DNA from: Gemmatimonadota bacterium
Lineage (GTDB): Bacteria > Gemmatimonadota > Gemmatimonadetes > Gemmatimonadales > Gemmatimonadaceae
NCBI GenBank assembly: GCA_016194585.1
Contig: JACQBG010000021.1
Coordinates: 1 to 58,884 of the forward strand
Direction: 5' to 3'
Length of the DNA stretch: 58,884 bases
In this document: one piece after another, positions 1 through 58,884 of the stretch
How the letters are laid out: each line of letters begins with the position of its first letter
Numbering within the stretch: position 1 is the stretch's first letter
Notes under the pieces: model-generated
Told to the model about the DNA's origin: nothing
Databases searched by the model: none
The model's input: only the letters and a program-made list of their open reading frames with translations
Program-made: the position numbers and the translations under genes

Positions 1-671
1 CTCGCGCACACCGCCCGCACCGGACACCGGCCGCAGTGCTTCACCCGCGCCGTGCATACCAGCGCGCCGAGTTCCATCACCGCCTGGTTGTGCGTCCACG
101 CGGCCTTGCCGGTGCGCGGGAGCACCGACTCGGCGATCTCCCACAGCGTCGTGAGGTCGCGCGCGCGCTTCGGGCTCAGCCGCGGCGCGAAGACGCGCGC
201 CAGCACGCGGGCCACGTTCGTGTCGACGAGCGCCGCCCGCCGTTCGTACGCGAAACTCGCGACCGCGCCCGCCGTGTAGCGTCCTACCCCCGGCAGGGCG
301 ACGAGCTCGTCGGGGTGCGAGGGAAGGGTGCCCGCCGCGCCGTCGCGCGTCACATGGCGCGCGAGCTTGTGCAGGTTGCGGGCGCGGGCGTAGTACCCGA
401 GTCCTTCCCACGCCTCGCGCACCTGCCGCGGCGGCGCGTCGGCGAGCTGCTGCAGCGACGGGAACCGCGTGAGGAACCGCTCGTAGAACCCGACGACGCG
501 CGACACCTGCGTCTGCTGGAGCATCAGCTCCGACACGAGCACGCGATACGGGTCGCGCGTCTCGCGCCACGGGAGCTTGCGATGATTGCGGCGGAACCAC
601 GCGCGCAGGCGCGTGCTGAAGGCGCGCGCGGCGGCGGGGGTGGGCAGCGGTCGGCGGGTGCGGCGCGGCAT
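1..671 (-). CDS. mutY: A/G-specific adenine DNA glycosylase MutY (3' end outside window)
   Basis: Base-excision repair enzyme removing adenine mispaired with 8-oxoG. About 223 N-terminal residues are visible from an ATG at 671; the C-terminal part runs off the left edge. The family hallmarks are all readable: the catalytic region VSELMLQQTQV (Glu), the helix-hairpin-helix LPGVGRYTAGAV followed by the catalytic Asp in VDTNVARV, and the [4Fe-4S] loop with cysteine spacing C-x6-C-x2-C-x5-C close to the window edge. The MutT-like C-terminal 8-oxoG recognition domain expected in this family cannot be seen. The next gene lies 41 bases upstream on the same strand, so it may be co-transcribed with the metal transporter, though no functional link is evident. 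Confidence 0.95.
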   Translation of the reverse strand, partial: MPRRTRRPLPTPAAARAFSTRLRAWFRRNHRKLPWRETRDPYRVLVSELMLQQTQVSRVVGFYERFLTRFPSLQQLADAPPRQVREAWEGLGYYARARNLHKLARHVTRDGAAGTLPSHPDELVALPGVGRYTAGAVASFAYERRAALVDTNVARVLARVFAPRLSPKRARDLTTLWEIAESVLPRTGKAAWTHNQAVMELGALVCTARVKHCGRCPVRAVCA

Positions 672-712
672 CGCGCGAAAACTAACGCGCGTCGGCGCGC
701 TCTACGCTGCCG

Positions 713-1369
713 CTACTTCGGCGACCAGGTCGGCGTGGCCGCGAACAGCCCGCCACCCACGATGATCTCCCGTGCGAGGATGAGCCCGAACACCACGCTG
801 AGCGTCCCCGCGGCGAGCCGGATGCCGCGCTGCCATCCGAGCATGCGGTGGCCGGCGAACACGGCCGGTGCCGCGAGCATCCCCGTCACGAGCATCATCC
901 CGGCGATCGTGCCCACGCCGAAGACGAACAGGTAGGCGAACGCCCACGTCGAGTTCGGGATGGCGGCGAGCACGAGGAGCGCCACCGAAGCCGACCCGGC
1001 GAGTCCGTGCACGATCCCCACCATCACCGGGCGCGCCGGATGGAAATGCGGGACCTGCTCGCGCGGTTGCCCGTCGTTGCCGCGGCGGAGATTCGCGAAG
1101 CCGAGCAGGATGAGCATCACGGCGACGAGGAACTCGAGGCCGAGTCCGAGCCGCGGCGGCATCACGATGCGGAAGGCGATGATCGCGCCACCGACGAGGA
1201 ACACGGTGAGCGAGTGCCCGATCCCCCAGAGTCCGCCGATCCACGCGGCGCGGCGGAACGTGCGTTCGCGCGCCACGATGGCCGTCACGGCGACGACGTG
1301 GTCGGCGTCGGTGGCGTGCTTGAGCCCGAGCAGGAACCCGAGCAGGCCGGCGGAGAGGAAACTGATCAT
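713..1369 (-). CDS. NiCoT-like nickel/cobalt transporter family protein
   Basis: Small integral membrane protein of 218 residues with about six hydrophobic segments. Near the N-terminus it carries KHATDADHVVAV, matching the H-x4-DH signature of the NiCoT / UreH-like nickel-cobalt permeases, where the histidines and aspartate bind the metal in the first membrane helix. A His-containing loop (HFHPARP) follows midway. I chose the ATG at 1369, which places the helix right after the start; a GTG eleven codons upstream is possible but adds a non-hydrophobic leader. Family membership is well supported; the substrate (Ni, Co or other) is inference. No nickel enzyme gene is nearby. Confidence 0.8.
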   Translation of the reverse strand: MISFLSAGLLGFLLGLKHATDADHVVAVTAIVARERTFRRAAWIGGLWGIGHSLTVFLVGGAIIAFRIVMPPRLGLGLEFLVAVMLILLGFANLRRGNDGQPREQVPHFHPARPVMVGIVHGLAGSASVALLVLAAIPNSTWAFAYLFVFGVGTIAGMMLVTGMLAAPAVFAGHRMLGWQRGIRLAAGTLSVVFGLILAREIIVGGGLFAATPTWSPK

Positions 1370-1441
1370 CGCTCGAAAGCTAACCGGCACGCCCGGTCCC
1401 ACATCAGCGGATGCAGGAGCGGGGCGTCAGGCGAATGCCGA

Positions 1442-2167
1442 CTAACGGGCTCCCTTCGCCGCGGCGACGCCGTATCGCTCGTCGAAGCCGGTGAAATAGC
1501 GGACGAGCATCCGTTGCAGTTCGCGGAGTATGGCTCCCTGCTGCTCGGCCGGCGCGAGGCGCGCGTCGTCGAGCACGTGCTGCACCACCGACACGGCGAG
1601 GCGGGCCACCGGCTCACGGTCGCGCTTCGGCATCGCCGGGTAGCGCCCGTGCAGGAAGCCGACGACCTGGCCGACGATCGCATCGCGCATCGCCTCGAGG
1701 TCGGCGAGTCCGCGCGGGTCGAGGCACACGGCGTCGTGCACGCTCTGGAACGCCGGATGCTGCTCGATCAGCGCCACCTGGTTCATCACGATGCGTTCGA
1801 ACAGCACTTCGGGGGGGAGCGTGATCGACTCGGCGGGCATCGCGCGGGCGTTCATCTCCGCGGCGAGCGCCTGGAAGCGGCGCGCCAGCGCCTGCACGAT
1901 GGCGTCCTTGCTCGGGAAGAAATGATAGAGCGAGCCCACCGACGAGCCCGCGCGCTCGGCGATCGCGTTGGTGGTCGCCGCGTCGATCCCGACCTCGGCG
2001 ATGACCGCCTCGGCGGCGTCCAGGATCTCCTGGACGCGCCGCTGGCCGCGCGATTGCTGTGGCGCGCGCGGCGCCCGCGCGCTCGTGCCCTTGGGCGCGG
2101 TCGTGCCCCGCTCGGGCGCGGCGGCGCGAGCCGCGCCTTTCCTGCGCGGAGGACGGGATTCAGCCAT
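1442..2167 (-). CDS. TetR/AcrR family transcriptional repressor
   Basis: 241-residue one-component regulator. After a basic, low-complexity N-terminal extension of about 45 residues comes a classical TetR DNA-binding domain: QEILDAAEAVIAEVGIDAAT, then the helix-turn-helix TNAIAERAGSSVGSLYHFFP. The C-terminal two thirds is an all-helical ligand-binding domain with no recognisable ligand signature. It is transcribed divergently from the tolC-hlyD-RND operon across a 114-base gap that contains a pair of near-identical inverted 16-base sites (2212-2258). By analogy with AcrR/TtgR it most likely represses the efflux operon and itself, released by an efflux substrate; that role is inference from position and operator. 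Confidence 0.92.
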   Translation of the reverse strand: MAESRPPRRKGAARAAAPERGTTAPKGTSARAPRAPQQSRGQRRVQEILDAAEAVIAEVGIDAATTNAIAERAGSSVGSLYHFFPSKDAIVQALARRFQALAAEMNARAMPAESITLPPEVLFERIVMNQVALIEQHPAFQSVHDAVCLDPRGLADLEAMRDAIVGQVVGFLHGRYPAMPKRDREPVARLAVSVVQHVLDDARLAPAEQQGAILRELQRMLVRYFTGFDERYGVAAAKGAR

Positions 2168-2203
2168 GCGGAACCGTTTCGAAGTAGAGGGTGTGGTCTA
2201 GTA

Positions 2204-2231
2204 TTGACAAATAGAACGTTTGCTCTACTTT
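2204..2231 (+). promoter_or_regulatory. Candidate sigma70-type promoter of the efflux operon
   Basis: TTGACA at 2204-2209 and TACTTT at 2226-2231 are separated by 16 bases, a good -35/-10 pair in an otherwise very GC-rich sequence. Expected start of transcription is near 2238, about 44 bases before tolC. The left operator arm (2212-2227) fills the promoter spacer and the right arm (2243-2258) sits just downstream of the start, an arrangement suited to repression by steric block. Confidence 0.55.
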
Positions 2232-2258
2232 CAACCTCAAAATAGAGCAAACATTCTA
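2212..2258. promoter_or_regulatory. Paired operator for the divergent TetR repressor
   Basis: Left arm TAGAACGTTTGCTCTA (2212-2227) and right arm TAGAGCAAACATTCTA (2243-2258) are reverse complements with one mismatch, separated by 15 bases. Each arm is itself an imperfect palindrome (TAGA-C ... G-TCTA), as expected for a TetR dimer site, so this looks like two dimer sites in mirror orientation. It lies midway between tetR and tolC. Confidence 0.7.
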
Positions 2259-2281
2259 GAAACGCCAGCGCCGACCCGCCG

Positions 2282-3682
2282 ATGTTCCCACGAAACGTAG
2301 CCACGCCGCGCCCACGTCCGTCAACGGCGGCACCCGCCGTCCGCCGGGCGCCGCTCCTCTTCCTCGCCGCCCTGGCCGGCGCGCGTGCCGTCGCGGCGCA
2401 GGGTACGCTCGACGGGTTCGTCGCCGACGCGCTCCGCGCCAGCCGCACGCAGCGGCAGGAGCAACTCGCCGTGGCGCGCGCCGACGCCCAGGTGAGCGAG
2501 GCGCGCGGCCGGTTCCTCCCGTCGGCCACCGTCAACGCCCGCTACAGCGACGTCAGCGGCCACGTCGTCGACATCGGCTCGCTCATCAACCCGGCGTTCG
2601 GCGCGCTCAATCAGTTGATGCACGCCAACAACTTCCCGACGAACCTCGACCTCCGGCTCCCGCTGCGGCAGGAGACCACGGTGCGCCTCGCGCAGCCGCT
2701 GTTCCAGCCGGCGGTCGTCGCCGCCTATCAGATCTCGACGAACCTCCGCGACGCCCAGAACGCCGAGCGCGGCGCGGCGACGCGGCAGCTCGCGCACGAC
2801 CTGCGTGTGGCCTACCTCACGTCGCGCAAGGCGAAGCAGGCGGTCGCCATCTACGCCGCGTCGATGCCGCTCGCCGACGAGGCGGTGCGTCTTGCCGACC
2901 GCCTGGTGCAGAACGGCAAGGCTACCCCCGACGCGCTCTTCCGGGCCCGCGCCGCGCGCAGCGAGCTCGCGCAGCGCCAGAGCGATGCGCAGCGGCAACT
3001 GGTCGACGCCACGGAATACGTGAACCTGCTCGCCGAGCGCCCGCTCGACGCGCCGCTTCCCGAGTTCGACGATGCCGCGCTCGGCATCGACTCGCTCCCC
3101 GCGCTCGAGGACGCGCTCGCCCACGCGCGCGCGGCGCGCGAGGAGCGGCAGCAGCTCGCCTCGGCGACCGGTGCCGCTCGCGCGCAGCGCCGCCTCGCGC
3201 TCTCGAGCTTCCTCCCCGCCATCTCCGTGGCGCTCGACTACGGCTTCCAGGGGAACGAGTATCGCTTCGCGCGCGACGCCGATTTCACCACGACCTCGGT
3301 GGTGCTGAGCTGGAACCTCTTCAACGGCGCGCAGGACGCGGCGCGGGCGCACCAGGCCGGCTACGAGGCGGAGCGGCTGGCGTCGCAGGCGTCGGTGGTC
3401 GACCGGCAGATCGAGCTGCAGGTGCGCGCCGCGCATCAGGCGGCCGTCGTCGCCCGCGCGGCGATCGCCACGGCTGACGACCGCGTCGTGGCCGCGCGCC
3501 GCTCGTGGGAGCTCGTGCGCCGGCGCTACGAGGAGGGGATGGTGCCGCAGGTCGACCTGCTCGACGTGCGCGCCGCGCTCACCGCCGCCGAGTTGAACCG
3601 CCTCATCACCGCCTACGACTACTTCACCCGCCGCGTGGAGCTCGACCGCGCAGCGGCGCTCTATCCGAGGACGCTCCCGTGA
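2282..3682 (+). CDS. TolC family outer membrane efflux protein
   Basis: 466 residues, the usual length of this family. The N-terminus carries arginines, a hydrophobic core (PLLFLAALAGARAVAAQ) and a likely signal peptidase site after AVAAQ. The rest shows the two tandem repeats of long amphipathic helices typical of TolC: the first with EARGRFLPSATVNARYSDV and the second with ALSSFLPAISVALDYGFQG, and near the C-terminus the common REGMVPQVDLLDVRAALTAAE-like region (here RRRYEEGMVPQVDLLDV). It would form the outer membrane channel for the RND pump encoded by the next two genes. Its TGA overlaps the GTG of the adaptor gene, so the operon is translationally coupled. Confidence 0.93.
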   Translation: MFPRNVATPRPRPSTAAPAVRRAPLLFLAALAGARAVAAQGTLDGFVADALRASRTQRQEQLAVARADAQVSEARGRFLPSATVNARYSDVSGHVVDIGSLINPAFGALNQLMHANNFPTNLDLRLPLRQETTVRLAQPLFQPAVVAAYQISTNLRDAQNAERGAATRQLAHDLRVAYLTSRKAKQAVAIYAASMPLADEAVRLADRLVQNGKATPDALFRARAARSELAQRQSDAQRQLVDATEYVNLLAERPLDAPLPEFDDAALGIDSLPALEDALAHARAAREERQQLASATGAARAQRRLALSSFLPAISVALDYGFQGNEYRFARDADFTTTSVVLSWNLFNGAQDAARAHQAGYEAERLASQASVVDRQIELQVRAAHQAAVVARAAIATADDRVVAARRSWELVRRRYEEGMVPQVDLLDVRAALTAAELNRLITAYDYFTRRVELDRAAALYPRTLP

Positions 3683-4728
3683 CGTCGAAGTATCCCCTCG
3701 CGTTCGCGCTCGCAGCGTGCGTCGCCGCGGCGTGCGCGCAGTCCGACGCGGCGCAGCCCGCCACGCCGCCCCAGCCGGTGTCGGTCGCCCGCGTCACGAT
3801 GGCGCCGGCCGCGCCGGTCATCGTCGCCACAGGCACGCTGGGCGCCAAGGAGGAACTGCCGCTCGCGTTCAAGGTCGGCGGGGTCGTGCAGCGCGTGCGC
3901 GCCGAGGCGGGGCAGGGCGTGCGCGCGGGCGCGCTGCTCGCCGAGCTCTCGCAGACCGAGATCGGCGCCGAGGTGGAGAAGGCGCGGCTCGGGAAAGCGA
4001 AGGCCGAGCGCGATCTCGCGCGCGTGAAGTCGCTCTACCGCGACAGCGTCGCCACCCTCGAGCAGATGCAGGACGCGACGACCGCGTTCGACGTCGCGCA
4101 GCAGAACCTCCGGGTGGCCGAGTACAACAGGCAGTACGCGGTGGTACGCGCGCCCTCCGACGGCGTGGTGCTGCGGCGCCTCGTCGAGGCGGGGCAACTC
4201 GTCTCGCCGGGCGCGCCGGTGGTGCTCTTCCGCTCCGACCGGCGCGGCGTCGTGCTGCGGGCCGGGCTCCCCGACCGCGACGCCGTGCGCGTGCTGGTCG
4301 GCGACACGGCCGTCGTCGAGTTCGACGCGTACCCGGGCGAGCGCTTCACCGGCCGGGTATCGCAGGTCGCGGCCTCGGCGACATCGGGCACGGGTACCTA
4401 TGAAGTGGAGATCGCGCTCGGCGACAAGGCCCGTCGTCTCGCCTCGGGACTCGTCGGGCGCGTCACGCTGGCGCCGCCGCGCGCCGGGCTGGTGCCGACC
4501 GTGCCCGTCGAAGCGGTGCTCGAGGCGCACGGCGACTCGGCGACCCTCTTCGAGTATGCCGCCGGTCCGGCGACGGCACGCCGCCGCCGCGTGCACATCG
4601 GCGCGCTCGAAGGAAGCCGTGTCGCCGTGCTCGGCGGGCTCGACACGGGTGCGACCGTCATCGTCGCCGGCGGGGCGTGGCTGCGCGACGGACAGAAGGT
4701 CACGGTGACGGGGCTGGGCACGCCGTGA
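3679..4728 (+). CDS. RND efflux periplasmic adaptor (HlyD/AcrA family lipoprotein)
   Basis: 349 residues starting at GTG 3679, which overlaps the tolC stop (GTGA). The signal peptide ends in VAAAC, a fair lipobox, so it is probably lipid-anchored to the inner membrane. Then come a lipoyl/barrel-sandwich segment split around a helical hairpin (KARLGKAKAERDLARVKSLY ... AEYNRQYAVVRAPSDGVVLRR) and a beta-barrel domain (TAVVEFDAYPGERFTGRVSQV), the standard domain order of membrane fusion proteins. It bridges the RND pump and the TolC channel encoded on either side. Its TGA overlaps the GTG of the pump gene. Confidence 0.93.
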   Translation: MTSKYPLAFALAACVAAACAQSDAAQPATPPQPVSVARVTMAPAAPVIVATGTLGAKEELPLAFKVGGVVQRVRAEAGQGVRAGALLAELSQTEIGAEVEKARLGKAKAERDLARVKSLYRDSVATLEQMQDATTAFDVAQQNLRVAEYNRQYAVVRAPSDGVVLRRLVEAGQLVSPGAPVVLFRSDRRGVVLRAGLPDRDAVRVLVGDTAVVEFDAYPGERFTGRVSQVAASATSGTGTYEVEIALGDKARRLASGLVGRVTLAPPRAGLVPTVPVEAVLEAHGDSATLFEYAAGPATARRRRVHIGALEGSRVAVLGGLDTGATVIVAGGAWLRDGQKVTVTGLGTP

Positions 4729-7700
4729 GAGTCGCCGAGTTCTCGGTCAGGAACCGGCAATTCACGATCGTCGCCTTCATCGCCCTCATGGCGATGGGGG
4801 TCGACGCGGTGCTGACGATCCCGCGCACCGAGGACCCGTCGTTCCCGTTCCCGAACTACACGGTGGTCGCCGTGTATCCCGGCGCCGGCCCCACCGACAT
4901 GGAGCAACTGGTCGTCGACCCCATCGAGAAGCGGCTGCGCGCGCTCGACGACGTGCGACGGGTGAAGACGTTCATCAACGACGGCGTCGGGGTGGTGAAC
5001 ATCGAGTTCGACTTCTCGGTGGATGCCGACAAGAAGTACGACGAGGTGGTGCGCGAGGTGAACGCGCTCCGCACGACCTTGCCCGCCGACCTGGCGCGCC
5101 TCGAGATCCAGCGGTTCGACCCCTCCGACGTGAACATCGTGCAGGTCGCGCTGATGTCGGACGGCGCGTCGTACGCGGACCTCGACGTGCAGGCGCGGGC
5201 GCTGCGCGACGAACTCGAGAAGGTCGACGGCGTGAAGCGCTCGCAGGTGTGGGGCTATCCGCGGCGCGAGGTGCGCGTCGCCATCGACCTCGGTCGGCTC
5301 GCCGCGCTCCGGCTGAGCCTCGGCCAGGTGCTGCAGGCGATCGGCAGCGAGAGCGCGAACATCCCCGGGGGGAGCGTCGACGCCGGCGGCCGCAAGTTAA
5401 ACGTGAAGACGAGCGGCAGCTACCGCACCATCGACGAGGTGCGCCAGACGATCGTCGGCGGCAACGGCGCGGCCGTCGTGCGGCTCGCCGACATCGCCGA
5501 CGTCGCGTGGAACTACGAGGAGCAGGCCGTGCTCGCGCGCTTCGACGGGAAGCGCGCCGTGTGGGTCACGGCGACGATGAAGGACAAGCAGAACATCCTC
5601 GCCGTGCGCGACGCCGTCTACGCGAAGCTCGCCGACTTCGAACGCCGCCTGCCGCGCGGGATGACGCTCGGGCGCGGCTTCGACCAGTCGGCGAACGTGC
5701 GGGCCCGCCTCACGCGGCTCGGCGAGGACTTCCTCATCGCCATCGGGCTGGTGCTCGTCACCCTCCTCCCGCTCGGGCTCCGCGCCTCGGGGATCGTGAT
5801 GGTCTCGATCCCGCTCTCGCTGGCCATCGGCGTGACGGCGCTCAAGCTCACGGGCTTCAGCATCAACCAGATCTCGATCAGCGGGTTCGTCGTCGCGCTG
5901 GGGCTCCTCGTCGACGACTCGATCGTCGTCGTCGAGAACATCTCGCGCTTCCTGCGCGAGGGGTACAAGCGCGCCGAGGCGGCCATCGCCGCGACGCAGC
6001 AGATCTTCGTCGCCGTGCTCGGCACGACGGCGACGCTGATCTTCGCCTTCGTGCCGATCCTCATGCTCCCCGAGGGGTCGGGCGAGTTCATCCGCGGGTT
6101 GCCCGCCGCGGTGGTCTTCACGATCCTCGCCTCGCTGCTCGTGTCGGTCACCGTCGTGCCCTTCCTCGCGAGCTTCATCCTCCGCGAGCAGGACGACCCG
6201 CACGGCAACGTCGCGCTCCGCTGGCTCAACCGGGCGATCGAACTCTCGTACTCGCGGCTGCTGCACTTCGCGCTCGCGCGGCCGCGCGGCACGCTCGCCC
6301 TCGCCGTGCTGCTCTCCGTGGGATCGCTCGCGATGGTGCCCGTGATCGGCTTCTCCCTCTTCCCGGTGGCGGGCACGCCGCAGCTCCTCGTGAAGGTGCA
6401 GGGGCCGGGCGGGGCGTCGCTCGCCGCGACCGACTCGGCGGTGCGGTTCGCCGAGCGGACGCTGCTCGCGCGCCCCGGCGTGCGGCACGTCTACGCCAAC
6501 GTCGGGCGCGGCAATCCCATCGTGTACTACAACGTCTTCTCCGCCAACGAGAACACCGCGTACGGCGAGCTGTTCGTGTTGCTCGACCGGTACGACCCGC
6601 GCCGCACGCCGGCGATGCTCGATTCGCTGCGCGCGACGTTCGACCGGTACCCCGGCGCGCGCATCGAGGTGAAGGAGTTCGAGAACGGGCCGCCGATCGA
6701 CGCGCCGATCGCGCTGCGCGTGCACGGCCACGACCTCGACACGCTCCGCCTGCTCGCCGGGCAGCTCGAGCAGATCATCGAGCGCACGCCGGGCACGCGC
6801 ACCGTCACCAACCCGCTGAGCGTCGACCGCACCGACCTCCGCCTCGCGGTCGACCGCGCCAAGGCGGGGCTCCTCGGCGTGCCGACCGTCGAGATCGACC
6901 GCACCGTGCGGCTCGGCATCGCCGGCCTCGCCGCCGGCCGGCTGCGCGACAGCGACGGGCAGGAGTACGACGTGACGGTGCGGCTGCCGCGCGGCGACCG
7001 GCAGACCGCCGACGCGCTCGACAAGACCTACGTGACCTCGGTGAGCGGCAACCTCGTGCCGCTCGGCCAGATCGCCCGGCTCACGTTCGAGAGTTCGCCC
7101 CCCGTCATCCAGCACTACGACGGCGACCGTTCGGTGACCGTGACGTCGCAGGTGCGCACCGGGTACAACACCGACCGCGTGACGACGGAGATCCTCGCGA
7201 AGCTCGCCGCGTGGAAGCTCCCGGCCGGCTACCGCTGGGTGGCGGCCGGCGAGGTGGAGAGCCGCAAGCGCAGCTTCGGCGGACTCGGCACGGCGATCCT
7301 CGTCGCGATCTTCGGCATCCTCGCCATCCTCGTGCTCGAGTTCAAGACGTTCCGCGGCATGCTCGTCGTGGCGAGCGTGATCCCGCTCGGCGTCGTCGGC
7401 GGGCTCGCCGCGCTGCTGGTGGGCGGGTACACGCTCTCCTTCACGGCGATGATCGGCTTCGTGGCGCTCGTCGGCATCGAGATCAAGAACTCGATCCTGC
7501 TGGTCGACTTCACCAACCAGCTGCGCCACCAGGGCCTCGCGCTCGACGACGCCATCGAGAAGGCGGGGAAGATCCGCTTCCTGCCTGTGGTGCTCACGAC
7601 ATGCACCGCGATCGGCGGCCTGCTGCCGCTGGCGATGCAGGGATCGGGGCTCTACTCGCCGATGGCGATGGTGATCATCGGCGGGCTGATCAGCTCGACG

Positions 7701-7766
7701 CTGCTCTCGCGACTCGTGACGCCGGTGATGTACAAGCTGCTGCCGCCGACGATGGCGGCGGAGTGA
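4725..7766 (+). CDS. RND family efflux pump inner membrane permease (HAE1/AcrB-like)
   Basis: 1013 residues from GTG 4725 (GTGA overlap with the adaptor), the normal size for the family. The architecture is two repeats of one membrane helix, a large periplasmic domain and five more helices. Helix 4 holds the proton-relay acids in GLLVDDSIVVVENISRFL, and helix 10 the conserved lysine in VALVGIEIKNSILLVDF. The porter domain begins with PNYTVVAVYPGAGPTDME. It exports substrates from the periplasm or membrane using proton motive force through the adaptor and TolC partner. Substrate cannot be read from sequence; lack of the methionine clusters of CusA argues against a metal pump. Confidence 0.94.
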   Translation: MRVAEFSVRNRQFTIVAFIALMAMGVDAVLTIPRTEDPSFPFPNYTVVAVYPGAGPTDMEQLVVDPIEKRLRALDDVRRVKTFINDGVGVVNIEFDFSVDADKKYDEVVREVNALRTTLPADLARLEIQRFDPSDVNIVQVALMSDGASYADLDVQARALRDELEKVDGVKRSQVWGYPRREVRVAIDLGRLAALRLSLGQVLQAIGSESANIPGGSVDAGGRKLNVKTSGSYRTIDEVRQTIVGGNGAAVVRLADIADVAWNYEEQAVLARFDGKRAVWVTATMKDKQNILAVRDAVYAKLADFERRLPRGMTLGRGFDQSANVRARLTRLGEDFLIAIGLVLVTLLPLGLRASGIVMVSIPLSLAIGVTALKLTGFSINQISISGFVVALGLLVDDSIVVVENISRFLREGYKRAEAAIAATQQIFVAVLGTTATLIFAFVPILMLPEGSGEFIRGLPAAVVFTILASLLVSVTVVPFLASFILREQDDPHGNVALRWLNRAIELSYSRLLHFALARPRGTLALAVLLSVGSLAMVPVIGFSLFPVAGTPQLLVKVQGPGGASLAATDSAVRFAERTLLARPGVRHVYANVGRGNPIVYYNVFSANENTAYGELFVLLDRYDPRRTPAMLDSLRATFDRYPGARIEVKEFENGPPIDAPIALRVHGHDLDTLRLLAGQLEQIIERTPGTRTVTNPLSVDRTDLRLAVDRAKAGLLGVPTVEIDRTVRLGIAGLAAGRLRDSDGQEYDVTVRLPRGDRQTADALDKTYVTSVSGNLVPLGQIARLTFESSPPVIQHYDGDRSVTVTSQVRTGYNTDRVTTEILAKLAAWKLPAGYRWVAAGEVESRKRSFGGLGTAILVAIFGILAILVLEFKTFRGMLVVASVIPLGVVGGLAALLVGGYTLSFTAMIGFVALVGIEIKNSILLVDFTNQLRHQGLALDDAIEKAGKIRFLPVVLTTCTAIGGLLPLAMQGSGLYSPMAMVIIGGLISSTLLSRLVTPVMYKLLPPTMAAE

Positions 7767-7775
7767 GCCGGGCGC

Positions 7776-8918
7776 CTACTCGATCGTGGGCACGCAGGCC
7801 GGGCTGTGCGGCGTCGCCGTCTTCCCGAGGTGCCACACGCCGGCGGCGTCACGATCGGCGAGGCCGGTCGAGCTGCGGCAGGTCGCGGGCTGGCCGCGCA
7901 CCACGTCGTCGAAGAGGTCGAGCAGCGCCGCGCCCGACGTGCGCATCGCGTGGTGCACGTCGATCAGCTTCGTCGTCCACGACCCGCGGGCGCGCGTCGC
8001 GCGGGAGACGTCCACCACCTCGACCCCGGCGTCCCTGAGGAAGCGCGCCGTGCCGACCTGGCCGAGCCGCGGGGCGTGGTTCACGAGCCGGCTGAGGGCG
8101 AGCATCTTGTCGGCGCTGGAGGCGTAGACGACGCGGCGCGCGGCGAGCGGCGCGATCGCGGGCGCGACCGAGTCGCGGAACCAGATGGCGCCGATGTCGG
8201 CCGCGAAGAACGCGATGGCGCGAAGCGGCTGCGCCGCGAGCGCGTCGTGCTCCGGTCCCGGCGCGCTGAGCGCCTCGGCCACGAGCTGCGCCCCCATGCT
8301 GTGCCCGACCACTGTGAGCGCCCCCGGGCGCACGGCCTCGCGCACCACCATCACGGCCGCGCGGAACGCCGCCGCGCTGCGGGCCGCCGCCACCGAGTCG
8401 TCCCGGTAGGCGTGCGAGATGAGCATCTTCGGCGTCGGCCAGGTGGCGAGGGCGGTGTGGGCCGGCCAGGCGAAGAGGATGAACGGACCCGCATAGCCGG
8501 CTCGGTGGGCCGTCTCGGCGCTCTGCGCCACGCCGCGCGCGAACGACGTCGCATAGCCGTGCACGTAGAGCACGGCGCCGTCGCCTCGCGCCGCGGCCCG
8601 CGCGTCGGCGGCGGCGACGCGCTGCACGAACTCCTCGCGCGTGAGCCGCACCGAGTCGCCACGCTGCGCCCGTGAGCGGCCCAGCAGCCGCTCCGAGTCG
8701 GTCTCCCCGCGGCCTTCTAGGAAGCGCGTGACGACGTACCCGAACTCGAGCGAGTCGGTCGTCGTGCGCGTCATCCGCCCGGCGCGCCGCGCGCGGTTGG
8801 TGATGTACCACGTCGTGTCGGCGACGGTGTCCACGCGCGCCGCGTCGAACGCGGCCAGCGCCACGCGGGGCGTGGCGCTGGAGGGTCCGGCGAGGAGGAG
8901 CGCGAGGAGGAGGTGCAC
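7776..8918 (-). CDS. DUF900-type alpha/beta hydrolase, probably secreted
   Basis: 380 residues from a GTG at 8918, with a short hydrophobic N-terminus (MHLLLALLLAGPSSA) that looks like a signal peptide. The fold features of an alpha/beta hydrolase are visible: AVLYVHGYATSF (oxyanion strand-loop, HG), ILFAWPAHT, and the nucleophile elbow GHSMGAQLVAEAL with Ser. A late DVSRATRARGSWTTKLIDVHH could supply the catalytic His. This pattern matches the DUF900/COG4782 family, for which the substrate is generally unknown. The gene begins 13 bases after the VWA gene stop on the same strand and has AAGGA upstream, so the two may form an operon. It ends 9 bases from the convergent RND gene. Confidence 0.8.
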   Translation of the reverse strand: MHLLLALLLAGPSSATPRVALAAFDAARVDTVADTTWYITNRARRAGRMTRTTTDSLEFGYVVTRFLEGRGETDSERLLGRSRAQRGDSVRLTREEFVQRVAAADARAAARGDGAVLYVHGYATSFARGVAQSAETAHRAGYAGPFILFAWPAHTALATWPTPKMLISHAYRDDSVAAARSAAAFRAAVMVVREAVRPGALTVVGHSMGAQLVAEALSAPGPEHDALAAQPLRAIAFFAADIGAIWFRDSVAPAIAPLAARRVVYASSADKMLALSRLVNHAPRLGQVGTARFLRDAGVEVVDVSRATRARGSWTTKLIDVHHAMRTSGAALLDLFDDVVRGQPATCRSSTGLADRDAAGVWHLGKTATPHSPACVPTIE

Positions 8919-8931
8919 GAGGATCAGGTCC

Positions 8932-10212
8932 TTACGAGACGGTCTTCGTCTTCCGTTTCAGGAAATCCATGAGTATGAACTGCCCAAGGGTCATCGTATT
9001 GGTGAAATACGCCCGGCCCCGGGTGATGCTCGACACCATCTTGACGAATTCGATCAGGGCCCGTTCGCGGGCCAACATGAATGTATTCACCACGATCCCC
9101 GACCGGCGGCAGTCCGTAACCTCCCGGAGTGTGGCGTCCAGGACGTGCGCGTCGAGCCCCATCGAGTTCTTGTAGATCCGCCCGTCGCTCATCGTCAGCG
9201 CGCTCGGCTTGCCGTCGGTGATCATGACGATCTGCCGCATGTCCTTCTTCTGCGCGAGGAGCAGCCGCTTCGCGAGCTTGAGCCCCTCGGCGGTGTTCGT
9301 GTGATACGGCCCCACCTGCGCGCCCGCGAGCGCGGCGAGCGGGATCTCCTCGGCCGAGTCGTGGAAGAGCACGACCTTCAGAGTATCGGACGGGAATTGC
9401 GTGCGGATGAGGTGGGTGAGGGCCAGCGCCACCTTCTTCGCGGGCGTGAACCGGTCCTCGCCGTAGAGGATCATCGAGTGCGAGCAGTCGAGCATCAGCA
9501 CCGTCGCGCAGCTCGAGCGGTACTCCGCCTGGCGCACCATCAGGTCCTGATAGTCGAGGTCGATCGGCACCTCGAGCGAGCCCGTGCGGAGGAGCGCGTT
9601 CTTGAGCGTCTCGTTGACGTCGAGGTTGAGCACGTCGCCGAACTCGTACGGCTTGCTCCACCCGTCCGACTCGATGCCGGTGGCGAGGTACGCCGTGTCG
9701 TGCTGGCCGAAGCTCGAGCGGCCGAAGCCGGAGAGGATGTTCCGGAGCGCCTTGTAGCCCAGGAAGTCGATCCCCTTGTCGGTGAGGTTGAACTGCACGT
9801 CCTTCGACGCGGCCTGGGCGAGGCCCCCCGGGCCCGTCACGGCCTGGTGTCCGGCCGGCATCTCCGGCGGCTGCTCGAGCTTCAGGAAGCCGTCGTTGAT
9901 GAGCCGCTGCACGATGCCGTCGAGGAGCTCGGCGAGCTTCGCCTCCGAGAGTTCGTCGCCGTCGCCGCGCAGCGCGTCGAGCATCTCGGCGGAGAACTGT
10001 CCCCCCTCGATGAGCGCGTCGAGTATCGCCTGCCGGAGCGCGTCGAGCGACTTGTCGGCGTCGTCACCGGTCTCGCCCCAGAACGGGTGCTCCTGCTTGC
10101 CGCCGGCGAAGCCCGATTGGAGGAGGAAGTCGGCCAGGCGATCGAGCAGGTCCTGCAGGTCCACCTGATCGGCGGAGGCTGGGGAGAACTTCGTATAGGT
10201 GTGCGAACGCAT
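8932..10212 (-). CDS. von Willebrand factor A domain protein (MoxR partner type)
   Basis: 426 residues from ATG 10212. The N-terminal 230 residues are helical and acidic with no signal peptide, so the protein is cytosolic. The VWA domain starts near residue 235 with an intact MIDAS metal site: D242-x-S244-x-S246 in [14 protein letters not shown], a Thr in YHTNTAEGL and an Asp in VMITDGKPS. Such proteins act with MoxR-type AAA+ ATPases in metal insertion or protein remodelling. A MoxR-like ATPase gene lies 1.4 kb upstream (11604-13064), also on the minus strand but separated by a divergent MFS gene, so a functional pair is likely but not proven. Confidence 0.85.
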
Positions 10213-10377
10213 GGGCGGCTCCGGGGGGCCTCGCAATCAAACGTCGCAGGGCCTACGGGGCAAACCCCGTGGGGCACCGGCGTGTTCCGGGGGCGGCGAT
10301 ATCGAGAGGTGGCGCGGGGCCCATCGCGCGCCTCATGCCCTTCCCACCCCGGGCGCGTCCCCGCGAGATTGCGGGAG
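10213..10377. other. Divergent intergenic region with a short perfect hairpin
   Basis: The 165 bases between the VWA and MFS starts hold ACGGGG-CAAA-CCCCGT (10255-10270), a perfect 6-bp stem with a four-base loop. No convincing -35/-10 pair was seen on either strand, although both flanking genes need one here. Confidence 0.35.
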
Positions 10378-11607
10378 ATGACGACCGACGCGCGCTCCAT
10401 CAACCCGTTCCGGATCCTCGGGGTCCACCGCAACTTCCGCCTCTTCTTCATCGGCCAGACGATCTCGCTCGTCGGCACGTGGATGCAGCAGGTCGCGACG
10501 GGGTGGCTCGCGCTCGAACTGTCGAACGACCCGTTCGTGGTGGGGCTCGTGAGCGCGGCGGGGACGATCCCGATCCTCATCCTCTCGCTCCCGGCCGGCG
10601 TCGTCGCCGACCGCAACGAGAAGCTCCGCGTCGTGAAGATCGCCCAGGCGCTGATGCTCATCGAGGCGTCGCTGCTCTGGTGGTTCACGGTCACGCACCG
10701 CCTGACCATCGACTGGCTCCTCGCGCTCTCGCTCCTCGGGGGGACGCTCGCCGCGTTCGAGATCCCGGCGCGGCAATCGCTCATGGTCGACCTCGTCGTG
10801 AAAGACGACCTCCAGGACGCGATCGCCCTCAACTCCGGCGGGTTCAACGCGGCGCGCATCATCGGCCCCTCGATCGCCGCGCTGGTGATCGCGCAGTTCG
10901 GGCTGGCGTGGTGCTTCGGCTTCAACGCGCTGAGCTACCTCGCCGTCCTCGCCGGGCTCGCGATGATCCGCCTCGCGCCGCGCGACGGGGCACCGGTCGT
11001 GCATCCCTCGCCGCTCGCCGGCATCCTCGAGGCGCTGCGCTACGTGCGCGGCGACCGGCTCATGTGGATCGTCATCCGCGTCGTCGCCGTCTTCTCGTTC
11101 TTCGGCATCCCGGTGCTCACGATGCTCCCGGTGATGGCGCGCGACCACCTGCACCTCGACGCCTCGGGCTACGGCGCCCTCATGATGTGCTTCGGCGCGG
11201 GCGCGCTGCTCGGCGCGCTGAGCGTCGCCGCGCAGGGGAGCCGACTGCCGCGAGGCCCCGTGCTCACCGTGTCGTCGCTGACCCTCGGCGTCTCGATCAT
11301 CCTCTTCGCCCAGTCGGGTTCGGTGGTGTTCTCGGGGGCGATGATGTTCGTGTCGGGGCTCGCGATGGTGGTGAACAACGCCCTCATCAATGGCCTGCTG
11401 CAGTCGCGCGTGAGCGACGCGCTGCGCGGGCGGGTGATGGCGATCTACGTGATGCTCTACGTGGGGATGAACCCGCTCGGGTCCTTCACGGCGGGATGGG
11501 TGGCGAGCCGGGTGGGTGCGCCATGGGCCGTCGGCGGGTCGGCGGCGGTGATGCTCGCCTTCGCCGTGTGGGCGTTCCGCCGTTACCCGGAGCTACGCCA
11601 CTCCTAG
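10378..11607 (+). CDS. MFS transporter (EntS/MFS_3-like)
   Basis: 409 residues with about twelve hydrophobic helices. The first helix segment NFRLFFIGQTISLVGTWMQQ and the motif-A-like loop PAGVVADRNEKLRVV between helices 2 and 3 are typical of the MFS_3 branch that includes the enterobactin exporter EntS and macrolide exporters. The helix 5 region contains LNSGGFNAARIIGPSIAALV, also typical. It begins at ATG 10378, directly after GCGGGAG, where the Shine-Dalgarno spacing is too short to be convincing. No siderophore gene is in the window, so substrate is unknown. It ends on a TAG that is shared, as the palindrome CTAG, with the convergent AAA+ gene. Confidence 0.88.
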   Translation: MTTDARSINPFRILGVHRNFRLFFIGQTISLVGTWMQQVATGWLALELSNDPFVVGLVSAAGTIPILILSLPAGVVADRNEKLRVVKIAQALMLIEASLLWWFTVTHRLTIDWLLALSLLGGTLAAFEIPARQSLMVDLVVKDDLQDAIALNSGGFNAARIIGPSIAALVIAQFGLAWCFGFNALSYLAVLAGLAMIRLAPRDGAPVVHPSPLAGILEALRYVRGDRLMWIVIRVVAVFSFFGIPVLTMLPVMARDHLHLDASGYGALMMCFGAGALLGALSVAAQGSRLPRGPVLTVSSLTLGVSIILFAQSGSVVFSGAMMFVSGLAMVVNNALINGLLQSRVSDALRGRVMAIYVMLYVGMNPLGSFTAGWVASRVGAPWAVGGSAAVMLAFAVWAFRRYPELRHS

Positions 11608-13064
11608 CCGAGCGTCTCGTCGGGACCGCGGCGCCGTCGCCCTTCCTCGCGCGCGCGCGAGTACTGTCCGAGGTCGTTGCGCGAGATCTTGCGTCGGGCG
11701 ACGAGCGCCTCGAGCACGAGCTCGCAGGCCAGCGTGACCAGCGCGTCGTCGCTCGCGGGCGCGAGCCCCTCCTCGATCACCGCGGTGACGAGGCCCGGCA
11801 CCGTCTCGAACGCCGCGCGCAGCGCCGCCGCGCCGGCGTCCTCGGCCACCTGCAGCGCCGAGCCGGCGTCGAACCACATCACGACCTCGTCGGTGTCGAT
11901 CGCCGGGGCGTGGGCGCGCAACGTGGCGTCGGCGGCGCGACGGATGAGTTCGCGCGCGATCGCCGCGCCACCGACGAGCTCGCCCTCGTACTCGAGCTCG
12001 AGCTTGCCGGTGATGGCGGGGAGCGCCGCGTACGTGTCGGAGAGGCGCGGCACGATCTCGCCGTCGCGGAGGCGCACGGCGCGCCGCTCCGCGTTCGAGA
12101 CGACGTTCTCGAGGGCCGAGATCGGGAGGCGCTGCGAGACACCGGAGCGGCGGTCGACGCGCTTGTCGGCGCGGGCCTCGAACGCCACGCGCTCGACGAG
12201 TTCCGCGAGGAGGGTCGGGACGCGCACGGCACGATCGGCGCGCTGCGTCCACGCCTCCTGCGCCGTGATCTGCATGCCGAGCTCGACCGTCTCCGGATAG
12301 TGGGTCACGATCTCGCTGCCGATGCGGTCCTTGAGCGGCGTGATGATCTTGCCGCGCGCCGTGTAGTCCTCGGGGTTCGCCGTGAAGCAGAGCACGACGT
12401 CGAGCGGCAGGCGCACGGGGTAGCCCTTGATCTGCACGTCCCCTTCCTGCATCACGTTGAACAGGCCCACCTGCACCTTGCCGGCGAGGTCGGGGAGTTC
12501 GTTGAGCGCGAACAGGCCGCGGTTGGCGCGGGGGAGCATGCCGTAGTGGATCGTGAGCTCGTCGGCGAGCAGGTGCCCGCCGCGGGCCGCCTTGATGGGG
12601 TCGAGGTCGCCGATCAGGTCGGCGATCGTGACGTCGGGAGTCGCGAGCTTCTCGACGTAGCGCTGGTCGCGGCCGACCCAGGCGATGGGCGTGTCGTCGC
12701 CCGCCTGCGTGAGGAGGTCGCGCGCCAACTTCGACACCGGCCGGAACGGGGAGTCGTTGATCTCGCTCCCGGCGACGATGGGCATCGTGTCGTCGAGCAG
12801 CGTCGTCAGCGCGCGGAGGATGCGCGACTTGGCCTGTCCGCGCAGCCCGAGCAGGATGAAATGGTGGCGCGAGAGCAGGGCGTTGACGATCTGGGGCACG
12901 ACCGTCTCGTCGTAGCCGCGGACGCCGGGGAAGAGCGGACCCCCGTCGGCGAGCCGGGTGAGCAGGTTGGCCCGGATCTCGTCCTTCACGGACCGGTGCG
13001 CGCGGCGCGGCTCGCCGAACGGCGACTTCTTGAGGGCGCCGAGAGTCGTGGGAAGCGTAGGCAT
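11604..13064 (-). CDS. MoxR-like AAA+ ATPase (magnesium chelatase/sigma54-interaction type)
   Basis: 486 residues from ATG 13064. It has a Walker A variant GLRGQAKS at residues 73-80, a sensor region DVVLCFTANPEDYTARGKII, and a Walker B-like hydrophobic stretch ending in LLADELT. PLKDRIGSEIVTHYPET follows, where an arginine finger would sit. The C-terminal half is helical with no known domain. These ATPases form hexamers and work with VWA proteins; the VWA gene at 8932-10212 is the obvious candidate partner. The protein is longer than a minimal MoxR (about 330 residues). Convergent overlap of 4 bases with the MFS gene. I rejected upstream starts because they add a basic leader without support. 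Confidence 0.85.
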   Translation of the reverse strand: MPTLPTTLGALKKSPFGEPRRAHRSVKDEIRANLLTRLADGGPLFPGVRGYDETVVPQIVNALLSRHHFILLGLRGQAKSRILRALTTLLDDTMPIVAGSEINDSPFRPVSKLARDLLTQAGDDTPIAWVGRDQRYVEKLATPDVTIADLIGDLDPIKAARGGHLLADELTIHYGMLPRANRGLFALNELPDLAGKVQVGLFNVMQEGDVQIKGYPVRLPLDVVLCFTANPEDYTARGKIITPLKDRIGSEIVTHYPETVELGMQITAQEAWTQRADRAVRVPTLLAELVERVAFEARADKRVDRRSGVSQRLPISALENVVSNAERRAVRLRDGEIVPRLSDTYAALPAITGKLELEYEGELVGGAAIARELIRRAADATLRAHAPAIDTDEVVMWFDAGSALQVAEDAGAAALRAAFETVPGLVTAVIEEGLAPASDDALVTLACELVLEALVARRKISRNDLGQYSRAREEGRRRRGPDETLG

Positions 13065-13145
13065 CGTAAGGGAATCTAACGCCGGTCGTGCCCGCTTCGT
13101 TCCGGAGTGGGAGGGCGCGGTGGGATTCCGTGCCGACGATGTCTT

Positions 13146-13202
13146 GGGGGGATCAGATCTGATCAACTACGATCAGTACTGATCCCCTCAGAAATTCGCC
13201 GG
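13146..13202. repeat. GATC-rich dyad repeat, copy 1
   Basis: 57-base element built from two GATCAG-nn-CTGATC palindromes separated by 6 bases, flanked by GGGGG on the left and CCCTC-A-GAAATTCGCCGG on the right. It aligns without gaps to 25702-25758, with 48 of 57 positions identical. Five GATC sites fall within about 34 bases. The left part supplies the stop codon and the right part the last codons of the GxxExxY gene on the minus strand. Confidence 0.75.
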
Positions 13203-13600
13203 CGCCGTACTTCGGCGCGCGGACCGAAGTTCAGCAGAAGACCGACCGGGCGACCGCTCGCGCGCAGGTAGTTCACCAGTTGGGCGTGGTGCACCGGCGC
13301 GAGTCGCTCCACCGACTTGACCTCGACGATCACCGCACCGTCGACCAGGAGGTCGGCCCGATATTGTCCGATGTCGACCCCGTGGTAACTGAATTCGAAC
13401 GGTACTTCCTGACTGACGCGCAGACGCAGCTCCTGAAGCCGCACCGCGAGCGCCCGCCGGTACACGGCCTCGAGGAACCCGTACCCGAGCTCGTTGTACA
13501 CGTCGTAGAACGCGCCGATGATGGTGCGCGTGAGCGGCGCGTACGGAAAAGCGGGCGCCGGTGAGGCGCCCGCTTCTGGTCCGATCCCGTCAGTGATCAT
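13163..13600 (-). CDS. GxxExxY family protein (PD-(D/E)XK nuclease-like fold)
   Basis: 145 residues, normal for the family. The naming motif is visible as GYGFLEAVYRRAL (G-x2-E-x2-Y), followed by a possible nuclease-like core: QYRADLLVDGAVIVEVKSVE, which has the D...E-x-K spacing of PD-(D/E)XK enzymes, and HHAQLVNYLRASGRPVGLLLNFG. The function of this widespread family is not established to my knowledge. The last dozen codons and the stop lie within a dispersed repeat (13146-13202), so the natural C-terminus may have been altered. The gene stands alone, 98 bases from the upstream edge of the AAA+ gene and 54 bases from the DoxX gene stop. Confidence 0.88.
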   Translation of the reverse strand: MITDGIGPEAGASPAPAFPYAPLTRTIIGAFYDVYNELGYGFLEAVYRRALAVRLQELRLRVSQEVPFEFSYHGVDIGQYRADLLVDGAVIVEVKSVERLAPVHHAQLVNYLRASGRPVGLLLNFGPRAEVRRRRISEGISTDRS

Positions 13601-13654
13601 CCCGGCAATCCCGCCCCGCCTTTCGCGGGACGCGTCACCGGAATGCCGCGCGGC

Positions 13655-14080
13655 TCATCCCGCGGCCGCGCCGCCCTTGGCCCGCCAGCGGTCGAACGAC
13701 ACGCCGCCCGCGCCGAGGAGGAAGAGCGTCAGGCTCGCTCCGAGCAGCACCAACTCGAACTCGTAGCCGTACGGCGTGAAGAACCCGCCCTTCCAGCGCG
13801 CCACCGGGATCGCGACGCACATCTCGATCGCCAGCAGCAGCCCCGCCCAGCGGGTGAACGCGCCGAGCAGCACCGACACCGCCCCAGCCAGTTCGACGAC
13901 GATGAGGATCGCCGCGAACATCGTCGGCAGGAAGAACCCGAGCTTCTGCAGCATGTCGGACACGCCGGAGAGCCCGAAGTCGAACAGCTTCTGCCAGCCG
14001 TGCATGAAGAAGACGGCTCCCACGACGAGCCGCAACGGCACCATCCCCCACTCCCTGGCCCAGCCTTTTTCGTCGAGCAT
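13655..14080 (-). CDS. DoxX family membrane protein
   Basis: 141 residues with four hydrophobic helices; contains the family pattern VVGAVFFMHGWQKLFDFG near the start and the later helix GAFTRWAGLLLAIEMCVAI. A good GAGGG Shine-Dalgarno lies 7 bases before ATG 14080. DoxX proteins are small quinone-linked membrane proteins; the founding DoxD/DoxA proteins belong to thiosulfate:quinone oxidoreductase, others associate with oxidative stress complexes. It is the last gene of the operon with two cytochrome-porins and a cytochrome c, which hints at passing electrons to or from the quinone pool. That role is inference; many DoxX proteins have no known partner. Confidence 0.88.
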   Translation of the reverse strand: MLDEKGWAREWGMVPLRLVVGAVFFMHGWQKLFDFGLSGVSDMLQKLGFFLPTMFAAILIVVELAGAVSVLLGAFTRWAGLLLAIEMCVAIPVARWKGGFFTPYGYEFELVLLGASLTLFLLGAGGVSFDRWRAKGGAAAG

Positions 14081-14100
14081 GTGAGATCCCTCGGTTGTCG

Positions 14101-15501
14101 TCAGAAGGCGAACCAGACGTAGGTGTAGAGCGTGTTGTTGTCGGCGGCGTTGCGGCCGCCGAAACGCAGGTCGTAGCTCGTCGACGAGCCGTTGAACTTG
14201 TCGTAGCGCACGTACTGCAGGCCAAGCCGCGTGTTGATCCACGGATTGTACGAGAACTCGATGAGCTGCCCCGCCGTGTTCGGGCTCCCCGTGCTGCTGC
14301 CGGTGACGGCGTTCGGCGCGTACATGACGGCGTCGCTCGTGCCCGACGTGGCGAAGTACATCGCGCTCAGTCCGTACAGCGGCGTCGGCGCGTAGAACGC
14401 GCTCGCCCGCAGGGAGCGCAGCGTATTCGACGTGTTCGCCGCGGCCGGCGGCTGGAGGAGCAGCGCTCCCGCCAGCGACTGATGCTCGACCGTGTACGAG
14501 GCCCGGGCGACCCACGCGCCGGCGTCGCCGGCACTCTCGAGTTGGGCGTCCACCCCCACGTCGGAGTACGTGCTGTAGGCGCCCATGGCGCCGCGTGGCG
14601 AGAGGTCCGCCGAGAGTCCGTACGTCCCCACCATCGCCGTCACGGGGCCGTTCCGGTTCTGCAGGGCGATGCGCCAGTACGGTGCGATGCCGTGCGTGAG
14701 GTTCGTCTCCGTGGAGTCGACGACCGATCGCGGCCCCTGTGGGGCCGAGGTATACCCGCTCACCTCGGCGTACAGCACGTTGTCGTACAGCGCGTACGCG
14801 CCGACGCCCACCACCGCCTGCGCCAATCCGCCCTCGAGCAGCGTCGACGCGGCCGGTCGCGGCGCGAGCGCCGCCGACGTGAACGGATAGCCCCAGGCCG
14901 GGAGCGTGTTCCACACGTCCTGCACCGTCGGATTGTTGTGGAGCGTCAACCCGTAGATCACGTCGCGGTCGGCCAGCTTCGTGTGCGCCGTGAAGCGCAC
15001 GTCGGTGTTGTCGATCGCGAGCTTGCCGGTCACGTCGGAATAGGTGAGCTGCGTGAGCGCACCGACGTTCGGCGTGATCGACCCGCCGAAGAACAAGCTG
15101 AGTTGCTGCGGGAACTCCGAACGCGTCGCGGCCGTCCCGGGCAGCGCCTTGGCGACGCTCGTCGCCGAGACGATCGCCATCGCCGAGAGCCCGGGGATGG
15201 GCGCCAGCGAGAGCGTCTGCCGCGTCGCGCTGTCGAGCATGTCGGTGATCTGCGGCAGCCCCGTGAGGGTGTAGCCGTTCAGCTTGAAGAGCCGCCCGAA
15301 GCGCGTGAGCTGCGGGAAGCCGCCGAGGTGGCACACGTTGCACGACAGTTTCATCTGTCGCGCGAAGGTCGGCGTCCGCGCCATCGCGGCGACGGTGGCG
15401 AAGGCACGCGCCGAGGCCGCGTCGACCGGCGGCGGAGCGGCCGCGGTCGGCACGGCGCGCGTGAGCGACATCGTGGTCGCCAGCACGAGTGCGACGTTCA
15501 T
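14101..15501 (-). CDS. Monoheme cytochrome-porin fusion, Cyc2-like (copy B)
   Basis: 466 residues. A signal peptide precedes a single heme c site C54-x2-C57-H58 inside ARQMKLSCNVCHLGGFPQL followed by TRFGRLFKLNGYT. The order (basic RQ, CxxCH, FP-L, FGR-FK-NGYT) is the signature I know from Cyc2, the outer membrane cytochrome-porin for Fe(II) oxidation in Acidithiobacillus and neutrophilic iron oxidisers. The remaining 400 residues alternate polar and hydrophobic with many aromatic girdles and end in YVWFAF, a typical terminal strand for BamA-inserted barrels. It is a paralogue of the gene at 15900-17300 with the same length and heme position. ATG 15501 overlaps the cytochrome c stop (ATGA) and has GGGAG upstream. 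Family assignment is by motif only. Confidence 0.75.
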   Translation of the reverse strand: MNVALVLATTMSLTRAVPTAAAPPPVDAASARAFATVAAMARTPTFARQMKLSCNVCHLGGFPQLTRFGRLFKLNGYTLTGLPQITDMLDSATRQTLSLAPIPGLSAMAIVSATSVAKALPGTAATRSEFPQQLSLFFGGSITPNVGALTQLTYSDVTGKLAIDNTDVRFTAHTKLADRDVIYGLTLHNNPTVQDVWNTLPAWGYPFTSAALAPRPAASTLLEGGLAQAVVGVGAYALYDNVLYAEVSGYTSAPQGPRSVVDSTETNLTHGIAPYWRIALQNRNGPVTAMVGTYGLSADLSPRGAMGAYSTYSDVGVDAQLESAGDAGAWVARASYTVEHQSLAGALLLQPPAAANTSNTLRSLRASAFYAPTPLYGLSAMYFATSGTSDAVMYAPNAVTGSSTGSPNTAGQLIEFSYNPWINTRLGLQYVRYDKFNGSSTSYDLRFGGRNAADNNTLYTYVWFAF

Positions 15502-15896
15502 GGTTTTGCTCTCCCGTGTCCCACCGACCAGATGTAGGACGCCACATTGACCGCGTCGGCCTTGGAGATGCCGCCGGGGAACGCCACCATCACGGTCGAC
15601 GGAACGCCGTGCGTGATGACGCCGAAGATCGCCTTGAGGTCGCCGTTCTTGGCATCCTTCCACGCGTGGGCCTTCAGCGTCGGGGCCACCTGCGTCCCCT
15701 CGAGCTGCATGCCATGGCAAGCGAAACAGGTGCCCTTGCCGTGGAAGATCGCCCGGCCGGCGTCGATCATCGCGGGGGTGATCTTCGCGCTGTCAGGCTC
15801 CGTGGCCCCCTGCGCGGCGGCCGATGATGCCGCCGCGCAGAGAGCCAGGATCACGACTGCCAGCGCGGAGAGGCTGCGCTTGATTGAGGCGTGCAC
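15498..15896 (-). CDS. Periplasmic monoheme cytochrome c (cytochrome CBB3 type)
   Basis: 132 residues starting at GTG 15896. It has a clear signal peptide (KRSLSALAVVILALCAAASSAAAQ), heme attachment C57-x2-C60-H61 in GKGTCFACHGMQLEG, and a candidate Met axial ligand in GVPSTVMVAFPGG. The size and motif order fit class I cytochromes of the CBB3 Pfam family. It lies between the two cytochrome-porin genes, 3 bases after the first and overlapping the second by ATGA, so it is the natural soluble electron carrier from the outer membrane protein to an inner membrane acceptor, comparable to Cyc1 next to Cyc2 in Acidithiobacillus. The carrier role is inference from this arrangement. Confidence 0.88.
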   Translation of the reverse strand: MHASIKRSLSALAVVILALCAAASSAAAQGATEPDSAKITPAMIDAGRAIFHGKGTCFACHGMQLEGTQVAPTLKAHAWKDAKNGDLKAIFGVITHGVPSTVMVAFPGGISKADAVNVASYIWSVGHGRAKP

Positions 15897-15899
15897 GGA

Positions 15900-17300
15900 T
15901 CAGAACGCGAGCCAGAGGTACAGGTACAGGGTGTTGTTGTCGCTCGCCTTCCGTCCCCCGGTCGCGACGTCGTAGCTCGTCGTGCCGCCGTTGAACTTCT
16001 GGTACGCGACGTACTGCGCGCCGAACCGCACGTTCATCCACGCGTTGGCGTTCGCGTCGAGGATGAACCCCGAACTGTTCGGGCTGCCGGTCGCGCTCCC
16101 TGTCGTCGCTCCTTCGGCGTACAGGACGTTGTCCGACGACCCGTTCACGCCGAAGTAGCCCACCGTCAGCGTATGCGTGTTGCTCGGTACCCACGAGATG
16201 TTCGCCTTGTACGTCGAGAGCGTGTTCGTCAGGTTCTGCGCCGTCACCGGCGAGGCCGCGGCCGACGCGGTCAGCGTCTGGTCTTCATGGATGTAGGTCG
16301 CGCGGCCGATCAGCGTCCCCTCGCCGACCTTGTGCTCGATCTGCGCGTCGACGCCGACGTCCGTGTGCTTGTTCCACGCGCCGTTGATCCCCGTCGGATA
16401 GACGTTGGCCGCCATGCCGAATGCGCCGACCATCAGGTACGTCGACTCGAACTGGTGCTGCAGCGCGACGCGCCAGTACGGCATCACGCCCTTGGGCGTG
16501 TCGGTGGCCGACGAGTCGAGCGGGAGCGCCACACCCTGCTTCGCCGGAACGTACCCCGAGAGCTCGGCGTAGAGCGTGCCATCGAACATCGCGTACGCGC
16601 CGAGCCCGAGCACCTGCTGGCTGAACGCACCTTCGATCTTCGTCGACGCCATCGGCATCGGCGCGATCGCCGACGCCATGAACGGGACGTTCCACGCCGG
16701 CACCGTGTTCCACACGTCCTGCACGCTCGGGTTGTTGTTGAGCGTCATGCCGTAGATCACGTCGTGCGAGGCCCAGTTGCCGTGCCCGGCGTAGCGCAGG
16801 TCGGTGTTGTCGATGCCGAACGTACCGCTCCGGTCGCTGTACGTGACCTGGCTGAAGATGCCCATGCGCGGCGAGATCGCCGCGGCGCCGAACAGGCTGA
16901 GCTGTTGAGGGAACTCGGCCGTGACGCTCTGCGTGCCAGGCACCGCCGTGGCGACCGACGTGGCGCCGATCACCGCCATCATCGAGAGCGGCGCGATCGG
17001 CGAGAGCTGCAGCTCCTTGCGCGACGCGCTGTCCTTCTGGGCGATGATCGACTCGAGGCCGGTCATCGTGTAGCCGTTCAGCTTGAACAGGCGGCCGAAC
17101 GAGTTGAGTTGCGGAAAGCCGGTGTGGCACGCCGAGCAGGCGAGGCGCGTCTGGCGCGAGAAGCTGGGCACGCGCGCGCGCGCGACCATGGCGGCGAGCG
17201 CTTCGCCGGTGACGCGACCCGACGCCGACACCGGGGCGGCGGTCGGGGCGTTCGGACTCGCGCCGGCGAGGGTCGCGGCGAGAAGCAGATTGACAAACAT
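15900..17300 (-). CDS. Monoheme cytochrome-porin fusion, Cyc2-like (copy A)
   Basis: 466 residues with signal peptide MFVNLLLAATLAGASPNAP and one heme c site, C55-x2-C58-H59, within PSFSRQTRLACSACHTGFPQ followed by LNSFGRLFKLNGYTMTG. This matches the Cyc2 cytochrome signature even better than copy B (the RQT is retained). The remaining sequence looks like a 16-strand-type barrel, with repeated short beta segments such as HDVIYGMTLNNNPSVQDVWN shared with copy B, and ends in YLWLAF. It is first in the operon; CCGGAG lies about 11 bases before ATG 17300 and a 240-base leader with possible RNA structure lies further upstream. Likely function is moving electrons across the outer membrane; the donor, for example Fe(II), is not shown by sequence. 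Confidence 0.78.
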   Translation of the reverse strand: MFVNLLLAATLAGASPNAPTAAPVSASGRVTGEALAAMVARARVPSFSRQTRLACSACHTGFPQLNSFGRLFKLNGYTMTGLESIIAQKDSASRKELQLSPIAPLSMMAVIGATSVATAVPGTQSVTAEFPQQLSLFGAAAISPRMGIFSQVTYSDRSGTFGIDNTDLRYAGHGNWASHDVIYGMTLNNNPSVQDVWNTVPAWNVPFMASAIAPMPMASTKIEGAFSQQVLGLGAYAMFDGTLYAELSGYVPAKQGVALPLDSSATDTPKGVMPYWRVALQHQFESTYLMVGAFGMAANVYPTGINGAWNKHTDVGVDAQIEHKVGEGTLIGRATYIHEDQTLTASAAASPVTAQNLTNTLSTYKANISWVPSNTHTLTVGYFGVNGSSDNVLYAEGATTGSATGSPNSSGFILDANANAWMNVRFGAQYVAYQKFNGGTTSYDVATGGRKASDNNTLYLYLWLAF

Positions 17301-17540
17301 GCGCGAAAGTCTCCGGAGAACGGGGAGTGGCGCACCGGCATCGGCACGAGGGGATCTGGTCGGGGGCCGCGGGCGTCGTCCGATGCGTCTTCGGCCGGAC
17401 TCCCGCGTTGCGCTCGTCGAGCACCATCACGGTGCGGGGGCGTGAGCGCTTGGTAACTGCCCGAATGGTAGCCGGGCCAAATCCCCCAGGAAGCAGGGTT
17501 ACCGGTAAGCTTTTGTGCGGAAAAGACTGACAGCCTTTCC
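17301..17540 (-). ncRNA. Possible structured leader of the cytochrome-porin operon
   Basis: The gap between the molybdoenzyme and the first cytochrome-porin contains a plausible three-way junction: outer stem GGTAAC (17452-17457) with GTTACC (17498-17503), inner stem GCCCG (17459-17463) with CGGGC (17473-17477), and a short CCC/GGG stem. It would lie about 150-200 bases before the ATG on the minus-strand transcript. It does not match any riboswitch consensus I know, including c-di-GMP-I and Moco. It could also be a terminator or operator region. Confidence 0.3.
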
Positions 17541-19652
17541 CTAGGCCCGGGCGCCCCCCGCCACCGCCACTTCGACCAGATTGTCGTAGAACACCGGCCC
17601 GTGTCCGAGGTCCGTCTCGAGCTGCGACGTGGTCGCGTTCGCGTTCGCGCCGTCCCCCGTGAGCTTGAGCCACCACACCGACGGCGCCCACACCACCGTC
17701 GGCCGCACCGCGTCCGTCACCCGCGCCACCCCGTGGAACTCCCCACGGTCGTTCCGCACCACGAGCGTGGCGCCGTCGACGATGCCTCGCGGCGCCGCGT
17801 CGTGCGGATGCACCATCACCTCCGGCTTCGCGTCGCGCCGCAGCGAATCGACGTTCACGAACGTCGAGTTCAGGAACTGGTGGCGCGGCGACGAGATGAG
17901 CGTCAGCGGGTACTTCGCCGCCAGCGCCGGCACGTTCTCGGGGAACTCGTGCGGCGGCGTGAACGCCGGCAGCGGGTCGAGCCCCATCCGCACCATCCGC
18001 TCCGAATAGAACTCGCACTTCCCGCTCGGCGTGAGGAACCCACCGTCGGCGAAGGGGAGGAACGGGCGCGGCACGTTGAGCCGCACCCAGCCGTGCTCCA
18101 TGAGCGCGTCGAACGTGACCCCCTTCATCCGGTCGGCCGTCGTGTCGAGCGCCTGCCGGATGAGCGTGACGTCGTCGTCGCGGAAGCACGCGTCGTCGAG
18201 CCCCATCCGCTGCGCGAGCAGACGGAAGATCTCCGCGTTCGACTTCGCCTCGCCGAGCGGCGCGATCGCCGGCCGGTTGAGCGTCGCGTGGAGATGGCCG
18301 TACGCGAAGTGCACGTCCCAGTGCTCGAGCTGCGTCGTCGCCGGCAGCACCCAGTCGGCGTGATCGGCGGTGTCGGTCAGGAAGTGCTCGAGCACCACCG
18401 TGAACAGGTCGTCGCGCAAGAGGCCGCGCCGCACGTCGTTCGTGTCGGGGGCGACCGCCGCGGGGTTCGAGTTGTAGACGACGAGCGCCTTCACCGGCGG
18501 CCCGCCGACGCCGGCGTCGGGGAGCGTGAGCGCATGCCCGAGCCGGATCATGTTGATCGTGCGCACCGGCGGCGAGAGGTCGGGGCGCTGCAGCGCCTGC
18601 TTGTTGAACTGGAACGCCGCGCTCGTCGAGAGCTGCACGCCGCCACCGGCGCGGCGCCAGTGTCCCACCACCGCGGGGAGGCACGCGATGGTGCGCACCG
18701 CCATCCCGCCGCCGCCGTGCCGCTGCAATCCATAGTTGATGCGGATGAACGCCGCCTTCGCCGCGCCGTAGCGCCGCGCCAGCGAGACGATCGTGTCCTC
18801 CGACACGCCGGTGATCGCCGAGACGAGCGACGGCGGATATTCCGCGGCGCGCGCGCGCAGCTGGTCGGCGCCCAGCGTGTGACGCGCGATGTAATCGTCG
18901 TCCTGCAACCCCTCGGCGAAGAGCACGTGCATCATGCCGAGCGCGAGGGCCGCGTCGGTCCCCGGGCGGATGCCGATCCACTCGTCGCACTGCTCCGCGG
19001 TGCGCGTGCGCAGTGGGTCGATGGCGATGACCGTCGCGCCGTGGTCGCGTGCCTGGCGCACGAACGGCCAAAGATGCGGGTTCGACGTGAGCGTGTTCGT
19101 GCCCCACAGCAGCACGAGGTCGCTCTCCGGCACGCCCTCGGCGTCGGCGCCGATGTTCGCGCCGACCGTCATCTGCATCCCGACCGCGCCCGCCGTCGCG
19201 CAGATCGTGCGGTCGAGCTTCGAGGCGCCGATGCGATGGAAGAACCGCCGGTCCATCGACTCGCCCTGCACGTAGCCCATCGTTCCCGCGTACGAGTACG
19301 GGAGGATGCTCTGCGGGCCGTCGCTCGACGCGCGGATCGCGTTCAGCCGCTCGGCGATCGCGTCGAGCGCCTCGTCCCACGTCGCGCGCTCGAACGTGCC
19401 GCTCCCCTTGGGGCCGACGCGGCGCAACGGCGTCGTGAGCCGGTCACGATGATACGTGCGCTCGAGGTAGCGGTTCACTTTCGCGCAGAGGAATCCCTGC
19501 GTGAACGGATGGTCGGGATCGCCCTGGATGCGTGTGGCGCGGCCGCGTTCGACGGTGACGAGCGTCGCGCAGGTGTCTGGGCAGTCGTGCGGACAGGCAC
19601 CGCGTACGACGTGCGGCGCGTCATCGTTCGAAATAACCGGCATGACGGACAT
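17541..19652 (-). CDS. Molybdopterin oxidoreductase (DMSO reductase superfamily, YoaE-like)
   Basis: 703 residues. The N-terminus binds a [4Fe-4S] cluster through C20-x3-C24-x3-C28-x27-C56, seen in ACPHDCPDTC and QGFLCAKVNR. Then follow molybdopterin-binding motifs such as SDLVLLWGTNTLTSNPHL and VIAIDPLRTRTAEQCDEWI, and the C-terminal cofactor-binding domain beginning LISSPRHQFLNSTF. There is no Tat signal, so the enzyme acts in the cytoplasm. The layout resembles the uncharacterised molybdopterin oxidoreductases related to Bacillus YoaE/YyaE rather than periplasmic DMSO or nitrate reductases; substrate unknown. It lies upstream of the cytochrome-porin operon in the same direction but 240 bases apart, so a common pathway is only possible. 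A second ATG at 19643 is an alternative start. Confidence 0.88.
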   Translation of the reverse strand: MSVMPVISNDDAPHVVRGACPHDCPDTCATLVTVERGRATRIQGDPDHPFTQGFLCAKVNRYLERTYHRDRLTTPLRRVGPKGSGTFERATWDEALDAIAERLNAIRASSDGPQSILPYSYAGTMGYVQGESMDRRFFHRIGASKLDRTICATAGAVGMQMTVGANIGADAEGVPESDLVLLWGTNTLTSNPHLWPFVRQARDHGATVIAIDPLRTRTAEQCDEWIGIRPGTDAALALGMMHVLFAEGLQDDDYIARHTLGADQLRARAAEYPPSLVSAITGVSEDTIVSLARRYGAAKAAFIRINYGLQRHGGGGMAVRTIACLPAVVGHWRRAGGGVQLSTSAAFQFNKQALQRPDLSPPVRTINMIRLGHALTLPDAGVGGPPVKALVVYNSNPAAVAPDTNDVRRGLLRDDLFTVVLEHFLTDTADHADWVLPATTQLEHWDVHFAYGHLHATLNRPAIAPLGEAKSNAEIFRLLAQRMGLDDACFRDDDVTLIRQALDTTADRMKGVTFDALMEHGWVRLNVPRPFLPFADGGFLTPSGKCEFYSERMVRMGLDPLPAFTPPHEFPENVPALAAKYPLTLISSPRHQFLNSTFVNVDSLRRDAKPEVMVHPHDAAPRGIVDGATLVVRNDRGEFHGVARVTDAVRPTVVWAPSVWWLKLTGDGANANATTSQLETDLGHGPVFYDNLVEVAVAGGARA

Positions 19653-19994
19653 CTCGCGCTCGGCTCCAGGGTGAGTGCCGCTCCGGAATCTAACAGCGGC
19701 GCGGCCGGGAATCGCTCCCGCCATTCGTAAGACTTTACGAGCCAATGAGTTATTTGGAGATCTCGACTGGTATTTCGTCCCGCGCGACCGTCGGCGCGCG
19801 TTTGGCTCCGGGGGCTCGCGTGCGCCACCCGCCTCGACAACCACGCGAACATCTTGTGCCCCTTGCACTTGACCGCTGTATCGCTCTTGACCACCCGTTG
19901 GGAAACCCGTATATTTGGGCGCTGTCCGAGGACTGCGTATAAGGCGCAGTCTCGACTGTGCCTACTAGCCAGATCCCCGTTTAGGAGACCCACC
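19653..19994. other. Non-coding divergent region between molybdoenzyme and lipoprotein genes
   Basis: 342 bases without a credible gene; the short open frames here lack coding character. It contains a small inverted repeat TCGTAA-gact-TTACGA (19725-19740), which could be an operator or promoter element for the molybdoenzyme gene, and the lipoprotein promoter at 19887-19915 with a 5' untranslated region of about 70 bases. Confidence 0.5.
19887..19915 (+). promoter_or_regulatory. Strong sigma70-type promoter of the small lipoprotein
   Basis: TTGACC at 19887-19892 and TATATT at 19910-19915 are exactly 17 bases apart, the best -35/-10 pair in the window. Transcription would begin near 19922. Confidence 0.65.
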
Positions 19995-20213
19995 ATGAAG
20001 CGTTTCGCTCTCGCTGCCGCCGTGCTCGCGCTTGCCGCGTGCGGTGAAAAGAAGGAAGAGGCGGCTCCGGCCGCTGCCGCCCCCGCCGCTGCCCCGGCCG
20101 CCGCGCCGATGGACTCGGCCAAGGCCGACACGGCCAAGAAGCCGGACACGACGAAGGCTGCGGCTCCGGCCGCTGCTGCGCCGGCCGCTGCCGCTCCCGC
20201 GAAGAAGCCGTAA
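19995..20213 (+). CDS. Small Ala/Pro/Lys-rich lipoprotein
   Basis: 72 residues. A basic start, hydrophobic core and lipobox LALAAC give a lipoprotein signal with Cys at residue 17; the next residues GEKK should send it to the outer membrane under the usual sorting rule. The mature part is low-complexity Ala/Pro/Lys with repeated AAPAAA blocks and a central MDSAKADTAKKPDTTKA, with no fold expected. A good AGGAG Shine-Dalgarno lies 8 bases before the ATG, and the gene has its own strong promoter and a strong terminator, so it is a monocistronic and probably highly expressed gene. Function unknown; a periplasmic spacer or peptidoglycan-associated role like Lpp is only a guess. Confidence 0.85.
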   Translation: MKRFALAAAVLALAACGEKKEEAAPAAAAPAAAPAAAPMDSAKADTAKKPDTTKAAAPAAAAPAAAAPAKKP

Positions 20214-20229
20214 TCGCTTCGCCTCGGAC

Positions 20230-20273
20230 AAGCACAAAGGGCGCGACCTTCGATGGTCGCGCCCTTCGTGCTT
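20230..20273. terminator. Bidirectional intrinsic terminator
   Basis: AAGCAC-A-AAGGGCGCGACC / GGTCGCGCCCTT-C-GTGCTT with loop TTCGAT: an 18-bp stem with one A-C mismatch between the convergent lipoprotein and ygfZ genes. The T-tract is short on both sides, as is common in GC-rich genomes. Confidence 0.75.
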
Positions 20274-20290
20274 CCGCCCTCTCGTCGCGC

Positions 20291-21316
20291 TCAGGCGAAG
20301 GGCAGGGAGGTGACGCGCAACGGCGCGTCGCCGCCGTCCCACCGCGCCGTCAGCGCGCTGTCGTCGGGCACCTCGTGCCGCACCATCGCGATCGCGATCG
20401 CACCGAAGCGTGGTGACCACACCGACGAGCGCACGTCACCGACCTCGTCGCCCGCCGCCGTGACGAGCGTCGCGCCGCGCGGCGGCGGGACGTCGCAGCG
20501 CAGGCCCCGGAGGTGGCGGTTGACGTGGCCGCGGAAGTGCACGCGCGCCACCGTCTCCTGTCCCGTGTAGCACCCCTTCGTGTACGAGACGCCGTGCAGC
20601 GCGTCGAGGTTCGCTTCCTGGGCGAGCGTGTTCTCGTCCATGTCGATCCCCCAGAGCGGCCGGCCGGCCTCCACGCGCGCGATCTCCGCCACGGCCGTGC
20701 CGGCCGGTTCGGCGCCCTCGGCGACGAGCCGGTCCCAGAGCGCCGCCGCGCCCTCGACGGGAACGAAGAGGTCGAACCCCTCGCCGCCGAGATCGGGCAC
20801 GCGCGAGACGAGCACGCGGTCGTGGTCGCCGGCGCGCAGGTGGTGGTACGGCGCGAGGAGCAGCAGGCGCGCCCGTTCGGCGCCCGTCGCGGCCGTCACG
20901 AGATTCGCCGAGTGCGGTCCGTAGACGCCGATGGTGCGGAGCACGCCGCTCACGTCGGCGAACCGCGCGCCGCGCGGATTCACGTACTTGCGCAGCATCG
21001 CCACGAAGCCGGCGGCCGCGCCCGGCGCGACGTCGACGAGGGAATCGTCCTCGCGCGCGAACACGCGCAGGTCGGCGATGACCTTTCCCTTGGCGGTGAG
21101 CGCGGCAGCGTACAGGCCCGTACCGTTGGTGAGCGACGCGACGTCGTTCGTCACGAGTCCGTTGAGCGTCTCGGCGGCCTTGGCGCCCGAGAAGAGCAGC
21201 CGGGTGCGCGCGCTGCGGTCGAGCACGGCCGCGCGTTCGCGCAGCGCGTCGTACTCGCGTGTGATGCCGGCGAACGCGGGCACGGCGTCGTGCCCCGGCG
21301 GGATCGGCGCGGTCAT
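20291..21316 (-). CDS. ygfZ: YgfZ/GcvT-type folate-binding protein
   Basis: 341 residues with the YgfZ signature KGCYTGQE (within DALHGVSYTKGCYTGQETVAR) that holds the conserved Cys. The preceding part resembles GcvT (RLLFSGAKAAETLNGLVTND, TALTAKGKVIADLRVF). YgfZ uses tetrahydrofolate and assists synthesis or repair of certain [Fe-S] proteins. It is the last gene of the glycolate oxidase operon and its ATG overlaps the stop of the HAD-like gene (ATGA). The operon encodes the Fe-S subunit GlcF, so a role in keeping it assembled is plausible, though YgfZ clients are usually other enzymes. Confidence 0.92.
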   Translation of the reverse strand: MTAPIPPGHDAVPAFAGITREYDALRERAAVLDRSARTRLLFSGAKAAETLNGLVTNDVASLTNGTGLYAAALTAKGKVIADLRVFAREDDSLVDVAPGAAAGFVAMLRKYVNPRGARFADVSGVLRTIGVYGPHSANLVTAATGAERARLLLLAPYHHLRAGDHDRVLVSRVPDLGGEGFDLFVPVEGAAALWDRLVAEGAEPAGTAVAEIARVEAGRPLWGIDMDENTLAQEANLDALHGVSYTKGCYTGQETVARVHFRGHVNRHLRGLRCDVPPPRGATLVTAAGDEVGDVRSSVWSPRFGAIAIAMVRHEVPDDSALTARWDGGDAPLRVTSLPFA

Positions 21317-22002
21317 CGCGGCTCCACGGGCGCGAGGTGGGCGAGCAGGTCGGCGGCGCTCGCGCCCTCGAGCGTCGGGATCCACCGGTCGGCGCGGAAG
21401 GCGCCGCCGTCGAGCCCACCGACGGCGACCGGACGCAGCCCGGCCTGTCGCGCGGCGTCGATGGCGACGGCCGCGCCGGCGAGGGCGACGGCGCGGCGCT
21501 CGTTGCCGGATCGCTCGAGGCGCGCCGCCGCGAGCGTCCAGGGCGCGTCGGCCGGGGCGTCGTCGGGAAATTCGTCGGCGGTGATCACGAAGGAGAACGC
21601 GGCGTCGAGTGCGGCGAGTTCCAGCGTGAGCGCGACGTCGCGGCGCGGCGTCCAGGCGACGAGCGCCACCGCGGCCACCGCGGCCGCGTCGCGCGCGAAC
21701 GCGGCGGCGCCGGGGCGCAGCAGCGTGGCACGCCGGAAGCGTCCGGCGAAGGCGCGGTCGGCGCGCGCCGCGGCGATCGCGACGGCGGTGTGATCGTCGT
21801 CGCTCGCCCCGGCCGCCGCGCGCGCCGCGCGCACCGCCATGTGGAACGTACGCCCTCCGCAGGCCGCGGCGAGCTGCGCGTCGTCGAGCGTGATGCCGTC
21901 GGCGGCGAGCGCGTCGCGGAGCGCGGCGTGGCGCGCGGGGGCGGTGTCGGCCAGCACGTCGTCGAAGGCGACGACGATCGACGGTCGGCGCGCGGCGGTC
22001 AT
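21313..22002 (-). CDS. HAD superfamily-like protein lacking the catalytic nucleophile
   Basis: 229 residues. The fold is recognisably that of a HAD phosphatase: strand 1 reads SIVVAFDDVLADT and aligns with the canonical FDxDGTLxDT, but the nucleophilic Asp is replaced by Ala (V-A-F-D instead of F-D-x-D). The motif IV region, usually GDSxxDxxAA, reads LAGAAVAIDAARQAGL, so the metal-binding acid is lost too. Motif II may survive as VAWTPR. By position (overlapping ATGA with glcF and ygfZ) the ancestor may have been a phosphoglycolate phosphatase making the glycolate oxidised by GlcDEF. It is probably an inactive or repurposed protein. Unusually Ala-rich, but the reading frame is intact. Confidence 0.75.
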   Translation of the reverse strand: MTAARRPSIVVAFDDVLADTAPARHAALRDALAADGITLDDAQLAAACGGRTFHMAVRAARAAAGASDDDHTAVAIAAARADRAFAGRFRRATLLRPGAAAFARDAAAVAAVALVAWTPRRDVALTLELAALDAAFSFVITADEFPDDAPADAPWTLAAARLERSGNERRAVALAGAAVAIDAARQAGLRPVAVGGLDGGAFRADRWIPTLEGASAADLLAHLAPVEPR

Positions 22003-23252
22003 GCCGACGGCCCGGTGCGCGCGTACGCCGCGTCGAGCAGCTCCACGGGGTGCCGCGCGACGGTGGTCGCGCCGGAGCGGATGAGTCCGGCGCCGATGTG
22101 CATCAGGCATCCCGGATTGCCCGAGGCGACGACCGCCGCGCCGGTGGCCGCGATGTGCGCGAGCTTGGGGGAGAGCACGCGCTGCGAGAGCCCGGGCTCG
22201 ACGAGGCTGTAGAGCCCGGCGCTGCCGCAGCATTGGTCGGCGTCGGGGAGCGGCACGAGGTCGACGTCGCGGATGGCGCGCAGCGCGCGGAGCGGCGGAT
22301 CGGCGACGCGCTGCGCGTGCAGCAGGTGGCAGGGCGCGTCGTACGTGACGCGCGGCGCGCCGTCGAGTGGGCCCGCGGCACGGGGCCCCGCCGCGGCGAG
22401 CAGTTCGCTCACGTCGCGCACGCGAGCAGAGAAGGCGCGGGCGCGGTCGCGCCATTGCGGGTCGTCGCGCAGGAGATGCCCGTACTCCTTCAGCATCGCG
22501 CCGCAGCCGGCGGAATTGACGGCGATCAGGTCCGCGCCGCTCCGCTCGAAGGCCGCGATGTTCGCGCGCGCGAGGGTGCGCGCCCGCGCGGCGTCGCCGG
22601 CGTGCACGTGCAGCGCGCCGCAGCACTGTTGGCCGGGGGCGCTCACGTGGCGATAGTCGTTGGCCTCGAGCACGCGTTCGGTGGCGCGGTTGGCCGCGGT
22701 GAAGAGTCCCTCCATCACGCAGCCGTCGAGCGTCGCGACGGTGCCGCGACGCCCGTCGCCGGCGGGCGCAGCCCTCGCGGCGCGTGACGCCGCGCGGCGC
22801 GTGGAGGCGAGCATCGCCATCGACGCGCCGATGCGTCCGGGCGCGCGGGCGAGCAGGGTGGCGACGCCCGTCGCGCGCAGGACCCGCGCGCCGAGCATCG
22901 CCGCGCGCGTGAGCAGCGGGCTGGCGAACACGACGAGCACGAGGCGCGCGACGACGGGGAGGGGATGCACGGTGGCGAGCCGTTCACGCGTGGCTTCGAG
23001 CAGATGCCCGTAGGGCACGCCGCTCGGGCACGCGCTCTCGCAGGCGCGGCAGCCCAGGCATTGGTCGAGGTGCCGGTTCGCGTCGTCGTCGCCGGGCGCG
23101 AGCGTGCCCTCGGCGATCGCCTTCATCAGCACGATGCGGCCGCGCGGCGAGTCGTTCTCGTCGTCGAGCGCGAGGTACGTGGGGCACGCCTGCAGGCAGA
23201 AGCCGCAATGCACGCACAGCTCGCTCCCCGGCAGGAGGTCGCGGGCGCTCAT
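21999..23252 (-). CDS. glcF: Glycolate oxidase iron-sulfur subunit
   Basis: 417 residues. It starts with two [4Fe-4S] ferredoxin motifs, CVHCGFCLQACP and CLGCRACESACP, followed by two CCG-domain repeats seen as QCCGALHVHAG with GCGAMLKEYG, and QCCGSAGLYS with NPGCLMH. This is the composition of GlcF and related (S)-2-hydroxyacid oxidase Fe-S subunits that pass electrons from the flavin subunits to quinone. ATG overlaps the glcE stop, and its stop overlaps the next gene, so the five-gene operon is translated as a chain. Confidence 0.95.
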   Translation of the reverse strand: MSARDLLPGSELCVHCGFCLQACPTYLALDDENDSPRGRIVLMKAIAEGTLAPGDDDANRHLDQCLGCRACESACPSGVPYGHLLEATRERLATVHPLPVVARLVLVVFASPLLTRAAMLGARVLRATGVATLLARAPGRIGASMAMLASTRRAASRAARAAPAGDGRRGTVATLDGCVMEGLFTAANRATERVLEANDYRHVSAPGQQCCGALHVHAGDAARARTLARANIAAFERSGADLIAVNSAGCGAMLKEYGHLLRDDPQWRDRARAFSARVRDVSELLAAAGPRAAGPLDGAPRVTYDAPCHLLHAQRVADPPLRALRAIRDVDLVPLPDADQCCGSAGLYSLVEPGLSQRVLSPKLAHIAATGAAVVASGNPGCLMHIGAGLIRSGATTVARHPVELLDAAYARTGPSA

Positions 23253-24166
23253 GCGGCCTCCCCGAACAGTCCGGGGTTTAGTATGCGGCGCGGATCGAAC
23301 AGGGCCTTCACGCGTTGCTCGAGCGGGCGGTCGAGCGCGTGCGCGAGCGAATCGAGCGCGGGCGCGGCATGCAGCGCCCGCACGCGGGCCCAGATGGCGG
23401 GGTCGTGTGGCGACGCGTCGCCGACGGTGCGCAACGCGGCGAGGGACGCGGCGACGAACGCCCGGTTGCCGCCGAGGCGCACGAGCGCGCCGTCGTGCGC
23501 GAGGCCGGCGGCACGGGCGGCGGCGCCGTGCACGAGCTCGCAGCTCAGCGGCGCGTACGGTCCGCGCCGGAAGCCGTCGAGGCGCGCGCGCACGGCGTCG
23601 TCGTTCGGGTCGAGCGTGAGGCACCAGGTCTCGTCCACGGGCGGCCGGGCGCGGAGCCGCACGCTCAGCTCGGTGATCACCCCGAGCGTCCCCCACGATC
23701 CGACGAGCAGGCGCGTGAGGTCGAACCCGGCGACGTTCTTCACGACGCGCCCGCCGCCGCGGGCGACGTTCCCGGCGCCGTCGACGAACTCGAGGCCGAG
23801 GGCGAGGTCGCGTGGCGTGCCGAGCGCCGCCGCGCAGGGGCCGGTCGTCGCGGTCGCCATCGTCGCGCCGAGCGTCCCGTCGTCGCCGCCCCACGGGAGG
23901 AGCGGGCACCATTGGCCGTGCGCGGCCGTGGCGTCGTCGATCTCGACGATCGTCGTGCCGGCGCGCGCCGTGAGGGTGAGGTCGCCGGGGACGTACTCGA
24001 CGATCCCGGCGATGCGCGAGATGTCGAGCGGCCGCGCGTCGGCGCGCACGGTGCGCGTGGCCTCGGGCCACGTGCCGCGCGCCACGATGCGCAACGGCGT
24101 CGCACCGCCGTGCGCCTCGGTGAGCAGCGCGGCGAGTTCGCTCGTCGAGGCGGGCTGGTACGTCAT
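23249..24166 (-). CDS. glcE: Glycolate oxidase FAD-binding subunit
   Basis: 305 residues with an FAD_binding_4 domain of the PCMH type, but shorter than GlcD as usual for GlcE. Recognisable are GTTIVEIDDATAAHGQWCPL, the GTLGATMATATTGP and NVAGFDLTRLLVGSWGTLGV regions that contact FAD, and the common C-terminal ending KALFDPRRILNPG. It forms the membrane-associated glycolate oxidase complex with GlcD and GlcF. Overlaps both neighbours by ATGA. Confidence 0.93.
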   Translation of the reverse strand: MTYQPASTSELAALLTEAHGGATPLRIVARGTWPEATRTVRADARPLDISRIAGIVEYVPGDLTLTARAGTTIVEIDDATAAHGQWCPLLPWGGDDGTLGATMATATTGPCAAALGTPRDLALGLEFVDGAGNVARGGGRVVKNVAGFDLTRLLVGSWGTLGVITELSVRLRARPPVDETWCLTLDPNDDAVRARLDGFRRGPYAPLSCELVHGAAARAAGLAHDGALVRLGGNRAFVAASLAALRTVGDASPHDPAIWARVRALHAAPALDSLAHALDRPLEQRVKALFDPRRILNPGLFGEAA

Positions 24167-25572
24167 GGTTCGACGTCCGTCACGCCGGCCCATTCGCGGC
24201 AGTAGCGCGCCGGGACCACCTTCCCCGGGTTCGCGCGCCGTCGCGGATCGAACGCATCGCGCAGCCGGCACATCGCGTCGAGCGAGGCGGCGGGGAAGAG
24301 CCGGTCCATGTAGGCGAGCTTGTCGCGCCCCACGCCGTGCTCGCCGGTGATCGAGCCGCCCTCGGCGATGCACAGCTCCATCACCTCGCGCATCGCGGCG
24401 TGCACGCGGGCCGCCTCGTCGGCGTCGCTCGCGTCGTAGGGGATGTTCGGGTGCAGGTTGCCGTCGCCGGCGTGGAAGACGTTGCAGACGCGCACGCGGT
24501 GCCGCGCGCCGATCTCGGCGATGCGGGCGAGGATCGGGGCGAGCTTCGTGCGCGGCACGACGGCGTCCTGCACGACGAGGTCGGGGGCGATGCGTCCCAT
24601 CGCGCCGAAGGCCTTCTTGCGTCCCTGCCAGAGGCGCGCGCGCTCGGCGGCGTCGCTCGCGGTGCGCACGTCGCGCGCACCGCTCGCGCGGCAGAGCCGG
24701 TCCACGGCGGCGACGTCGTCGGCGAGGCCGGCCGCGGCGCCGTCGAGCTCCACGAGCAGCACGGCGGCCGCGTCGACGGGGTACCCCGCCGCGTAGATCG
24801 ACGCCTCGACGGCGCGGATCGTCGCGTCGTCCATCATCTCGCACGCCGCGGGGAGGATCCCCTCGGCGATGATCGCCGACACGGCGTGCGCCGCGGCGTC
24901 GAGCGAGCGGAAGTCGGCGAGCAACGTGACCACCGACTCGGGATTCGGCGTGAGGCGCACGGTGACGTCGAGGGCGACGCCGAAGCAGCCTTCGCTCCCC
25001 ACGAACGCGCCGAGCAGGTCGTAGCCGGCGCGCCCGTCGCGCGGCGTCTCGAGCGCGACGATCTCGCCGTCGGGGAGGAGCACGGTCGCGGCGAGCACGT
25101 GGTTGAGCGTGACGCCGTACTTGAGGCAGTGCGGCCCGCCGGCGTTCTCGGCCACGTTGCCGCCGATGGTGCACGCCGTCTGGCTCGACGGATCGGGCGC
25201 GTAGTGCAGCCCGAACGGCGTCGCCGCCTTGGTGAGGGAGGCGTTGACCACGCCGGGCTCGACGAGGGCGGTGCGTGCGACGGGATCGACGGCGACGATG
25301 CGGCGCAGCCGCTGGAGCCCGAGGAGCACGACGTCGCCGGCGAGCGCGCCACCGCTCAAACCCGTGCCGGCGCCGCGCGGCACGAACGGCACCCCCGCGC
25401 GCCACAGCGCCGCGACGACGGCGACGACCTCGTCGCGCGTGCCGGGGAAGACGGCGAGCCGCGGGCGGGAATGGTAGCCGGGGAGGCCATCGTTCTCGTA
25501 CGCGAGCAGCTCGGCCGGGCGCGACAGCACGTGGCGCTCGCCGACGATGGCGATCAGCTCCTCGCTCAGCAT
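24163..25572 (-). CDS. glcD: Glycolate oxidase catalytic subunit (FAD-linked)
   Basis: 469 residues, standard GlcD length. The PCMH FAD domain is visible as GVPFVPRGAGTGLSGGALA, PDPSSQTACTIGGNVAENAG and GSEGCFGVALDVTVRL, followed by the FAD-oxidase C domain with VCNVFHAGDGNLHPNIPYD, which contains the metal-binding H-G-D-G-N-x-H, and ITGEHGVGRDKLAYM. It oxidises glycolate or lactate-type 2-hydroxyacids; D-lactate dehydrogenases share this pattern, but the company of glcE and glcF supports glycolate. It is first in the operon; a TATTAT hexamer lies only 6 bases before ATG 25572, so the mRNA may be leaderless. Confidence 0.94.
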   Translation of the reverse strand: MLSEELIAIVGERHVLSRPAELLAYENDGLPGYHSRPRLAVFPGTRDEVVAVVAALWRAGVPFVPRGAGTGLSGGALAGDVVLLGLQRLRRIVAVDPVARTALVEPGVVNASLTKAATPFGLHYAPDPSSQTACTIGGNVAENAGGPHCLKYGVTLNHVLAATVLLPDGEIVALETPRDGRAGYDLLGAFVGSEGCFGVALDVTVRLTPNPESVVTLLADFRSLDAAAHAVSAIIAEGILPAACEMMDDATIRAVEASIYAAGYPVDAAAVLLVELDGAAAGLADDVAAVDRLCRASGARDVRTASDAAERARLWQGRKKAFGAMGRIAPDLVVQDAVVPRTKLAPILARIAEIGARHRVRVCNVFHAGDGNLHPNIPYDASDADEAARVHAAMREVMELCIAEGGSITGEHGVGRDKLAYMDRLFPAASLDAMCRLRDAFDPRRRANPGKVVPARYCREWAGVTDVEP

Positions 25573-25584
25573 CTGCGAATAATA
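25573..25584 (-). promoter_or_regulatory. Candidate -10 element for a leaderless glcD transcript
   Basis: TATTAT on the minus strand at 25584-25579 is followed by six bases and then the A of the glcD ATG, the spacing expected between a -10 box and the first transcribed base. No Shine-Dalgarno is present. No good -35 was found 17 bases upstream. Confidence 0.4.
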
Positions 25585-25688
25585 GGGGCGGGCGACGGTG
25601 GCGGGTGAGTGGGGAGCGAGCGCCGGGTTGCGGGTGGTGACCGGTCGGACGTTCCGCCAGAATCATCGCTCGCCCCCGGAGATCCGCT

Positions 25689-25758
25689 CCGGCGAATTCT
25701 CGGGGAGATCAGACCTGATCCAAGATGATCAGTTCTGATCCCCTCGGAATTTCGCCGG
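25689..25758. repeat. GATC-rich dyad repeat, copy 2
   Basis: Core 25702-25758 aligns without gaps to 13146-13202 (48 of 57 identical), with two GATCAG-nn-CTGATC palindromes. Here the outer arms are also complementary: CCGGCGAATTCTC (25689-25701) pairs imperfectly with GGAATTTCGCCGG (25746-25758), so the whole 70 bases can fold into one hairpin. It lies between the sigma factor terminator and the glcD start. Confidence 0.75.
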
Positions 25759-25784
25759 GTCCGGCCCGGGCCTGGCGAACGAAA

Positions 25785-25814
25785 AAGGGAGAGGGGATAT
25801 CTCCCCTCTCCCTT
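25785..25814 (-). terminator. Terminator of the sigma factor gene
   Basis: A perfect 30-base palindrome, AAGGGAGAGGGGAT followed by its complement, 22 bases after the sigma gene stop on the minus strand. A run of A bases on the plus strand (25782-25786) gives T bases at the 3' side for minus-strand transcription, completing an intrinsic terminator. Confidence 0.8.
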
Positions 25815-25836
25815 CTCGCACGATTCAGTCAGGCGG

Positions 25837-26730
25837 TCAGGTGACGGCCCAGAACCCGGCCAGCGACCGCCCCTCGGGCGACTCGCGCAGCTTCTCGAAC
25901 GCGCGCTCGCGGATCTGCCGGATACGCTCGCGCGTCACGCCCATCAGCGCGCCGATCTTCTCCAGTGTCATCGCCTCGGCGCCCTCGTCGAGCCCGTAGT
26001 AGAGATGCAGGATCTTGCGCTCGCGCGGCGTGAGGTAGTTGCGGAACACGCGCTCGATGCATTCGCGCATCAGCTTGAAGTCGGTCGTCTCCTCGATCGC
26101 CACGCCGTCGTCGCCGGCGAACCGCTCGCCGAGCGTGCACGCTTCGCGGTCGGAGCGGTCGACCGGCGCGTCGAGTGAGAGCTCGGCGGCCGACATCTGC
26201 TTGGAGTGACGCACCTGGTCGGGCGTCTCCTCGAGCAGCCGGCCGATCTCATGGTCGGTCGGGTCGCGCTTGAGGACCTGGGCGAGCACCGTCTCGGCGC
26301 GCGAGAGACGGATGAGCTGCGAGTTCTGGTTGAGCGGGATGCGCACGGAGCGCGTCTGCTCGGCGAGCGCCTTGAGCACCGCCTGGCGCACCCACCACAC
26401 GGCGTAGGAGATGAACTTCACGCCCTGGTCGGGGTCGAACTTCCGCACCGCCTTGAGGAGCCCTTCGTTGCCGATGGCGACCAGCTCGGAGAGGTCGAGG
26501 CCGTGCCCCTGGTACTTCTTCACGTAGCTGATGACGAAGCGGAGGTTCGCCGTCACGAGTCGCTCGGCGGCGGCCTCGTCTCCCTTCTGCGCGAGTCGCG
26601 CGAGACGCCGCTCTTCCTTGACGTCGGTGATCAGCGGGAGCTTCTGGATGTCCTGCAGGTACTGGTCGAACGCGGTGGAGGGTGAAGAACGGAAGAATTT
26701 CCCTGGCCTCGACTCAGTCACATGCTGCAT
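25837..26730 (-). CDS. RpoD/SigA-family RNA polymerase sigma factor (compact)
   Basis: 297 residues. Region 1.2 appears as FDQYLQDIQKLPLITDVKEE, region 2 as LVTANLRFVISYVKKYQGHG then LDLSELVAIGNEGLLKAVRK and KFISYAVWWVRQAVLKALAE, region 3 as IRLSRAETVLAQVLKRDPTD, and region 4 as LTPRERKILHLYYGLDEGAE plus the helix-turn-helix MTLEKIGALMGVTRERIRQI. These are primary-sigma-like sequences. It lacks region 1.1 and the large non-conserved insert of E. coli RpoD, like the roughly 290-residue primary sigmas of Bacteroidetes. ATG 26730 has GGAG 5 bases before it. Whether this is the housekeeping sigma or one of several RpoD paralogues cannot be told from one window. Confidence 0.9.
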   Translation of the reverse strand: MQHVTESRPGKFFRSSPSTAFDQYLQDIQKLPLITDVKEERRLARLAQKGDEAAAERLVTANLRFVISYVKKYQGHGLDLSELVAIGNEGLLKAVRKFDPDQGVKFISYAVWWVRQAVLKALAEQTRSVRIPLNQNSQLIRLSRAETVLAQVLKRDPTDHEIGRLLEETPDQVRHSKQMSAAELSLDAPVDRSDREACTLGERFAGDDGVAIEETTDFKLMRECIERVFRNYLTPRERKILHLYYGLDEGAEAMTLEKIGALMGVTRERIRQIRERAFEKLRESPEGRSLAGFWAVT

Positions 26731-26818
26731 ACACACTCCGGCTAGTGCGTTCGGAAGTGGGAAGACGCAGAGGACACTGCAGGTCCAGCGCGACGCGTTC
26801 CGACACGTGGGGACGGGC

Positions 26819-26848
26819 AGGATATGTAGAAGGACACGCGCCGGTCAA
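26819..26848 (-). promoter_or_regulatory. Promoter of the sigma factor gene
   Basis: On the minus strand TTGACC (26848-26843) and TATCCT (26824-26819) are 18 bases apart. Transcription would start near 26812, giving an untranslated leader of about 80 bases. Confidence 0.55.
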
Positions 26849-26856
26849 CACCTGAT

Positions 26857-26922
26857 TTGCACCCAAAAGGTGCAAGCGTGTCGAAAACGTCTTCGTAACA
26901 CGTTGCAAACATTGGTGTTACG
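26857..26922. promoter_or_regulatory. Two inverted repeats upstream of the sigma factor promoter
   Basis: TTGCACC-CAAAA-GGTGCAA (26857-26875) is a perfect 7-bp dyad starting 9 bases beyond the -35 box; CGTAACAC-13-GTGTTACG (26894-26922) is a perfect 8-bp dyad further upstream. Either may be an activator or repressor site. The remainder of the 261-base gap to aroB holds nothing recognisable. Confidence 0.4.
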
Positions 26923-26991
26923 ACCATATCACAAAGATGTCAGCACCGGATCTTCGGGCGCGAACACAATCCGGACAGCCCGCACTCGTCG

Positions 26992-28086
26992 TCAGCGCGA
27001 TGCCGAAAGCGCGTCGAAGATCACGGCGTCAGCGAGCGGAACGGCGTAGCCGAGATCGGCCGCCGCCATGAGGCCGATGCGCACGGGGACGGCGTATTCG
27101 ACGTGTCCGCCACGCGCCTTCTTGTCGGTGCGCGTCGCCGCGACGACGGCGCGCGCGTCGAGCGACGCGGGCACGCGAGTGGGAAGGCCCGCCGCCTCGC
27201 ACATCGTCGCGATCGCGTCGGCGACGCCGGGCTCCGTGACGCCGGCGAGCGTGGCGGCGCGCGCCTCGACGACCATCCCGATGGCGACGCATTCGCCGTG
27301 GAGCAGCGTGTACTCCGAGAGCGCCTCGATGGCGTGGCCGATCGTGTGGCCGAAGTTGAGCACCTTGCGGAGGCCCGTCTCGCGCTCGTCGTTCGACACG
27401 ACGCGCCACTTCGCCGCGACGTGGCGCTGCACGAGCGTGTCGAGTGTTCCGGGATCCGCTTCGCCGGACGCGATGACCGCGAGATGGCGCTCGAGCCATT
27501 CGAACTCGTCGCTCGCCGAGACCACGGCGTGCTTCACCGCTTCGGCGAGGCCGTTGCGCAGCTGCTCGCGCGGCAGGGTGGCGAGCGTCGCCGGGTCGGC
27601 GACGACGAGCGCGGGGTGGTGGAACGCGCCGACGAGGTTCTTCCCGGCGCGCGTGTCCACTCCGGTCTTGCCGCCGATGGACGCGTCGATCATCGCGAGC
27701 AGCGTCGTCGGCACCTGCACGAACGGGATGCCGCGCATGTAGGTCGCGGCGACGAACCCGGCGAGGTCGCCCACGACGCCGCCGCCGAGCGCGAGGATCG
27801 CGCTGTCGCGGCCGAAGCCGGCGTCGAGCAGCTCGTCGGTGAGTCGCGACCACTGCGTGCGCGTCTTGCTCGCTTCGCCGGCGGGGATCTTGAACCGCGG
27901 CACCGCGGCGTCACCGATGGCGGTGGCGAGTCGTGCCGCCCAGAGCGGCGCGACGGTGTCGTCACTGACGATGCACAGCCGGCGCGCGCCGAGGGCGTCG
28001 CGCACCAGCGGGCCGCACGCGTCGAGTTGGCCGGTGCCGGCGACGATGCGCGAGCCGTGCAGCTCGAACCGGGCGGGCCCGCTCAC
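26992..28086 (-). CDS. aroB: 3-dehydroquinate synthase
   Basis: 364 residues, normal for AroB, second enzyme of the shikimate pathway (DAHP to 3-dehydroquinate, NAD and metal dependent). The nucleotide-binding loop is GGGVVGDLAGFVAATYMRGI, followed by VPTTLLAMIDASIGGKTGVD, and the metal ligands fall in NGLAEAVKHAVV (Glu) and NFGHTIGHAIEAL (His). It starts at GTG 28086, 7 bases after the stop of the cobalamin adenosyltransferase gene, and is last of a four-gene minus-strand run. No clear Shine-Dalgarno. Confidence 0.96.
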   Translation of the reverse strand: MSGPARFELHGSRIVAGTGQLDACGPLVRDALGARRLCIVSDDTVAPLWAARLATAIGDAAVPRFKIPAGEASKTRTQWSRLTDELLDAGFGRDSAILALGGGVVGDLAGFVAATYMRGIPFVQVPTTLLAMIDASIGGKTGVDTRAGKNLVGAFHHPALVVADPATLATLPREQLRNGLAEAVKHAVVSASDEFEWLERHLAVIASGEADPGTLDTLVQRHVAAKWRVVSNDERETGLRKVLNFGHTIGHAIEALSEYTLLHGECVAIGMVVEARAATLAGVTEPGVADAIATMCEAAGLPTRVPASLDARAVVAATRTDKKARGGHVEYAVPVRIGLMAAADLGYAVPLADAVIFDALSASR

Positions 28087-28093
28087 GGCGTGT

Positions 28094-28645
28094 CTACCAG
28101 AGCACTTCGGCCGCGCCGGCGCGCCGGTTGGCGACGCGGGCGAGCATGAACAGCAGGTCGGACAGCCGGTTCAGGTAGACGATCACGATCTGCGGCACGT
28201 CGTCGGTCTGCTGCATGCGGATGATCGCGCGCTCGGCGCGGCGGCAGACGGTGCGCGCGACGTGGAGCGCGGCGGCCTTCGTGGTGCCGCCCGGCAGGAT
28301 GAAGGCCTTCAGCGGGGCGAGTTCGGCGTCGCAGTCGTCGATCGCCTGCTCGAGCTGGGCGATGCGCTGGTCGGAGATGCGCGCCTTCTCGAGCTGCTCC
28401 TTGTGCTTCTCGGGGTGCGGTGTCGCGAGGAGCGCGCCGATCGCGAACAGGTCGACCTGCACGGGGGCGAGGATCTCGTCGATGCGCGGCATGAGGTCGA
28501 GGCTGCGCGCCATGCCGAGGCAGGCGTTGAGCTCGTCGACGTCGCCGTACGCCTCCACGCGGGCGTGGTCCTTGGGCACGCGGCCGCCGCCGAAGAGCGC
28601 GGTGCGGCCGTCGTCGCCGGTCTTGGTGTAGATCTTGTTCGCCAT
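28094..28645 (-). CDS. PduO-type cob(I)alamin adenosyltransferase
   Basis: 183 residues that match the trimeric PduO/CobO-like family: the N-terminal KIYTKTGDDGRTALFGGGRV is the ATP-binding signature, followed by VEAYGDVDELNACLGMARS and in the second half FILPGGTTKAAALHVARTVC plus RRAERAIIRM and YLNRLSDLLFMLARVAN, the usual corrinoid-binding end. It transfers the adenosyl group from ATP to cob(I)alamin. No B12-dependent enzyme or other cobalamin gene is near. Between the kinase and aroB genes in the same direction. Confidence 0.94.
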   Translation of the reverse strand: MANKIYTKTGDDGRTALFGGGRVPKDHARVEAYGDVDELNACLGMARSLDLMPRIDEILAPVQVDLFAIGALLATPHPEKHKEQLEKARISDQRIAQLEQAIDDCDAELAPLKAFILPGGTTKAAALHVARTVCRRAERAIIRMQQTDDVPQIVIVYLNRLSDLLFMLARVANRRAGAAEVLW

Positions 28646-28684
28646 GGCCGAAAGGTAACGCCGGCGGGAACGGATGGCGGGCGG

Positions 28685-29719
28685 CTAGCGTCCGAAGACG
28701 TTGTCGAGCAGTGCCGACACCGACTTGAGGTCGGCGCTCGACGCGGCCGCGCTGGGGCGCCGCGAGTCGCTCGGCGGACGGTAGCTGTCGGGGAAGTGGC
28801 GGGCGAGGTGCGCCTGCAGGCGCTCCGGCGCCCCCGGCATCTTCTGCTTGACGCACCATTCGTCGAGCGCGAGCCCGAACATCGCGGCGTTCGGGCGGAT
28901 CATCGGGTCCTTGGCGATCGCGAGCGTGATGAGCCCCGTGATGGCGATGTCGAGCTCGGGGAGCAACGCGCGGATGTCGGGGGTCGGCATGATGGTGACC
29001 TCGTCCATCGCCGCCTCGGTCTCGACCTCGCGGAAGAGCTGTTCGAGCGCGAGCAGTTCGAAGAGCACGACGCCGGTCGAGAAGATGTCGGTGCGCCAGT
29101 CCACGCGCGCGCCGATGGTCTGCTCGGGGCTCATGTAGTGCTTCTTGCCGATCGTGAGCTGCGCCTCCTCGGCCGGGTCGTGCATCGACCGCGCCTTCGC
29201 GATGCCGAAGTCGCCGAGCTTCACCTGGCCGTCCCACGTGAGGAGGACGTTCCCGGGCGAGACATCGCGGTGCACGATGTGCAGCCGCTCGCCCGAGCTG
29301 TCGACGAAGTTGTGCGCGTAGTCGAGGGCGCGGCAGATGCGGCTGACGATGTAGGCGGCGAGGGGCGGGGGCACGGGCTCGCCGATGGCGCGGTGGTGGT
29401 CGATGAGCGCGCGCAGGGTGACGCCGCGCACGTATTCCATCGCCATGTAGAACTGCCCGCCGGCCTCGAAGAACTGGAAGATCTGGACGATGTTGCCGTG
29501 GATCAGGTTCGCCGAGAGCTTGGCCTCGTCGATGAACAGCTGGAGCCACGCCGGCTCCTTGGCGTAGCGCTCGTGGATGACCTTGAGCGCGACTCGCTTC
29601 GTGAAGCCGCGGTCGCCCACCTGCTCGGCTTCGTAGACGGTGGCCATCCCGCCCCGTGCGATGCGGCGCACGAGGCGGAACGAGCCGTCGTATCGGATCT
29701 CGCGGGTTTCGTCGGGCAC
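28685..29719 (-). CDS. Soluble Hanks-type serine/threonine protein kinase
   Basis: 344 residues from GTG 29719. The kinase domain covers most of the protein: glycine loop RIARGGMATVYEAE, catalytic Lys in KRVALKVIHERY, catalytic loop HIVHRDVSPGNVLL, metal-binding DFGIAKARS, activation segment KHYMSPEQ. The HRD-VSPGN form, with Ser where eukaryotes have Lys, is common in bacterial kinases of this type. There is no transmembrane helix, PASTA or other sensor domain; the last 50 residues are a Ser/Arg-rich tail that could be autophosphorylated. It lies 8 bases after the DinB gene and 39 before the adenosyltransferase gene. Substrates unknown. Confidence 0.93.
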   Translation of the reverse strand: MPDETREIRYDGSFRLVRRIARGGMATVYEAEQVGDRGFTKRVALKVIHERYAKEPAWLQLFIDEAKLSANLIHGNIVQIFQFFEAGGQFYMAMEYVRGVTLRALIDHHRAIGEPVPPPLAAYIVSRICRALDYAHNFVDSSGERLHIVHRDVSPGNVLLTWDGQVKLGDFGIAKARSMHDPAEEAQLTIGKKHYMSPEQTIGARVDWRTDIFSTGVVLFELLALEQLFREVETEAAMDEVTIMPTPDIRALLPELDIAITGLITLAIAKDPMIRPNAAMFGLALDEWCVKQKMPGAPERLQAHLARHFPDSYRPPSDSRRPSAAASSADLKSVSALLDNVFGR

Positions 29720-29727
29720 GGTCGGTG

Positions 29728-30231
29728 CTACATCGCCTCGTCGGCTGACGGGCCGTACATGCCGGGCATCGGGATGTCGTTCAGCCGCAGGTAGATGGTG
29801 AATTGTCCACGATGATGGATGATGTGGCTGAACACGAAGCTACGCAGTGCGGCGACGCGCGGCACCTGCATGACTTGGTGACCGTTCCAGTTGAAGGTCC
29901 ACGGGGTCATCATGCCGGCGTCGTCGAGCCCGGCGATGGCGGCGCGCGCCGAGGCGACGTGCCGGTCGAACGCCGCCAGGACGTCGGCCCGGGAGTGGCA
30001 GGCCTCCGCCCATCCGCCGGCGGCTTCGGCCGGGAAGTTCACCGACGTCGAGCCGGCGATCTGCGCCCCGAAGAGGGGCACCTTGGCCAGGTGCGTGCCG
30101 AGCGACAGGAACGTCTGCGACTTGGCGTGCGGCCGCCACTCCAGCCGGTCGTCGGGCAGCCGTTCCAGGCACTTCCGGGTGTTCGCCATCTCGTGATCGA
30201 ACTCGGGGAGGAGGGCGTCCTTCATGGCCAT
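29728..30231 (-). CDS. DinB family protein
   Basis: 167 residues forming the four-helix DinB/YfiT-like fold. Three histidines expected to bind a metal are visible: LSLGTHLAKVPLFG near residue 47 and FSHIIHHRGQFTIYLRLNDI near the C-terminus, the latter being the family hallmark (HxxHHRGQ). The family includes thiol transferases that use mycothiol, bacillithiol or glutathione and DNA-damage-induced proteins; the substrate here is unknown. AGGGAG lies 10 bases before ATG 30231. It begins the run of kinase, adenosyltransferase and aroB genes, and is divergent from the ferredoxin reductase gene. Confidence 0.88.
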   Translation of the reverse strand: MAMKDALLPEFDHEMANTRKCLERLPDDRLEWRPHAKSQTFLSLGTHLAKVPLFGAQIAGSTSVNFPAEAAGGWAEACHSRADVLAAFDRHVASARAAIAGLDDAGMMTPWTFNWNGHQVMQVPRVAALRSFVFSHIIHHRGQFTIYLRLNDIPMPGMYGPSADEAM

Positions 30232-30291
30232 GGGTCAGATTCTCCCTGCTCTAAGGTTGATTCAGCCTTTCTCGACGGCGAAGTTTCCACA

Positions 30292-31308
30292 ATGACGCAC
30301 GAACTGCAAGACATCACCATCCTCGGGGCGGGTCCCGCGGGGCTGTTCGCCCTGTTCTACGCCGGCATGCGCGGGGCCAAGGCGCAGGTCATCGACGCGC
30401 TCGGCGAGCCGGGCGGCCAGCTCACCGCCCTCTACCCCGAGAAATACATCTTCGACGTCGCGGGCTTCCCGAAGGTGCTCGCGAAGGACCTCGTGAAGGC
30501 GCTCGTCGAGCAGGCGGCGCAGTTCAAGGCGCCCATCCACTGCAGCCAGCGGGTGGTCGCGCTCGAGGAGGCGGACGGCCATTTCGTGCTGGTGACGGAG
30601 ACCGACCGGTTCCCGACGCGGTCGGTGGTGATCGCCGCGGGCATCGGCGCGTTCGCGCCGCGCCGGCTGCCGCAGGCGTGCGCCGCGCCCTGGTACGAGC
30701 GGGGGATCTACGACCGGGTGAGCTCGCCGGAGGCGTTCGCCGGCAAGCACGTCGTGATCATCGGCGGCGGCGATTCGGCGTTCGACTGGGCGCACCAGCT
30801 GCGCGACCGCGCGGCGAGCGTCGCGCTCGTGCACCGGAGCGACCGGTTCCGCGCGCACGCGGCGACGGTGGCCGAGGTCGACGCGGCCGTGGCCGCCGGG
30901 CGGACGTCGATCCACACCTTCCACGAACTGCACGACATCGTGGCCGAGGGCGATCGCATCGTCGCGCTCGAGCTGAAGGACATCAAGGCGAAGACGACGA
31001 AGCGCATCCCGGCCGACGTGGTGCTGCCGATGCTCGGCTTCGTGAGCGACATCGGGCCGCTGGCGAGCTGGGGGCTCCAGCTCGAGAAGGACGAGATCGC
31101 CGTGAACTCGCAGATGGAGACGGGGCGCGCCGGCGTGTACGCGGCCGGCGACATCACCACGTACCCGGGGAAGCTCAAGCTCATCGCGACCGGGTTCGCC
31201 GAGGCGACGACGGCGGTGAACCAGGCGTTCCACTGGGTCTATCCCGAGAAGAAGGTGAATCCCGGGCATTCGTCGAACCTCGCCGTGTTCGGACAGAAGG
31301 ACGATTGA
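30292..31308 (+). CDS. Ferredoxin/flavodoxin-NADP+ reductase, thioredoxin reductase-like (YumC type)
   Basis: 338 residues. FAD-binding Rossmann motif ILGAGPAGLFALFYAGMRG at the start, GGQLTALYPEKYIFDVAGFP typical of type-2 ferredoxin-NADP reductases, NADPH motif VVIIGGGDSAFDWA in the middle and VYAAGDITTYPGKLKLIATG at the end. The CxxC redox pair of thioredoxin reductase is absent, which agrees with the YumC-like FNR class. It moves electrons between NADPH and ferredoxin or flavodoxin. Its TGA overlaps the ATG of the following Omp85 gene by one base (TGATG), although the two functions appear unrelated. Confidence 0.93.
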   Translation: MTHELQDITILGAGPAGLFALFYAGMRGAKAQVIDALGEPGGQLTALYPEKYIFDVAGFPKVLAKDLVKALVEQAAQFKAPIHCSQRVVALEEADGHFVLVTETDRFPTRSVVIAAGIGAFAPRRLPQACAAPWYERGIYDRVSSPEAFAGKHVVIIGGGDSAFDWAHQLRDRAASVALVHRSDRFRAHAATVAEVDAAVAAGRTSIHTFHELHDIVAEGDRIVALELKDIKAKTTKRIPADVVLPMLGFVSDIGPLASWGLQLEKDEIAVNSQMETGRAGVYAAGDITTYPGKLKLIATGFAEATTAVNQAFHWVYPEKKVNPGHSSNLAVFGQKDD

Positions 31309-33563
31309 TGCCCGTGGCGCGCCGCCTCGCGCGGGGAGTGCTCGTGCTCGCGGGCTGCCTCGGCGGGGCGCGCCTTGGCGCGCAGGCGGCGAGTTGCACG
31401 ACGGGCGGCCTCGAGGTCGCCCGTCTCTCGTTCGAGGGGAACGCGGCGTTTTCGAGCGGTGTGCTCGCCGACGGCATCGCGACGACGCCGTCGTCGTGGG
31501 CGCGCCGCACGTTCCGCTTCTTCGGCGAGCGGCGGTGCATCGATCGCTCGAAGCTCCCGCTCGACGTGCTGCGGCTGCTCGTCTGGTACCGCAACCACGG
31601 GTACCTCGCGGCGACGGTCGACACGGCGGTGACCGCCGCCGGCCGCGGCGCGGTGGACGTGCGCTTCTCGATCCGCGAAGGGCTCCCGGTGCTCGTCGAC
31701 TCGCTCACCTTCGCGGGGCTCGACGCGGTGCCGGAGCGGGTGGCGCTGCTGCGCGGACTCGCCACCGTCGCCGGCCGCCCGTTCGACAAGTACGCGAACG
31801 AGGCCACGCGCGCGACGCTCACGCAGCGATTGCACAACGGCGGCTATCCCGACGCGGAGGTGTTCGTCGGCTACGACACGCACCGCTCGACCCGTCGCGC
31901 CGCGGTGACGTTCACGGCCGTGACGGGGCCGCGCGTGCGGCTCGGCGCGATCGTCACCGACGTCCGCGGATTGAACGGCGGCCCGGCGGCGATGGACAGC
32001 GCGATCGTGCGACGCACGTCGGGACTGCGTTCCGGCGATCTCTACGCGCAGGACGACCTCGAGCGCGCGAAGCGCGCGCTGTACCAGACGGAGGCGTTCG
32101 CGCAGGTGAGCGTGACCGCCGACTCGTCGGCCTCGCCCACCGACTCGACGGTGCGGCTCATGCTCTCGGCGACGGAGGGGTTCCGCCGCACGACGCGGCT
32201 CGGCCTCGGGTACGGCACGCTCGACTGCGTGCGGGCCTCCGCCGACTTCACGCAGAACGGCGTCCTCGGCGGCGCGGCGCGCCTCGACGTGCGGTCGCGC
32301 GTCTCGAAGATCGGCGTCGGCGCGCCGCTCACCGGGTTCGAGGCCGCCTGCCCGCAGGCGGCCGCGGACGTGTACAGCAAGGACCTCAACTACTCGGTGG
32401 GCGCGACGATCACGCAGCCCCCCGTGTTCCGCGAGTACGTGCCGTCGTTCACGATCTACAGCGAGCGCCGGTCGGAGTACAACGCCTACCTGCGCACGGC
32501 GCCGGTGGGCGGGAGCGTCGCGCTCACGCGACAGGGGAGCTCGGGGTCGCGATCGATCGGCTACTCGATGGAGTTCGGGCGCACGGAGGCGCAGCCGGCG
32601 CTGCTCTGCGCGGTGTTCAACGCCTGCGTCGAAGCCGACCGCGACGCGTTCGGCCGCCTGCAACGCCTCGGCGTGGTGAGCCTCTCGTGGTCGTTCGATG
32701 CCGCCGACAACCCCGCCAACCCGACGCGCGGCAGCGTGCTCCGGGTGGACCTGCGCACCGCGTCGTCGTGGACGGCCTCCGATCCCAACCTCCGCTTCAC
32801 GAAGGTGCTGGTCGACGGCGCGAAGTACTGGTCGCTCGGCGGTGACGTCGTGCTCGCGGCGCGCGTGCGTCTCGGCGCGGTGGTGGGGCCGTCGCTCTCG
32901 TTCACTGGCGACGCCGGTTACGTGCCGCCGCAGGAACGGCTGTTCGCCGGCGGGCCGACGACGGTGCGTGGCTTCCGGCAGAACGAACTCGGACCGGTGG
33001 TCTACATCCCCGCGGCGTATGACACAGTGACCGCCGACGGGCGCCCGGCGCGTCTCGCGACGGCCGCCGACACCGTCTACTTCCACGCGCGCTCCGATTC
33101 CGCGAGCCAGCGCATCGTGCCGACGGGCGGCAACACGCTCGTCGTCGCGAATCTCGAGGCGCGCTTCCCGAGTCCCGTCTGGCGCGACGTGCTGCAGTTC
33201 GCCGCGTTCGCCGATGTGGGGCAGGTGTGGAACCGCGGCACGCCGGGCGCCGAACTCTCCTTCGGCGCGCTGCAGTGGACGCCGGGGATCGGCGTGCGCA
33301 TGCGCACCCTCATCGGCTTCGTGCGGCTCGACTGGGCGTACGACCCGTACCAGCGGCCGAGTGGGCCGGCGTACTATGACGCGTCGGTGGCGTCGGGCGG
33401 CGCGCTGTTCTGCGTGAGTCCCGGGAACACGCTGCCGGTGACGCTCGATGGCGGCGTCGCCAAGCAGGCGAAGGGTGAGTGCCCGGCGTGGTTCCAGCCG
33501 CCGCGCCCCTCGACGTTCCTCGGGCGGACGAACCTGAGCTTCAGCATCGGGCAGGCGTTCTAG
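31308..33563 (+). CDS. Omp85/BamA-superfamily outer membrane assembly protein, TamA-like
   Basis: 751 residues. Signal peptide MPVARRLARGVLVLAGCLGG...GAQA is followed by POTRA-type domains (GLEVARLSFEGNAAFSSGVL; LPVLVDSLTFAGLDAVPERV; VRLGAIVTDVRGLNGGPAAM) and a C-terminal 16-strand barrel. The barrel holds the signature loop ERLFAGGPTTVRGFRQNELG (with VRGF, the Omp85 motif) and ends with FSIGQAF, terminal Phe. The gene directly downstream, 2 bases away, encodes a TamB-type protein, so this is best viewed as the TamA partner of a translocation and assembly module rather than BamA. An extra insert with GNTLPVTLDGG and two Cys occurs near the C-terminus. Confidence 0.9.
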   Translation: MPVARRLARGVLVLAGCLGGARLGAQAASCTTGGLEVARLSFEGNAAFSSGVLADGIATTPSSWARRTFRFFGERRCIDRSKLPLDVLRLLVWYRNHGYLAATVDTAVTAAGRGAVDVRFSIREGLPVLVDSLTFAGLDAVPERVALLRGLATVAGRPFDKYANEATRATLTQRLHNGGYPDAEVFVGYDTHRSTRRAAVTFTAVTGPRVRLGAIVTDVRGLNGGPAAMDSAIVRRTSGLRSGDLYAQDDLERAKRALYQTEAFAQVSVTADSSASPTDSTVRLMLSATEGFRRTTRLGLGYGTLDCVRASADFTQNGVLGGAARLDVRSRVSKIGVGAPLTGFEAACPQAAADVYSKDLNYSVGATITQPPVFREYVPSFTIYSERRSEYNAYLRTAPVGGSVALTRQGSSGSRSIGYSMEFGRTEAQPALLCAVFNACVEADRDAFGRLQRLGVVSLSWSFDAADNPANPTRGSVLRVDLRTASSWTASDPNLRFTKVLVDGAKYWSLGGDVVLAARVRLGAVVGPSLSFTGDAGYVPPQERLFAGGPTTVRGFRQNELGPVVYIPAAYDTVTADGRPARLATAADTVYFHARSDSASQRIVPTGGNTLVVANLEARFPSPVWRDVLQFAAFADVGQVWNRGTPGAELSFGALQWTPGIGVRMRTLIGFVRLDWAYDPYQRPSGPAYYDASVASGGALFCVSPGNTLPVTLDGGVAKQAKGECPAWFQPPRPSTFLGRTNLSFSIGQAF

Positions 33564-33565
33564 CC

Positions 33566-36500
33566 ATGGTGCGCCGCCGCCTCGTCGTCCTCCTCAGCGC
33601 GCTCACGATGATCGCGATCTGCGTGGGCGTGCTGGCGGGGCTCGTCGCGGCGACGCAGAGCGAGGGCGGCCGCGACTGGATCCGCCGCCAGCTCACGCGC
33701 CAGCTCGGGCTGGGGATCCACGGCAAGCTCCACCTCGGCCGGATGTCCGGGTCGTTCCTCACCGACCTCCGCATCGACTCGCTGCAGATCACCGACCCCG
33801 ACGACTCGGTGTTCGTGCGCACCGGTCCGATCCAGCTGACGTACGACCCCCGCGACCTCCTCGACGGGCGGTTCATCGTGCGCTCGGTGGAGGTGGACCG
33901 TCCGTTCGTCGTGATCCGTCGCGAGCTCGACGAGCGGTGGAACCACCAGAAGGTGTTCCCGCCGACGCGCGACGAGGGGCCGCCGCGCCGCGTGCGGCGT
34001 GGCGCCTTCGGCGCGATCGTCGCGCTGCACAACGTGCGCATCCGGGACGCCCACTTCGAGCTGACGCTGCCGTGGGAGCCCGACGACACGCTCTACGGCG
34101 CGCGCCGCGACAGCGCGATCGCCGAGAACCTGCGTGACCCGGTGCGCGAGATCCGGCGCGTCACGCTCAAGGGGAAGCAGGGATTCCAGCGCACCTGGCA
34201 CTGGACCGACTGGAACCTCACGCTCAATCGCGCGCGCTTCCGCGACCCCGACAGCACGGGGCGCCAGTTCGACATCGCGCGGATGGACGTCGTCGAGCAC
34301 GTGCCGCCGTTCCAGTTCCGCAACATGCGCGGCACCGTGCGCTGGCTCGGTGACTCCATCTGGGTCGACTTCAAGCGGTTCGAGCTCCCGCACTCGGTGG
34401 CCGCGGCGAAGGGGAAGCTCGACTGGGGTGACAACCATCCGATCCGCTGGGACATCCGCATCCACAGCGACTCGACGGGACTCGAGGACATCCACTGGAT
34501 CCACTCCACGCTGCCCCGCCGCGGGGGCGGCTCGATGGACCTGCGGATCGTCAACGAGAAGTCCGATCTGCACGTGGTGGACTACGTCATCACCAACATG
34601 GACCTGCGCACCGGAGCGTCGCGGCTGCGCGGTGCGTGGACGTTCGGGGTGGGCGCGCCGGTGCTGCTCGTGAAGGACATCGACCTCCAGGCCGCGCCGG
34701 TCGACTTCACGCTCTTCGAGACACTGAACGGCGGGCCGTTCCCCCAACCGTGGCATGGCGCGTTCACCGGCACGGTGCGGGGGCGCGGCGGGCCGGTGAC
34801 CCACCTGCTCGTCGACGACGCGCGCCTGACCTACACCGACGCGAACGTCCCCGGCGCGATCGCGCGCGGCACGGCGCGCGGCGAGATCGACATCCTCAAC
34901 GTGAGCGAGACGAAATTCCACGGGCTGCGGCTCGACCTCGCGACGTTCGACCTCCGCACGGCGCAGTTCCTGAACGCGGACTTCCCGCGCCTCGCCGGAA
35001 CGATCGCCGGGTCGGCGACGCTCGATTCGGTCTGGACCGACGTGCGCGTGCGCGACGCCGACCTCATCCACGTCGACGGCGACACGGCACAGGCGAGCCA
35101 CTTCCGCGGAAAGGCGCGGGCGACCCTCGGCGGCGAACGCCTCTCCTTCGACGTCGACGGCACCGCGCTCCCGCTCTCGATGACGGCCATCGCGCGCTCG
35201 TATCCGCGCGTGCCGCTGCGCGGCGCCTACAGCGGCCCGTTCCACGTGAACGGCACGATCGCCGACATGACGATGACCGCCGACCTCGCCGGCGACGGGG
35301 GCCGCCTGCAGTTCGAGGGACAGGCGGACGCCGAGTCACCCGCCATGGGCGCGACCGTGCGTGGTGCGCTCGGTGAGTTCGATTTCCGCCGTGCGCTCGG
35401 GCGCGACGGCTTGCCGACGAGCCGATTCAACGGCCGCTTCGAACTGCGCCTCGAGGGCGACTCGCTCGCCAACGTCTTCGGCACGGCGCGCTTCTTCGCC
35501 GACCGCTCGACGGTCGACAGCTTGCGCGTGTACGCGGGGCAGGCGTCGCTCCGCTTCGGCGACGGCGTCGTGCGCGTGGACTCGCTGCGCATGGAGAGCA
35601 CTGCGGGCCTCCTCACGGCCAACGGCACGCTCGGCATCGCCGCCGGGCGCAGCGGCACGCTGAACGTCGCCGCGGTCGTCGACTCGCTCGGCGGCCTGCG
35701 CCGTTACCTCGTCCCGTCGCGCGCGACCGATTCCGCCGACACCGACGCCGGCCAGGCCGCGGCGCGCGCGGCGAGCGACTCGCTCGGCGGCACGCTGCGC
35801 GCCAGCGGCACCCTCAGCGGCGAGATGGGGCACCTCACGCTGCAAGGTGTGGTCGAGGGCGCCTCGCTGCGCGTGGGGCGCACGACGGCCCGCGCCCTCG
35901 CCGGGAGCGTGCGGCTCGGCGGCATCCCCGATTCCGTCGCCGGCGTCGCGTCGTTGCGGCTCGACACGCTCCGCACCGAGAACCTCACCTTCACGCGCGT
36001 CGCCACCCGCGCCGACGTCTCGCCCGGCGGGCGGATGACGATCGTCGCCGCGGCGGTCACGCCCGACAGCACGCGCGCCCGCGCCGAGGCGATGGTGCAC
36101 CGCCGCGGCGACACCACCGAGGTGCGGCTCGACAGTCTCGCGTTCCAGACCTCGGCCAACGCGTGGGCGCTCCGCCATCCGTCGGCGCTTCTCGTGGCGC
36201 ACGGCGGCTTCCGCCTCGACTCGTTCGAGGTCGCCGGCGTCCGCGGTGGCCGCGTCAGCATGCGCGGCGCCGCGCCGACCGACTCGGCGATCGCGCTCGA
36301 GGTGCGCGCCGACTCGATGCCGCTCGCCGACCTCGGCGAACTGCTCCAGACCGAGGCGCCGCTCGGCGGACGCTTCTCCCTGCGTGGCGACGTGCGCGGC
36401 ACCCGCGAGCACCCCGACCTCCGCTTCGACGCCACGCTCGGCAGCGCGGCGATCGCCGGGATGCGCCTCGACGCCGTGACGGCGAACGGCCGGTACGCCG

Positions 36501-38158
36501 ACCGGCGCCTCACCACGTCGCTCGAGTACGCACGTCTCGGCATCCCCGCGCTGCACGCCGAGGCGTCACTCCCCATCGACCTCTCGCTGGCGCCGGCGGG
36601 GCCGAGGCTCCTCGACGAACCCCTCTCGGCGCGCCTGCGGACCGACAGCGCCGGGCTCGTGATCCTCGAGGCGTTCTCGCGCGCCGTCACCGGCGCCACC
36701 GGATCGCTCGCGCTCGACGTCGACGTCGCCGGCACGTGGAAACACCCGCGCGCCACGGGCGCGCTCCGCGTGCACGACGGCGCCCTCCGCTTCACCCCGC
36801 TCGGCGACGCGACGTTCGCCGCCGTCGACGCCGACATCGCCTTCCTCGGCGACAGCGTCGCGATCCGCGGGCTCTCCGCGCGCACCGGCGCCGAGCGCCT
36901 TGGCATCGCGAACCTCACGGGATGGATCGGTGTGCGCGACGTCGAGAATCCCGACTTCGACCTCTCGCTCGCCCTGCGGGGGTTCAACGCCATCGCGCGC
37001 CCGATCGACATCGCCGACCTCGACCTCACCGGCGACCTCCGGCTCGCCGGCACGCGGCACGGCGCCACGCTCACCGGCGGCCTCCTCGTCGACCGCGGCG
37101 TGATCCCCGTACCGGAACTCTACCAGAAGCAGGTCATCTCCCTCGACGACCCGGAGTTCCTGCACGTCGTCGACACGTCCGCGTTCGAGAACAAGCGGCT
37201 CTTCCCGCGCACGCCGAGCGGCCTCCTCAACAACCTCACGATGCGCAACGTGCAGGTGCAGATGGGGCGCGACGTGTGGCTCCGCTCGGCCGAGGCGAAC
37301 ATCAACCTCGGCGGCAAGGTGAACATCACGAGCACGCGCGTCGAGCGCGGCGCCAACGCCGACTTCGCACTCGATGGCTCGCTGCAGACGGTGCGCGGGA
37401 CCTACCGCCTCAACCTCGGCATCGTGCAGCGGCCGTTCGACGTCGAGGGCGGCGAGGTGCGCTGGTTCGGCGACCCCGACTTCCGCAGCGCCACGCTCAG
37501 CATCAACGCGCTGCACACCGTGCGGCAGTTCAGCCAGCAGTCGGCGCGCCCGGACGTGCACGTGCGCGTGCACATCGGCGGCACGCTGCGCGCCCCGGTG
37601 GCCGACCTCTCGAGCCCCGACTCGCTGCGCGTCACCAACGCCGACCTCATCAGCTATCTCGTGACGGGAGGTCCCAGCTACGAGATCGGCGGCCGCGGCG
37701 GCGACTACACCTCCACCGCCGCCCGCGTGCTGCTCAGCTCGTCGTTCAGCGTGCTCGGGTCGAAGGCCACCGGCAATCTCTGCGACGACGCGCAGCTCAG
37801 CACCGCCGGCCTCGACGCCTACCAGGGGCGCATCCGCGACGTCGGGAGCAACATCCTCGCCGGCACGCGCTTCAACTGCGCGAAGCAGGTGAGCGACCGC
37901 GCCTTCGTGCGGCTCGATGCCGGCCTCTGCCAGGTGGGACAGCTCGTCGGCGGCAACTCCGGCGCGAGCGACCCGCTCACCTTCGCCGATGCGATCGGAC
38001 TCAAGCTCGACTACCGGCTCACCAACGCGCTCACGTTGTCGGCCGGCATGGACCCGCCGACGAGCGCCGTGCTCTGCACGCGCGAGGCGAACGCGCGCGG
38101 CTTCGCCCCCACGCCACGGCAATACGGCTTCGACCTCTTCCGGCTCTGGCGATTCTGA
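33566..38158 (+). CDS. TamB-like translocation/assembly module inner membrane protein (DUF490)
   Basis: 1530 residues, usual size for TamB/AsmA-like proteins. One N-terminal membrane helix (VVLLSALTMIAICVGVLAGLVA) anchors it in the inner membrane; the rest is a very long stretch of beta repeats rich in LDVDVAGTWKHPRATG-like units that form the hydrophobic groove proposed to carry phospholipids or assist outer membrane protein insertion. The C-terminal DUF490 part is visible as NINLGGKVNITSTRVERGAN, LDGSLQTVRGTYRLNLG and PDVHVRVHIGGTLRAPVADL. It pairs with the adjacent TamA-like gene. The stop TGA overlaps the probable CTG start of the lipid kinase gene. Confidence 0.92.
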   Translation: MVRRRLVVLLSALTMIAICVGVLAGLVAATQSEGGRDWIRRQLTRQLGLGIHGKLHLGRMSGSFLTDLRIDSLQITDPDDSVFVRTGPIQLTYDPRDLLDGRFIVRSVEVDRPFVVIRRELDERWNHQKVFPPTRDEGPPRRVRRGAFGAIVALHNVRIRDAHFELTLPWEPDDTLYGARRDSAIAENLRDPVREIRRVTLKGKQGFQRTWHWTDWNLTLNRARFRDPDSTGRQFDIARMDVVEHVPPFQFRNMRGTVRWLGDSIWVDFKRFELPHSVAAAKGKLDWGDNHPIRWDIRIHSDSTGLEDIHWIHSTLPRRGGGSMDLRIVNEKSDLHVVDYVITNMDLRTGASRLRGAWTFGVGAPVLLVKDIDLQAAPVDFTLFETLNGGPFPQPWHGAFTGTVRGRGGPVTHLLVDDARLTYTDANVPGAIARGTARGEIDILNVSETKFHGLRLDLATFDLRTAQFLNADFPRLAGTIAGSATLDSVWTDVRVRDADLIHVDGDTAQASHFRGKARATLGGERLSFDVDGTALPLSMTAIARSYPRVPLRGAYSGPFHVNGTIADMTMTADLAGDGGRLQFEGQADAESPAMGATVRGALGEFDFRRALGRDGLPTSRFNGRFELRLEGDSLANVFGTARFFADRSTVDSLRVYAGQASLRFGDGVVRVDSLRMESTAGLLTANGTLGIAAGRSGTLNVAAVVDSLGGLRRYLVPSRATDSADTDAGQAAARAASDSLGGTLRASGTLSGEMGHLTLQGVVEGASLRVGRTTARALAGSVRLGGIPDSVAGVASLRLDTLRTENLTFTRVATRADVSPGGRMTIVAAAVTPDSTRARAEAMVHRRGDTTEVRLDSLAFQTSANAWALRHPSALLVAHGGFRLDSFEVAGVRGGRVSMRGAAPTDSAIALEVRADSMPLADLGELLQTEAPLGGRFSLRGDVRGTREHPDLRFDATLGSAAIAGMRLDAVTANGRYADRRLTTSLEYARLGIPALHAEASLPIDLSLAPAGPRLLDEPLSARLRTDSAGLVILEAFSRAVTGATGSLALDVDVAGTWKHPRATGALRVHDGALRFTPLGDATFAAVDADIAFLGDSVAIRGLSARTGAERLGIANLTGWIGVRDVENPDFDLSLALRGFNAIARPIDIADLDLTGDLRLAGTRHGATLTGGLLVDRGVIPVPELYQKQVISLDDPEFLHVVDTSAFENKRLFPRTPSGLLNNLTMRNVQVQMGRDVWLRSAEANINLGGKVNITSTRVERGANADFALDGSLQTVRGTYRLNLGIVQRPFDVEGGEVRWFGDPDFRSATLSINALHTVRQFSQQSARPDVHVRVHIGGTLRAPVADLSSPDSLRVTNADLISYLVTGGPSYEIGGRGGDYTSTAARVLLSSSFSVLGSKATGNLCDDAQLSTAGLDAYQGRIRDVGSNILAGTRFNCAKQVSDRAFVRLDAGLCQVGQLVGGNSGASDPLTFADAIGLKLDYRLTNALTLSAGMDPPTSAVLCTREANARGFAPTPRQYGFDLFRLWRF

Positions 38159-39039
38159 TCCGGTCGGCGCTGTTCATCGTCAATCCGGCATCGCGGCGCG
38201 GCCTCGCCTTCGAGCGGCCGGCCGCCGAGGCGCTGCGTGCCGCGGGCGTGCGCGTCGAGCTCGTGCGCACGGAGCGCCCCGGACACGCGGCCGAGCTCGT
38301 GCGCGATCTCGCACGGGCGCACGACGCGATCTTCGCGGCGGGCGGCGACGGCACCGCGATGGAGGCGGCAGGCGCTGCCGCTCTGGACGGCCCGCCGGTG
38401 GCGATCGTCCCCGCGGGCACGGGGAACCAATTGGCGCGCCACTTTGCGATCCCGCGACATCCGGCGCGGTCGGTGCGCTCGCTCCTCGGAGGCGTCGAGC
38501 GGCGCATCGACGTGGCGCGCCTCGCGGACGGCCGCCGATTCGCGCTCACCGCCGGGTTCGGGTTCGACGTGGCGATGGTCGCCGGCGCGAGCGGCGCGCT
38601 CAAGCGCCGACTCGGCGTCGGCGCGTACGTGCTGAGCGCGCTCCCCGCGCTGTTCCGGCACCGCCGGATCACCATCCGCGCCGTGGTCGACGGCGTGGTG
38701 TACGAGCGACAGGCCGCGCTCGCCATGATCGCGAACGTGCCGTCGCTCATGGACGGGCTCGTCGCCACCGGGCCGGACGTGCGCATGGACGACGGGCTGC
38801 TCGACCTGTGCGTGTTCGACGCCACGTCGGCCGCCGACGCGCTCGGCGTCGTCTGGCGATGCGCGCGCCGCGACTTCCGTCCGCATCCCGGGCTGCTCTG
38901 CGTGCGCGGACGCGACATCCAGCTCGCGGCAGTGCCCGACGCCGTGCCGCAAGCGGACGGCGATCTGCTTCCGGCGGGCGCGTTGCACGCCACGGTCGAG
39001 CCGGCGGGCGCCCGCTTCCTGGTGCCTGCGGCCGGTTGA
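38155..39039 (+). CDS. Diacylglycerol/sphingosine kinase family protein (DagK/YegS), probable CTG start
   Basis: 294 residues in the DAGK catalytic fold: ALFIVNPASRRG at the N-terminus, nucleotide-binding IFAAGGDGTAMEAA, and VAIVPAGTGNQLARHF, then FALTAGFGFDVAMVAG and the RMDDGLLDLCVFD acidic region. It would phosphorylate a lipid such as diacylglycerol. No ATG, GTG or TTG precedes the first conserved strand in this frame downstream of the tamB stop; the frame continues upstream only as antisense-like shadow of tamB. The best start is CTG 38155, which overlaps the tamB TGA as CTGA, copying the ATGA/GTGA coupling seen throughout the window. An ATT at 38152 is the alternative. Confidence 0.85.
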   Translation: MIRSALFIVNPASRRGLAFERPAAEALRAAGVRVELVRTERPGHAAELVRDLARAHDAIFAAGGDGTAMEAAGAAALDGPPVAIVPAGTGNQLARHFAIPRHPARSVRSLLGGVERRIDVARLADGRRFALTAGFGFDVAMVAGASGALKRRLGVGAYVLSALPALFRHRRITIRAVVDGVVYERQAALAMIANVPSLMDGLVATGPDVRMDDGLLDLCVFDATSAADALGVVWRCARRDFRPHPGLLCVRGRDIQLAAVPDAVPQADGDLLPAGALHATVEPAGARFLVPAAG

Positions 39040-39068
39040 TTGATAACGACCACGCCGTATCGTAACTT
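39040..39068 (+). promoter_or_regulatory. Promoter of the two-component operon
   Basis: TTGATA (39040-39045) and TAACTT (39063-39068) with a 17-base spacer, immediately after the lipid kinase stop. Expected start about 35 bases before the histidine kinase ATG. Confidence 0.55.
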
Positions 39069-39109
39069 GACACCATGCGGTCCCCTCGGGTGGGAGCGCA
39101 CCCACTCAT

Positions 39110-42004
39110 ATGAGTAAACCGCGGTCTTCCGGCGCGACGCCGACCCCCCAGCTCGATCCCGGCCTGCGCGACCTGTTGCGCGACTTGCCGGAGTCGCAAT
39201 CGGTCGCGCTCGAGGCGCTCATCGGCGAACGCGACCGGCTCGTCGCCCTCGCCGAGCGCCGGGCCGAGCGGCTGCAACGGCTGCACGAAGCGAGCGCCGG
39301 GCTCTCGCGGTCGCTCGATCGCGACGACGTCGAACGCGAGCTCGCGCGCCAGGTGGCGCGCATCATCCCGTGCGACGGTGTGATCGTGACGCGGGCCGGC
39401 GACGCGGGAACGCCCGGCGACGTGGTGTTGCACTGGAAGGACGGCGGTCCCGAGGACGCGACCGATGCGTCGCCGGCCTGCGCGGCCGTGGCCGAGGTCG
39501 CGCGCACCGGGCGGGCGAGCCGGGTGCAGGAGCCCGAGGAGCCGGCCGACTCGGCCCACGCGGTGCTCGCCGTGCCGCTCATGGCGGGCTACCGCCTTGC
39601 CGGTGTCCTCGCGGTGTACGGCGCGCCCGGCGCTTCGTTCGGCAGCGAGGAGGAGGAGCTGCTGCTCACGATCGGGGCGACGGCGGCGACGTCGCTCGTG
39701 AACGCCTCGCTGTTCGCCGAAGGGCTCCGCGAGAAGCGGCAGAGCGAGGCGCTGGCGGCGATGGCGAGCGCCGTCGGCAGCTCCCTCAAGCTGGCCGACG
39801 TGCTCCGGCTCGCGCTGCGCCATTCGGTCGCGATCCTTGGCGCGCGGGGAGGGGGCGTCGCGCTGCGCCGTGGCGATTACATGCACATCGTGGCGACGGA
39901 GGGGGGCGAGGCGGCGGCCATCGAAGGCCTCTACGTGCCGCTCGACCAGAGCCCCACGGTGCGGGCCGTGCTGGAGGGTCGCGCCTATCTCCGGAACGCG
40001 CCGGTCGAGACGCGCGTCGTGTACGATCCCACCGGGACGATCGACCGCATCGGGAAGATCATCGCCGCCCCGCTGCTCACTCCCGACGGCACGATCGGCA
40101 TGCTCGTGGTGGCGAACCGTTCGGCCGACTTCACCGACGTCGACGCGCGCGTGCTCGAGCGGATCGCCTCGCAGCTCGCTCTCGCCGTGGTGAACGCGTG
40201 GCTCTACGAGGAGGCGAGCGAGGCGACGCGCGAGCTCAGCGCGGCGTTCGACGCGATCGCCGGCGGCCTCGCGGTGCTCGACGCCGAGGGCTTCGTCGTG
40301 CGCCACAACGCGCGGCTCGCGACGTTCGCCGGCCTCGGCGACGGCGGCTCGCTCGTCGGACGCGGGTTGTTCGAGGCGCTGCTGCACGAGGAACGCGAGA
40401 TCACCGACGACGACCCGATCGGCATCGCGATCCGGCGGCAGACGGTGGGACGCGGCACGCTCCGCGCCGCGTGGAGCAGCCGCGTGTTCGACCTCGTGTC
40501 GTCGCCGCATCCCAACGGCGGCGCCGTCGTGACGGTGGACGACGTGACGGCCTTCCACGCGCTCGAGGAACGCCATCGCAACCTGCTCGAGGTCGCCGCC
40601 GACGCCATCTACACCCTCGACCGGCACGCGCGCTTCACGTCGGCCAACGAGGCCTGCGCCGCGCTCCTCGGCGTGCCGCGCGACCAGCTCATCGGGCGCA
40701 GCATCGTGCCGTCGATCGACCCGACGGAACTCGACGAGGTGGCGGCGCAGTGGAGCGGATCGCTCGCCGGCGCGCTGCGGCGGTACGAGTGCCACGTCGT
40801 GCGCCCCGACGGCACGCGGCGGCTCGTGTCGGTGTCGAACACGCCCATCCGGCGCGGCGACGACGTCACCTCCGTGCTCGGCGTGGCGCGCGACGTCACG
40901 GAGGAACGCGAGCAGGCCCGGGCGCTCGAACGCGCCGAACAGCGCTACGCGCGCCTCGTCGAGAGCGCCGAGGACGCCATCTGCACCGTCGACGAGGAGG
41001 GGAATTTCACGGCGGTCAACCGGGCGCTCGAGCGCGCGATGGGGCGTCCGCGCGAGACGCTCATCGGCACGCACTTCACCGACCTCCTCCTCCCCGAGGA
41101 CCGCCCCGACAAGTGGCAGATGTTCGCCGCGTCGCTGGCCGGCCGGCGCGAGCGGCGCGAAGTGCGCTACCTCGCCGCCGACGGCACGGTGCGCGTGTCG
41201 AGCATGATCTCGGCGCCGATCTACGACGGTGGCCGCGTGTCGGGGGTGCTCGGCATCCTGCGCGACGTCACCGAGGAGCGGACGCTGCAGGAGCAGGTGG
41301 CGCGGCGCGAGAAGCTCGCCGCGCTGGGCGAGATGGTCGGCGGGGTCGCGCACGAGATGAACTCGCCGCTCACCGGCATCCTCGCCTTCGGGCAGCTGCT
41401 GCAGGGGATGCCGGGCGACAGCGACGACGCGCGGCGGGCCGTCGAGACGATCGTGAACGAGGCGAAGCGCGCGGCCCGCATCGTCGGCAAGCTCCTCACG
41501 TTCGCCCGGCAGAACCCTCCCGAACGGATGCCGACCGACCTCAACCAGGTGCTGCTCGACACCATCGAGCTGCGGCGCTATCCGCTCAAGATGCAGCAGA
41601 TCCACCTGCAGACGGACCTCGACTCGTCGCTCCCCCTGACGTGGGCCGATCCCTTCCAGTTGCAGCAGGTGTTCATCAACCTGCTCTCCAACGCCGAACA
41701 GGCGCTGGCGACGCAGCCCGGGTCGCGGCTCGCGACCGTGCGCACGGCGCGCCGTGACGACACGCTCGCCGTCACGGTGAGCGACACGGGGCCCGGCATT
41801 GCGCCGGAGCACCTCCCGCACATTTTCAATCCATTCTACACCACGAAGCCGCGCGGGATCGGGACCGGCCTCGGGTTGTCCATCAGCTTCGGCATCGTGC
41901 GCGAGCACGGCGGAACGCTGCAGGTCTACTCCGAGCCGGGGAAGGGTGCCACCTTTGAGGTGCTCCTCCCGATCGTCGCGCCGCCCACACCAGGCAACCG
42001 CTAG
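39110..42004 (+). CDS. GAF/PAS multidomain sensor histidine kinase
   Basis: 964 residues, no transmembrane helix, so a cytosolic sensor. Two GAF domains occupy about residues 60-200 (AHAVLAVPLMAGYRLAGVLA) and 205-370 (KIIAAPLLTPDGTIGMLVVA); three PAS domains follow, at about 375-490, 490-615 (TLDRHARFTSANEACAALLG) and 615-735 (FTAVNRALERAMGRPRETLI). The kinase core has the H-box GVAHEMNSPLTGILAFG with phospho-acceptor His748, N-box NLLSNAEQAL, and G-boxes DTGPGIAPEHLPHIF and GIGTGLGLSISFG. It probably phosphorylates the NtrC-like regulator encoded 3 bases downstream. The signal is unknown. ATG has a GGGAG about 13 bases away, a weak fit. Confidence 0.93.
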   Translation: MSKPRSSGATPTPQLDPGLRDLLRDLPESQSVALEALIGERDRLVALAERRAERLQRLHEASAGLSRSLDRDDVERELARQVARIIPCDGVIVTRAGDAGTPGDVVLHWKDGGPEDATDASPACAAVAEVARTGRASRVQEPEEPADSAHAVLAVPLMAGYRLAGVLAVYGAPGASFGSEEEELLLTIGATAATSLVNASLFAEGLREKRQSEALAAMASAVGSSLKLADVLRLALRHSVAILGARGGGVALRRGDYMHIVATEGGEAAAIEGLYVPLDQSPTVRAVLEGRAYLRNAPVETRVVYDPTGTIDRIGKIIAAPLLTPDGTIGMLVVANRSADFTDVDARVLERIASQLALAVVNAWLYEEASEATRELSAAFDAIAGGLAVLDAEGFVVRHNARLATFAGLGDGGSLVGRGLFEALLHEEREITDDDPIGIAIRRQTVGRGTLRAAWSSRVFDLVSSPHPNGGAVVTVDDVTAFHALEERHRNLLEVAADAIYTLDRHARFTSANEACAALLGVPRDQLIGRSIVPSIDPTELDEVAAQWSGSLAGALRRYECHVVRPDGTRRLVSVSNTPIRRGDDVTSVLGVARDVTEEREQARALERAEQRYARLVESAEDAICTVDEEGNFTAVNRALERAMGRPRETLIGTHFTDLLLPEDRPDKWQMFAASLAGRRERREVRYLAADGTVRVSSMISAPIYDGGRVSGVLGILRDVTEERTLQEQVARREKLAALGEMVGGVAHEMNSPLTGILAFGQLLQGMPGDSDDARRAVETIVNEAKRAARIVGKLLTFARQNPPERMPTDLNQVLLDTIELRRYPLKMQQIHLQTDLDSSLPLTWADPFQLQQVFINLLSNAEQALATQPGSRLATVRTARRDDTLAVTVSDTGPGIAPEHLPHIFNPFYTTKPRGIGTGLGLSISFGIVREHGGTLQVYSEPGKGATFEVLLPIVAPPTPGNR

Positions 42005-42007
42005 CCG

Positions 42008-43360
42008 ATGGCCAGCATCCTCATCATTGACGACGAAGTCGCGATCGCGACCGCCTTTGCGATGTTCTTCCGCCACGACGGCCACCACGTCGTCACGGAA
42101 GCGCACACGGGCGCGGAAGGGATCGAAGCGTACCACCGGTTGCGCCCGGACCTCGTGCTCCTCGACGTGCGTCTCCCCGACATGACGGGGTTCGACGTGC
42201 TCGCGAAGATCCGCGACGACAACCCGGTCGTGGTGATGGTCACCGCCTACGGCGACGTGCCGATGGCCGTCGACGCGCTGCACAAGGGCGCCGAGAACTT
42301 CCTCACCAAGCCGGTCGACCTGAGCCACCTGGCGGCCGCGGCCGAGCGCGCGCTCGAGAAGGCGTCCCTGCGGCGCATGAACCGCTACCTCAGCGACCGG
42401 CGCGGCGCGGGCTCGAACATCATCTTCGGGCCGTCGGCCGCGATGCGCGAACTCTCGGCGCAGATCGCGCTGCTCGCCGCGAGCGACCGCACGACGGCGC
42501 TCATCGTCGGCGAGAGCGGCGCCGGCAAGGGGCGCGTCGCCGAGCTCATCCACTCGCAGAGCCCGCGCGCCAACAAGCCGTTCGTGCAGGTGAACTGCGC
42601 CGCTCTCACCGCCGAGTCGCTCGAGTCGGAGCTGTTCGGCGTCGAAAGCGGCCCGGACGGCGCCGGCGGGCCCACCCGCAAGGGGCTCTTCGAGATCGCC
42701 GACGGCGGCACGCTCTTCCTCGACGAGATCGGCGACCTCGACCCGCACCTCCAGCCCAAGCTCGTGCGCGTGCTCGAGGGGAAGGGGTTCCGGCGCCACG
42801 GCGGCACGGCGGAGATCACGCCGAACGTCCGCGTCATCGCCGCGACGAGCAAGGATCTCGTGAACGAGGTGACGGCCGGGCGGTTCCGCGAGGACCTCTA
42901 CTACCGGCTCTCCGTGATGCCAATCAGCCTGCCGCCGCTCCGCGCGCGGTCGCGCGAGGACCTCGTCGAACTCGCGGCCCACTTGCTCGACGAGCTCTCG
43001 CCGACGCTCCCCGGCGCCCCGAGCGTGCTCGCCGACGACGCTCTCGACGCCATCCTGCGCTACGCGTGGCCGGGCAACATCCGCGAGCTGCGCAACGTGC
43101 TCGAACGTGCGATGCTCATGGCCCGCGGCCAGGCGAAGATCGAGGTGGCGTCGCTGCCGCGCGAAGTCGCGGGCGCGAGCGGCGCCGACGTCGTGCACCA
43201 CGTGCCTCGCTCGCTCGCCGACGTCGAGAAGGCGCATATCGACCGCACCCTCAAGGCGAACCAGCACAACCGCACCCACGCGGCGCGCGAACTCGGCATC
43301 TCGCGCGCCACACTCATCAAGAAGATCCGCGAGTACGACCTCACCGAGAGACCGCGCTAG
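42008..43360 (+). CDS. NtrC-family response regulator lacking the GAFTGA loop
   Basis: 450 residues. Receiver domain with acidic pocket D8-D9, phospho-acceptor Asp53 (VLLDVRLPDMTGFD) and Lys101. AAA+ domain with Walker A GESGAGKG (168-175), Walker B TLFLDEIGDLD (about 235-245) and YYRLSVMPISLPPLRAR. The sigma54-contacting GAFTGA motif should follow ELFG near residue 215, but here the sequence reads VESGPDGAGGPTRKGLFE, with GAFTGA absent. C-terminal Fis-type helix-turn-helix: ANQHNRTHAARELGISRATL. It is the partner of the upstream histidine kinase. Loss of GAFTGA suggests it does not activate sigma54 polymerase, as in TyrR-like regulators acting on sigma70 promoters. Confidence 0.92.
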   Translation: MASILIIDDEVAIATAFAMFFRHDGHHVVTEAHTGAEGIEAYHRLRPDLVLLDVRLPDMTGFDVLAKIRDDNPVVVMVTAYGDVPMAVDALHKGAENFLTKPVDLSHLAAAAERALEKASLRRMNRYLSDRRGAGSNIIFGPSAAMRELSAQIALLAASDRTTALIVGESGAGKGRVAELIHSQSPRANKPFVQVNCAALTAESLESELFGVESGPDGAGGPTRKGLFEIADGGTLFLDEIGDLDPHLQPKLVRVLEGKGFRRHGGTAEITPNVRVIAATSKDLVNEVTAGRFREDLYYRLSVMPISLPPLRARSREDLVELAAHLLDELSPTLPGAPSVLADDALDAILRYAWPGNIRELRNVLERAMLMARGQAKIEVASLPREVAGASGADVVHHVPRSLADVEKAHIDRTLKANQHNRTHAARELGISRATLIKKIREYDLTERPR

Positions 43361-43363
43361 CCC

Positions 43364-43543
43364 ATGTCCACCACCGATCGCATGACGTGCCGCGCTTGCG
43401 GCAACGAGGAACGGGCGTCGGAAGGCTATCCGTGCGCGCGCTGCGGCGTGTTCATCTGCGTGATGTGCAACCTCAAGGGTGTCGTGCTCTGCGCGAAGTG
43501 CCAGGCGGCCGAGCCGCCGCCCACCACGGCGCCGCCGGCGTGA
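43364..43543 (+). CDS. Small zinc-ribbon protein with four CxxC motifs
   Basis: 59 residues. Four CxxC pairs at 9/12, 24/27, 32/35 and 43/46 (TCRACGNEE, YPCARCGVF, ICVMCNLK, LCAKCQAAE) would bind two zinc ions, followed by a Pro/Ala tail. It starts 3 bases after the response regulator stop and its TGA overlaps the peptidase GTG start (GTGA), which strongly supports it being translated. Function unknown; tiny zinc ribbon proteins are often adaptors or regulators. Confidence 0.78.
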   Translation: MSTTDRMTCRACGNEERASEGYPCARCGVFICVMCNLKGVVLCAKCQAAEPPPTTAPPA

Positions 43544-44511
43544 CGAGCGCACCCGCGCTCGACGGCTTCGGACTCGCCGTCGGGCACGCCACCGACGAGC
43601 GCGGCGCCACGGGGTGCACCGTCGTGCGCGGCACGAACGGCCCGATGCGGGCCAGCGCGTTCGTGCTCGGACGGGCCACCGGCACGCGGGAGCTCGCGCT
43701 CCTCGCCCCCGACGCGATGGTCGACCGCGTCGACGCGATCCTGTTGAGCGGCGGCTCGGCCTACGGCCTCGACGCCGCCGCCGGCGTGATGCGGTGGATG
43801 GAGGAGCACGGTGCGGGGTTCGCGATCGCCGGCGGCGTCGTGCCGATCGTGCCGGCGGCGGTCGTCTTCGACCTCGCGCCGCTCGGCCGCTTCGACGCGC
43901 GCCCCACCCCCGACATGGCCTACGCGGCCTGCGCGTCGGCGGCGTCGTCGCACATCGCGGAGGGGAGCGTCGGCGCCGGCACGGGGTGCACCGTCGGGAA
44001 GGCGATGGGGCACGCGCACGCGATGAAGGGGGGCGTCGGCATCGCGGTCGCCGGCCCCGAGCGCGATGGAGGCGTGGCCGCCGCCGCGATCGCCGTCGTG
44101 AACGCGTTCGGCCACGTGCGCGCCGCCGACGGCTCGATCCTCGCCGGCCCGCGCCTCGGCGACGGCAGCTACGCCGACACCGAGCGATTGCTCATGCACG
44201 CGGATCCCTCGGAGATGGCCGGCGCGAACACGACGCTCGCCGTCGTCGCGCTCAACGTCGCGCTCTCGAAGGTGGAGCTGCACCAGGTCGCGCGCGCCGC
44301 GAGCGCCGCGCTCCACCGGCGGCTCGGCCCCGCCGGCACGAGCTTCGACGGCGACGTCATTTTCGCCGTGTCGCCGATGACCGGCGCGCGCGCGCCGCTC
44401 GTGCAGGCCGAAGCGTTCGCCACCGCGGCCCTCGAGCGCGCCATCGAGCGCGGCGTGCGGCTCGCGCGCGGTCGCGAGGGCGTTCCCGGGCTGGCCGACG
44501 CGGCGCGCTGA
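43540..44511 (+). CDS. P1/S58 family aminopeptidase (DmpA/OAT superfamily)
   Basis: 323 residues from GTG 43540. Typical sequence landmarks: FGLAVGHATDERGATGCTVV, ILLSGGSAYGLDAAAGVMRW, GSVGAGTGCTVGKAMG and the self-cleavage site in AGANTTLAVVALNV, where a Thr after Asn would become the N-terminal nucleophile of the beta chain. These enzymes are made as inactive single chains that self-process and hydrolyse N-terminal D-amino or beta-amino acids. The exact specificity is unknown. No signal peptide. It is last in the two-component operon, coupled to the zinc-ribbon gene; convergent with the next gene 20 bases away. Confidence 0.88.
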   Translation: MTSAPALDGFGLAVGHATDERGATGCTVVRGTNGPMRASAFVLGRATGTRELALLAPDAMVDRVDAILLSGGSAYGLDAAAGVMRWMEEHGAGFAIAGGVVPIVPAAVVFDLAPLGRFDARPTPDMAYAACASAASSHIAEGSVGAGTGCTVGKAMGHAHAMKGGVGIAVAGPERDGGVAAAAIAVVNAFGHVRAADGSILAGPRLGDGSYADTERLLMHADPSEMAGANTTLAVVALNVALSKVELHQVARAASAALHRRLGPAGTSFDGDVIFAVSPMTGARAPLVQAEAFATAALERAIERGVRLARGREGVPGLADAAR

Positions 44512-44531
44512 CGGCGCGCCGCCCTGCCTCG

Positions 44532-44954
44532 CTAGCTGACCAGGCCGTTCATCGGCGCGACCGGCGCGCCGACGCGCACGTGCAGCGTCAGTTCGGCCCG
44601 TGGCTCGCCGTCGAGGTCGACGCGCAACGTGTGCGCGCCCGGTTCGTTGATCGGCAGGTCGATCGAGGCGATCACCGGGATGTCGATCTCGTGCGCTCCG
44701 GCCGGCGGCTGTCCCACCTCGAGTTCGCCGGCGCTCGACCAGATCTCCTCCCCGGCCGGACTCTCCCAGCAGAAGGCCAGCTGGTGCAAGCCGGCGTCGG
44801 TCACGTCGGCCTTGAGCCGCACCACGAGCGTCGCCCGCGGATGCACCGCCGGCAAGGCGTTGATCGAGAGGGCGTCGAATACGCCGAGGATGTTGAGCTT
44901 CCCTTCCTGGGACAGGTTCGCGGCGTCGGCGAAGAGAGCGAAGGAGACGTGCAT
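44532..44954 (-). CDS. Conserved hypothetical protein (DUF6941-like)
   Basis: 140 residues, small soluble protein. The N-terminus VSFALFADAANLSQEGKLNI followed by LGVFDALSINALPAVHPRAT resembles a family of short bacterial proteins that begin with a strand, an AD.A ... GKLNILG motif and a P-x-H. The rest is predicted beta sandwich (HEIDIPVIASIDLPINEPGA, HTLRVDLDGEPRAELTLHV). No signal peptide, metal site or catalytic motif is visible. It stands alone between convergent S58 peptidase and divergent EamA genes. No function assigned. Confidence 0.7.
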   Translation of the reverse strand: MHVSFALFADAANLSQEGKLNILGVFDALSINALPAVHPRATLVVRLKADVTDAGLHQLAFCWESPAGEEIWSSAGELEVGQPPAGAHEIDIPVIASIDLPINEPGAHTLRVDLDGEPRAELTLHVRVGAPVAPMNGLVS

Positions 44955-45082
44955 CCGGCAAAGTTAGGAGCGGTGCGACCAAGGCGATAGGAACACGACC
45001 CGCACCCGCCGCGGGCGGCGTGAGCCCGCCACCACGGCCCGCGACGTGCCATCGGGCGACGGCGGCGGGTTAGTTTTCATGG

Positions 45083-46012
45083 ATGACCCAGAGCCCGCCT
45101 GCCGGCTTCACGCGACGCGAGGTCCTCGTCACGGAGGCCCTCCTGCTCGTGACGGTGATGATCTGGGGGGTGAACTTCTCGGCCCTCAAGTACGGCACCC
45201 AGCATCTCGCGCCGCTCGCCTACAACGGCGTGCGCATGACGGTCGGCGCGATCGCGCTCCTCGCCGTGACGTTGCGGTCGAACGAGCGCCGCCCGTCGAC
45301 CGGCGACATCGTGCGCCTGATGCTGCTCGGCGTGCTCGGCCACGGCCTGTATCAGGCGTTCTTCATCTACGGCATCGCGTCGACCCGCGCCGGCACGGCG
45401 TCGCTCGTCGTCTCGGCGAGCCCCGCGCTCATCGCGATCGTCGGGCGGGCGCTCGGCGTGGAGCGCGTCTCGGCGCGCGCCGTGATGGGCATCGCCCTCT
45501 CGATCGCCGGCATCGCCTTCGTCATCTTCGGGTCCGCCACCGCGCCCGGCGGAGAGTCGGGGGTGAAGGGCGACCTGCTCATCCTCTGCTCGGTGGTCTG
45601 CTGGGCGTTCTACACACACGGCCTCACGCCGCTGCTGAAGCGCGTGCATGGCGTCCAGATCGCCGCATGGACGCTGGTCGGCGGCACGATCCCCATCCTC
45701 GCGTTCGCCCTGCCGTCGATCGTGCGCACCGATTGGATGGGCGCCCCGGCGCTGGTCTTCGCCGCCATCGCCTACAGCGGATTCGGCGCGATGGCGATCG
45801 CCTACATCTTCTGGTACCGCGGCGTGCGCGTCATCGGACCGACGCGCTCGGCGATGTTCTCGAACCTGCAGCCGATCGTCGCCGTGCTCGTGTCGTGGCC
45901 GCTGCTCGGCGAGGTGCCCACGGCGTGGCAGGGGGTCGGCGCGGCGGGCGTGCTCGGCGGGCTGTTGCTCACGCGCGACCACTCCGCCGCGGAACCGGCG
46001 CACGGCGAATGA
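45083..46012 (+). CDS. EamA/DMT family permease
   Basis: 309 residues with ten hydrophobic helices in two EamA repeats (VMIWGVNFSALKYG in helix 1 of the first repeat; CWAFYTHGLTPLLKRVHGVQ in the second) and the helix-ending pattern LQPIVAVLVSWPLLGEVPTA. It belongs to the drug/metabolite exporter branch; substrate unknown. It starts a chain of genes ending in acpS: its TGA overlaps the HAD gene ATG (ATGA). Confidence 0.9.
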   Translation: MTQSPPAGFTRREVLVTEALLLVTVMIWGVNFSALKYGTQHLAPLAYNGVRMTVGAIALLAVTLRSNERRPSTGDIVRLMLLGVLGHGLYQAFFIYGIASTRAGTASLVVSASPALIAIVGRALGVERVSARAVMGIALSIAGIAFVIFGSATAPGGESGVKGDLLILCSVVCWAFYTHGLTPLLKRVHGVQIAAWTLVGGTIPILAFALPSIVRTDWMGAPALVFAAIAYSGFGAMAIAYIFWYRGVRVIGPTRSAMFSNLQPIVAVLVSWPLLGEVPTAWQGVGAAGVLGGLLLTRDHSAAEPAHGE

Positions 46013-46701
46013 AGGTCGCGCTGTTCGACATCGACGGCACCATCCTCTGGTCGCACGGCGCGGGCCGGCGGTCGATGGAGCGCGCCCTGAAGGCCATCTT
46101 CGGCACCACCGGCCCGGGCGACTACCGCTACGACGGCAAGACCGACAAGCAGATCGTGCGCGAGACGATGCGCGCCGCCGGCTTCACCGACGCCGACGTC
46201 GACGCGCGCATGGACGCCGTGATCGACGCCTACGTCAGCGAACTCTCGCTCGAGCTCGCCGAGACCGGCCACCATTCGACGCTCCTCCCCGGGGTCGCGG
46301 AGATCCTCGACGCCGTGGACGCGCACGAGGATATCGTCCTCGGCCTCCTCACCGGGAACGTCGTGCACGGCGCGGAGCAGAAGCTGCGCTCCGTGGGCGT
46401 CGACTTCGCGCGATTCCAGGTGGGGGCGTTCGGCAGCGACCACGAGGTGCGGCACGAACTGCCCGGCATCGCGCGGGAACGGGCCCGCGCGCTCGTCGGG
46501 CGCGACGTCCCTGGCGACGCCTGCGTCGTCATCGGCGACACGCCCAACGACGTCGCCTGCGCCCGTCCGATCGGCGCGCGCACCATCGCCGTCGCGACTG
46601 GCTCCTACGGCGTCGACCATCTCGCCGCGTGCGGCCCCGACGCCGTGTTCCCCGACCTCTCGAACACCGCGGCCGTGCTCGCCGCGATCCTCGATGCGTG
46701 A
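46009..46701 (+). CDS. HAD family phosphatase, phosphoglycolate phosphatase-like
   Basis: 230 residues. All four HAD motifs are intact: MKVALFDIDGTILWSHG (nucleophile Asp and acid Asp), LGLLTGNVV (motif II Thr), a lysine-containing helix and VVIGDTPNDVACARPIGART (motif IV Asp). The cap domain is a small helical C1 type, as in Gph/PhnX-related phosphatases. Unlike the HAD-like protein in the glc operon this one should be active. It overlaps both EamA (ATGA) and the CYTH gene (8 bases). Confidence 0.88.
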   Translation: MKVALFDIDGTILWSHGAGRRSMERALKAIFGTTGPGDYRYDGKTDKQIVRETMRAAGFTDADVDARMDAVIDAYVSELSLELAETGHHSTLLPGVAEILDAVDAHEDIVLGLLTGNVVHGAEQKLRSVGVDFARFQVGAFGSDHEVRHELPGIARERARALVGRDVPGDACVVIGDTPNDVACARPIGARTIAVATGSYGVDHLAACGPDAVFPDLSNTAAVLAAILDA

Positions 46702-47287
46702 AGTCGAGCTGAAGGCGCTCGTCCCCGACGCCGCGGCGCTGCAGGCGGCGCTGCATCGTGCCGGCGCCGAGCGCTCGTTCGCGGGGCACCTCACCGACCG
46801 TCGGTACGACACGCCCGGCAACGACTTGATCGCGAAGGACGTCGTGCTGCGCCTGCGTTCGTATTCCGACGCGACCGGCACGCGCGCTGCGCTCGACTGG
46901 AAGGGGCCTACCGGCTACGACGCCGGCTACAAAGTGCGCGAGGAACGCTCGACCGACGTCGACGACGGCGAGACGCTCGCCACGATCCTCGACGGGCTCG
47001 GGTACGTCGTCGTGCGCGAGATCGACCGCGACATCGCGCAGTACCGCCTGCACGGCGCCACGGTGCGCATCGAATGGTACCCGCGCATGGACGTGCTCGT
47101 GGAAGTGGAAGGCGAGCCCGCCGCCATCGAAGCGGCGATCGCCGCCACCGGACTCCCGCGCGAGAGCTTCACCGCTGAGCGGCTCCCCGATTTCGTCGCG
47201 CGCTACGAGGCGCGCACCGGGCAGCGGGCCGCGATCTGCCGTAGCGAGCTCGACGGCGACTACCGGTACAGCGCGACGAATGCCTGA
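46694..47287 (+). CDS. CYTH domain protein (class IV adenylate cyclase/ThTPase type)
   Basis: 197 residues. N-terminal REVELKA fits the ExExK signature of CYTH phosphohydrolases, with further conserved charges in VLRLRSYSD, LDWKGPTGYDAGYKVREERS and VLVEVEGEPAAIEAAIAATG, which line the triphosphate tunnel. Members hydrolyse triphosphates (inorganic, thiamine) or make cAMP; the substrate here is not clear. ATG 46694 overlaps the HAD stop by 8 bases and its TGA overlaps the next ATG, so it sits in a tight operon. Confidence 0.88.
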   Translation: MREVELKALVPDAAALQAALHRAGAERSFAGHLTDRRYDTPGNDLIAKDVVLRLRSYSDATGTRAALDWKGPTGYDAGYKVREERSTDVDDGETLATILDGLGYVVVREIDRDIAQYRLHGATVRIEWYPRMDVLVEVEGEPAAIEAAIAATGLPRESFTAERLPDFVARYEARTGQRAAICRSELDGDYRYSATNA

Positions 47288-49931
47288 GTCCGCGCCGCGG
47301 TTCGCGCTCCCCGAGTTCACGCGGTCGTTGCGCACCTTCGCCTCGCCCGAGGCGCTCGCCTCCGACGACCACGCGCGGCTCTTCGGCCCGCTCCTCGCGG
47401 CGCGCACGTCGGCGGAGCGCGTGCAGGGGGTCGACGCGCGCCTCGCCGCGTTCGACGCGACGCGCCTGCGCGGCGAGCTGCAGCGCGCGCTCGAGGAGAT
47501 CGCCCGCGCCCGCGAGCCGCGCTCCGATCCCGACCGTCGCGCCCTTGCCGCCTCGCTCGACGACGCGGCGGCCGTCGCGCGCTCGGCACTCGACGCCGTC
47601 GCCGCGGCCGCCGCCGCCGTGCGCGCCGCGACCAGTGACGCCGCGCGCGCCGCCGCCTGGCCCGCGTGGACGAGCGCCGTGGGCGCGCTCTTCGAGGGGA
47701 CCGATCGCATCCTGCGCGCCCTGCTCGACGGCCGTCCGCGTTCCGGCGGCGCGCCGCGCGCGCCCGTCGCCAACGTCGTCGCGCTCGCCGTGCTGGCCCT
47801 CGCGCTCGCCGCGCCGCTCGCCGCGCCGCTCGCCGCGCAGCGCGTGACGTTGCGCGTGAGCGCGGTGCGTCCGGAGTCGCTGCTCGCCCGCGGATTCGAC
47901 GTCGTCGGCGCGGAGCGGGGAAGCGCGCTGATCGTCGCCGATGCGCGCGACCGCGCGCGACTCGCGCAGTTCGGATGGTCGGGCTCCGAGGTGCGGTCGC
48001 TCCGCGCCGCGGTCCTCCCCGGCGCGGCGACGATCCCCAAGCCCTACCGCGACTACGACGACTCGACCCGCGGCATCCGCGTGTGGATCGACTCCATCGC
48101 GCGCGCCAACCCCACGAAGGTCTCGGTCGACACGCTCGGGCTCTCGTACGAGAAGCGCCCCATGCTCGCCGTGAAGATCGGGCCGAAGGGCGACAGCCCG
48201 GCGCGGCCGAATGTGATGTTCGTCTCCACGTACCACGCGCGCGAATGGGCGGCCACCGAGATGGCGGAGCGGCTCATCACCTACCTCGTCACCACGTCGG
48301 ACGCGCGCGTCGACTCGCTGCTCCAGACGCGCGACATCTGGATCGTCCCCGTCGCGAACCCCGACGGCTACGAGTACACCTTCACCGGCGACCGCCTCTG
48401 GCGGAAGACGCGCTCTCCGCAGGCCGGCGGTGCGGTCGGCGTCGACATGAACCGCAACCACCACGGCGACTGGGGACTCGACTCCATCGGATCGTCGACC
48501 GATCCGAACTCGGAGATCTACCGCGGGCCGTCGGCGGCGTCGGAGATCGAGACGCGCAACATCGAGGCGTTCCACGCCGCGCACCCGCCCGTCGTGGCGA
48601 TGACCTACCACACGTATGCCGGCCTCATCATGTGGGCGCCGGGTGACATCTACGGCGCCGTCCCCGCCGACCTTCCCGCCTACCAGACGGTCGCCGGCAC
48701 CAACGCGCACAGCGCCGTCATCGACCATCTCCCCGGCTCGACCCGCACCTTCTATTCGCCGTCGGAGTCGTGGACGCTCTACACCACCAACGGCGACTAC
48801 TCCGACTACACCGCGCTCACCTTCGGCGCGATCTCGTTCACCGAGGAACTCTCGAGCGGCTACGGCATCCAGGGCTACTACGGCTTCGAGTTCCCCGCCG
48901 ACACCGCGCAGCTGCGCCAGCTGTTCGACGACAATCTCCCGTTCGCCCTCGACCTCATCGAGAGCGCGCGCGACCCGTCGACGTACTTCAGCCCCACCAC
49001 CGGCCATCGCCCGAGCGCGGTGCAACTGGAATCGATGTCCCCCGAAGTCCGCGTGACGGTCCCGGCCGCGCTCGCGACGAGCGCGACCCTCACCGCCGGC
49101 TCGCCGCTCAGCTTCCATCTCGACAGCACCGGCGGCGCGAAGTGGTTCCGGCGCCTCGTCGCGAGCGCCGGACCGCGCCCCACCCAGCTCCGTCTCACCC
49201 TCGGCGGCGCCTCGCAGAACTTCTCGGTGCTCGGCTACGGCGGCGCCGAAGCGACCGACACCGGGTGGACGCTCACCGGGTTCAAGCGCGACACGACGTC
49301 GTCGTGGGCCGGCAAGTTCTCGTGGCACATCGGCCTCAGCGCCGCCGCCAACGAGTTGCGCTCGCCGGTGTACGCGATACCCGCCGGCATCGACACCGTC
49401 ACCGTCATGTTCTGGACGCACTACGACGGGAGCGGCTTCGATGAGATCCCCGACGGCCGCGTGCGCATCTCGACCGACGGCGGGCAGACGTACAACCCGC
49501 TCGCGCGCGTGCAGGGGTTCGCGCCCGCCTGGTATCCGGTGCGCGCGACCGTCGGCGGCGTCGCCGGCAAGAAGCTCGTCGTCAGCTTCGCGAGCGACCT
49601 GCTCTCGTGGTGGGTCGACGAGGTCGCCGTCGTCGCGCATGGCGCCGTGCAGGTCGCGCCCACGTCGGCGGCGCGCGCGCTGCAGCCGTCGGAGAACCCC
49701 GTGAAGCGCAGCGTCGTCTGGTTCCAGTGGCCCTGGGGCACCGACGTCGGCGACCTGCACGCGTACGACATGACGGGGCGGCTGCTCTGGAAGGCGACGG
49801 TGACCGACGGGGGCCCCGTGAAGTGGGATCTCGCCGCCGCCGGCCTCCCGAACGGCGTGTACGTGGTGATCGCGCGCAGCGGTGGCAAGACGCAGCGCCT
49901 CAAGCTCTTCGTGACGAGGGATGGCCGATGA
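47280..49931 (+). CDS. M14 zinc carboxypeptidase fused to an N-terminal helical segment, with C-terminal sorting-like domain
   Basis: 883 residues. Residues 1-160 are a charged alpha-helical segment without a known domain; residues about 161-187 form a hydrophobic segment ending in PLAAQ, like a signal peptide or membrane anchor; the M14 peptidase follows. Zinc ligands are H319 and E322 in TYHAREWAATEM and H444 in MTYHTYAG; DMNRNHHGDWG supplies the substrate arginine region; catalytic Glu is at 522/523 (SFTEELSSGYG). After a beta-rich region the last 80 residues (PVKRSVVWFQWPWGTDVGDL ... ANGVYVVIARSGGKTQRLKL-like) resemble FlgD-type/type IX sorting domains. No start codon with a basic region precedes the signal segment, so the fusion looks real. 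Stop overlaps acpS ATG. Confidence 0.85.
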   Translation: MPESAPRFALPEFTRSLRTFASPEALASDDHARLFGPLLAARTSAERVQGVDARLAAFDATRLRGELQRALEEIARAREPRSDPDRRALAASLDDAAAVARSALDAVAAAAAAVRAATSDAARAAAWPAWTSAVGALFEGTDRILRALLDGRPRSGGAPRAPVANVVALAVLALALAAPLAAPLAAQRVTLRVSAVRPESLLARGFDVVGAERGSALIVADARDRARLAQFGWSGSEVRSLRAAVLPGAATIPKPYRDYDDSTRGIRVWIDSIARANPTKVSVDTLGLSYEKRPMLAVKIGPKGDSPARPNVMFVSTYHAREWAATEMAERLITYLVTTSDARVDSLLQTRDIWIVPVANPDGYEYTFTGDRLWRKTRSPQAGGAVGVDMNRNHHGDWGLDSIGSSTDPNSEIYRGPSAASEIETRNIEAFHAAHPPVVAMTYHTYAGLIMWAPGDIYGAVPADLPAYQTVAGTNAHSAVIDHLPGSTRTFYSPSESWTLYTTNGDYSDYTALTFGAISFTEELSSGYGIQGYYGFEFPADTAQLRQLFDDNLPFALDLIESARDPSTYFSPTTGHRPSAVQLESMSPEVRVTVPAALATSATLTAGSPLSFHLDSTGGAKWFRRLVASAGPRPTQLRLTLGGASQNFSVLGYGGAEATDTGWTLTGFKRDTTSSWAGKFSWHIGLSAAANELRSPVYAIPAGIDTVTVMFWTHYDGSGFDEIPDGRVRISTDGGQTYNPLARVQGFAPAWYPVRATVGGVAGKKLVVSFASDLLSWWVDEVAVVAHGAVQVAPTSAARALQPSENPVKRSVVWFQWPWGTDVGDLHAYDMTGRLLWKATVTDGGPVKWDLAAAGLPNGVYVVIARSGGKTQRLKLFVTRDGR

Positions 49932-50314
49932 TCCTTGGGCTCGGCTTCGACCTGGTGGAGATCGAGCGCGTCGAGCGCCTCATCGCCGACAAGGGCGCGC
50001 GCGCCCTCGACCGGCTCTTCTCGACTGACGAAGTGGCGTACGCGATGGCCCGCGCCCGTCCGGCGATGCACCTCGCGGCGCGCCTCGCGGCCAAGGAGGC
50101 GGTGTTCAAGGCGCTCTCGGGGAGCGACGACGCACGCCTCATCGGATGGCGTGAGGCGGAGGTCGTGCCGCGCGACGGCCACGGCCCCATCCTGCGGTTG
50201 ACGGGACGCGCCGAGGCGCGGGCCGCCGAGCTGGGGGTGCGTCGTGTACTGCTCACGCTCTCGCATACCGACACCACGGCCGGCGCCGTGGTGATCCTCT
50301 CGGCGCACGAGTAG
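49928..50314 (+). CDS. acpS: Holo-[acyl-carrier-protein] synthase
   Basis: 128 residues, normal length. Signature MILGLGFDLVEIERVERLIA with the Mg-binding Asp, and the second motif ARLAAKEAVFKALSGSD with the KEA triad, then LLTLSHTDTTAGAVVI at the end. Transfers 4'-phosphopantetheine from CoA to acyl carrier protein. ATG overlaps the M14 stop (ATGA). Last gene of the chain. Confidence 0.95.
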   Translation: MILGLGFDLVEIERVERLIADKGARALDRLFSTDEVAYAMARARPAMHLAARLAAKEAVFKALSGSDDARLIGWREAEVVPRDGHGPILRLTGRAEARAAELGVRRVLLTLSHTDTTAGAVVILSAHE

Positions 50315-50349
50315 CGAGCGGGCCGGCAAGCCGACTAGCTTACTAGTAT

Positions 50350-52450
50350 ATGTTCCTGAGAATCGTTCTCAATGGACTTTTCGCCGCCTCGGCGCTCCTG
50401 AACCGGGCCCCGGTCGAGGGGGCGCAGGAGCCGCCCGCCAAACGACTTTCGTCCATCGTCGGGGTGGCCGTCGAGGAGTACGCGAAGGGGATCGACGCGA
50501 ACGGGCGCCTCATCTCGGCGACCGAACTCGAGGAGGCCGCCGGCTTCCTCCGTGACGCGAAAGAGGTCGCCCAGCGGCTGACCTCCCCCAACGCCGACGT
50601 GGTGCGCCTGCTGCTCGACTCGCTCGTCGCGTCCGCCGACCGGCATGCTAAGCCGGGGCAGCTCGCCGCGCTCGACAAGAAGCTCCGCACGGCGCTCGGC
50701 ACCGACGGCGCCCTCGACCTGCCGGCGCGGGCCCCCGACCTCGCGCGCGGACGCACACTCTACGCGCAGCACTGCGTGCAGTGCCACGGCCCCACCGGCG
50801 CCGGCGACGGCCCGCAGGCGAAGACCACCACCACGCCGCCGCCGCCCATCGGCACGGCGGCGTTCATGCACGGCGTGACCCCCGCCTTCGCGTATCGCGT
50901 CGTCGCCGTCGGCATCCCGAACACGAACATGATCTCGTGGGCGCCGGCGCTCTCCGCCGACGACCGGTGGGCGGTCATCCAGTACGTGACGTCGCTCCGC
51001 GCCGACGATGCGGCGCGCGCGCGCGGTGCCGTGCTGCTCAAATCGCGATGCGCGACGTGCGGCAGCACGGGGCAGCCGGCGGCGGCCGACTTCCTCTGGC
51101 TCGCGGAGCGCAGCGACGACGACATCGCCGCGGCGATCGGCGCGGGAGATCCCGCGACCGGCATCCGCGACGGCGCGTCGCTCGCGAGCGACGACGTGCA
51201 CGCCATCGTCGCGGCGCTCCGCGCGAACCCGGTGGTCGGCCAGGCGCCGGCCGGCGTCGCCTCCGCGGCGATCGACCCGCGCGACGCGGCGCGGCAGTCG
51301 CTGCGGCTGCTCGACGACGGGCTCGCGGCGGCGCGCGCCGGCCGCGCGTCGGACGGGGCTCGTCGCGACGATGGAGCGGCACTACGCCGACTTCAAGGGC
51401 GCGGTGAAGGCCGGCGACGTGCCCGCCGCGACCGCCGTGCGCGCGCTCATCGAGCAGAACATGCCGCGCGTCGTCGAGCTCTCGGTGCCGACCACCACGT
51501 GGTGGGGGGCGTTCGTCGAGTCGTTCATCATCATCGTGCGCGAGGGGTTCGAGGCGATCCTCGTCATCGGCGCGGTGGTCGCGTTCCTCATCAAGACGGG
51601 GAACCGCCGCCGGCTGCGCGACATCTGGATGGGCTCGCTCGCCGGGCTCGGCGCGAGCGCCGTGCTCGCCTTCGTGCTGCGCACCGTGCTGCGCGCCGTG
51701 CCGGCGAGCCAGGACGTGATCGAGGGGGCGACGCTCCTCGTCGCCGTCGTCGTGCTCTTCTCGGTGAGCTACTGGCTGCTCTCGAAGGTGGAGGGCGCCA
51801 AGTGGCAGCAGTTCATCCGCGAGAAGGTGAGCACGGCGCTCGAGGAAGGGGGCGGCTTCGCGCTCGCCTTCGTGGCCTTCCTCGCCGTGTTCCGCGAGGG
51901 AGCCGAGACGGCGCTCTTCTATCAGGCGCTCTTCTCGCGTTCGGGCGACGTCGTCGTGCCGGTCTCGATCGGACTCGTCGCCGGGTTCGCCTCGCTCTCG
52001 GTGATCTTCATCCTCTTCTACCGGTTCGGCGTGCGCATCCCGCTGCGGCCGTTCTTCGCGGTGACGAGCGGCCTGCTCTACTACATGGCCTTCGTGTTCG
52101 CGGGGAAGGGGATCAAGGAGCTGCAGGAAGGGAACGCCGTCTCGATGACGCTCATCCCGCAGTTCCCGACGGTCGACGCGCTCGGCGTGTATCCGACCGT
52201 CGAGACGCTGGTCGCGCAGGGGGTGCTCATCGCGCTCCTGCTCTTCGCGCTCTGGCGCACGCTGGCGCCGTCATGGCCGGCCGACGTGCCGGTCGAGACG
52301 GCGGCGGCCGGGGAGAGCGAGCCGATCCCGCCCGAGGTCGCGGCGCGCCTCGCCGAACTGCAGGCCACGGCGCGGCGGCTGCAGGAGCGCGTGGAGTCGC
52401 TCGAGGCCGCGACGCACGTCGACCCGGTGACCGGCAAGCGCGTCGACTGA
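50350..52450 (+). pseudogene. Cytochrome c/FTR1 family iron permease, interrupted by a frameshift
   Basis: Two reading frames together give a protein of the known type with N-terminal cytochrome c domains and a C-terminal FTR1 ferrous/ferric iron permease. Frame 1 (from ATG 50350) encodes a signal peptide, a helical region and heme site C-V-Q-C-H, followed by a degenerate second site C-A-T-C-G without His. Frame 2 (clear from 51371) encodes seven membrane helices with the two REGxE iron motifs, REGFEAIL and REGAETALF, and a coiled-coil end. The frames meet at the GGGG run 51355-51358; one G fewer would join them as GRASDGLVATMERHYADF. The linker that usually includes a YL-x-FEP-x-E segment also seems missing, so a deletion is likely. 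Probably nonfunctional as one protein, unless a sequencing error. Confidence 0.75.
50357..50371. promoter_or_regulatory. Fur-box-like palindrome at the start of the iron permease gene
   Basis: TGAGAATCGTTCTCA is a 7-1-7 dyad with one mismatch between its arms and matches the Fur core TGATAATnATTATCA at 11 of 14 defined positions. It lies just after ATG 50350, overlapping codons 3-8 of the assumed signal peptide, or next to the transcription start if the true start is further downstream. Confidence 0.6.
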
Positions 52451-52460
52451 CGCGCCGCGG

Positions 52461-53297
52461 TCAGCGCGTGGCGGGCTCCGCCTCGGCGCGGCGCATCGCC
52501 ATCCAGGCGGCGCCGCCCATCATGAACACGACCGCGATCATCTGCGCGAGCGTCAGCCCGCCGAAGAACCGGTCGTCCTTGGAGCGGAAGAACTCGGCGA
52601 TGAAGCGCTCGCCGCCGGCGAGGATGCAGTAGAGCCCGAACAGCCACCCCTCGCGATGCTTGTGCGCGCGGTTGCGCCACAGGATGAAGAACATCACGAG
52701 GCCGAGCGACACTTCGAGCAGCTGCGTCGGGAAGACGGCGACGACGTCGGTCATCGGCCGGCCGGCGAGCGTCGAGTCGCGGAAGTTGCCGATGAGGTTG
52801 GCGACGGTGCTGGCCGGCGTGCCCTCCGGGAACTTCACGCCGAGCGCGCCATCCCACGGGCGGCCGTAGTCGTCGCCCACCGCCCAGCAGCCGGTGCGCC
52901 CCACGGCGTACGCGGCGGCGATGCCGATGCCGGCGACGTCGGAGATGCGCGCGAAGCCGAGCTTCTTGTACTGGATCACGCCGTACGTCGCGAGGATGCC
53001 GCCGACGAGCCCGCCCCAGAACACGAAGCCGCCGCGCGAGAAGAGCGTCTCGTGGAAGAGGATCGCGTAATAGATCTTGGCGCCGAGCAGCCCGCCGACC
53101 ACGGCGCCGACGGTGACGTCGGCCATCCCCTCGGCCGCCGCGTCGTGTCCGCGCCGCGCGAGTTCGGTGGTGCACACCATCTGCGCGATGAGGAAGGAAA
53201 GGAGCATCGCGAGTCCGAAGCCCGTGATCGCCGGCAGAGGACCCACCTGCACGACGAACGGGTGCACCGTCACGGAGAGGAGCGCGTGGATTGGCAT
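52461..53297 (-). CDS. lgt: Prolipoprotein diacylglyceryl transferase
   Basis: 278 residues with seven membrane helices. Lgt landmarks: FGLAMLLSFLIAQM, GAKIYYAILFHETLFSRGGF with VFWGGLVGGILATY, the signature GRTGCWAVGDDYGRPWDGALGV (Arg and Asp/Gly residues that bind phosphatidylglycerol), and PTQLLEVSLGLVMF. It attaches diacylglycerol to the lipobox Cys of prolipoproteins, such as the small lipoprotein and RND adaptor here. I chose ATG 53297, which starts at the first helix; it lies 10 bases after the tsaD stop. Last gene of the rsmB operon. Confidence 0.94.
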   Translation of the reverse strand: MPIHALLSVTVHPFVVQVGPLPAITGFGLAMLLSFLIAQMVCTTELARRGHDAAAEGMADVTVGAVVGGLLGAKIYYAILFHETLFSRGGFVFWGGLVGGILATYGVIQYKKLGFARISDVAGIGIAAAYAVGRTGCWAVGDDYGRPWDGALGVKFPEGTPASTVANLIGNFRDSTLAGRPMTDVVAVFPTQLLEVSLGLVMFFILWRNRAHKHREGWLFGLYCILAGGERFIAEFFRSKDDRFFGGLTLAQMIAVVFMMGGAAWMAMRRAEAEPATR

Positions 53298-53307
53298 AGG
53301 GGGAATC

Positions 53308-54378
53308 TTAGGGGCGTGCCGCGCCCGGCGCGACGAGGCCGGGGATGGGGAGTGCGGCGTACGCGTTGAGGTCATACCCCGACCGCTCGCCGCGTTCCAG
53401 CCGGAACAGCCCGGCCCGGGCGATCATCGCGGCGTTGTCGGTGGCGAGCCGCGGGGAGGGCGCGTGCACGGCGGCGGCGCCCAGCGACTCCGCGGCCCGG
53501 CGCGCGATCTCGGCGGCGAGGGCACGATTGCACGCCACTCCGCCCCCGAGCACGATGCGGGTGCGGCCGAAGGCCTCGGCGGCGCGCACCGTCTTCGCCG
53601 CGAGCGTCTCGATGAGGGCGTCCTGGAATCCGCGCGCGATGTGCGGGGCGTCCGCGTCGCGCGCGCCACGCGCCTCGGCGTCACGCACGGCGTGGAGCAC
53701 GGCGGTCTTGAGGCCGCTGAACGAGACGTCGTAATAGTCGTCGTCGCCGGGGCGCTGGCCGCCGTTGAGCATGGGGCGCGCGAAGCGCACGCGTCCCGGC
53801 GTGCCCTCGCGCGCGAGCGTCTCGATGTGGCGCCCGCCGGGGTAGGGGAGGCCGAGCAGCTTCGCGACCTTGTCGAACGCCTCGCCGGCGGCGTCGTCGC
53901 GCGTCGCGCCGAGGAGCCGGTACTCCCCCCACGCGGGGACGTCGAGCAGCATCGTGTGGCCGCCGCTCACGAGGAGCGCCGTGAACGGCGGCACCGCCGC
54001 GCGGTCGTCGAGCGCCGTCGCGAAGAGGTGCCCCTCGAGATGGTGCACGCCGAGCACGGGGAGCCCACGCGCGGCGGCGAGCGACTTGGCGAAGCTCACC
54101 CCCACGAGCAGCGCGCCGACGAGCCCCGGCGCGTGCGTCACGGCGACGGCGTCGATGTCCGCCCAGCCGCGCCCCGCCTGCTCGAGCGCGTGGCGCACCA
54201 CGGGCGCGATGGCGGTGAGATGCGCGCGCGACGCGATCTCCGGCACGACGCCGCCGAAGATCGCATGCACGTCCTGCGAGAGGATGGTGAGCGACTCGAG
54301 CGCGGCGTCGTCGCCGGTGCCGCTCACGATCGCGGCCGACGTCTCGTCGCAGGAACTCTCGATGCCGAGGACGCGCAT
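53308..54378 (-). CDS. tsaD: tRNA N6-threonylcarbamoyladenosine transferase component TsaD
   Basis: 356 residues. Iron-binding pair in GVHHLEGHLFA, nucleotide-binding DETSAAIV near the N-terminus, SGGHTMLLDV, and DVSFSGLKTAVLHAV, all hallmarks of TsaD/Kae1. Transfers threonylcarbamoyl to A37 of ANN-decoding tRNAs together with TsaB and TsaE, whose genes are not in this window. It follows the thioredoxin-like gene by 22 bases and precedes lgt by 10. Confidence 0.96.
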   Translation of the reverse strand: MRVLGIESSCDETSAAIVSGTGDDAALESLTILSQDVHAIFGGVVPEIASRAHLTAIAPVVRHALEQAGRGWADIDAVAVTHAPGLVGALLVGVSFAKSLAAARGLPVLGVHHLEGHLFATALDDRAAVPPFTALLVSGGHTMLLDVPAWGEYRLLGATRDDAAGEAFDKVAKLLGLPYPGGRHIETLAREGTPGRVRFARPMLNGGQRPGDDDYYDVSFSGLKTAVLHAVRDAEARGARDADAPHIARGFQDALIETLAAKTVRAAEAFGRTRIVLGGGVACNRALAAEIARRAAESLGAAAVHAPSPRLATDNAAMIARAGLFRLERGERSGYDLNAYAALPIPGLVAPGAARP

Positions 54379-54400
54379 GCGCGGCGGGGGGCGGCGCGCC

Positions 54401-54958
54401 TTACGGCGCCGGCTCGGCGAGCAGCTGCCGGATGAGCGCCTGCTGCGGCTCGGCGGCCCAGTCGCTGGCGGCGAGCACGCGCTTGCGGATGACGCCGTCG
54501 CGGCCGATCACGAACGTCTCGGGGATCCCCGTCGTCTGGTACGCGGTCTCGATGTCGCCGGTCTGGTCGTAGAGGATCTCGAACGTGAGCCCGAACTGCT
54601 TCGAGAAGTCGCGGATCTGCTGTTCCATCCCCGCGTTGTCGACGCTCACGGCGACGATCTTCAGCCCCTTCGGGCCGAGCGATTCCTGCAGTTTCTGCAT
54701 GCTCGGCATCTCGGCGCGGCACGGATTGCACCAGGTGGCCCACATGTTGAGGAGGACGACCTGCCCCTTGTAGTCGGCGAGCGTCTTCGTGCGCACCGGC
54801 TCGCCGGCGGCGACCGTCACCGCCTTGAACTCCGGCGCCTTCGTGCCGGCGTCGATGGCCTGCATCGAGTCGCCGAACGCGTACGTCGCGACGGTGATGA
54901 CGACGGCGACGAGCGCAACGATGCCGCCGACGATGAGCCACTGCTTGCGGTCGTTCAT
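54401..54958 (-). CDS. TlpA/ResA-like membrane-anchored thioredoxin
   Basis: 185 residues: an N-terminal membrane helix (WLIVGGIVALVAVVITVATY) leaves the thioredoxin domain in the periplasm, with active site NMWATWCNPCRAEMP (C-x2-C) and the cis-Pro region TTGIPETFVIGRDGVI. It is a reductant in the style of ResA/TlpA/CcmG, often used for cytochrome c maturation, which could serve the c-type cytochromes elsewhere in this window. ATG 54958 overlaps the rpe stop (ATGA). A start five codons upstream exists but lies inside rpe. Confidence 0.92.
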   Translation of the reverse strand: MNDRKQWLIVGGIVALVAVVITVATYAFGDSMQAIDAGTKAPEFKAVTVAAGEPVRTKTLADYKGQVVLLNMWATWCNPCRAEMPSMQKLQESLGPKGLKIVAVSVDNAGMEQQIRDFSKQFGLTFEILYDQTGDIETAYQTTGIPETFVIGRDGVIRKRVLAASDWAAEPQQALIRQLLAEPAP

Positions 54959-55632
54959 ACGGCCTCCGCGCACAGCGCGCGCAGCGCGGCGATCTCCGCG
55001 GCCGGATCCTTGGCCTGGAACACGGCGACGCCGGCGACGAACGTGTCGGCGCCGGCGCGCCAGCAGGCGTTGATCGTGTCGCGCGAGATGCCGCCGTCGA
55101 CCTCGAGGGCGGCGCGGCTGCGCGTCGCGTCGAGGATGGCGCGGGCGCGGCGGATCTTGTCGACGCTCGCCGGGATGAACTTCTGGCCGCCGAAGCCCGG
55201 GTTCACGCTCATGATGAGCAGGAGGTCGAGGTCGGCCGCGACCTCGGCCACCGACTCGACGGGCGTGCCCGGGTTCATCACGGCGCCGGCGCTGCAGCCG
55301 AGTTCCTTGATGCGGCCGATCTGCCGGTTCAGGTGCGGCGCCGTCTCGACGTGGATGGTGAGCACGTTCGCCCCCGCCTTCACGAAGCTGTCGAAGTACT
55401 TCTCCGGCTCGACGGTCATGAGGTGCACGTCGATCGGCAGCCTGGTGAGGGCGCGGCAGGTCTCGATCAGTTTGGCGCCGAACGTGAGATTGGGCACGAA
55501 CACGCCGTCCATCACGTCGAAGTGGAGCCAGTCGGCGCCTCCCGCCTCGATGGCGGCGAGTTCTTCGCGCAGCCGGCCGAGGTCGGCGGCGAGGAGCGAC
55601 GGGGCGATGCGGACGGTGCGGGCGGGACTCAT
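54955..55632 (-). CDS. rpe: Ribulose-phosphate 3-epimerase
   Basis: 225 residues, TIM barrel. Family signatures IAPSLLAADLGRLREELAAI, LHFDVMDGVFVPNLTFG (metal-binding His and Asp), DVHLMTVEPEKYFDSFVKAG, MSVNPGFGGQKFIP, and LEVDGGISRDTI with the catalytic Asp. Interconverts ribulose-5-P and xylulose-5-P in the pentose phosphate pathway. Overlaps rsmB and the thioredoxin gene by ATGA on each side. Confidence 0.97.
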   Translation of the reverse strand: MSPARTVRIAPSLLAADLGRLREELAAIEAGGADWLHFDVMDGVFVPNLTFGAKLIETCRALTRLPIDVHLMTVEPEKYFDSFVKAGANVLTIHVETAPHLNRQIGRIKELGCSAGAVMNPGTPVESVAEVAADLDLLLIMSVNPGFGGQKFIPASVDKIRRARAILDATRSRAALEVDGGISRDTINACWRAGADTFVAGVAVFQAKDPAAEIAALRALCAEAV

Positions 55633-56966
55633 CGGTCGGATTTCCGGCGAAGGCGTGCGGCGAAGGCGCCGTCGGTGCCGTGGAGGTGTGGGAGTACGCG
55701 AAGCCGGCCGGCGTCGAGCACCGAGTCGGGCACGGCGCCGGCGGGAGGCGGCTCGAGGGTGAAGTCGGGGTGTTCGGCGAGGAAGGTCTCGACCTGCTCG
55801 TCGTTCTCCTCGGGTTCGAGCGAACAGGTGCTGTACACGAGCAGGCCGCCCGGCTTCACGACGCGGGCCGCCGAGCGGAAGATGGCGCGCTGTGCGGCCG
55901 GCAGCATGGCGAGGTCGCTCACCTGCAGACGCCACCGCGAGTCGGGATGGCGGCGGAAGGTGCCGGTACCGGTGCACGGCGCGTCGACGAGCACCGCGTC
56001 GACCGGGGCGAGCGCGGGGGTCCGCGCGTCGCTCACCAGCGCGTGCACGTTGGCGAGCTCGAGACGCGCGATCGTGCCGCGCAACCGCGCGAGGCGGGCG
56101 AACGATGCGTCGGCGGCGGCGACGACGCGCGCCGTGCGCGAGAGTTCCACCGACTTCCCGCCGGGCGCGGCGCAGAGGTCGGCGACGACCGACCCGGGGG
56201 CGAACGCCGCGTAGCGCGTGACGAGCGTCGCCGCCGGATCCTGCACGAAGAGGAGCCCCTGCGTGAACGCTCCGAGCTCGACGAGCGAGGCGCCGCTGAT
56301 CGTCAGGCTGTCGCCGACGAGCGGCGCGTCGCCGACCGTCACGCCGGCGGCCTCGAGCATCGCTTCGAGCTGTTCGCGCACCACCTGCCAGGGGCGCACG
56401 ACGAGCGGCGCCTCGTGGTTGTTCGCCTCGAGCAACGCGGCCGTCGCCTCGGCGCCCCACCGGGCCACCCAGCGCGCGACGAGCCAGCGCGGGTGCGAGT
56501 GCGTGGCGGCGAGCGCGTCGAGCGGGTCGGCGGGGAGCGCCGGCGGCGCCTCGTCGCGCTCGCGGTCGAGGCGCCGCAGCACCGCGTTCACGAGCTTGCT
56601 CGCGCCGAGTCCGTGACGCACCTTCGCCAGTTCGACGGTCTGCGCGATGGCCGCGTAGGCCGGCACGCTCGCCATCCACAGGAGTTGGTAGGCGCCGAGG
56701 CGCAGCAGGTCGATGAGGTCCGGGTCGAGCCGCGCGATGCCGCCGCGCACGCGCGCGCCGAGCAGGAGGTCGATCCAGCCGCGCCGGCGCAGCATGCCAT
56801 AGACCAGCTCGTGGGTCCACCGGCGGTCGCGGGGGTCGAGGGTCGTGACCCGGCGATCGAACGCGACGTCGAGCAACGCCTGGCGGCGGACGTCGGCGAG
56901 GATGTCCGCCGCGGCGACTCGTGCGTCGGTGACCGGGGTGCGAACGGACGGCGAAGACACTGGCAT
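55629..56966 (-). CDS. rsmB: 16S rRNA (cytosine-967-C5)-methyltransferase RsmB
   Basis: 445 residues. NusB-like RNA-binding domain at the N-terminus (ADVRRQALLDVAFDRRVTTL ... HELVYGMLRRRGWIDLLL), then a SAM methyltransferase with motif I VVADLCAAPGGKSVELS, motif IV VDAVLVDAPCTGTGTFRRHP (the Cys before Thr-Gly is the general catalytic/release site) and motif VI GGLLVYSTCSLEPEENDEQV with the nucleophilic Cys. It begins the operon rsmB-rpe-resA-tsaD-lgt. TTATAC sits just before ATG 56966 and no Shine-Dalgarno is visible. Confidence 0.95.
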   Translation of the reverse strand: MPVSSPSVRTPVTDARVAAADILADVRRQALLDVAFDRRVTTLDPRDRRWTHELVYGMLRRRGWIDLLLGARVRGGIARLDPDLIDLLRLGAYQLLWMASVPAYAAIAQTVELAKVRHGLGASKLVNAVLRRLDRERDEAPPALPADPLDALAATHSHPRWLVARWVARWGAEATAALLEANNHEAPLVVRPWQVVREQLEAMLEAAGVTVGDAPLVGDSLTISGASLVELGAFTQGLLFVQDPAATLVTRYAAFAPGSVVADLCAAPGGKSVELSRTARVVAAADASFARLARLRGTIARLELANVHALVSDARTPALAPVDAVLVDAPCTGTGTFRRHPDSRWRLQVSDLAMLPAAQRAIFRSAARVVKPGGLLVYSTCSLEPEENDEQVETFLAEHPDFTLEPPPAGAVPDSVLDAGRLRVLPHLHGTDGAFAARLRRKSDR

Positions 56967-57099
56967 GTATAAGGTTGCACGAAAGATAGCGGGCGGTGCC
57001 CTCCCGGGGCGACCCTGAAGGGGGGCATCCCCGCCACCCCGGGGCCTCCGGGTGTGACCCCCGCCACCGCTCGCACGTCCTTCACAACAGAATACTCGG

Positions 57100-57120
57100 C
57101 TCCGGGCCTGAAGCCCGGAG
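57100..57120 (+). promoter_or_regulatory. Hairpin upstream of the Ig-repeat lipoprotein
   Basis: CTCCGGGC-CTGAA-GCCCGGAG is a perfect 8-bp stem with a 5-base loop, 57 bases before ATG 57177. It may be part of the leader RNA or a protein-binding site. The rest of the 56967-57176 gap is GC-rich with no recognised element. Confidence 0.35.
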
Positions 57121-57176
57121 TCGGGTCGTACTGCGATTTGATGCTGTTCACGGTCATCGCCGATGAGGAATACCTG

Positions 57177-58884
57177 ATGCAGCTGAACCGTCACGCCTCG
57201 AAGGGATTGTGGATCGCAGCGATCGCCGGCGCAGTCGCCGTCGTCGGCTGCATCGACCACTCGGTCACGGGGCCGAACCACCAGAACGCCGCCGGCCTCG
57301 CGGTGCGCCTGCTGTTGCAGGACGGCAACGGCCAGAGCGGTGCGGTGGGCGCTGCGCTCCCGACGCCGATCGCCATCAAGGTGCTCGACGCCAACGGACT
57401 CGGCGTGCCGGGCGCCACGGTCACGTTCAGCGTGCGCAAGGGGAACGGCACGCTGGGCTCGCCGACGGCGGTGTCCGACACGGCCGGCGTGGCGAGGACC
57501 ACATGGAAGATGGGCAACACTCCAGGCGCCGGTTCGGTCACGGCGATCCTGAGTACGGCGCTCGTGCTCGACAGCGTCGTGGTCACGGCCACGGCGATCA
57601 CGGGACCGGCGGCGATCGTCAACGTGACGGCGGGCGACTCGCAGAACGCCGGTACCGGCTCGCTGTTGCCGACCGCCATCGCGGTGCAGGTCACCGACAT
57701 CCTGGGCAATCCGGTCGCCGGGGTCACCGTCAACTGGTCGCTGGCGGCTGCCAATCTCGGCGGCACCGTCTCGCCCGCGAGCTCGACCAGCGACGCCAAC
57801 GGTAACGCGACCACGCAGTGGACGCTCGGCGCCTTCAGTGGCGTGCAGGTGCTCAACGTGCTGGTCGCCGGCGCGCCGACGCTCGCCGTCCATGCGAACG
57901 CGGCGAGTCCGAACGCGAATGCGACTTTCAAGATCGTCAGCGGCAACGGCCAGGTCGGACAGTCGGCCGGGCAGCTCCAGCAGCCGCTCGTCGTCTCCGT
58001 CGCCGATGCCAAGGGCGTGCCGATCTCCGGCGTGCAGGTCAACTGGGCGCAGGGCTCGGGGAACCTCGACGGGCACATCGCGCCGAACCCGGCCGTCACA
58101 GACGCCAACGGGCAGGCGAGCGTGCTGTGGACGCTCGGCGCCAACAACCGCGACTCGGTCGCCGTCGACAGTGTCACGGCCACGCTCTCGGGGAACCTCC
58201 CGGGAACGGGGACCCTCGTGTTCACGGCCTCGGCACGGCCCGCGCCGCGCGTGCGGTTCATCCGCGGCACGACGGCCGGACAGCCGGCTGGCTCGCAGGT
58301 CGACACCACCGGCGCCACGCTCGGTGACACGCTCATCATGCAGGTCTACGACCCGGCCACGGGTAACGGCGTGGCAGGTATCTCCGTCACCTGGACGCCG
58401 CAGGCGGGCGACGCGGTCGACGGAACGTCCGTGAACTCCGTCGTCACGACCGACAACTTCGGGTACGCCAAGAACATCTGGGTGCTCCGCTCGAACGCCG
58501 GCGTTCCGATCCCGCCGAACACGGTGGCGAAGCGCATGATCGCGTCCGCCGCGAACATCGGGCAGGTCGAGTACCGGGCACGCGTCTATCCGGGGCGCTG
58601 GTCGAACGTCTCGGTGGTCACGGCACCGGTCAATCTGCACGCGGACTCCTCGAACACCGTTGTCTTCAAGGTGACGGACTCGAACGGGTACGCGATCTCC
58701 GGCGCGACGATCGGAGTCGCCGTCACCGCGGGTACGGCGTCAGGCGGCGGGTTCACCGCGGCGGACGGCACCTTCTCCGTGGCGTGGAAGTTCGGCGCAG
58801 CAGCCGGGCCGCAGTCCATCTCGATCACGGTCACAACGTTCGCGACCGGTCCGTACACCGAGACCAGGGGACCGTCGACATACA
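57177..58884 (+). CDS. Large Ig-repeat (Big_1/invasin-like) lipoprotein, 5' part
   Basis: 569 residues visible; the reading frame is open at the window edge. A basic start (LNRHASKG), hydrophobic helix and lipobox AVVGC (Cys20 region) make it a lipoprotein; GAGGAA precedes ATG 57177 by about 8 bases. The mature part is a run of bacterial Ig-like repeats of about 100-110 residues, each with the typical phrases VKVLDANGLGVPGATVTFSV, SDTAGVARTTWKMG and VQVTDILGNPVAGVTVNWSL, then SDANGNATTQWTLG, and VSVADAKGVPISGVQVNWAQ with DANGQASVLWTLG. At least five repeats are seen. Likely a surface-exposed adhesive or structural protein; no binding partner can be inferred. Confidence 0.85.
   Translation, partial: MQLNRHASKGLWIAAIAGAVAVVGCIDHSVTGPNHQNAAGLAVRLLLQDGNGQSGAVGAALPTPIAIKVLDANGLGVPGATVTFSVRKGNGTLGSPTAVSDTAGVARTTWKMGNTPGAGSVTAILSTALVLDSVVVTATAITGPAAIVNVTAGDSQNAGTGSLLPTAIAVQVTDILGNPVAGVTVNWSLAAANLGGTVSPASSTSDANGNATTQWTLGAFSGVQVLNVLVAGAPTLAVHANAASPNANATFKIVSGNGQVGQSAGQLQQPLVVSVADAKGVPISGVQVNWAQGSGNLDGHIAPNPAVTDANGQASVLWTLGANNRDSVAVDSVTATLSGNLPGTGTLVFTASARPAPRVRFIRGTTAGQPAGSQVDTTGATLGDTLIMQVYDPATGNGVAGISVTWTPQAGDAVDGTSVNSVVTTDNFGYAKNIWVLRSNAGVPIPPNTVAKRMIASAANIGQVEYRARVYPGRWSNVSVVTAPVNLHADSSNTVVFKVTDSNGYAISGATIGVAVTAGTASGGGFTAADGTFSVAWKFGAAAGPQSISITVTTFATGPYTETRGPSTY

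Follow-up and report, generated by a model that had tools for sequence, protein, structure and literature searches.

The 58,884-nucleotide stretch of Gemmatimonadota DNA analysed here (the window, one contig of a 3.3-Mb genome of the Gemmatimonadaceae that is 98% complete) encodes two Cyc2-like cytochrome-porins arranged around a small cytochrome c and followed by a DoxX-family membrane protein, and we consider it probable that the array serves as an outer-membrane electron-uptake module, similar to an Fe(II) oxidase, with a dedicated and exchangeable periplasmic carrier. By translation, the four genes run in one direction on the minus strand, in the order A, cytochrome c, B and DoxX:

15900-17300, minus strand: cytochrome-porin A (Cyc2-like), 466 residues, first gene; from translation, Cyc2 homology and a porin-fold model
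17124..17138, minus strand: heme c attachment motif CSACH of A, residues 55-59, within RVPSFSRQTRLACSACHTGFPQL
15498-15896, minus strand: small monoheme periplasmic cytochrome c between A and B, 132 residues, GTG start; PF13442 and PF00034
15714..15728, minus strand: heme c motif CFACH of the small cytochrome, residues 57-61
14101-15501, minus strand: cytochrome-porin B (Cyc2-like), 466 residues, start inside the ATGA overlap
15328..15342, minus strand: heme c attachment motif CNVCH of B, residues 54-58, within RTPTFARQMKLSCNVCHLGGFPQL
13655-14080, minus strand: DoxX-family membrane protein, last gene of the module, 141 residues; PF07681, 2.3e-19

These translations bear out the two 466-residue paralogues of the preliminary description, each with a single CxxCH at residues 54-59, and Pfam matches likewise support the small cytochrome c gene placed between the porins and the DoxX gene placed after porin B. 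The description had given all junctions as 3 bases or ATGA overlaps, which is true for the first two junctions only (3 bp between A and the cytochrome, an ATGA overlap between the cytochrome and B), since 20 bp separate B from DoxX. A and B share 51% identity across 435 residues, and their equal length is a coincidence produced by small indels. The small cytochrome fits a periplasmic class I cytochrome c: it exceeds the Pfam cut-offs (PF13442, 5.5e-09; PF00034, 4e-07) and has an export signal by eye, while the signal sequences of A and B, also judged by eye, are devoid of basic n-region residues. The DoxX protein is the only one in the genome above the Pfam cut-off for PF07681. On visual inspection the 240-bp leader of A seemed structured; an Rfam search of the window returned no RNA, and a search for a sigma-70-type promoter did not find one.

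No Pfam or NCBIfam model matched A or B and sequence searches of the PDB gave no credible match for either, so the case for homology rests on profiles and structure. For comparison, we scanned genomes with an alignment headed by a distant Cyc2-motif protein from G029, a genome in the same bacterial family as the window, and obtained 80 named loci, including Gallionella, Sideroxydans, Candidatus Ferrigenium straubiae and Candidatus Ferrigenium altingense, whose Cluster-1 label we took from the taxa in PMC7029218 and PMC8406198. A tblastn search with A reached these loci over residues 44-255 at most and mostly over 44-160, with E values down to 2e-15. Profile-profile comparison (hhalign) of a 26-sequence alignment of A, B and relatives with 30 Cyc2 proteins (Gallionella, Sideroxydans, Ferrigenium and others) gave a nearly full-length match of 369 columns (39-457) at 99.9% probability and E 3e-31, upholding the proposed Cyc2 relationship. 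Both the heme domain and the barrel are thus homologous to those of Cluster-1 Cyc2. The CxxCH is invariant across the 26 sequences and lies in the best conserved region of the protein. A and B each exceed the 365 residues, and carry the single N-terminal CxxCH behind a signal peptide, by which Cyc2 is defined, and a PXL follows about 4 residues after the CXXCH in both (CHTGFPQL in A; CHLGGFPQL, one residue longer, in B).

The AlphaFold2 model of A, which is of low confidence (mean pLDDT 57, pTM 0.62), consists of a short helical N-terminal domain containing the CxxCH and then 16 strands, the strand number that had been anticipated. Its best structural matches are porins, among them OprB (Z 19.5), OprP (2o4v, Z 18.9), OprO (4rjw, Z 18.3) and OmpC, the last three at about 18-19. 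Cyc2 of Ca. Ferrigenium straubiae, modelled as a control (pLDDT 79), matched the same porins, and OprP and OprO are the structural homologues published for Mariprofundus Cyc2 (PMC8406198). A is accordingly modelled as a 16-strand outer-membrane porin, a prediction that extends to B through its 51% full-length identity to A.

The published Cyc2 consensus ahead of the heme site is AXPXFAR[Q/K][T/Y] (PMC8406198). A reads RVPSFSRQT and B reads RTPTFARQM, each agreeing at 5 of 7 fixed positions, so that the Cyc2 signature first assigned to the pair survives in homology, single CxxCH, PxL and barrel model and lapses in the strict published motif, which neither copy matches. The same is common among their relatives: 52 of the 63 clade members fail the shorter form of the motif used for screening, most often through a serine in place of alanine (FSRQT), and six carry the full motif. 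The full motif occurs in 78 of 88 Cluster-1 copies, a figure biased upward because that set was retrieved with a related pattern. We therefore file the clade, which straddles the definition of Cyc2, as a Cyc2-like sister group and not as strict Cyc2; published trees built on a motif screen may have omitted most of it. The protein type is present in 49 of 395 genomes in a phylum-wide sample of Gemmatimonadota, and full-length clade members also reside on plasmids or megaplasmids of Caballeronia, Paraburkholderia, Ideonella, Methylocystis, Polymorphobacter, Acidiphilium and one strain of Acidithiobacillus ferrooxidans. A c-type cytochrome gene was near the porin in all six proteobacterial plasmid regions that we opened, usually adjoining it and, in Paraburkholderia, two genes off. 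A scan of viral contigs detected no relative.

Surveying the neighbourhood in related genomes, we found the module to be conserved. Of 18 sampled genomes in the window's genus, 6 contain the A-cytochrome-B array (the window, G002, G010, G012, G013 and G017), which has diverged in sequence in the other five; in this genus the protein always comes as the pair, and DoxX comes after the array wherever the contig continues. Other genomes of the family hold one porin copy, except G130, which holds two on separate contigs. In the tree, A copies and B copies form two parallel groups inside one 13-row clade (SH-aLRT 99), with the single-copy relative G151 joining the A group (support 87). The tree thus places one duplication close to the root of the genus, after which both copies were retained. 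With dN/dS of about 0.16-0.37, both are subject to purifying selection, and all copies with a sequenced N-terminus have the heme motif. Given its recurrence with diverged sequence and the purifying selection on both copies, the array is more than chance. Upstream of it, a molybdopterin oxidoreductase gene (17541-19868, about 240 bp off) was rejected as a partner because A has a different upstream neighbourhood in G002 and G010. The G010 array is preceded by NrfD, 4Fe-4S and cytochrome genes, which are not conserved either.

We next turn to the carrier, for which the survey covered 56 loci and the window, the family accounting for 36 of these loci and the window. A cytochrome c of the window's kind adjoins the porin at 21 of the 37 family loci and a plastocyanin-type cupredoxin at 12, both together at none, and the four loci with neither all run into a contig end; these counts are of related genomes and not of independent events. 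The cupredoxins matched PF00127 in 4 of 4 tested and showed the C-x2-H-x4-M copper loop in the 7 sequences inspected. G130 combines one locus of the cytochrome type with one of the cupredoxin type. On the tree, the partner must have changed three times: two changes are clade-wide, and the third, in G196, is doubtful since 0.3 kb of sequence follows the porin gene before the contig stops. In G196 the cupredoxin lies upstream and a cytochrome may also exist beyond the contig end; the two clade-wide cupredoxin exchanges are independent of this genome. DoxX adjoins cytochrome-type porins in four genera and never the cupredoxin type. Outside the family the link is weaker: of 20 loci from two further families of the order, 5 have the cytochrome.

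Such an exchange of carriers is what a shuttle role predicts. It also bears on a reading of the proteins as ordinary uptake porins with a heme-binding plug, where the heme domain would have a structural or sensory role and the carriers would be neighbours by coincidence. The porin fold is general and the clade has no known activity, as this reading would have it, but exactly one redox carrier recurs throughout the family, having been swapped at least twice in the tree; cytochrome, cupredoxin and DoxX partners are absent from all 80 Cluster-1 Cyc2 loci (E 1e-4), and the CxxCH is invariant within the best conserved part of the protein. We regard a structural or sensory heme as highly improbable.

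For electron uptake, we infer a route in which each porin would be exported, receive one heme c at the motif observed near its N-terminus and form a 16-strand barrel, its heme domain lying at the pore or inside it. A reductant outside the cell, small enough to get to the pore and most likely dissolved Fe(II), would donate one electron to this heme; in the periplasm the electron would move to the small cytochrome c whose gene lies between those of the porins, and from there reach either a terminal oxidase or the quinone side. Three heme-copper oxidases are encoded in the genome. DoxX is proposed, from its linkage, as an inner-membrane partner of the carrier that may connect it to the quinone pool. 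A and B, as long-retained paralogues, probably differ in potential or substrate while sharing the carrier. No RuBisCO gene was found in the genome, so the electrons probably supplement heterotrophic life, or serve to detoxify metal, rather than feeding Calvin-cycle autotrophy, and the patchy presence in the genus (6 of 18) counts against a core energy pathway.

Iron would be the likeliest donor because all three biochemically tested Cyc2 proteins oxidise it, although the same work cautions that distant Cyc2 homologues may have other roles (PMC8406198). The same architecture could instead accept Cu(I), Mn(II) or an organic or sulfur reductant, perhaps in metal detoxification rather than energy conservation. 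This would suit the separation of the clade from Cluster 1, the copper proteins among its carrier partners and the proposed role of Cyc2 for Mn(II) in Manganitrophaceae (PMC9040806), as well as one clade relative (G038:C217) flanked on one side by an RND-type efflux gene and on the other by a gene starting with a YTCPMHP copper-ATPase-like motif. That metal-efflux context occurs at one locus only, however, and with the three-of-three record for iron we judge a non-iron donor unlikely. A reversed flow, in which electrons leave through the cytochrome and are released by the porins to minerals, oxygen species or shuttles, appears very unlikely. Monoheme conduits are reversible in principle, and CxxCH-dense stretches elsewhere in the genome (e.g. 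contigs 10 and 13) suggest multiheme cytochromes, but the Cyc2 relatives tested to date act as oxidases and a lone heme in a small porin is poorly suited to solid substrates, as argued in PMC8406198.

Extending the electron-uptake reading beyond the window, we tentatively raise a broader and rather doubtful picture of modular electron uptake in bacteria not known as iron oxidisers. An overlooked branch of cytochrome-porins, largely missed by the motif screen, would here combine one porin type with interchangeable cytochrome or blue-copper carriers, and one genus would have built a unit of two porins, either each adapted to its own donor or joined in a complex around the shared carrier and DoxX. 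Cyc2 serves as a marker of microbial iron oxidation, chiefly in dedicated iron oxidisers. Gemmatimonadaceae are a common soil family, and a conserved branch there would extend outer-membrane electron uptake to unsuspected organisms. The natural swap of cytochrome and cupredoxin beside the same porin offers a test of what carries electrons from Cyc2-type porins, and the retained paralogue pair offers a test of what extra cyc2 copies are for. We found no report of Cyc2 and DoxX together in the literature searched, and the subject is absent from the titles and abstract openings of the Gemmatimonad papers covered. Tandem cyc2 genes, and cyc2 with cyc1 and copper proteins, are already known; what is new here is the placing of two porins around one carrier, the recurrent DoxX partner and the either-or use of carriers.

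Among known systems, Leptospirillum provides a cytochrome-porin, Cyt572, that hands electrons to the small periplasmic cytochrome Cyt579; the window's small cytochrome scores 26 bits against the NCBIfam cytochrome579 model, far below its 280-bit cut-off. With Cluster 1 Cyc2 (Mariprofundus PV-1, Gallionellaceae and Ferrigenium), the porins share the N-terminal monoheme RQT-xxx-CxxCH-PxL, the FGRxFKxxGYT motif and the 16-strand barrel. They differ from Cluster 1 in an identity of about 20-25%, in their neighbours, in barrel motifs (LNNNPTVQDVWNTxPAW and NYDGxGRNAxDNNTLY) and, in most clade members, in FSRQT where Cluster 1 has FARQT. A double cyc2 around one carrier with DoxX had been put forward as unfamiliar. 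Tandem divergent paralogues as such are on record, since Sideroxydans lithotrophicus ES-1 has three adjacent and differently regulated cyc2 genes (Slit_0263-0265, 37-50% identity; PMC8788666), but these copies are set apart by 437 and 604 bp of intergenic DNA, unlike those of the window. Eight of the 80 Cluster-1 loci have two cyc2 copies, seven of them close together, and none of these seven canonical pairs has a CxxCH reading frame of at least 60 residues between the copies. The cyc2-cyc1 adjacency noted in the preliminary description for Acidithiobacillus was correct, the A. ferrooxidans rus operon reading cyc2-cyc1-cup-coxBACD-rus (PMC10654088). There too, an outer-membrane cytochrome-porin is encoded with periplasmic cytochrome c and copper-protein carriers, although the rus operon joins one porin to a cytochrome, copper proteins and an oxidase, whereas the window has two porins, one carrier, DoxX and no linked oxidase, and its relatives use a cytochrome or a cupredoxin, not both. 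Their exchange of cytochrome and cupredoxin nonetheless parallels the transfer from Cyc2 to rusticyanin or Cyc1 in Acidithiobacillus (PMC10654088).

The cytochrome-porin module (window 13655-17300, minus strand) has a G+C content of 68% as opposed to 71.5% for the window, and it is distributed patchily within the genus, occurring in 6 of 18 genomes. Both features are consistent with acquisition by transfer or with repeated loss. At its downstream edge, DoxX is separated from w10, the gene that comes next, by:

13163-13600, GxxExxY-type PDDEXK_3 protein

This gene is missing at the corresponding position in a second genome of the genus (G017), where the w10 homologue directly follows DoxX.

In another congener, G010, the region immediately upstream of the A-cytochrome-B array (locus L037, 9528-12421) encodes a cytochrome c together with a large, 611-residue NrfD protein and a 4Fe-4S protein, and this set could connect the module to the quinone pool; the set was not seen in the window or in G002, a further genome of the genus carrying the array. 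The window's own genome also encodes a distant Cyc2-motif porin of 389 aa, AIPAWARRYNVNCSFCH, on contig 8 (locus L052, 3058-10751), and 1.5 kb downstream of it we found genes for a Rieske protein, a cytochrome b-cytochrome c fusion, a cytochrome c, a tetraheme cytochrome, a 4Fe-4S protein and NrfD, a respiratory complex cluster that may have this porin as its own.

An FTR1-family iron permease (PF03239) is encoded at 51371-52450 of the window, on the same contig and 34 kb from the module. In G038, a genome of the same order, a relative from the same clade has an RND-type efflux gene set on one side and, on the other, a gene starting with a copper-ATPase-like YTCPMHP motif (locus L051, 187-8416); judged by eye and by BLAST against the window genes, these neighbours suggest a heavy-metal context.

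Among canonical Cyc2 loci, the tandem copies of a Sideroxydans sp. (L147) and a Proteobacteria MAG (L151) are 92% and 94% identical, respectively, with a spacer of 640 bp, and are apparently recent duplications; identity within the remaining tandem Cyc2 pairs is 38-55%.
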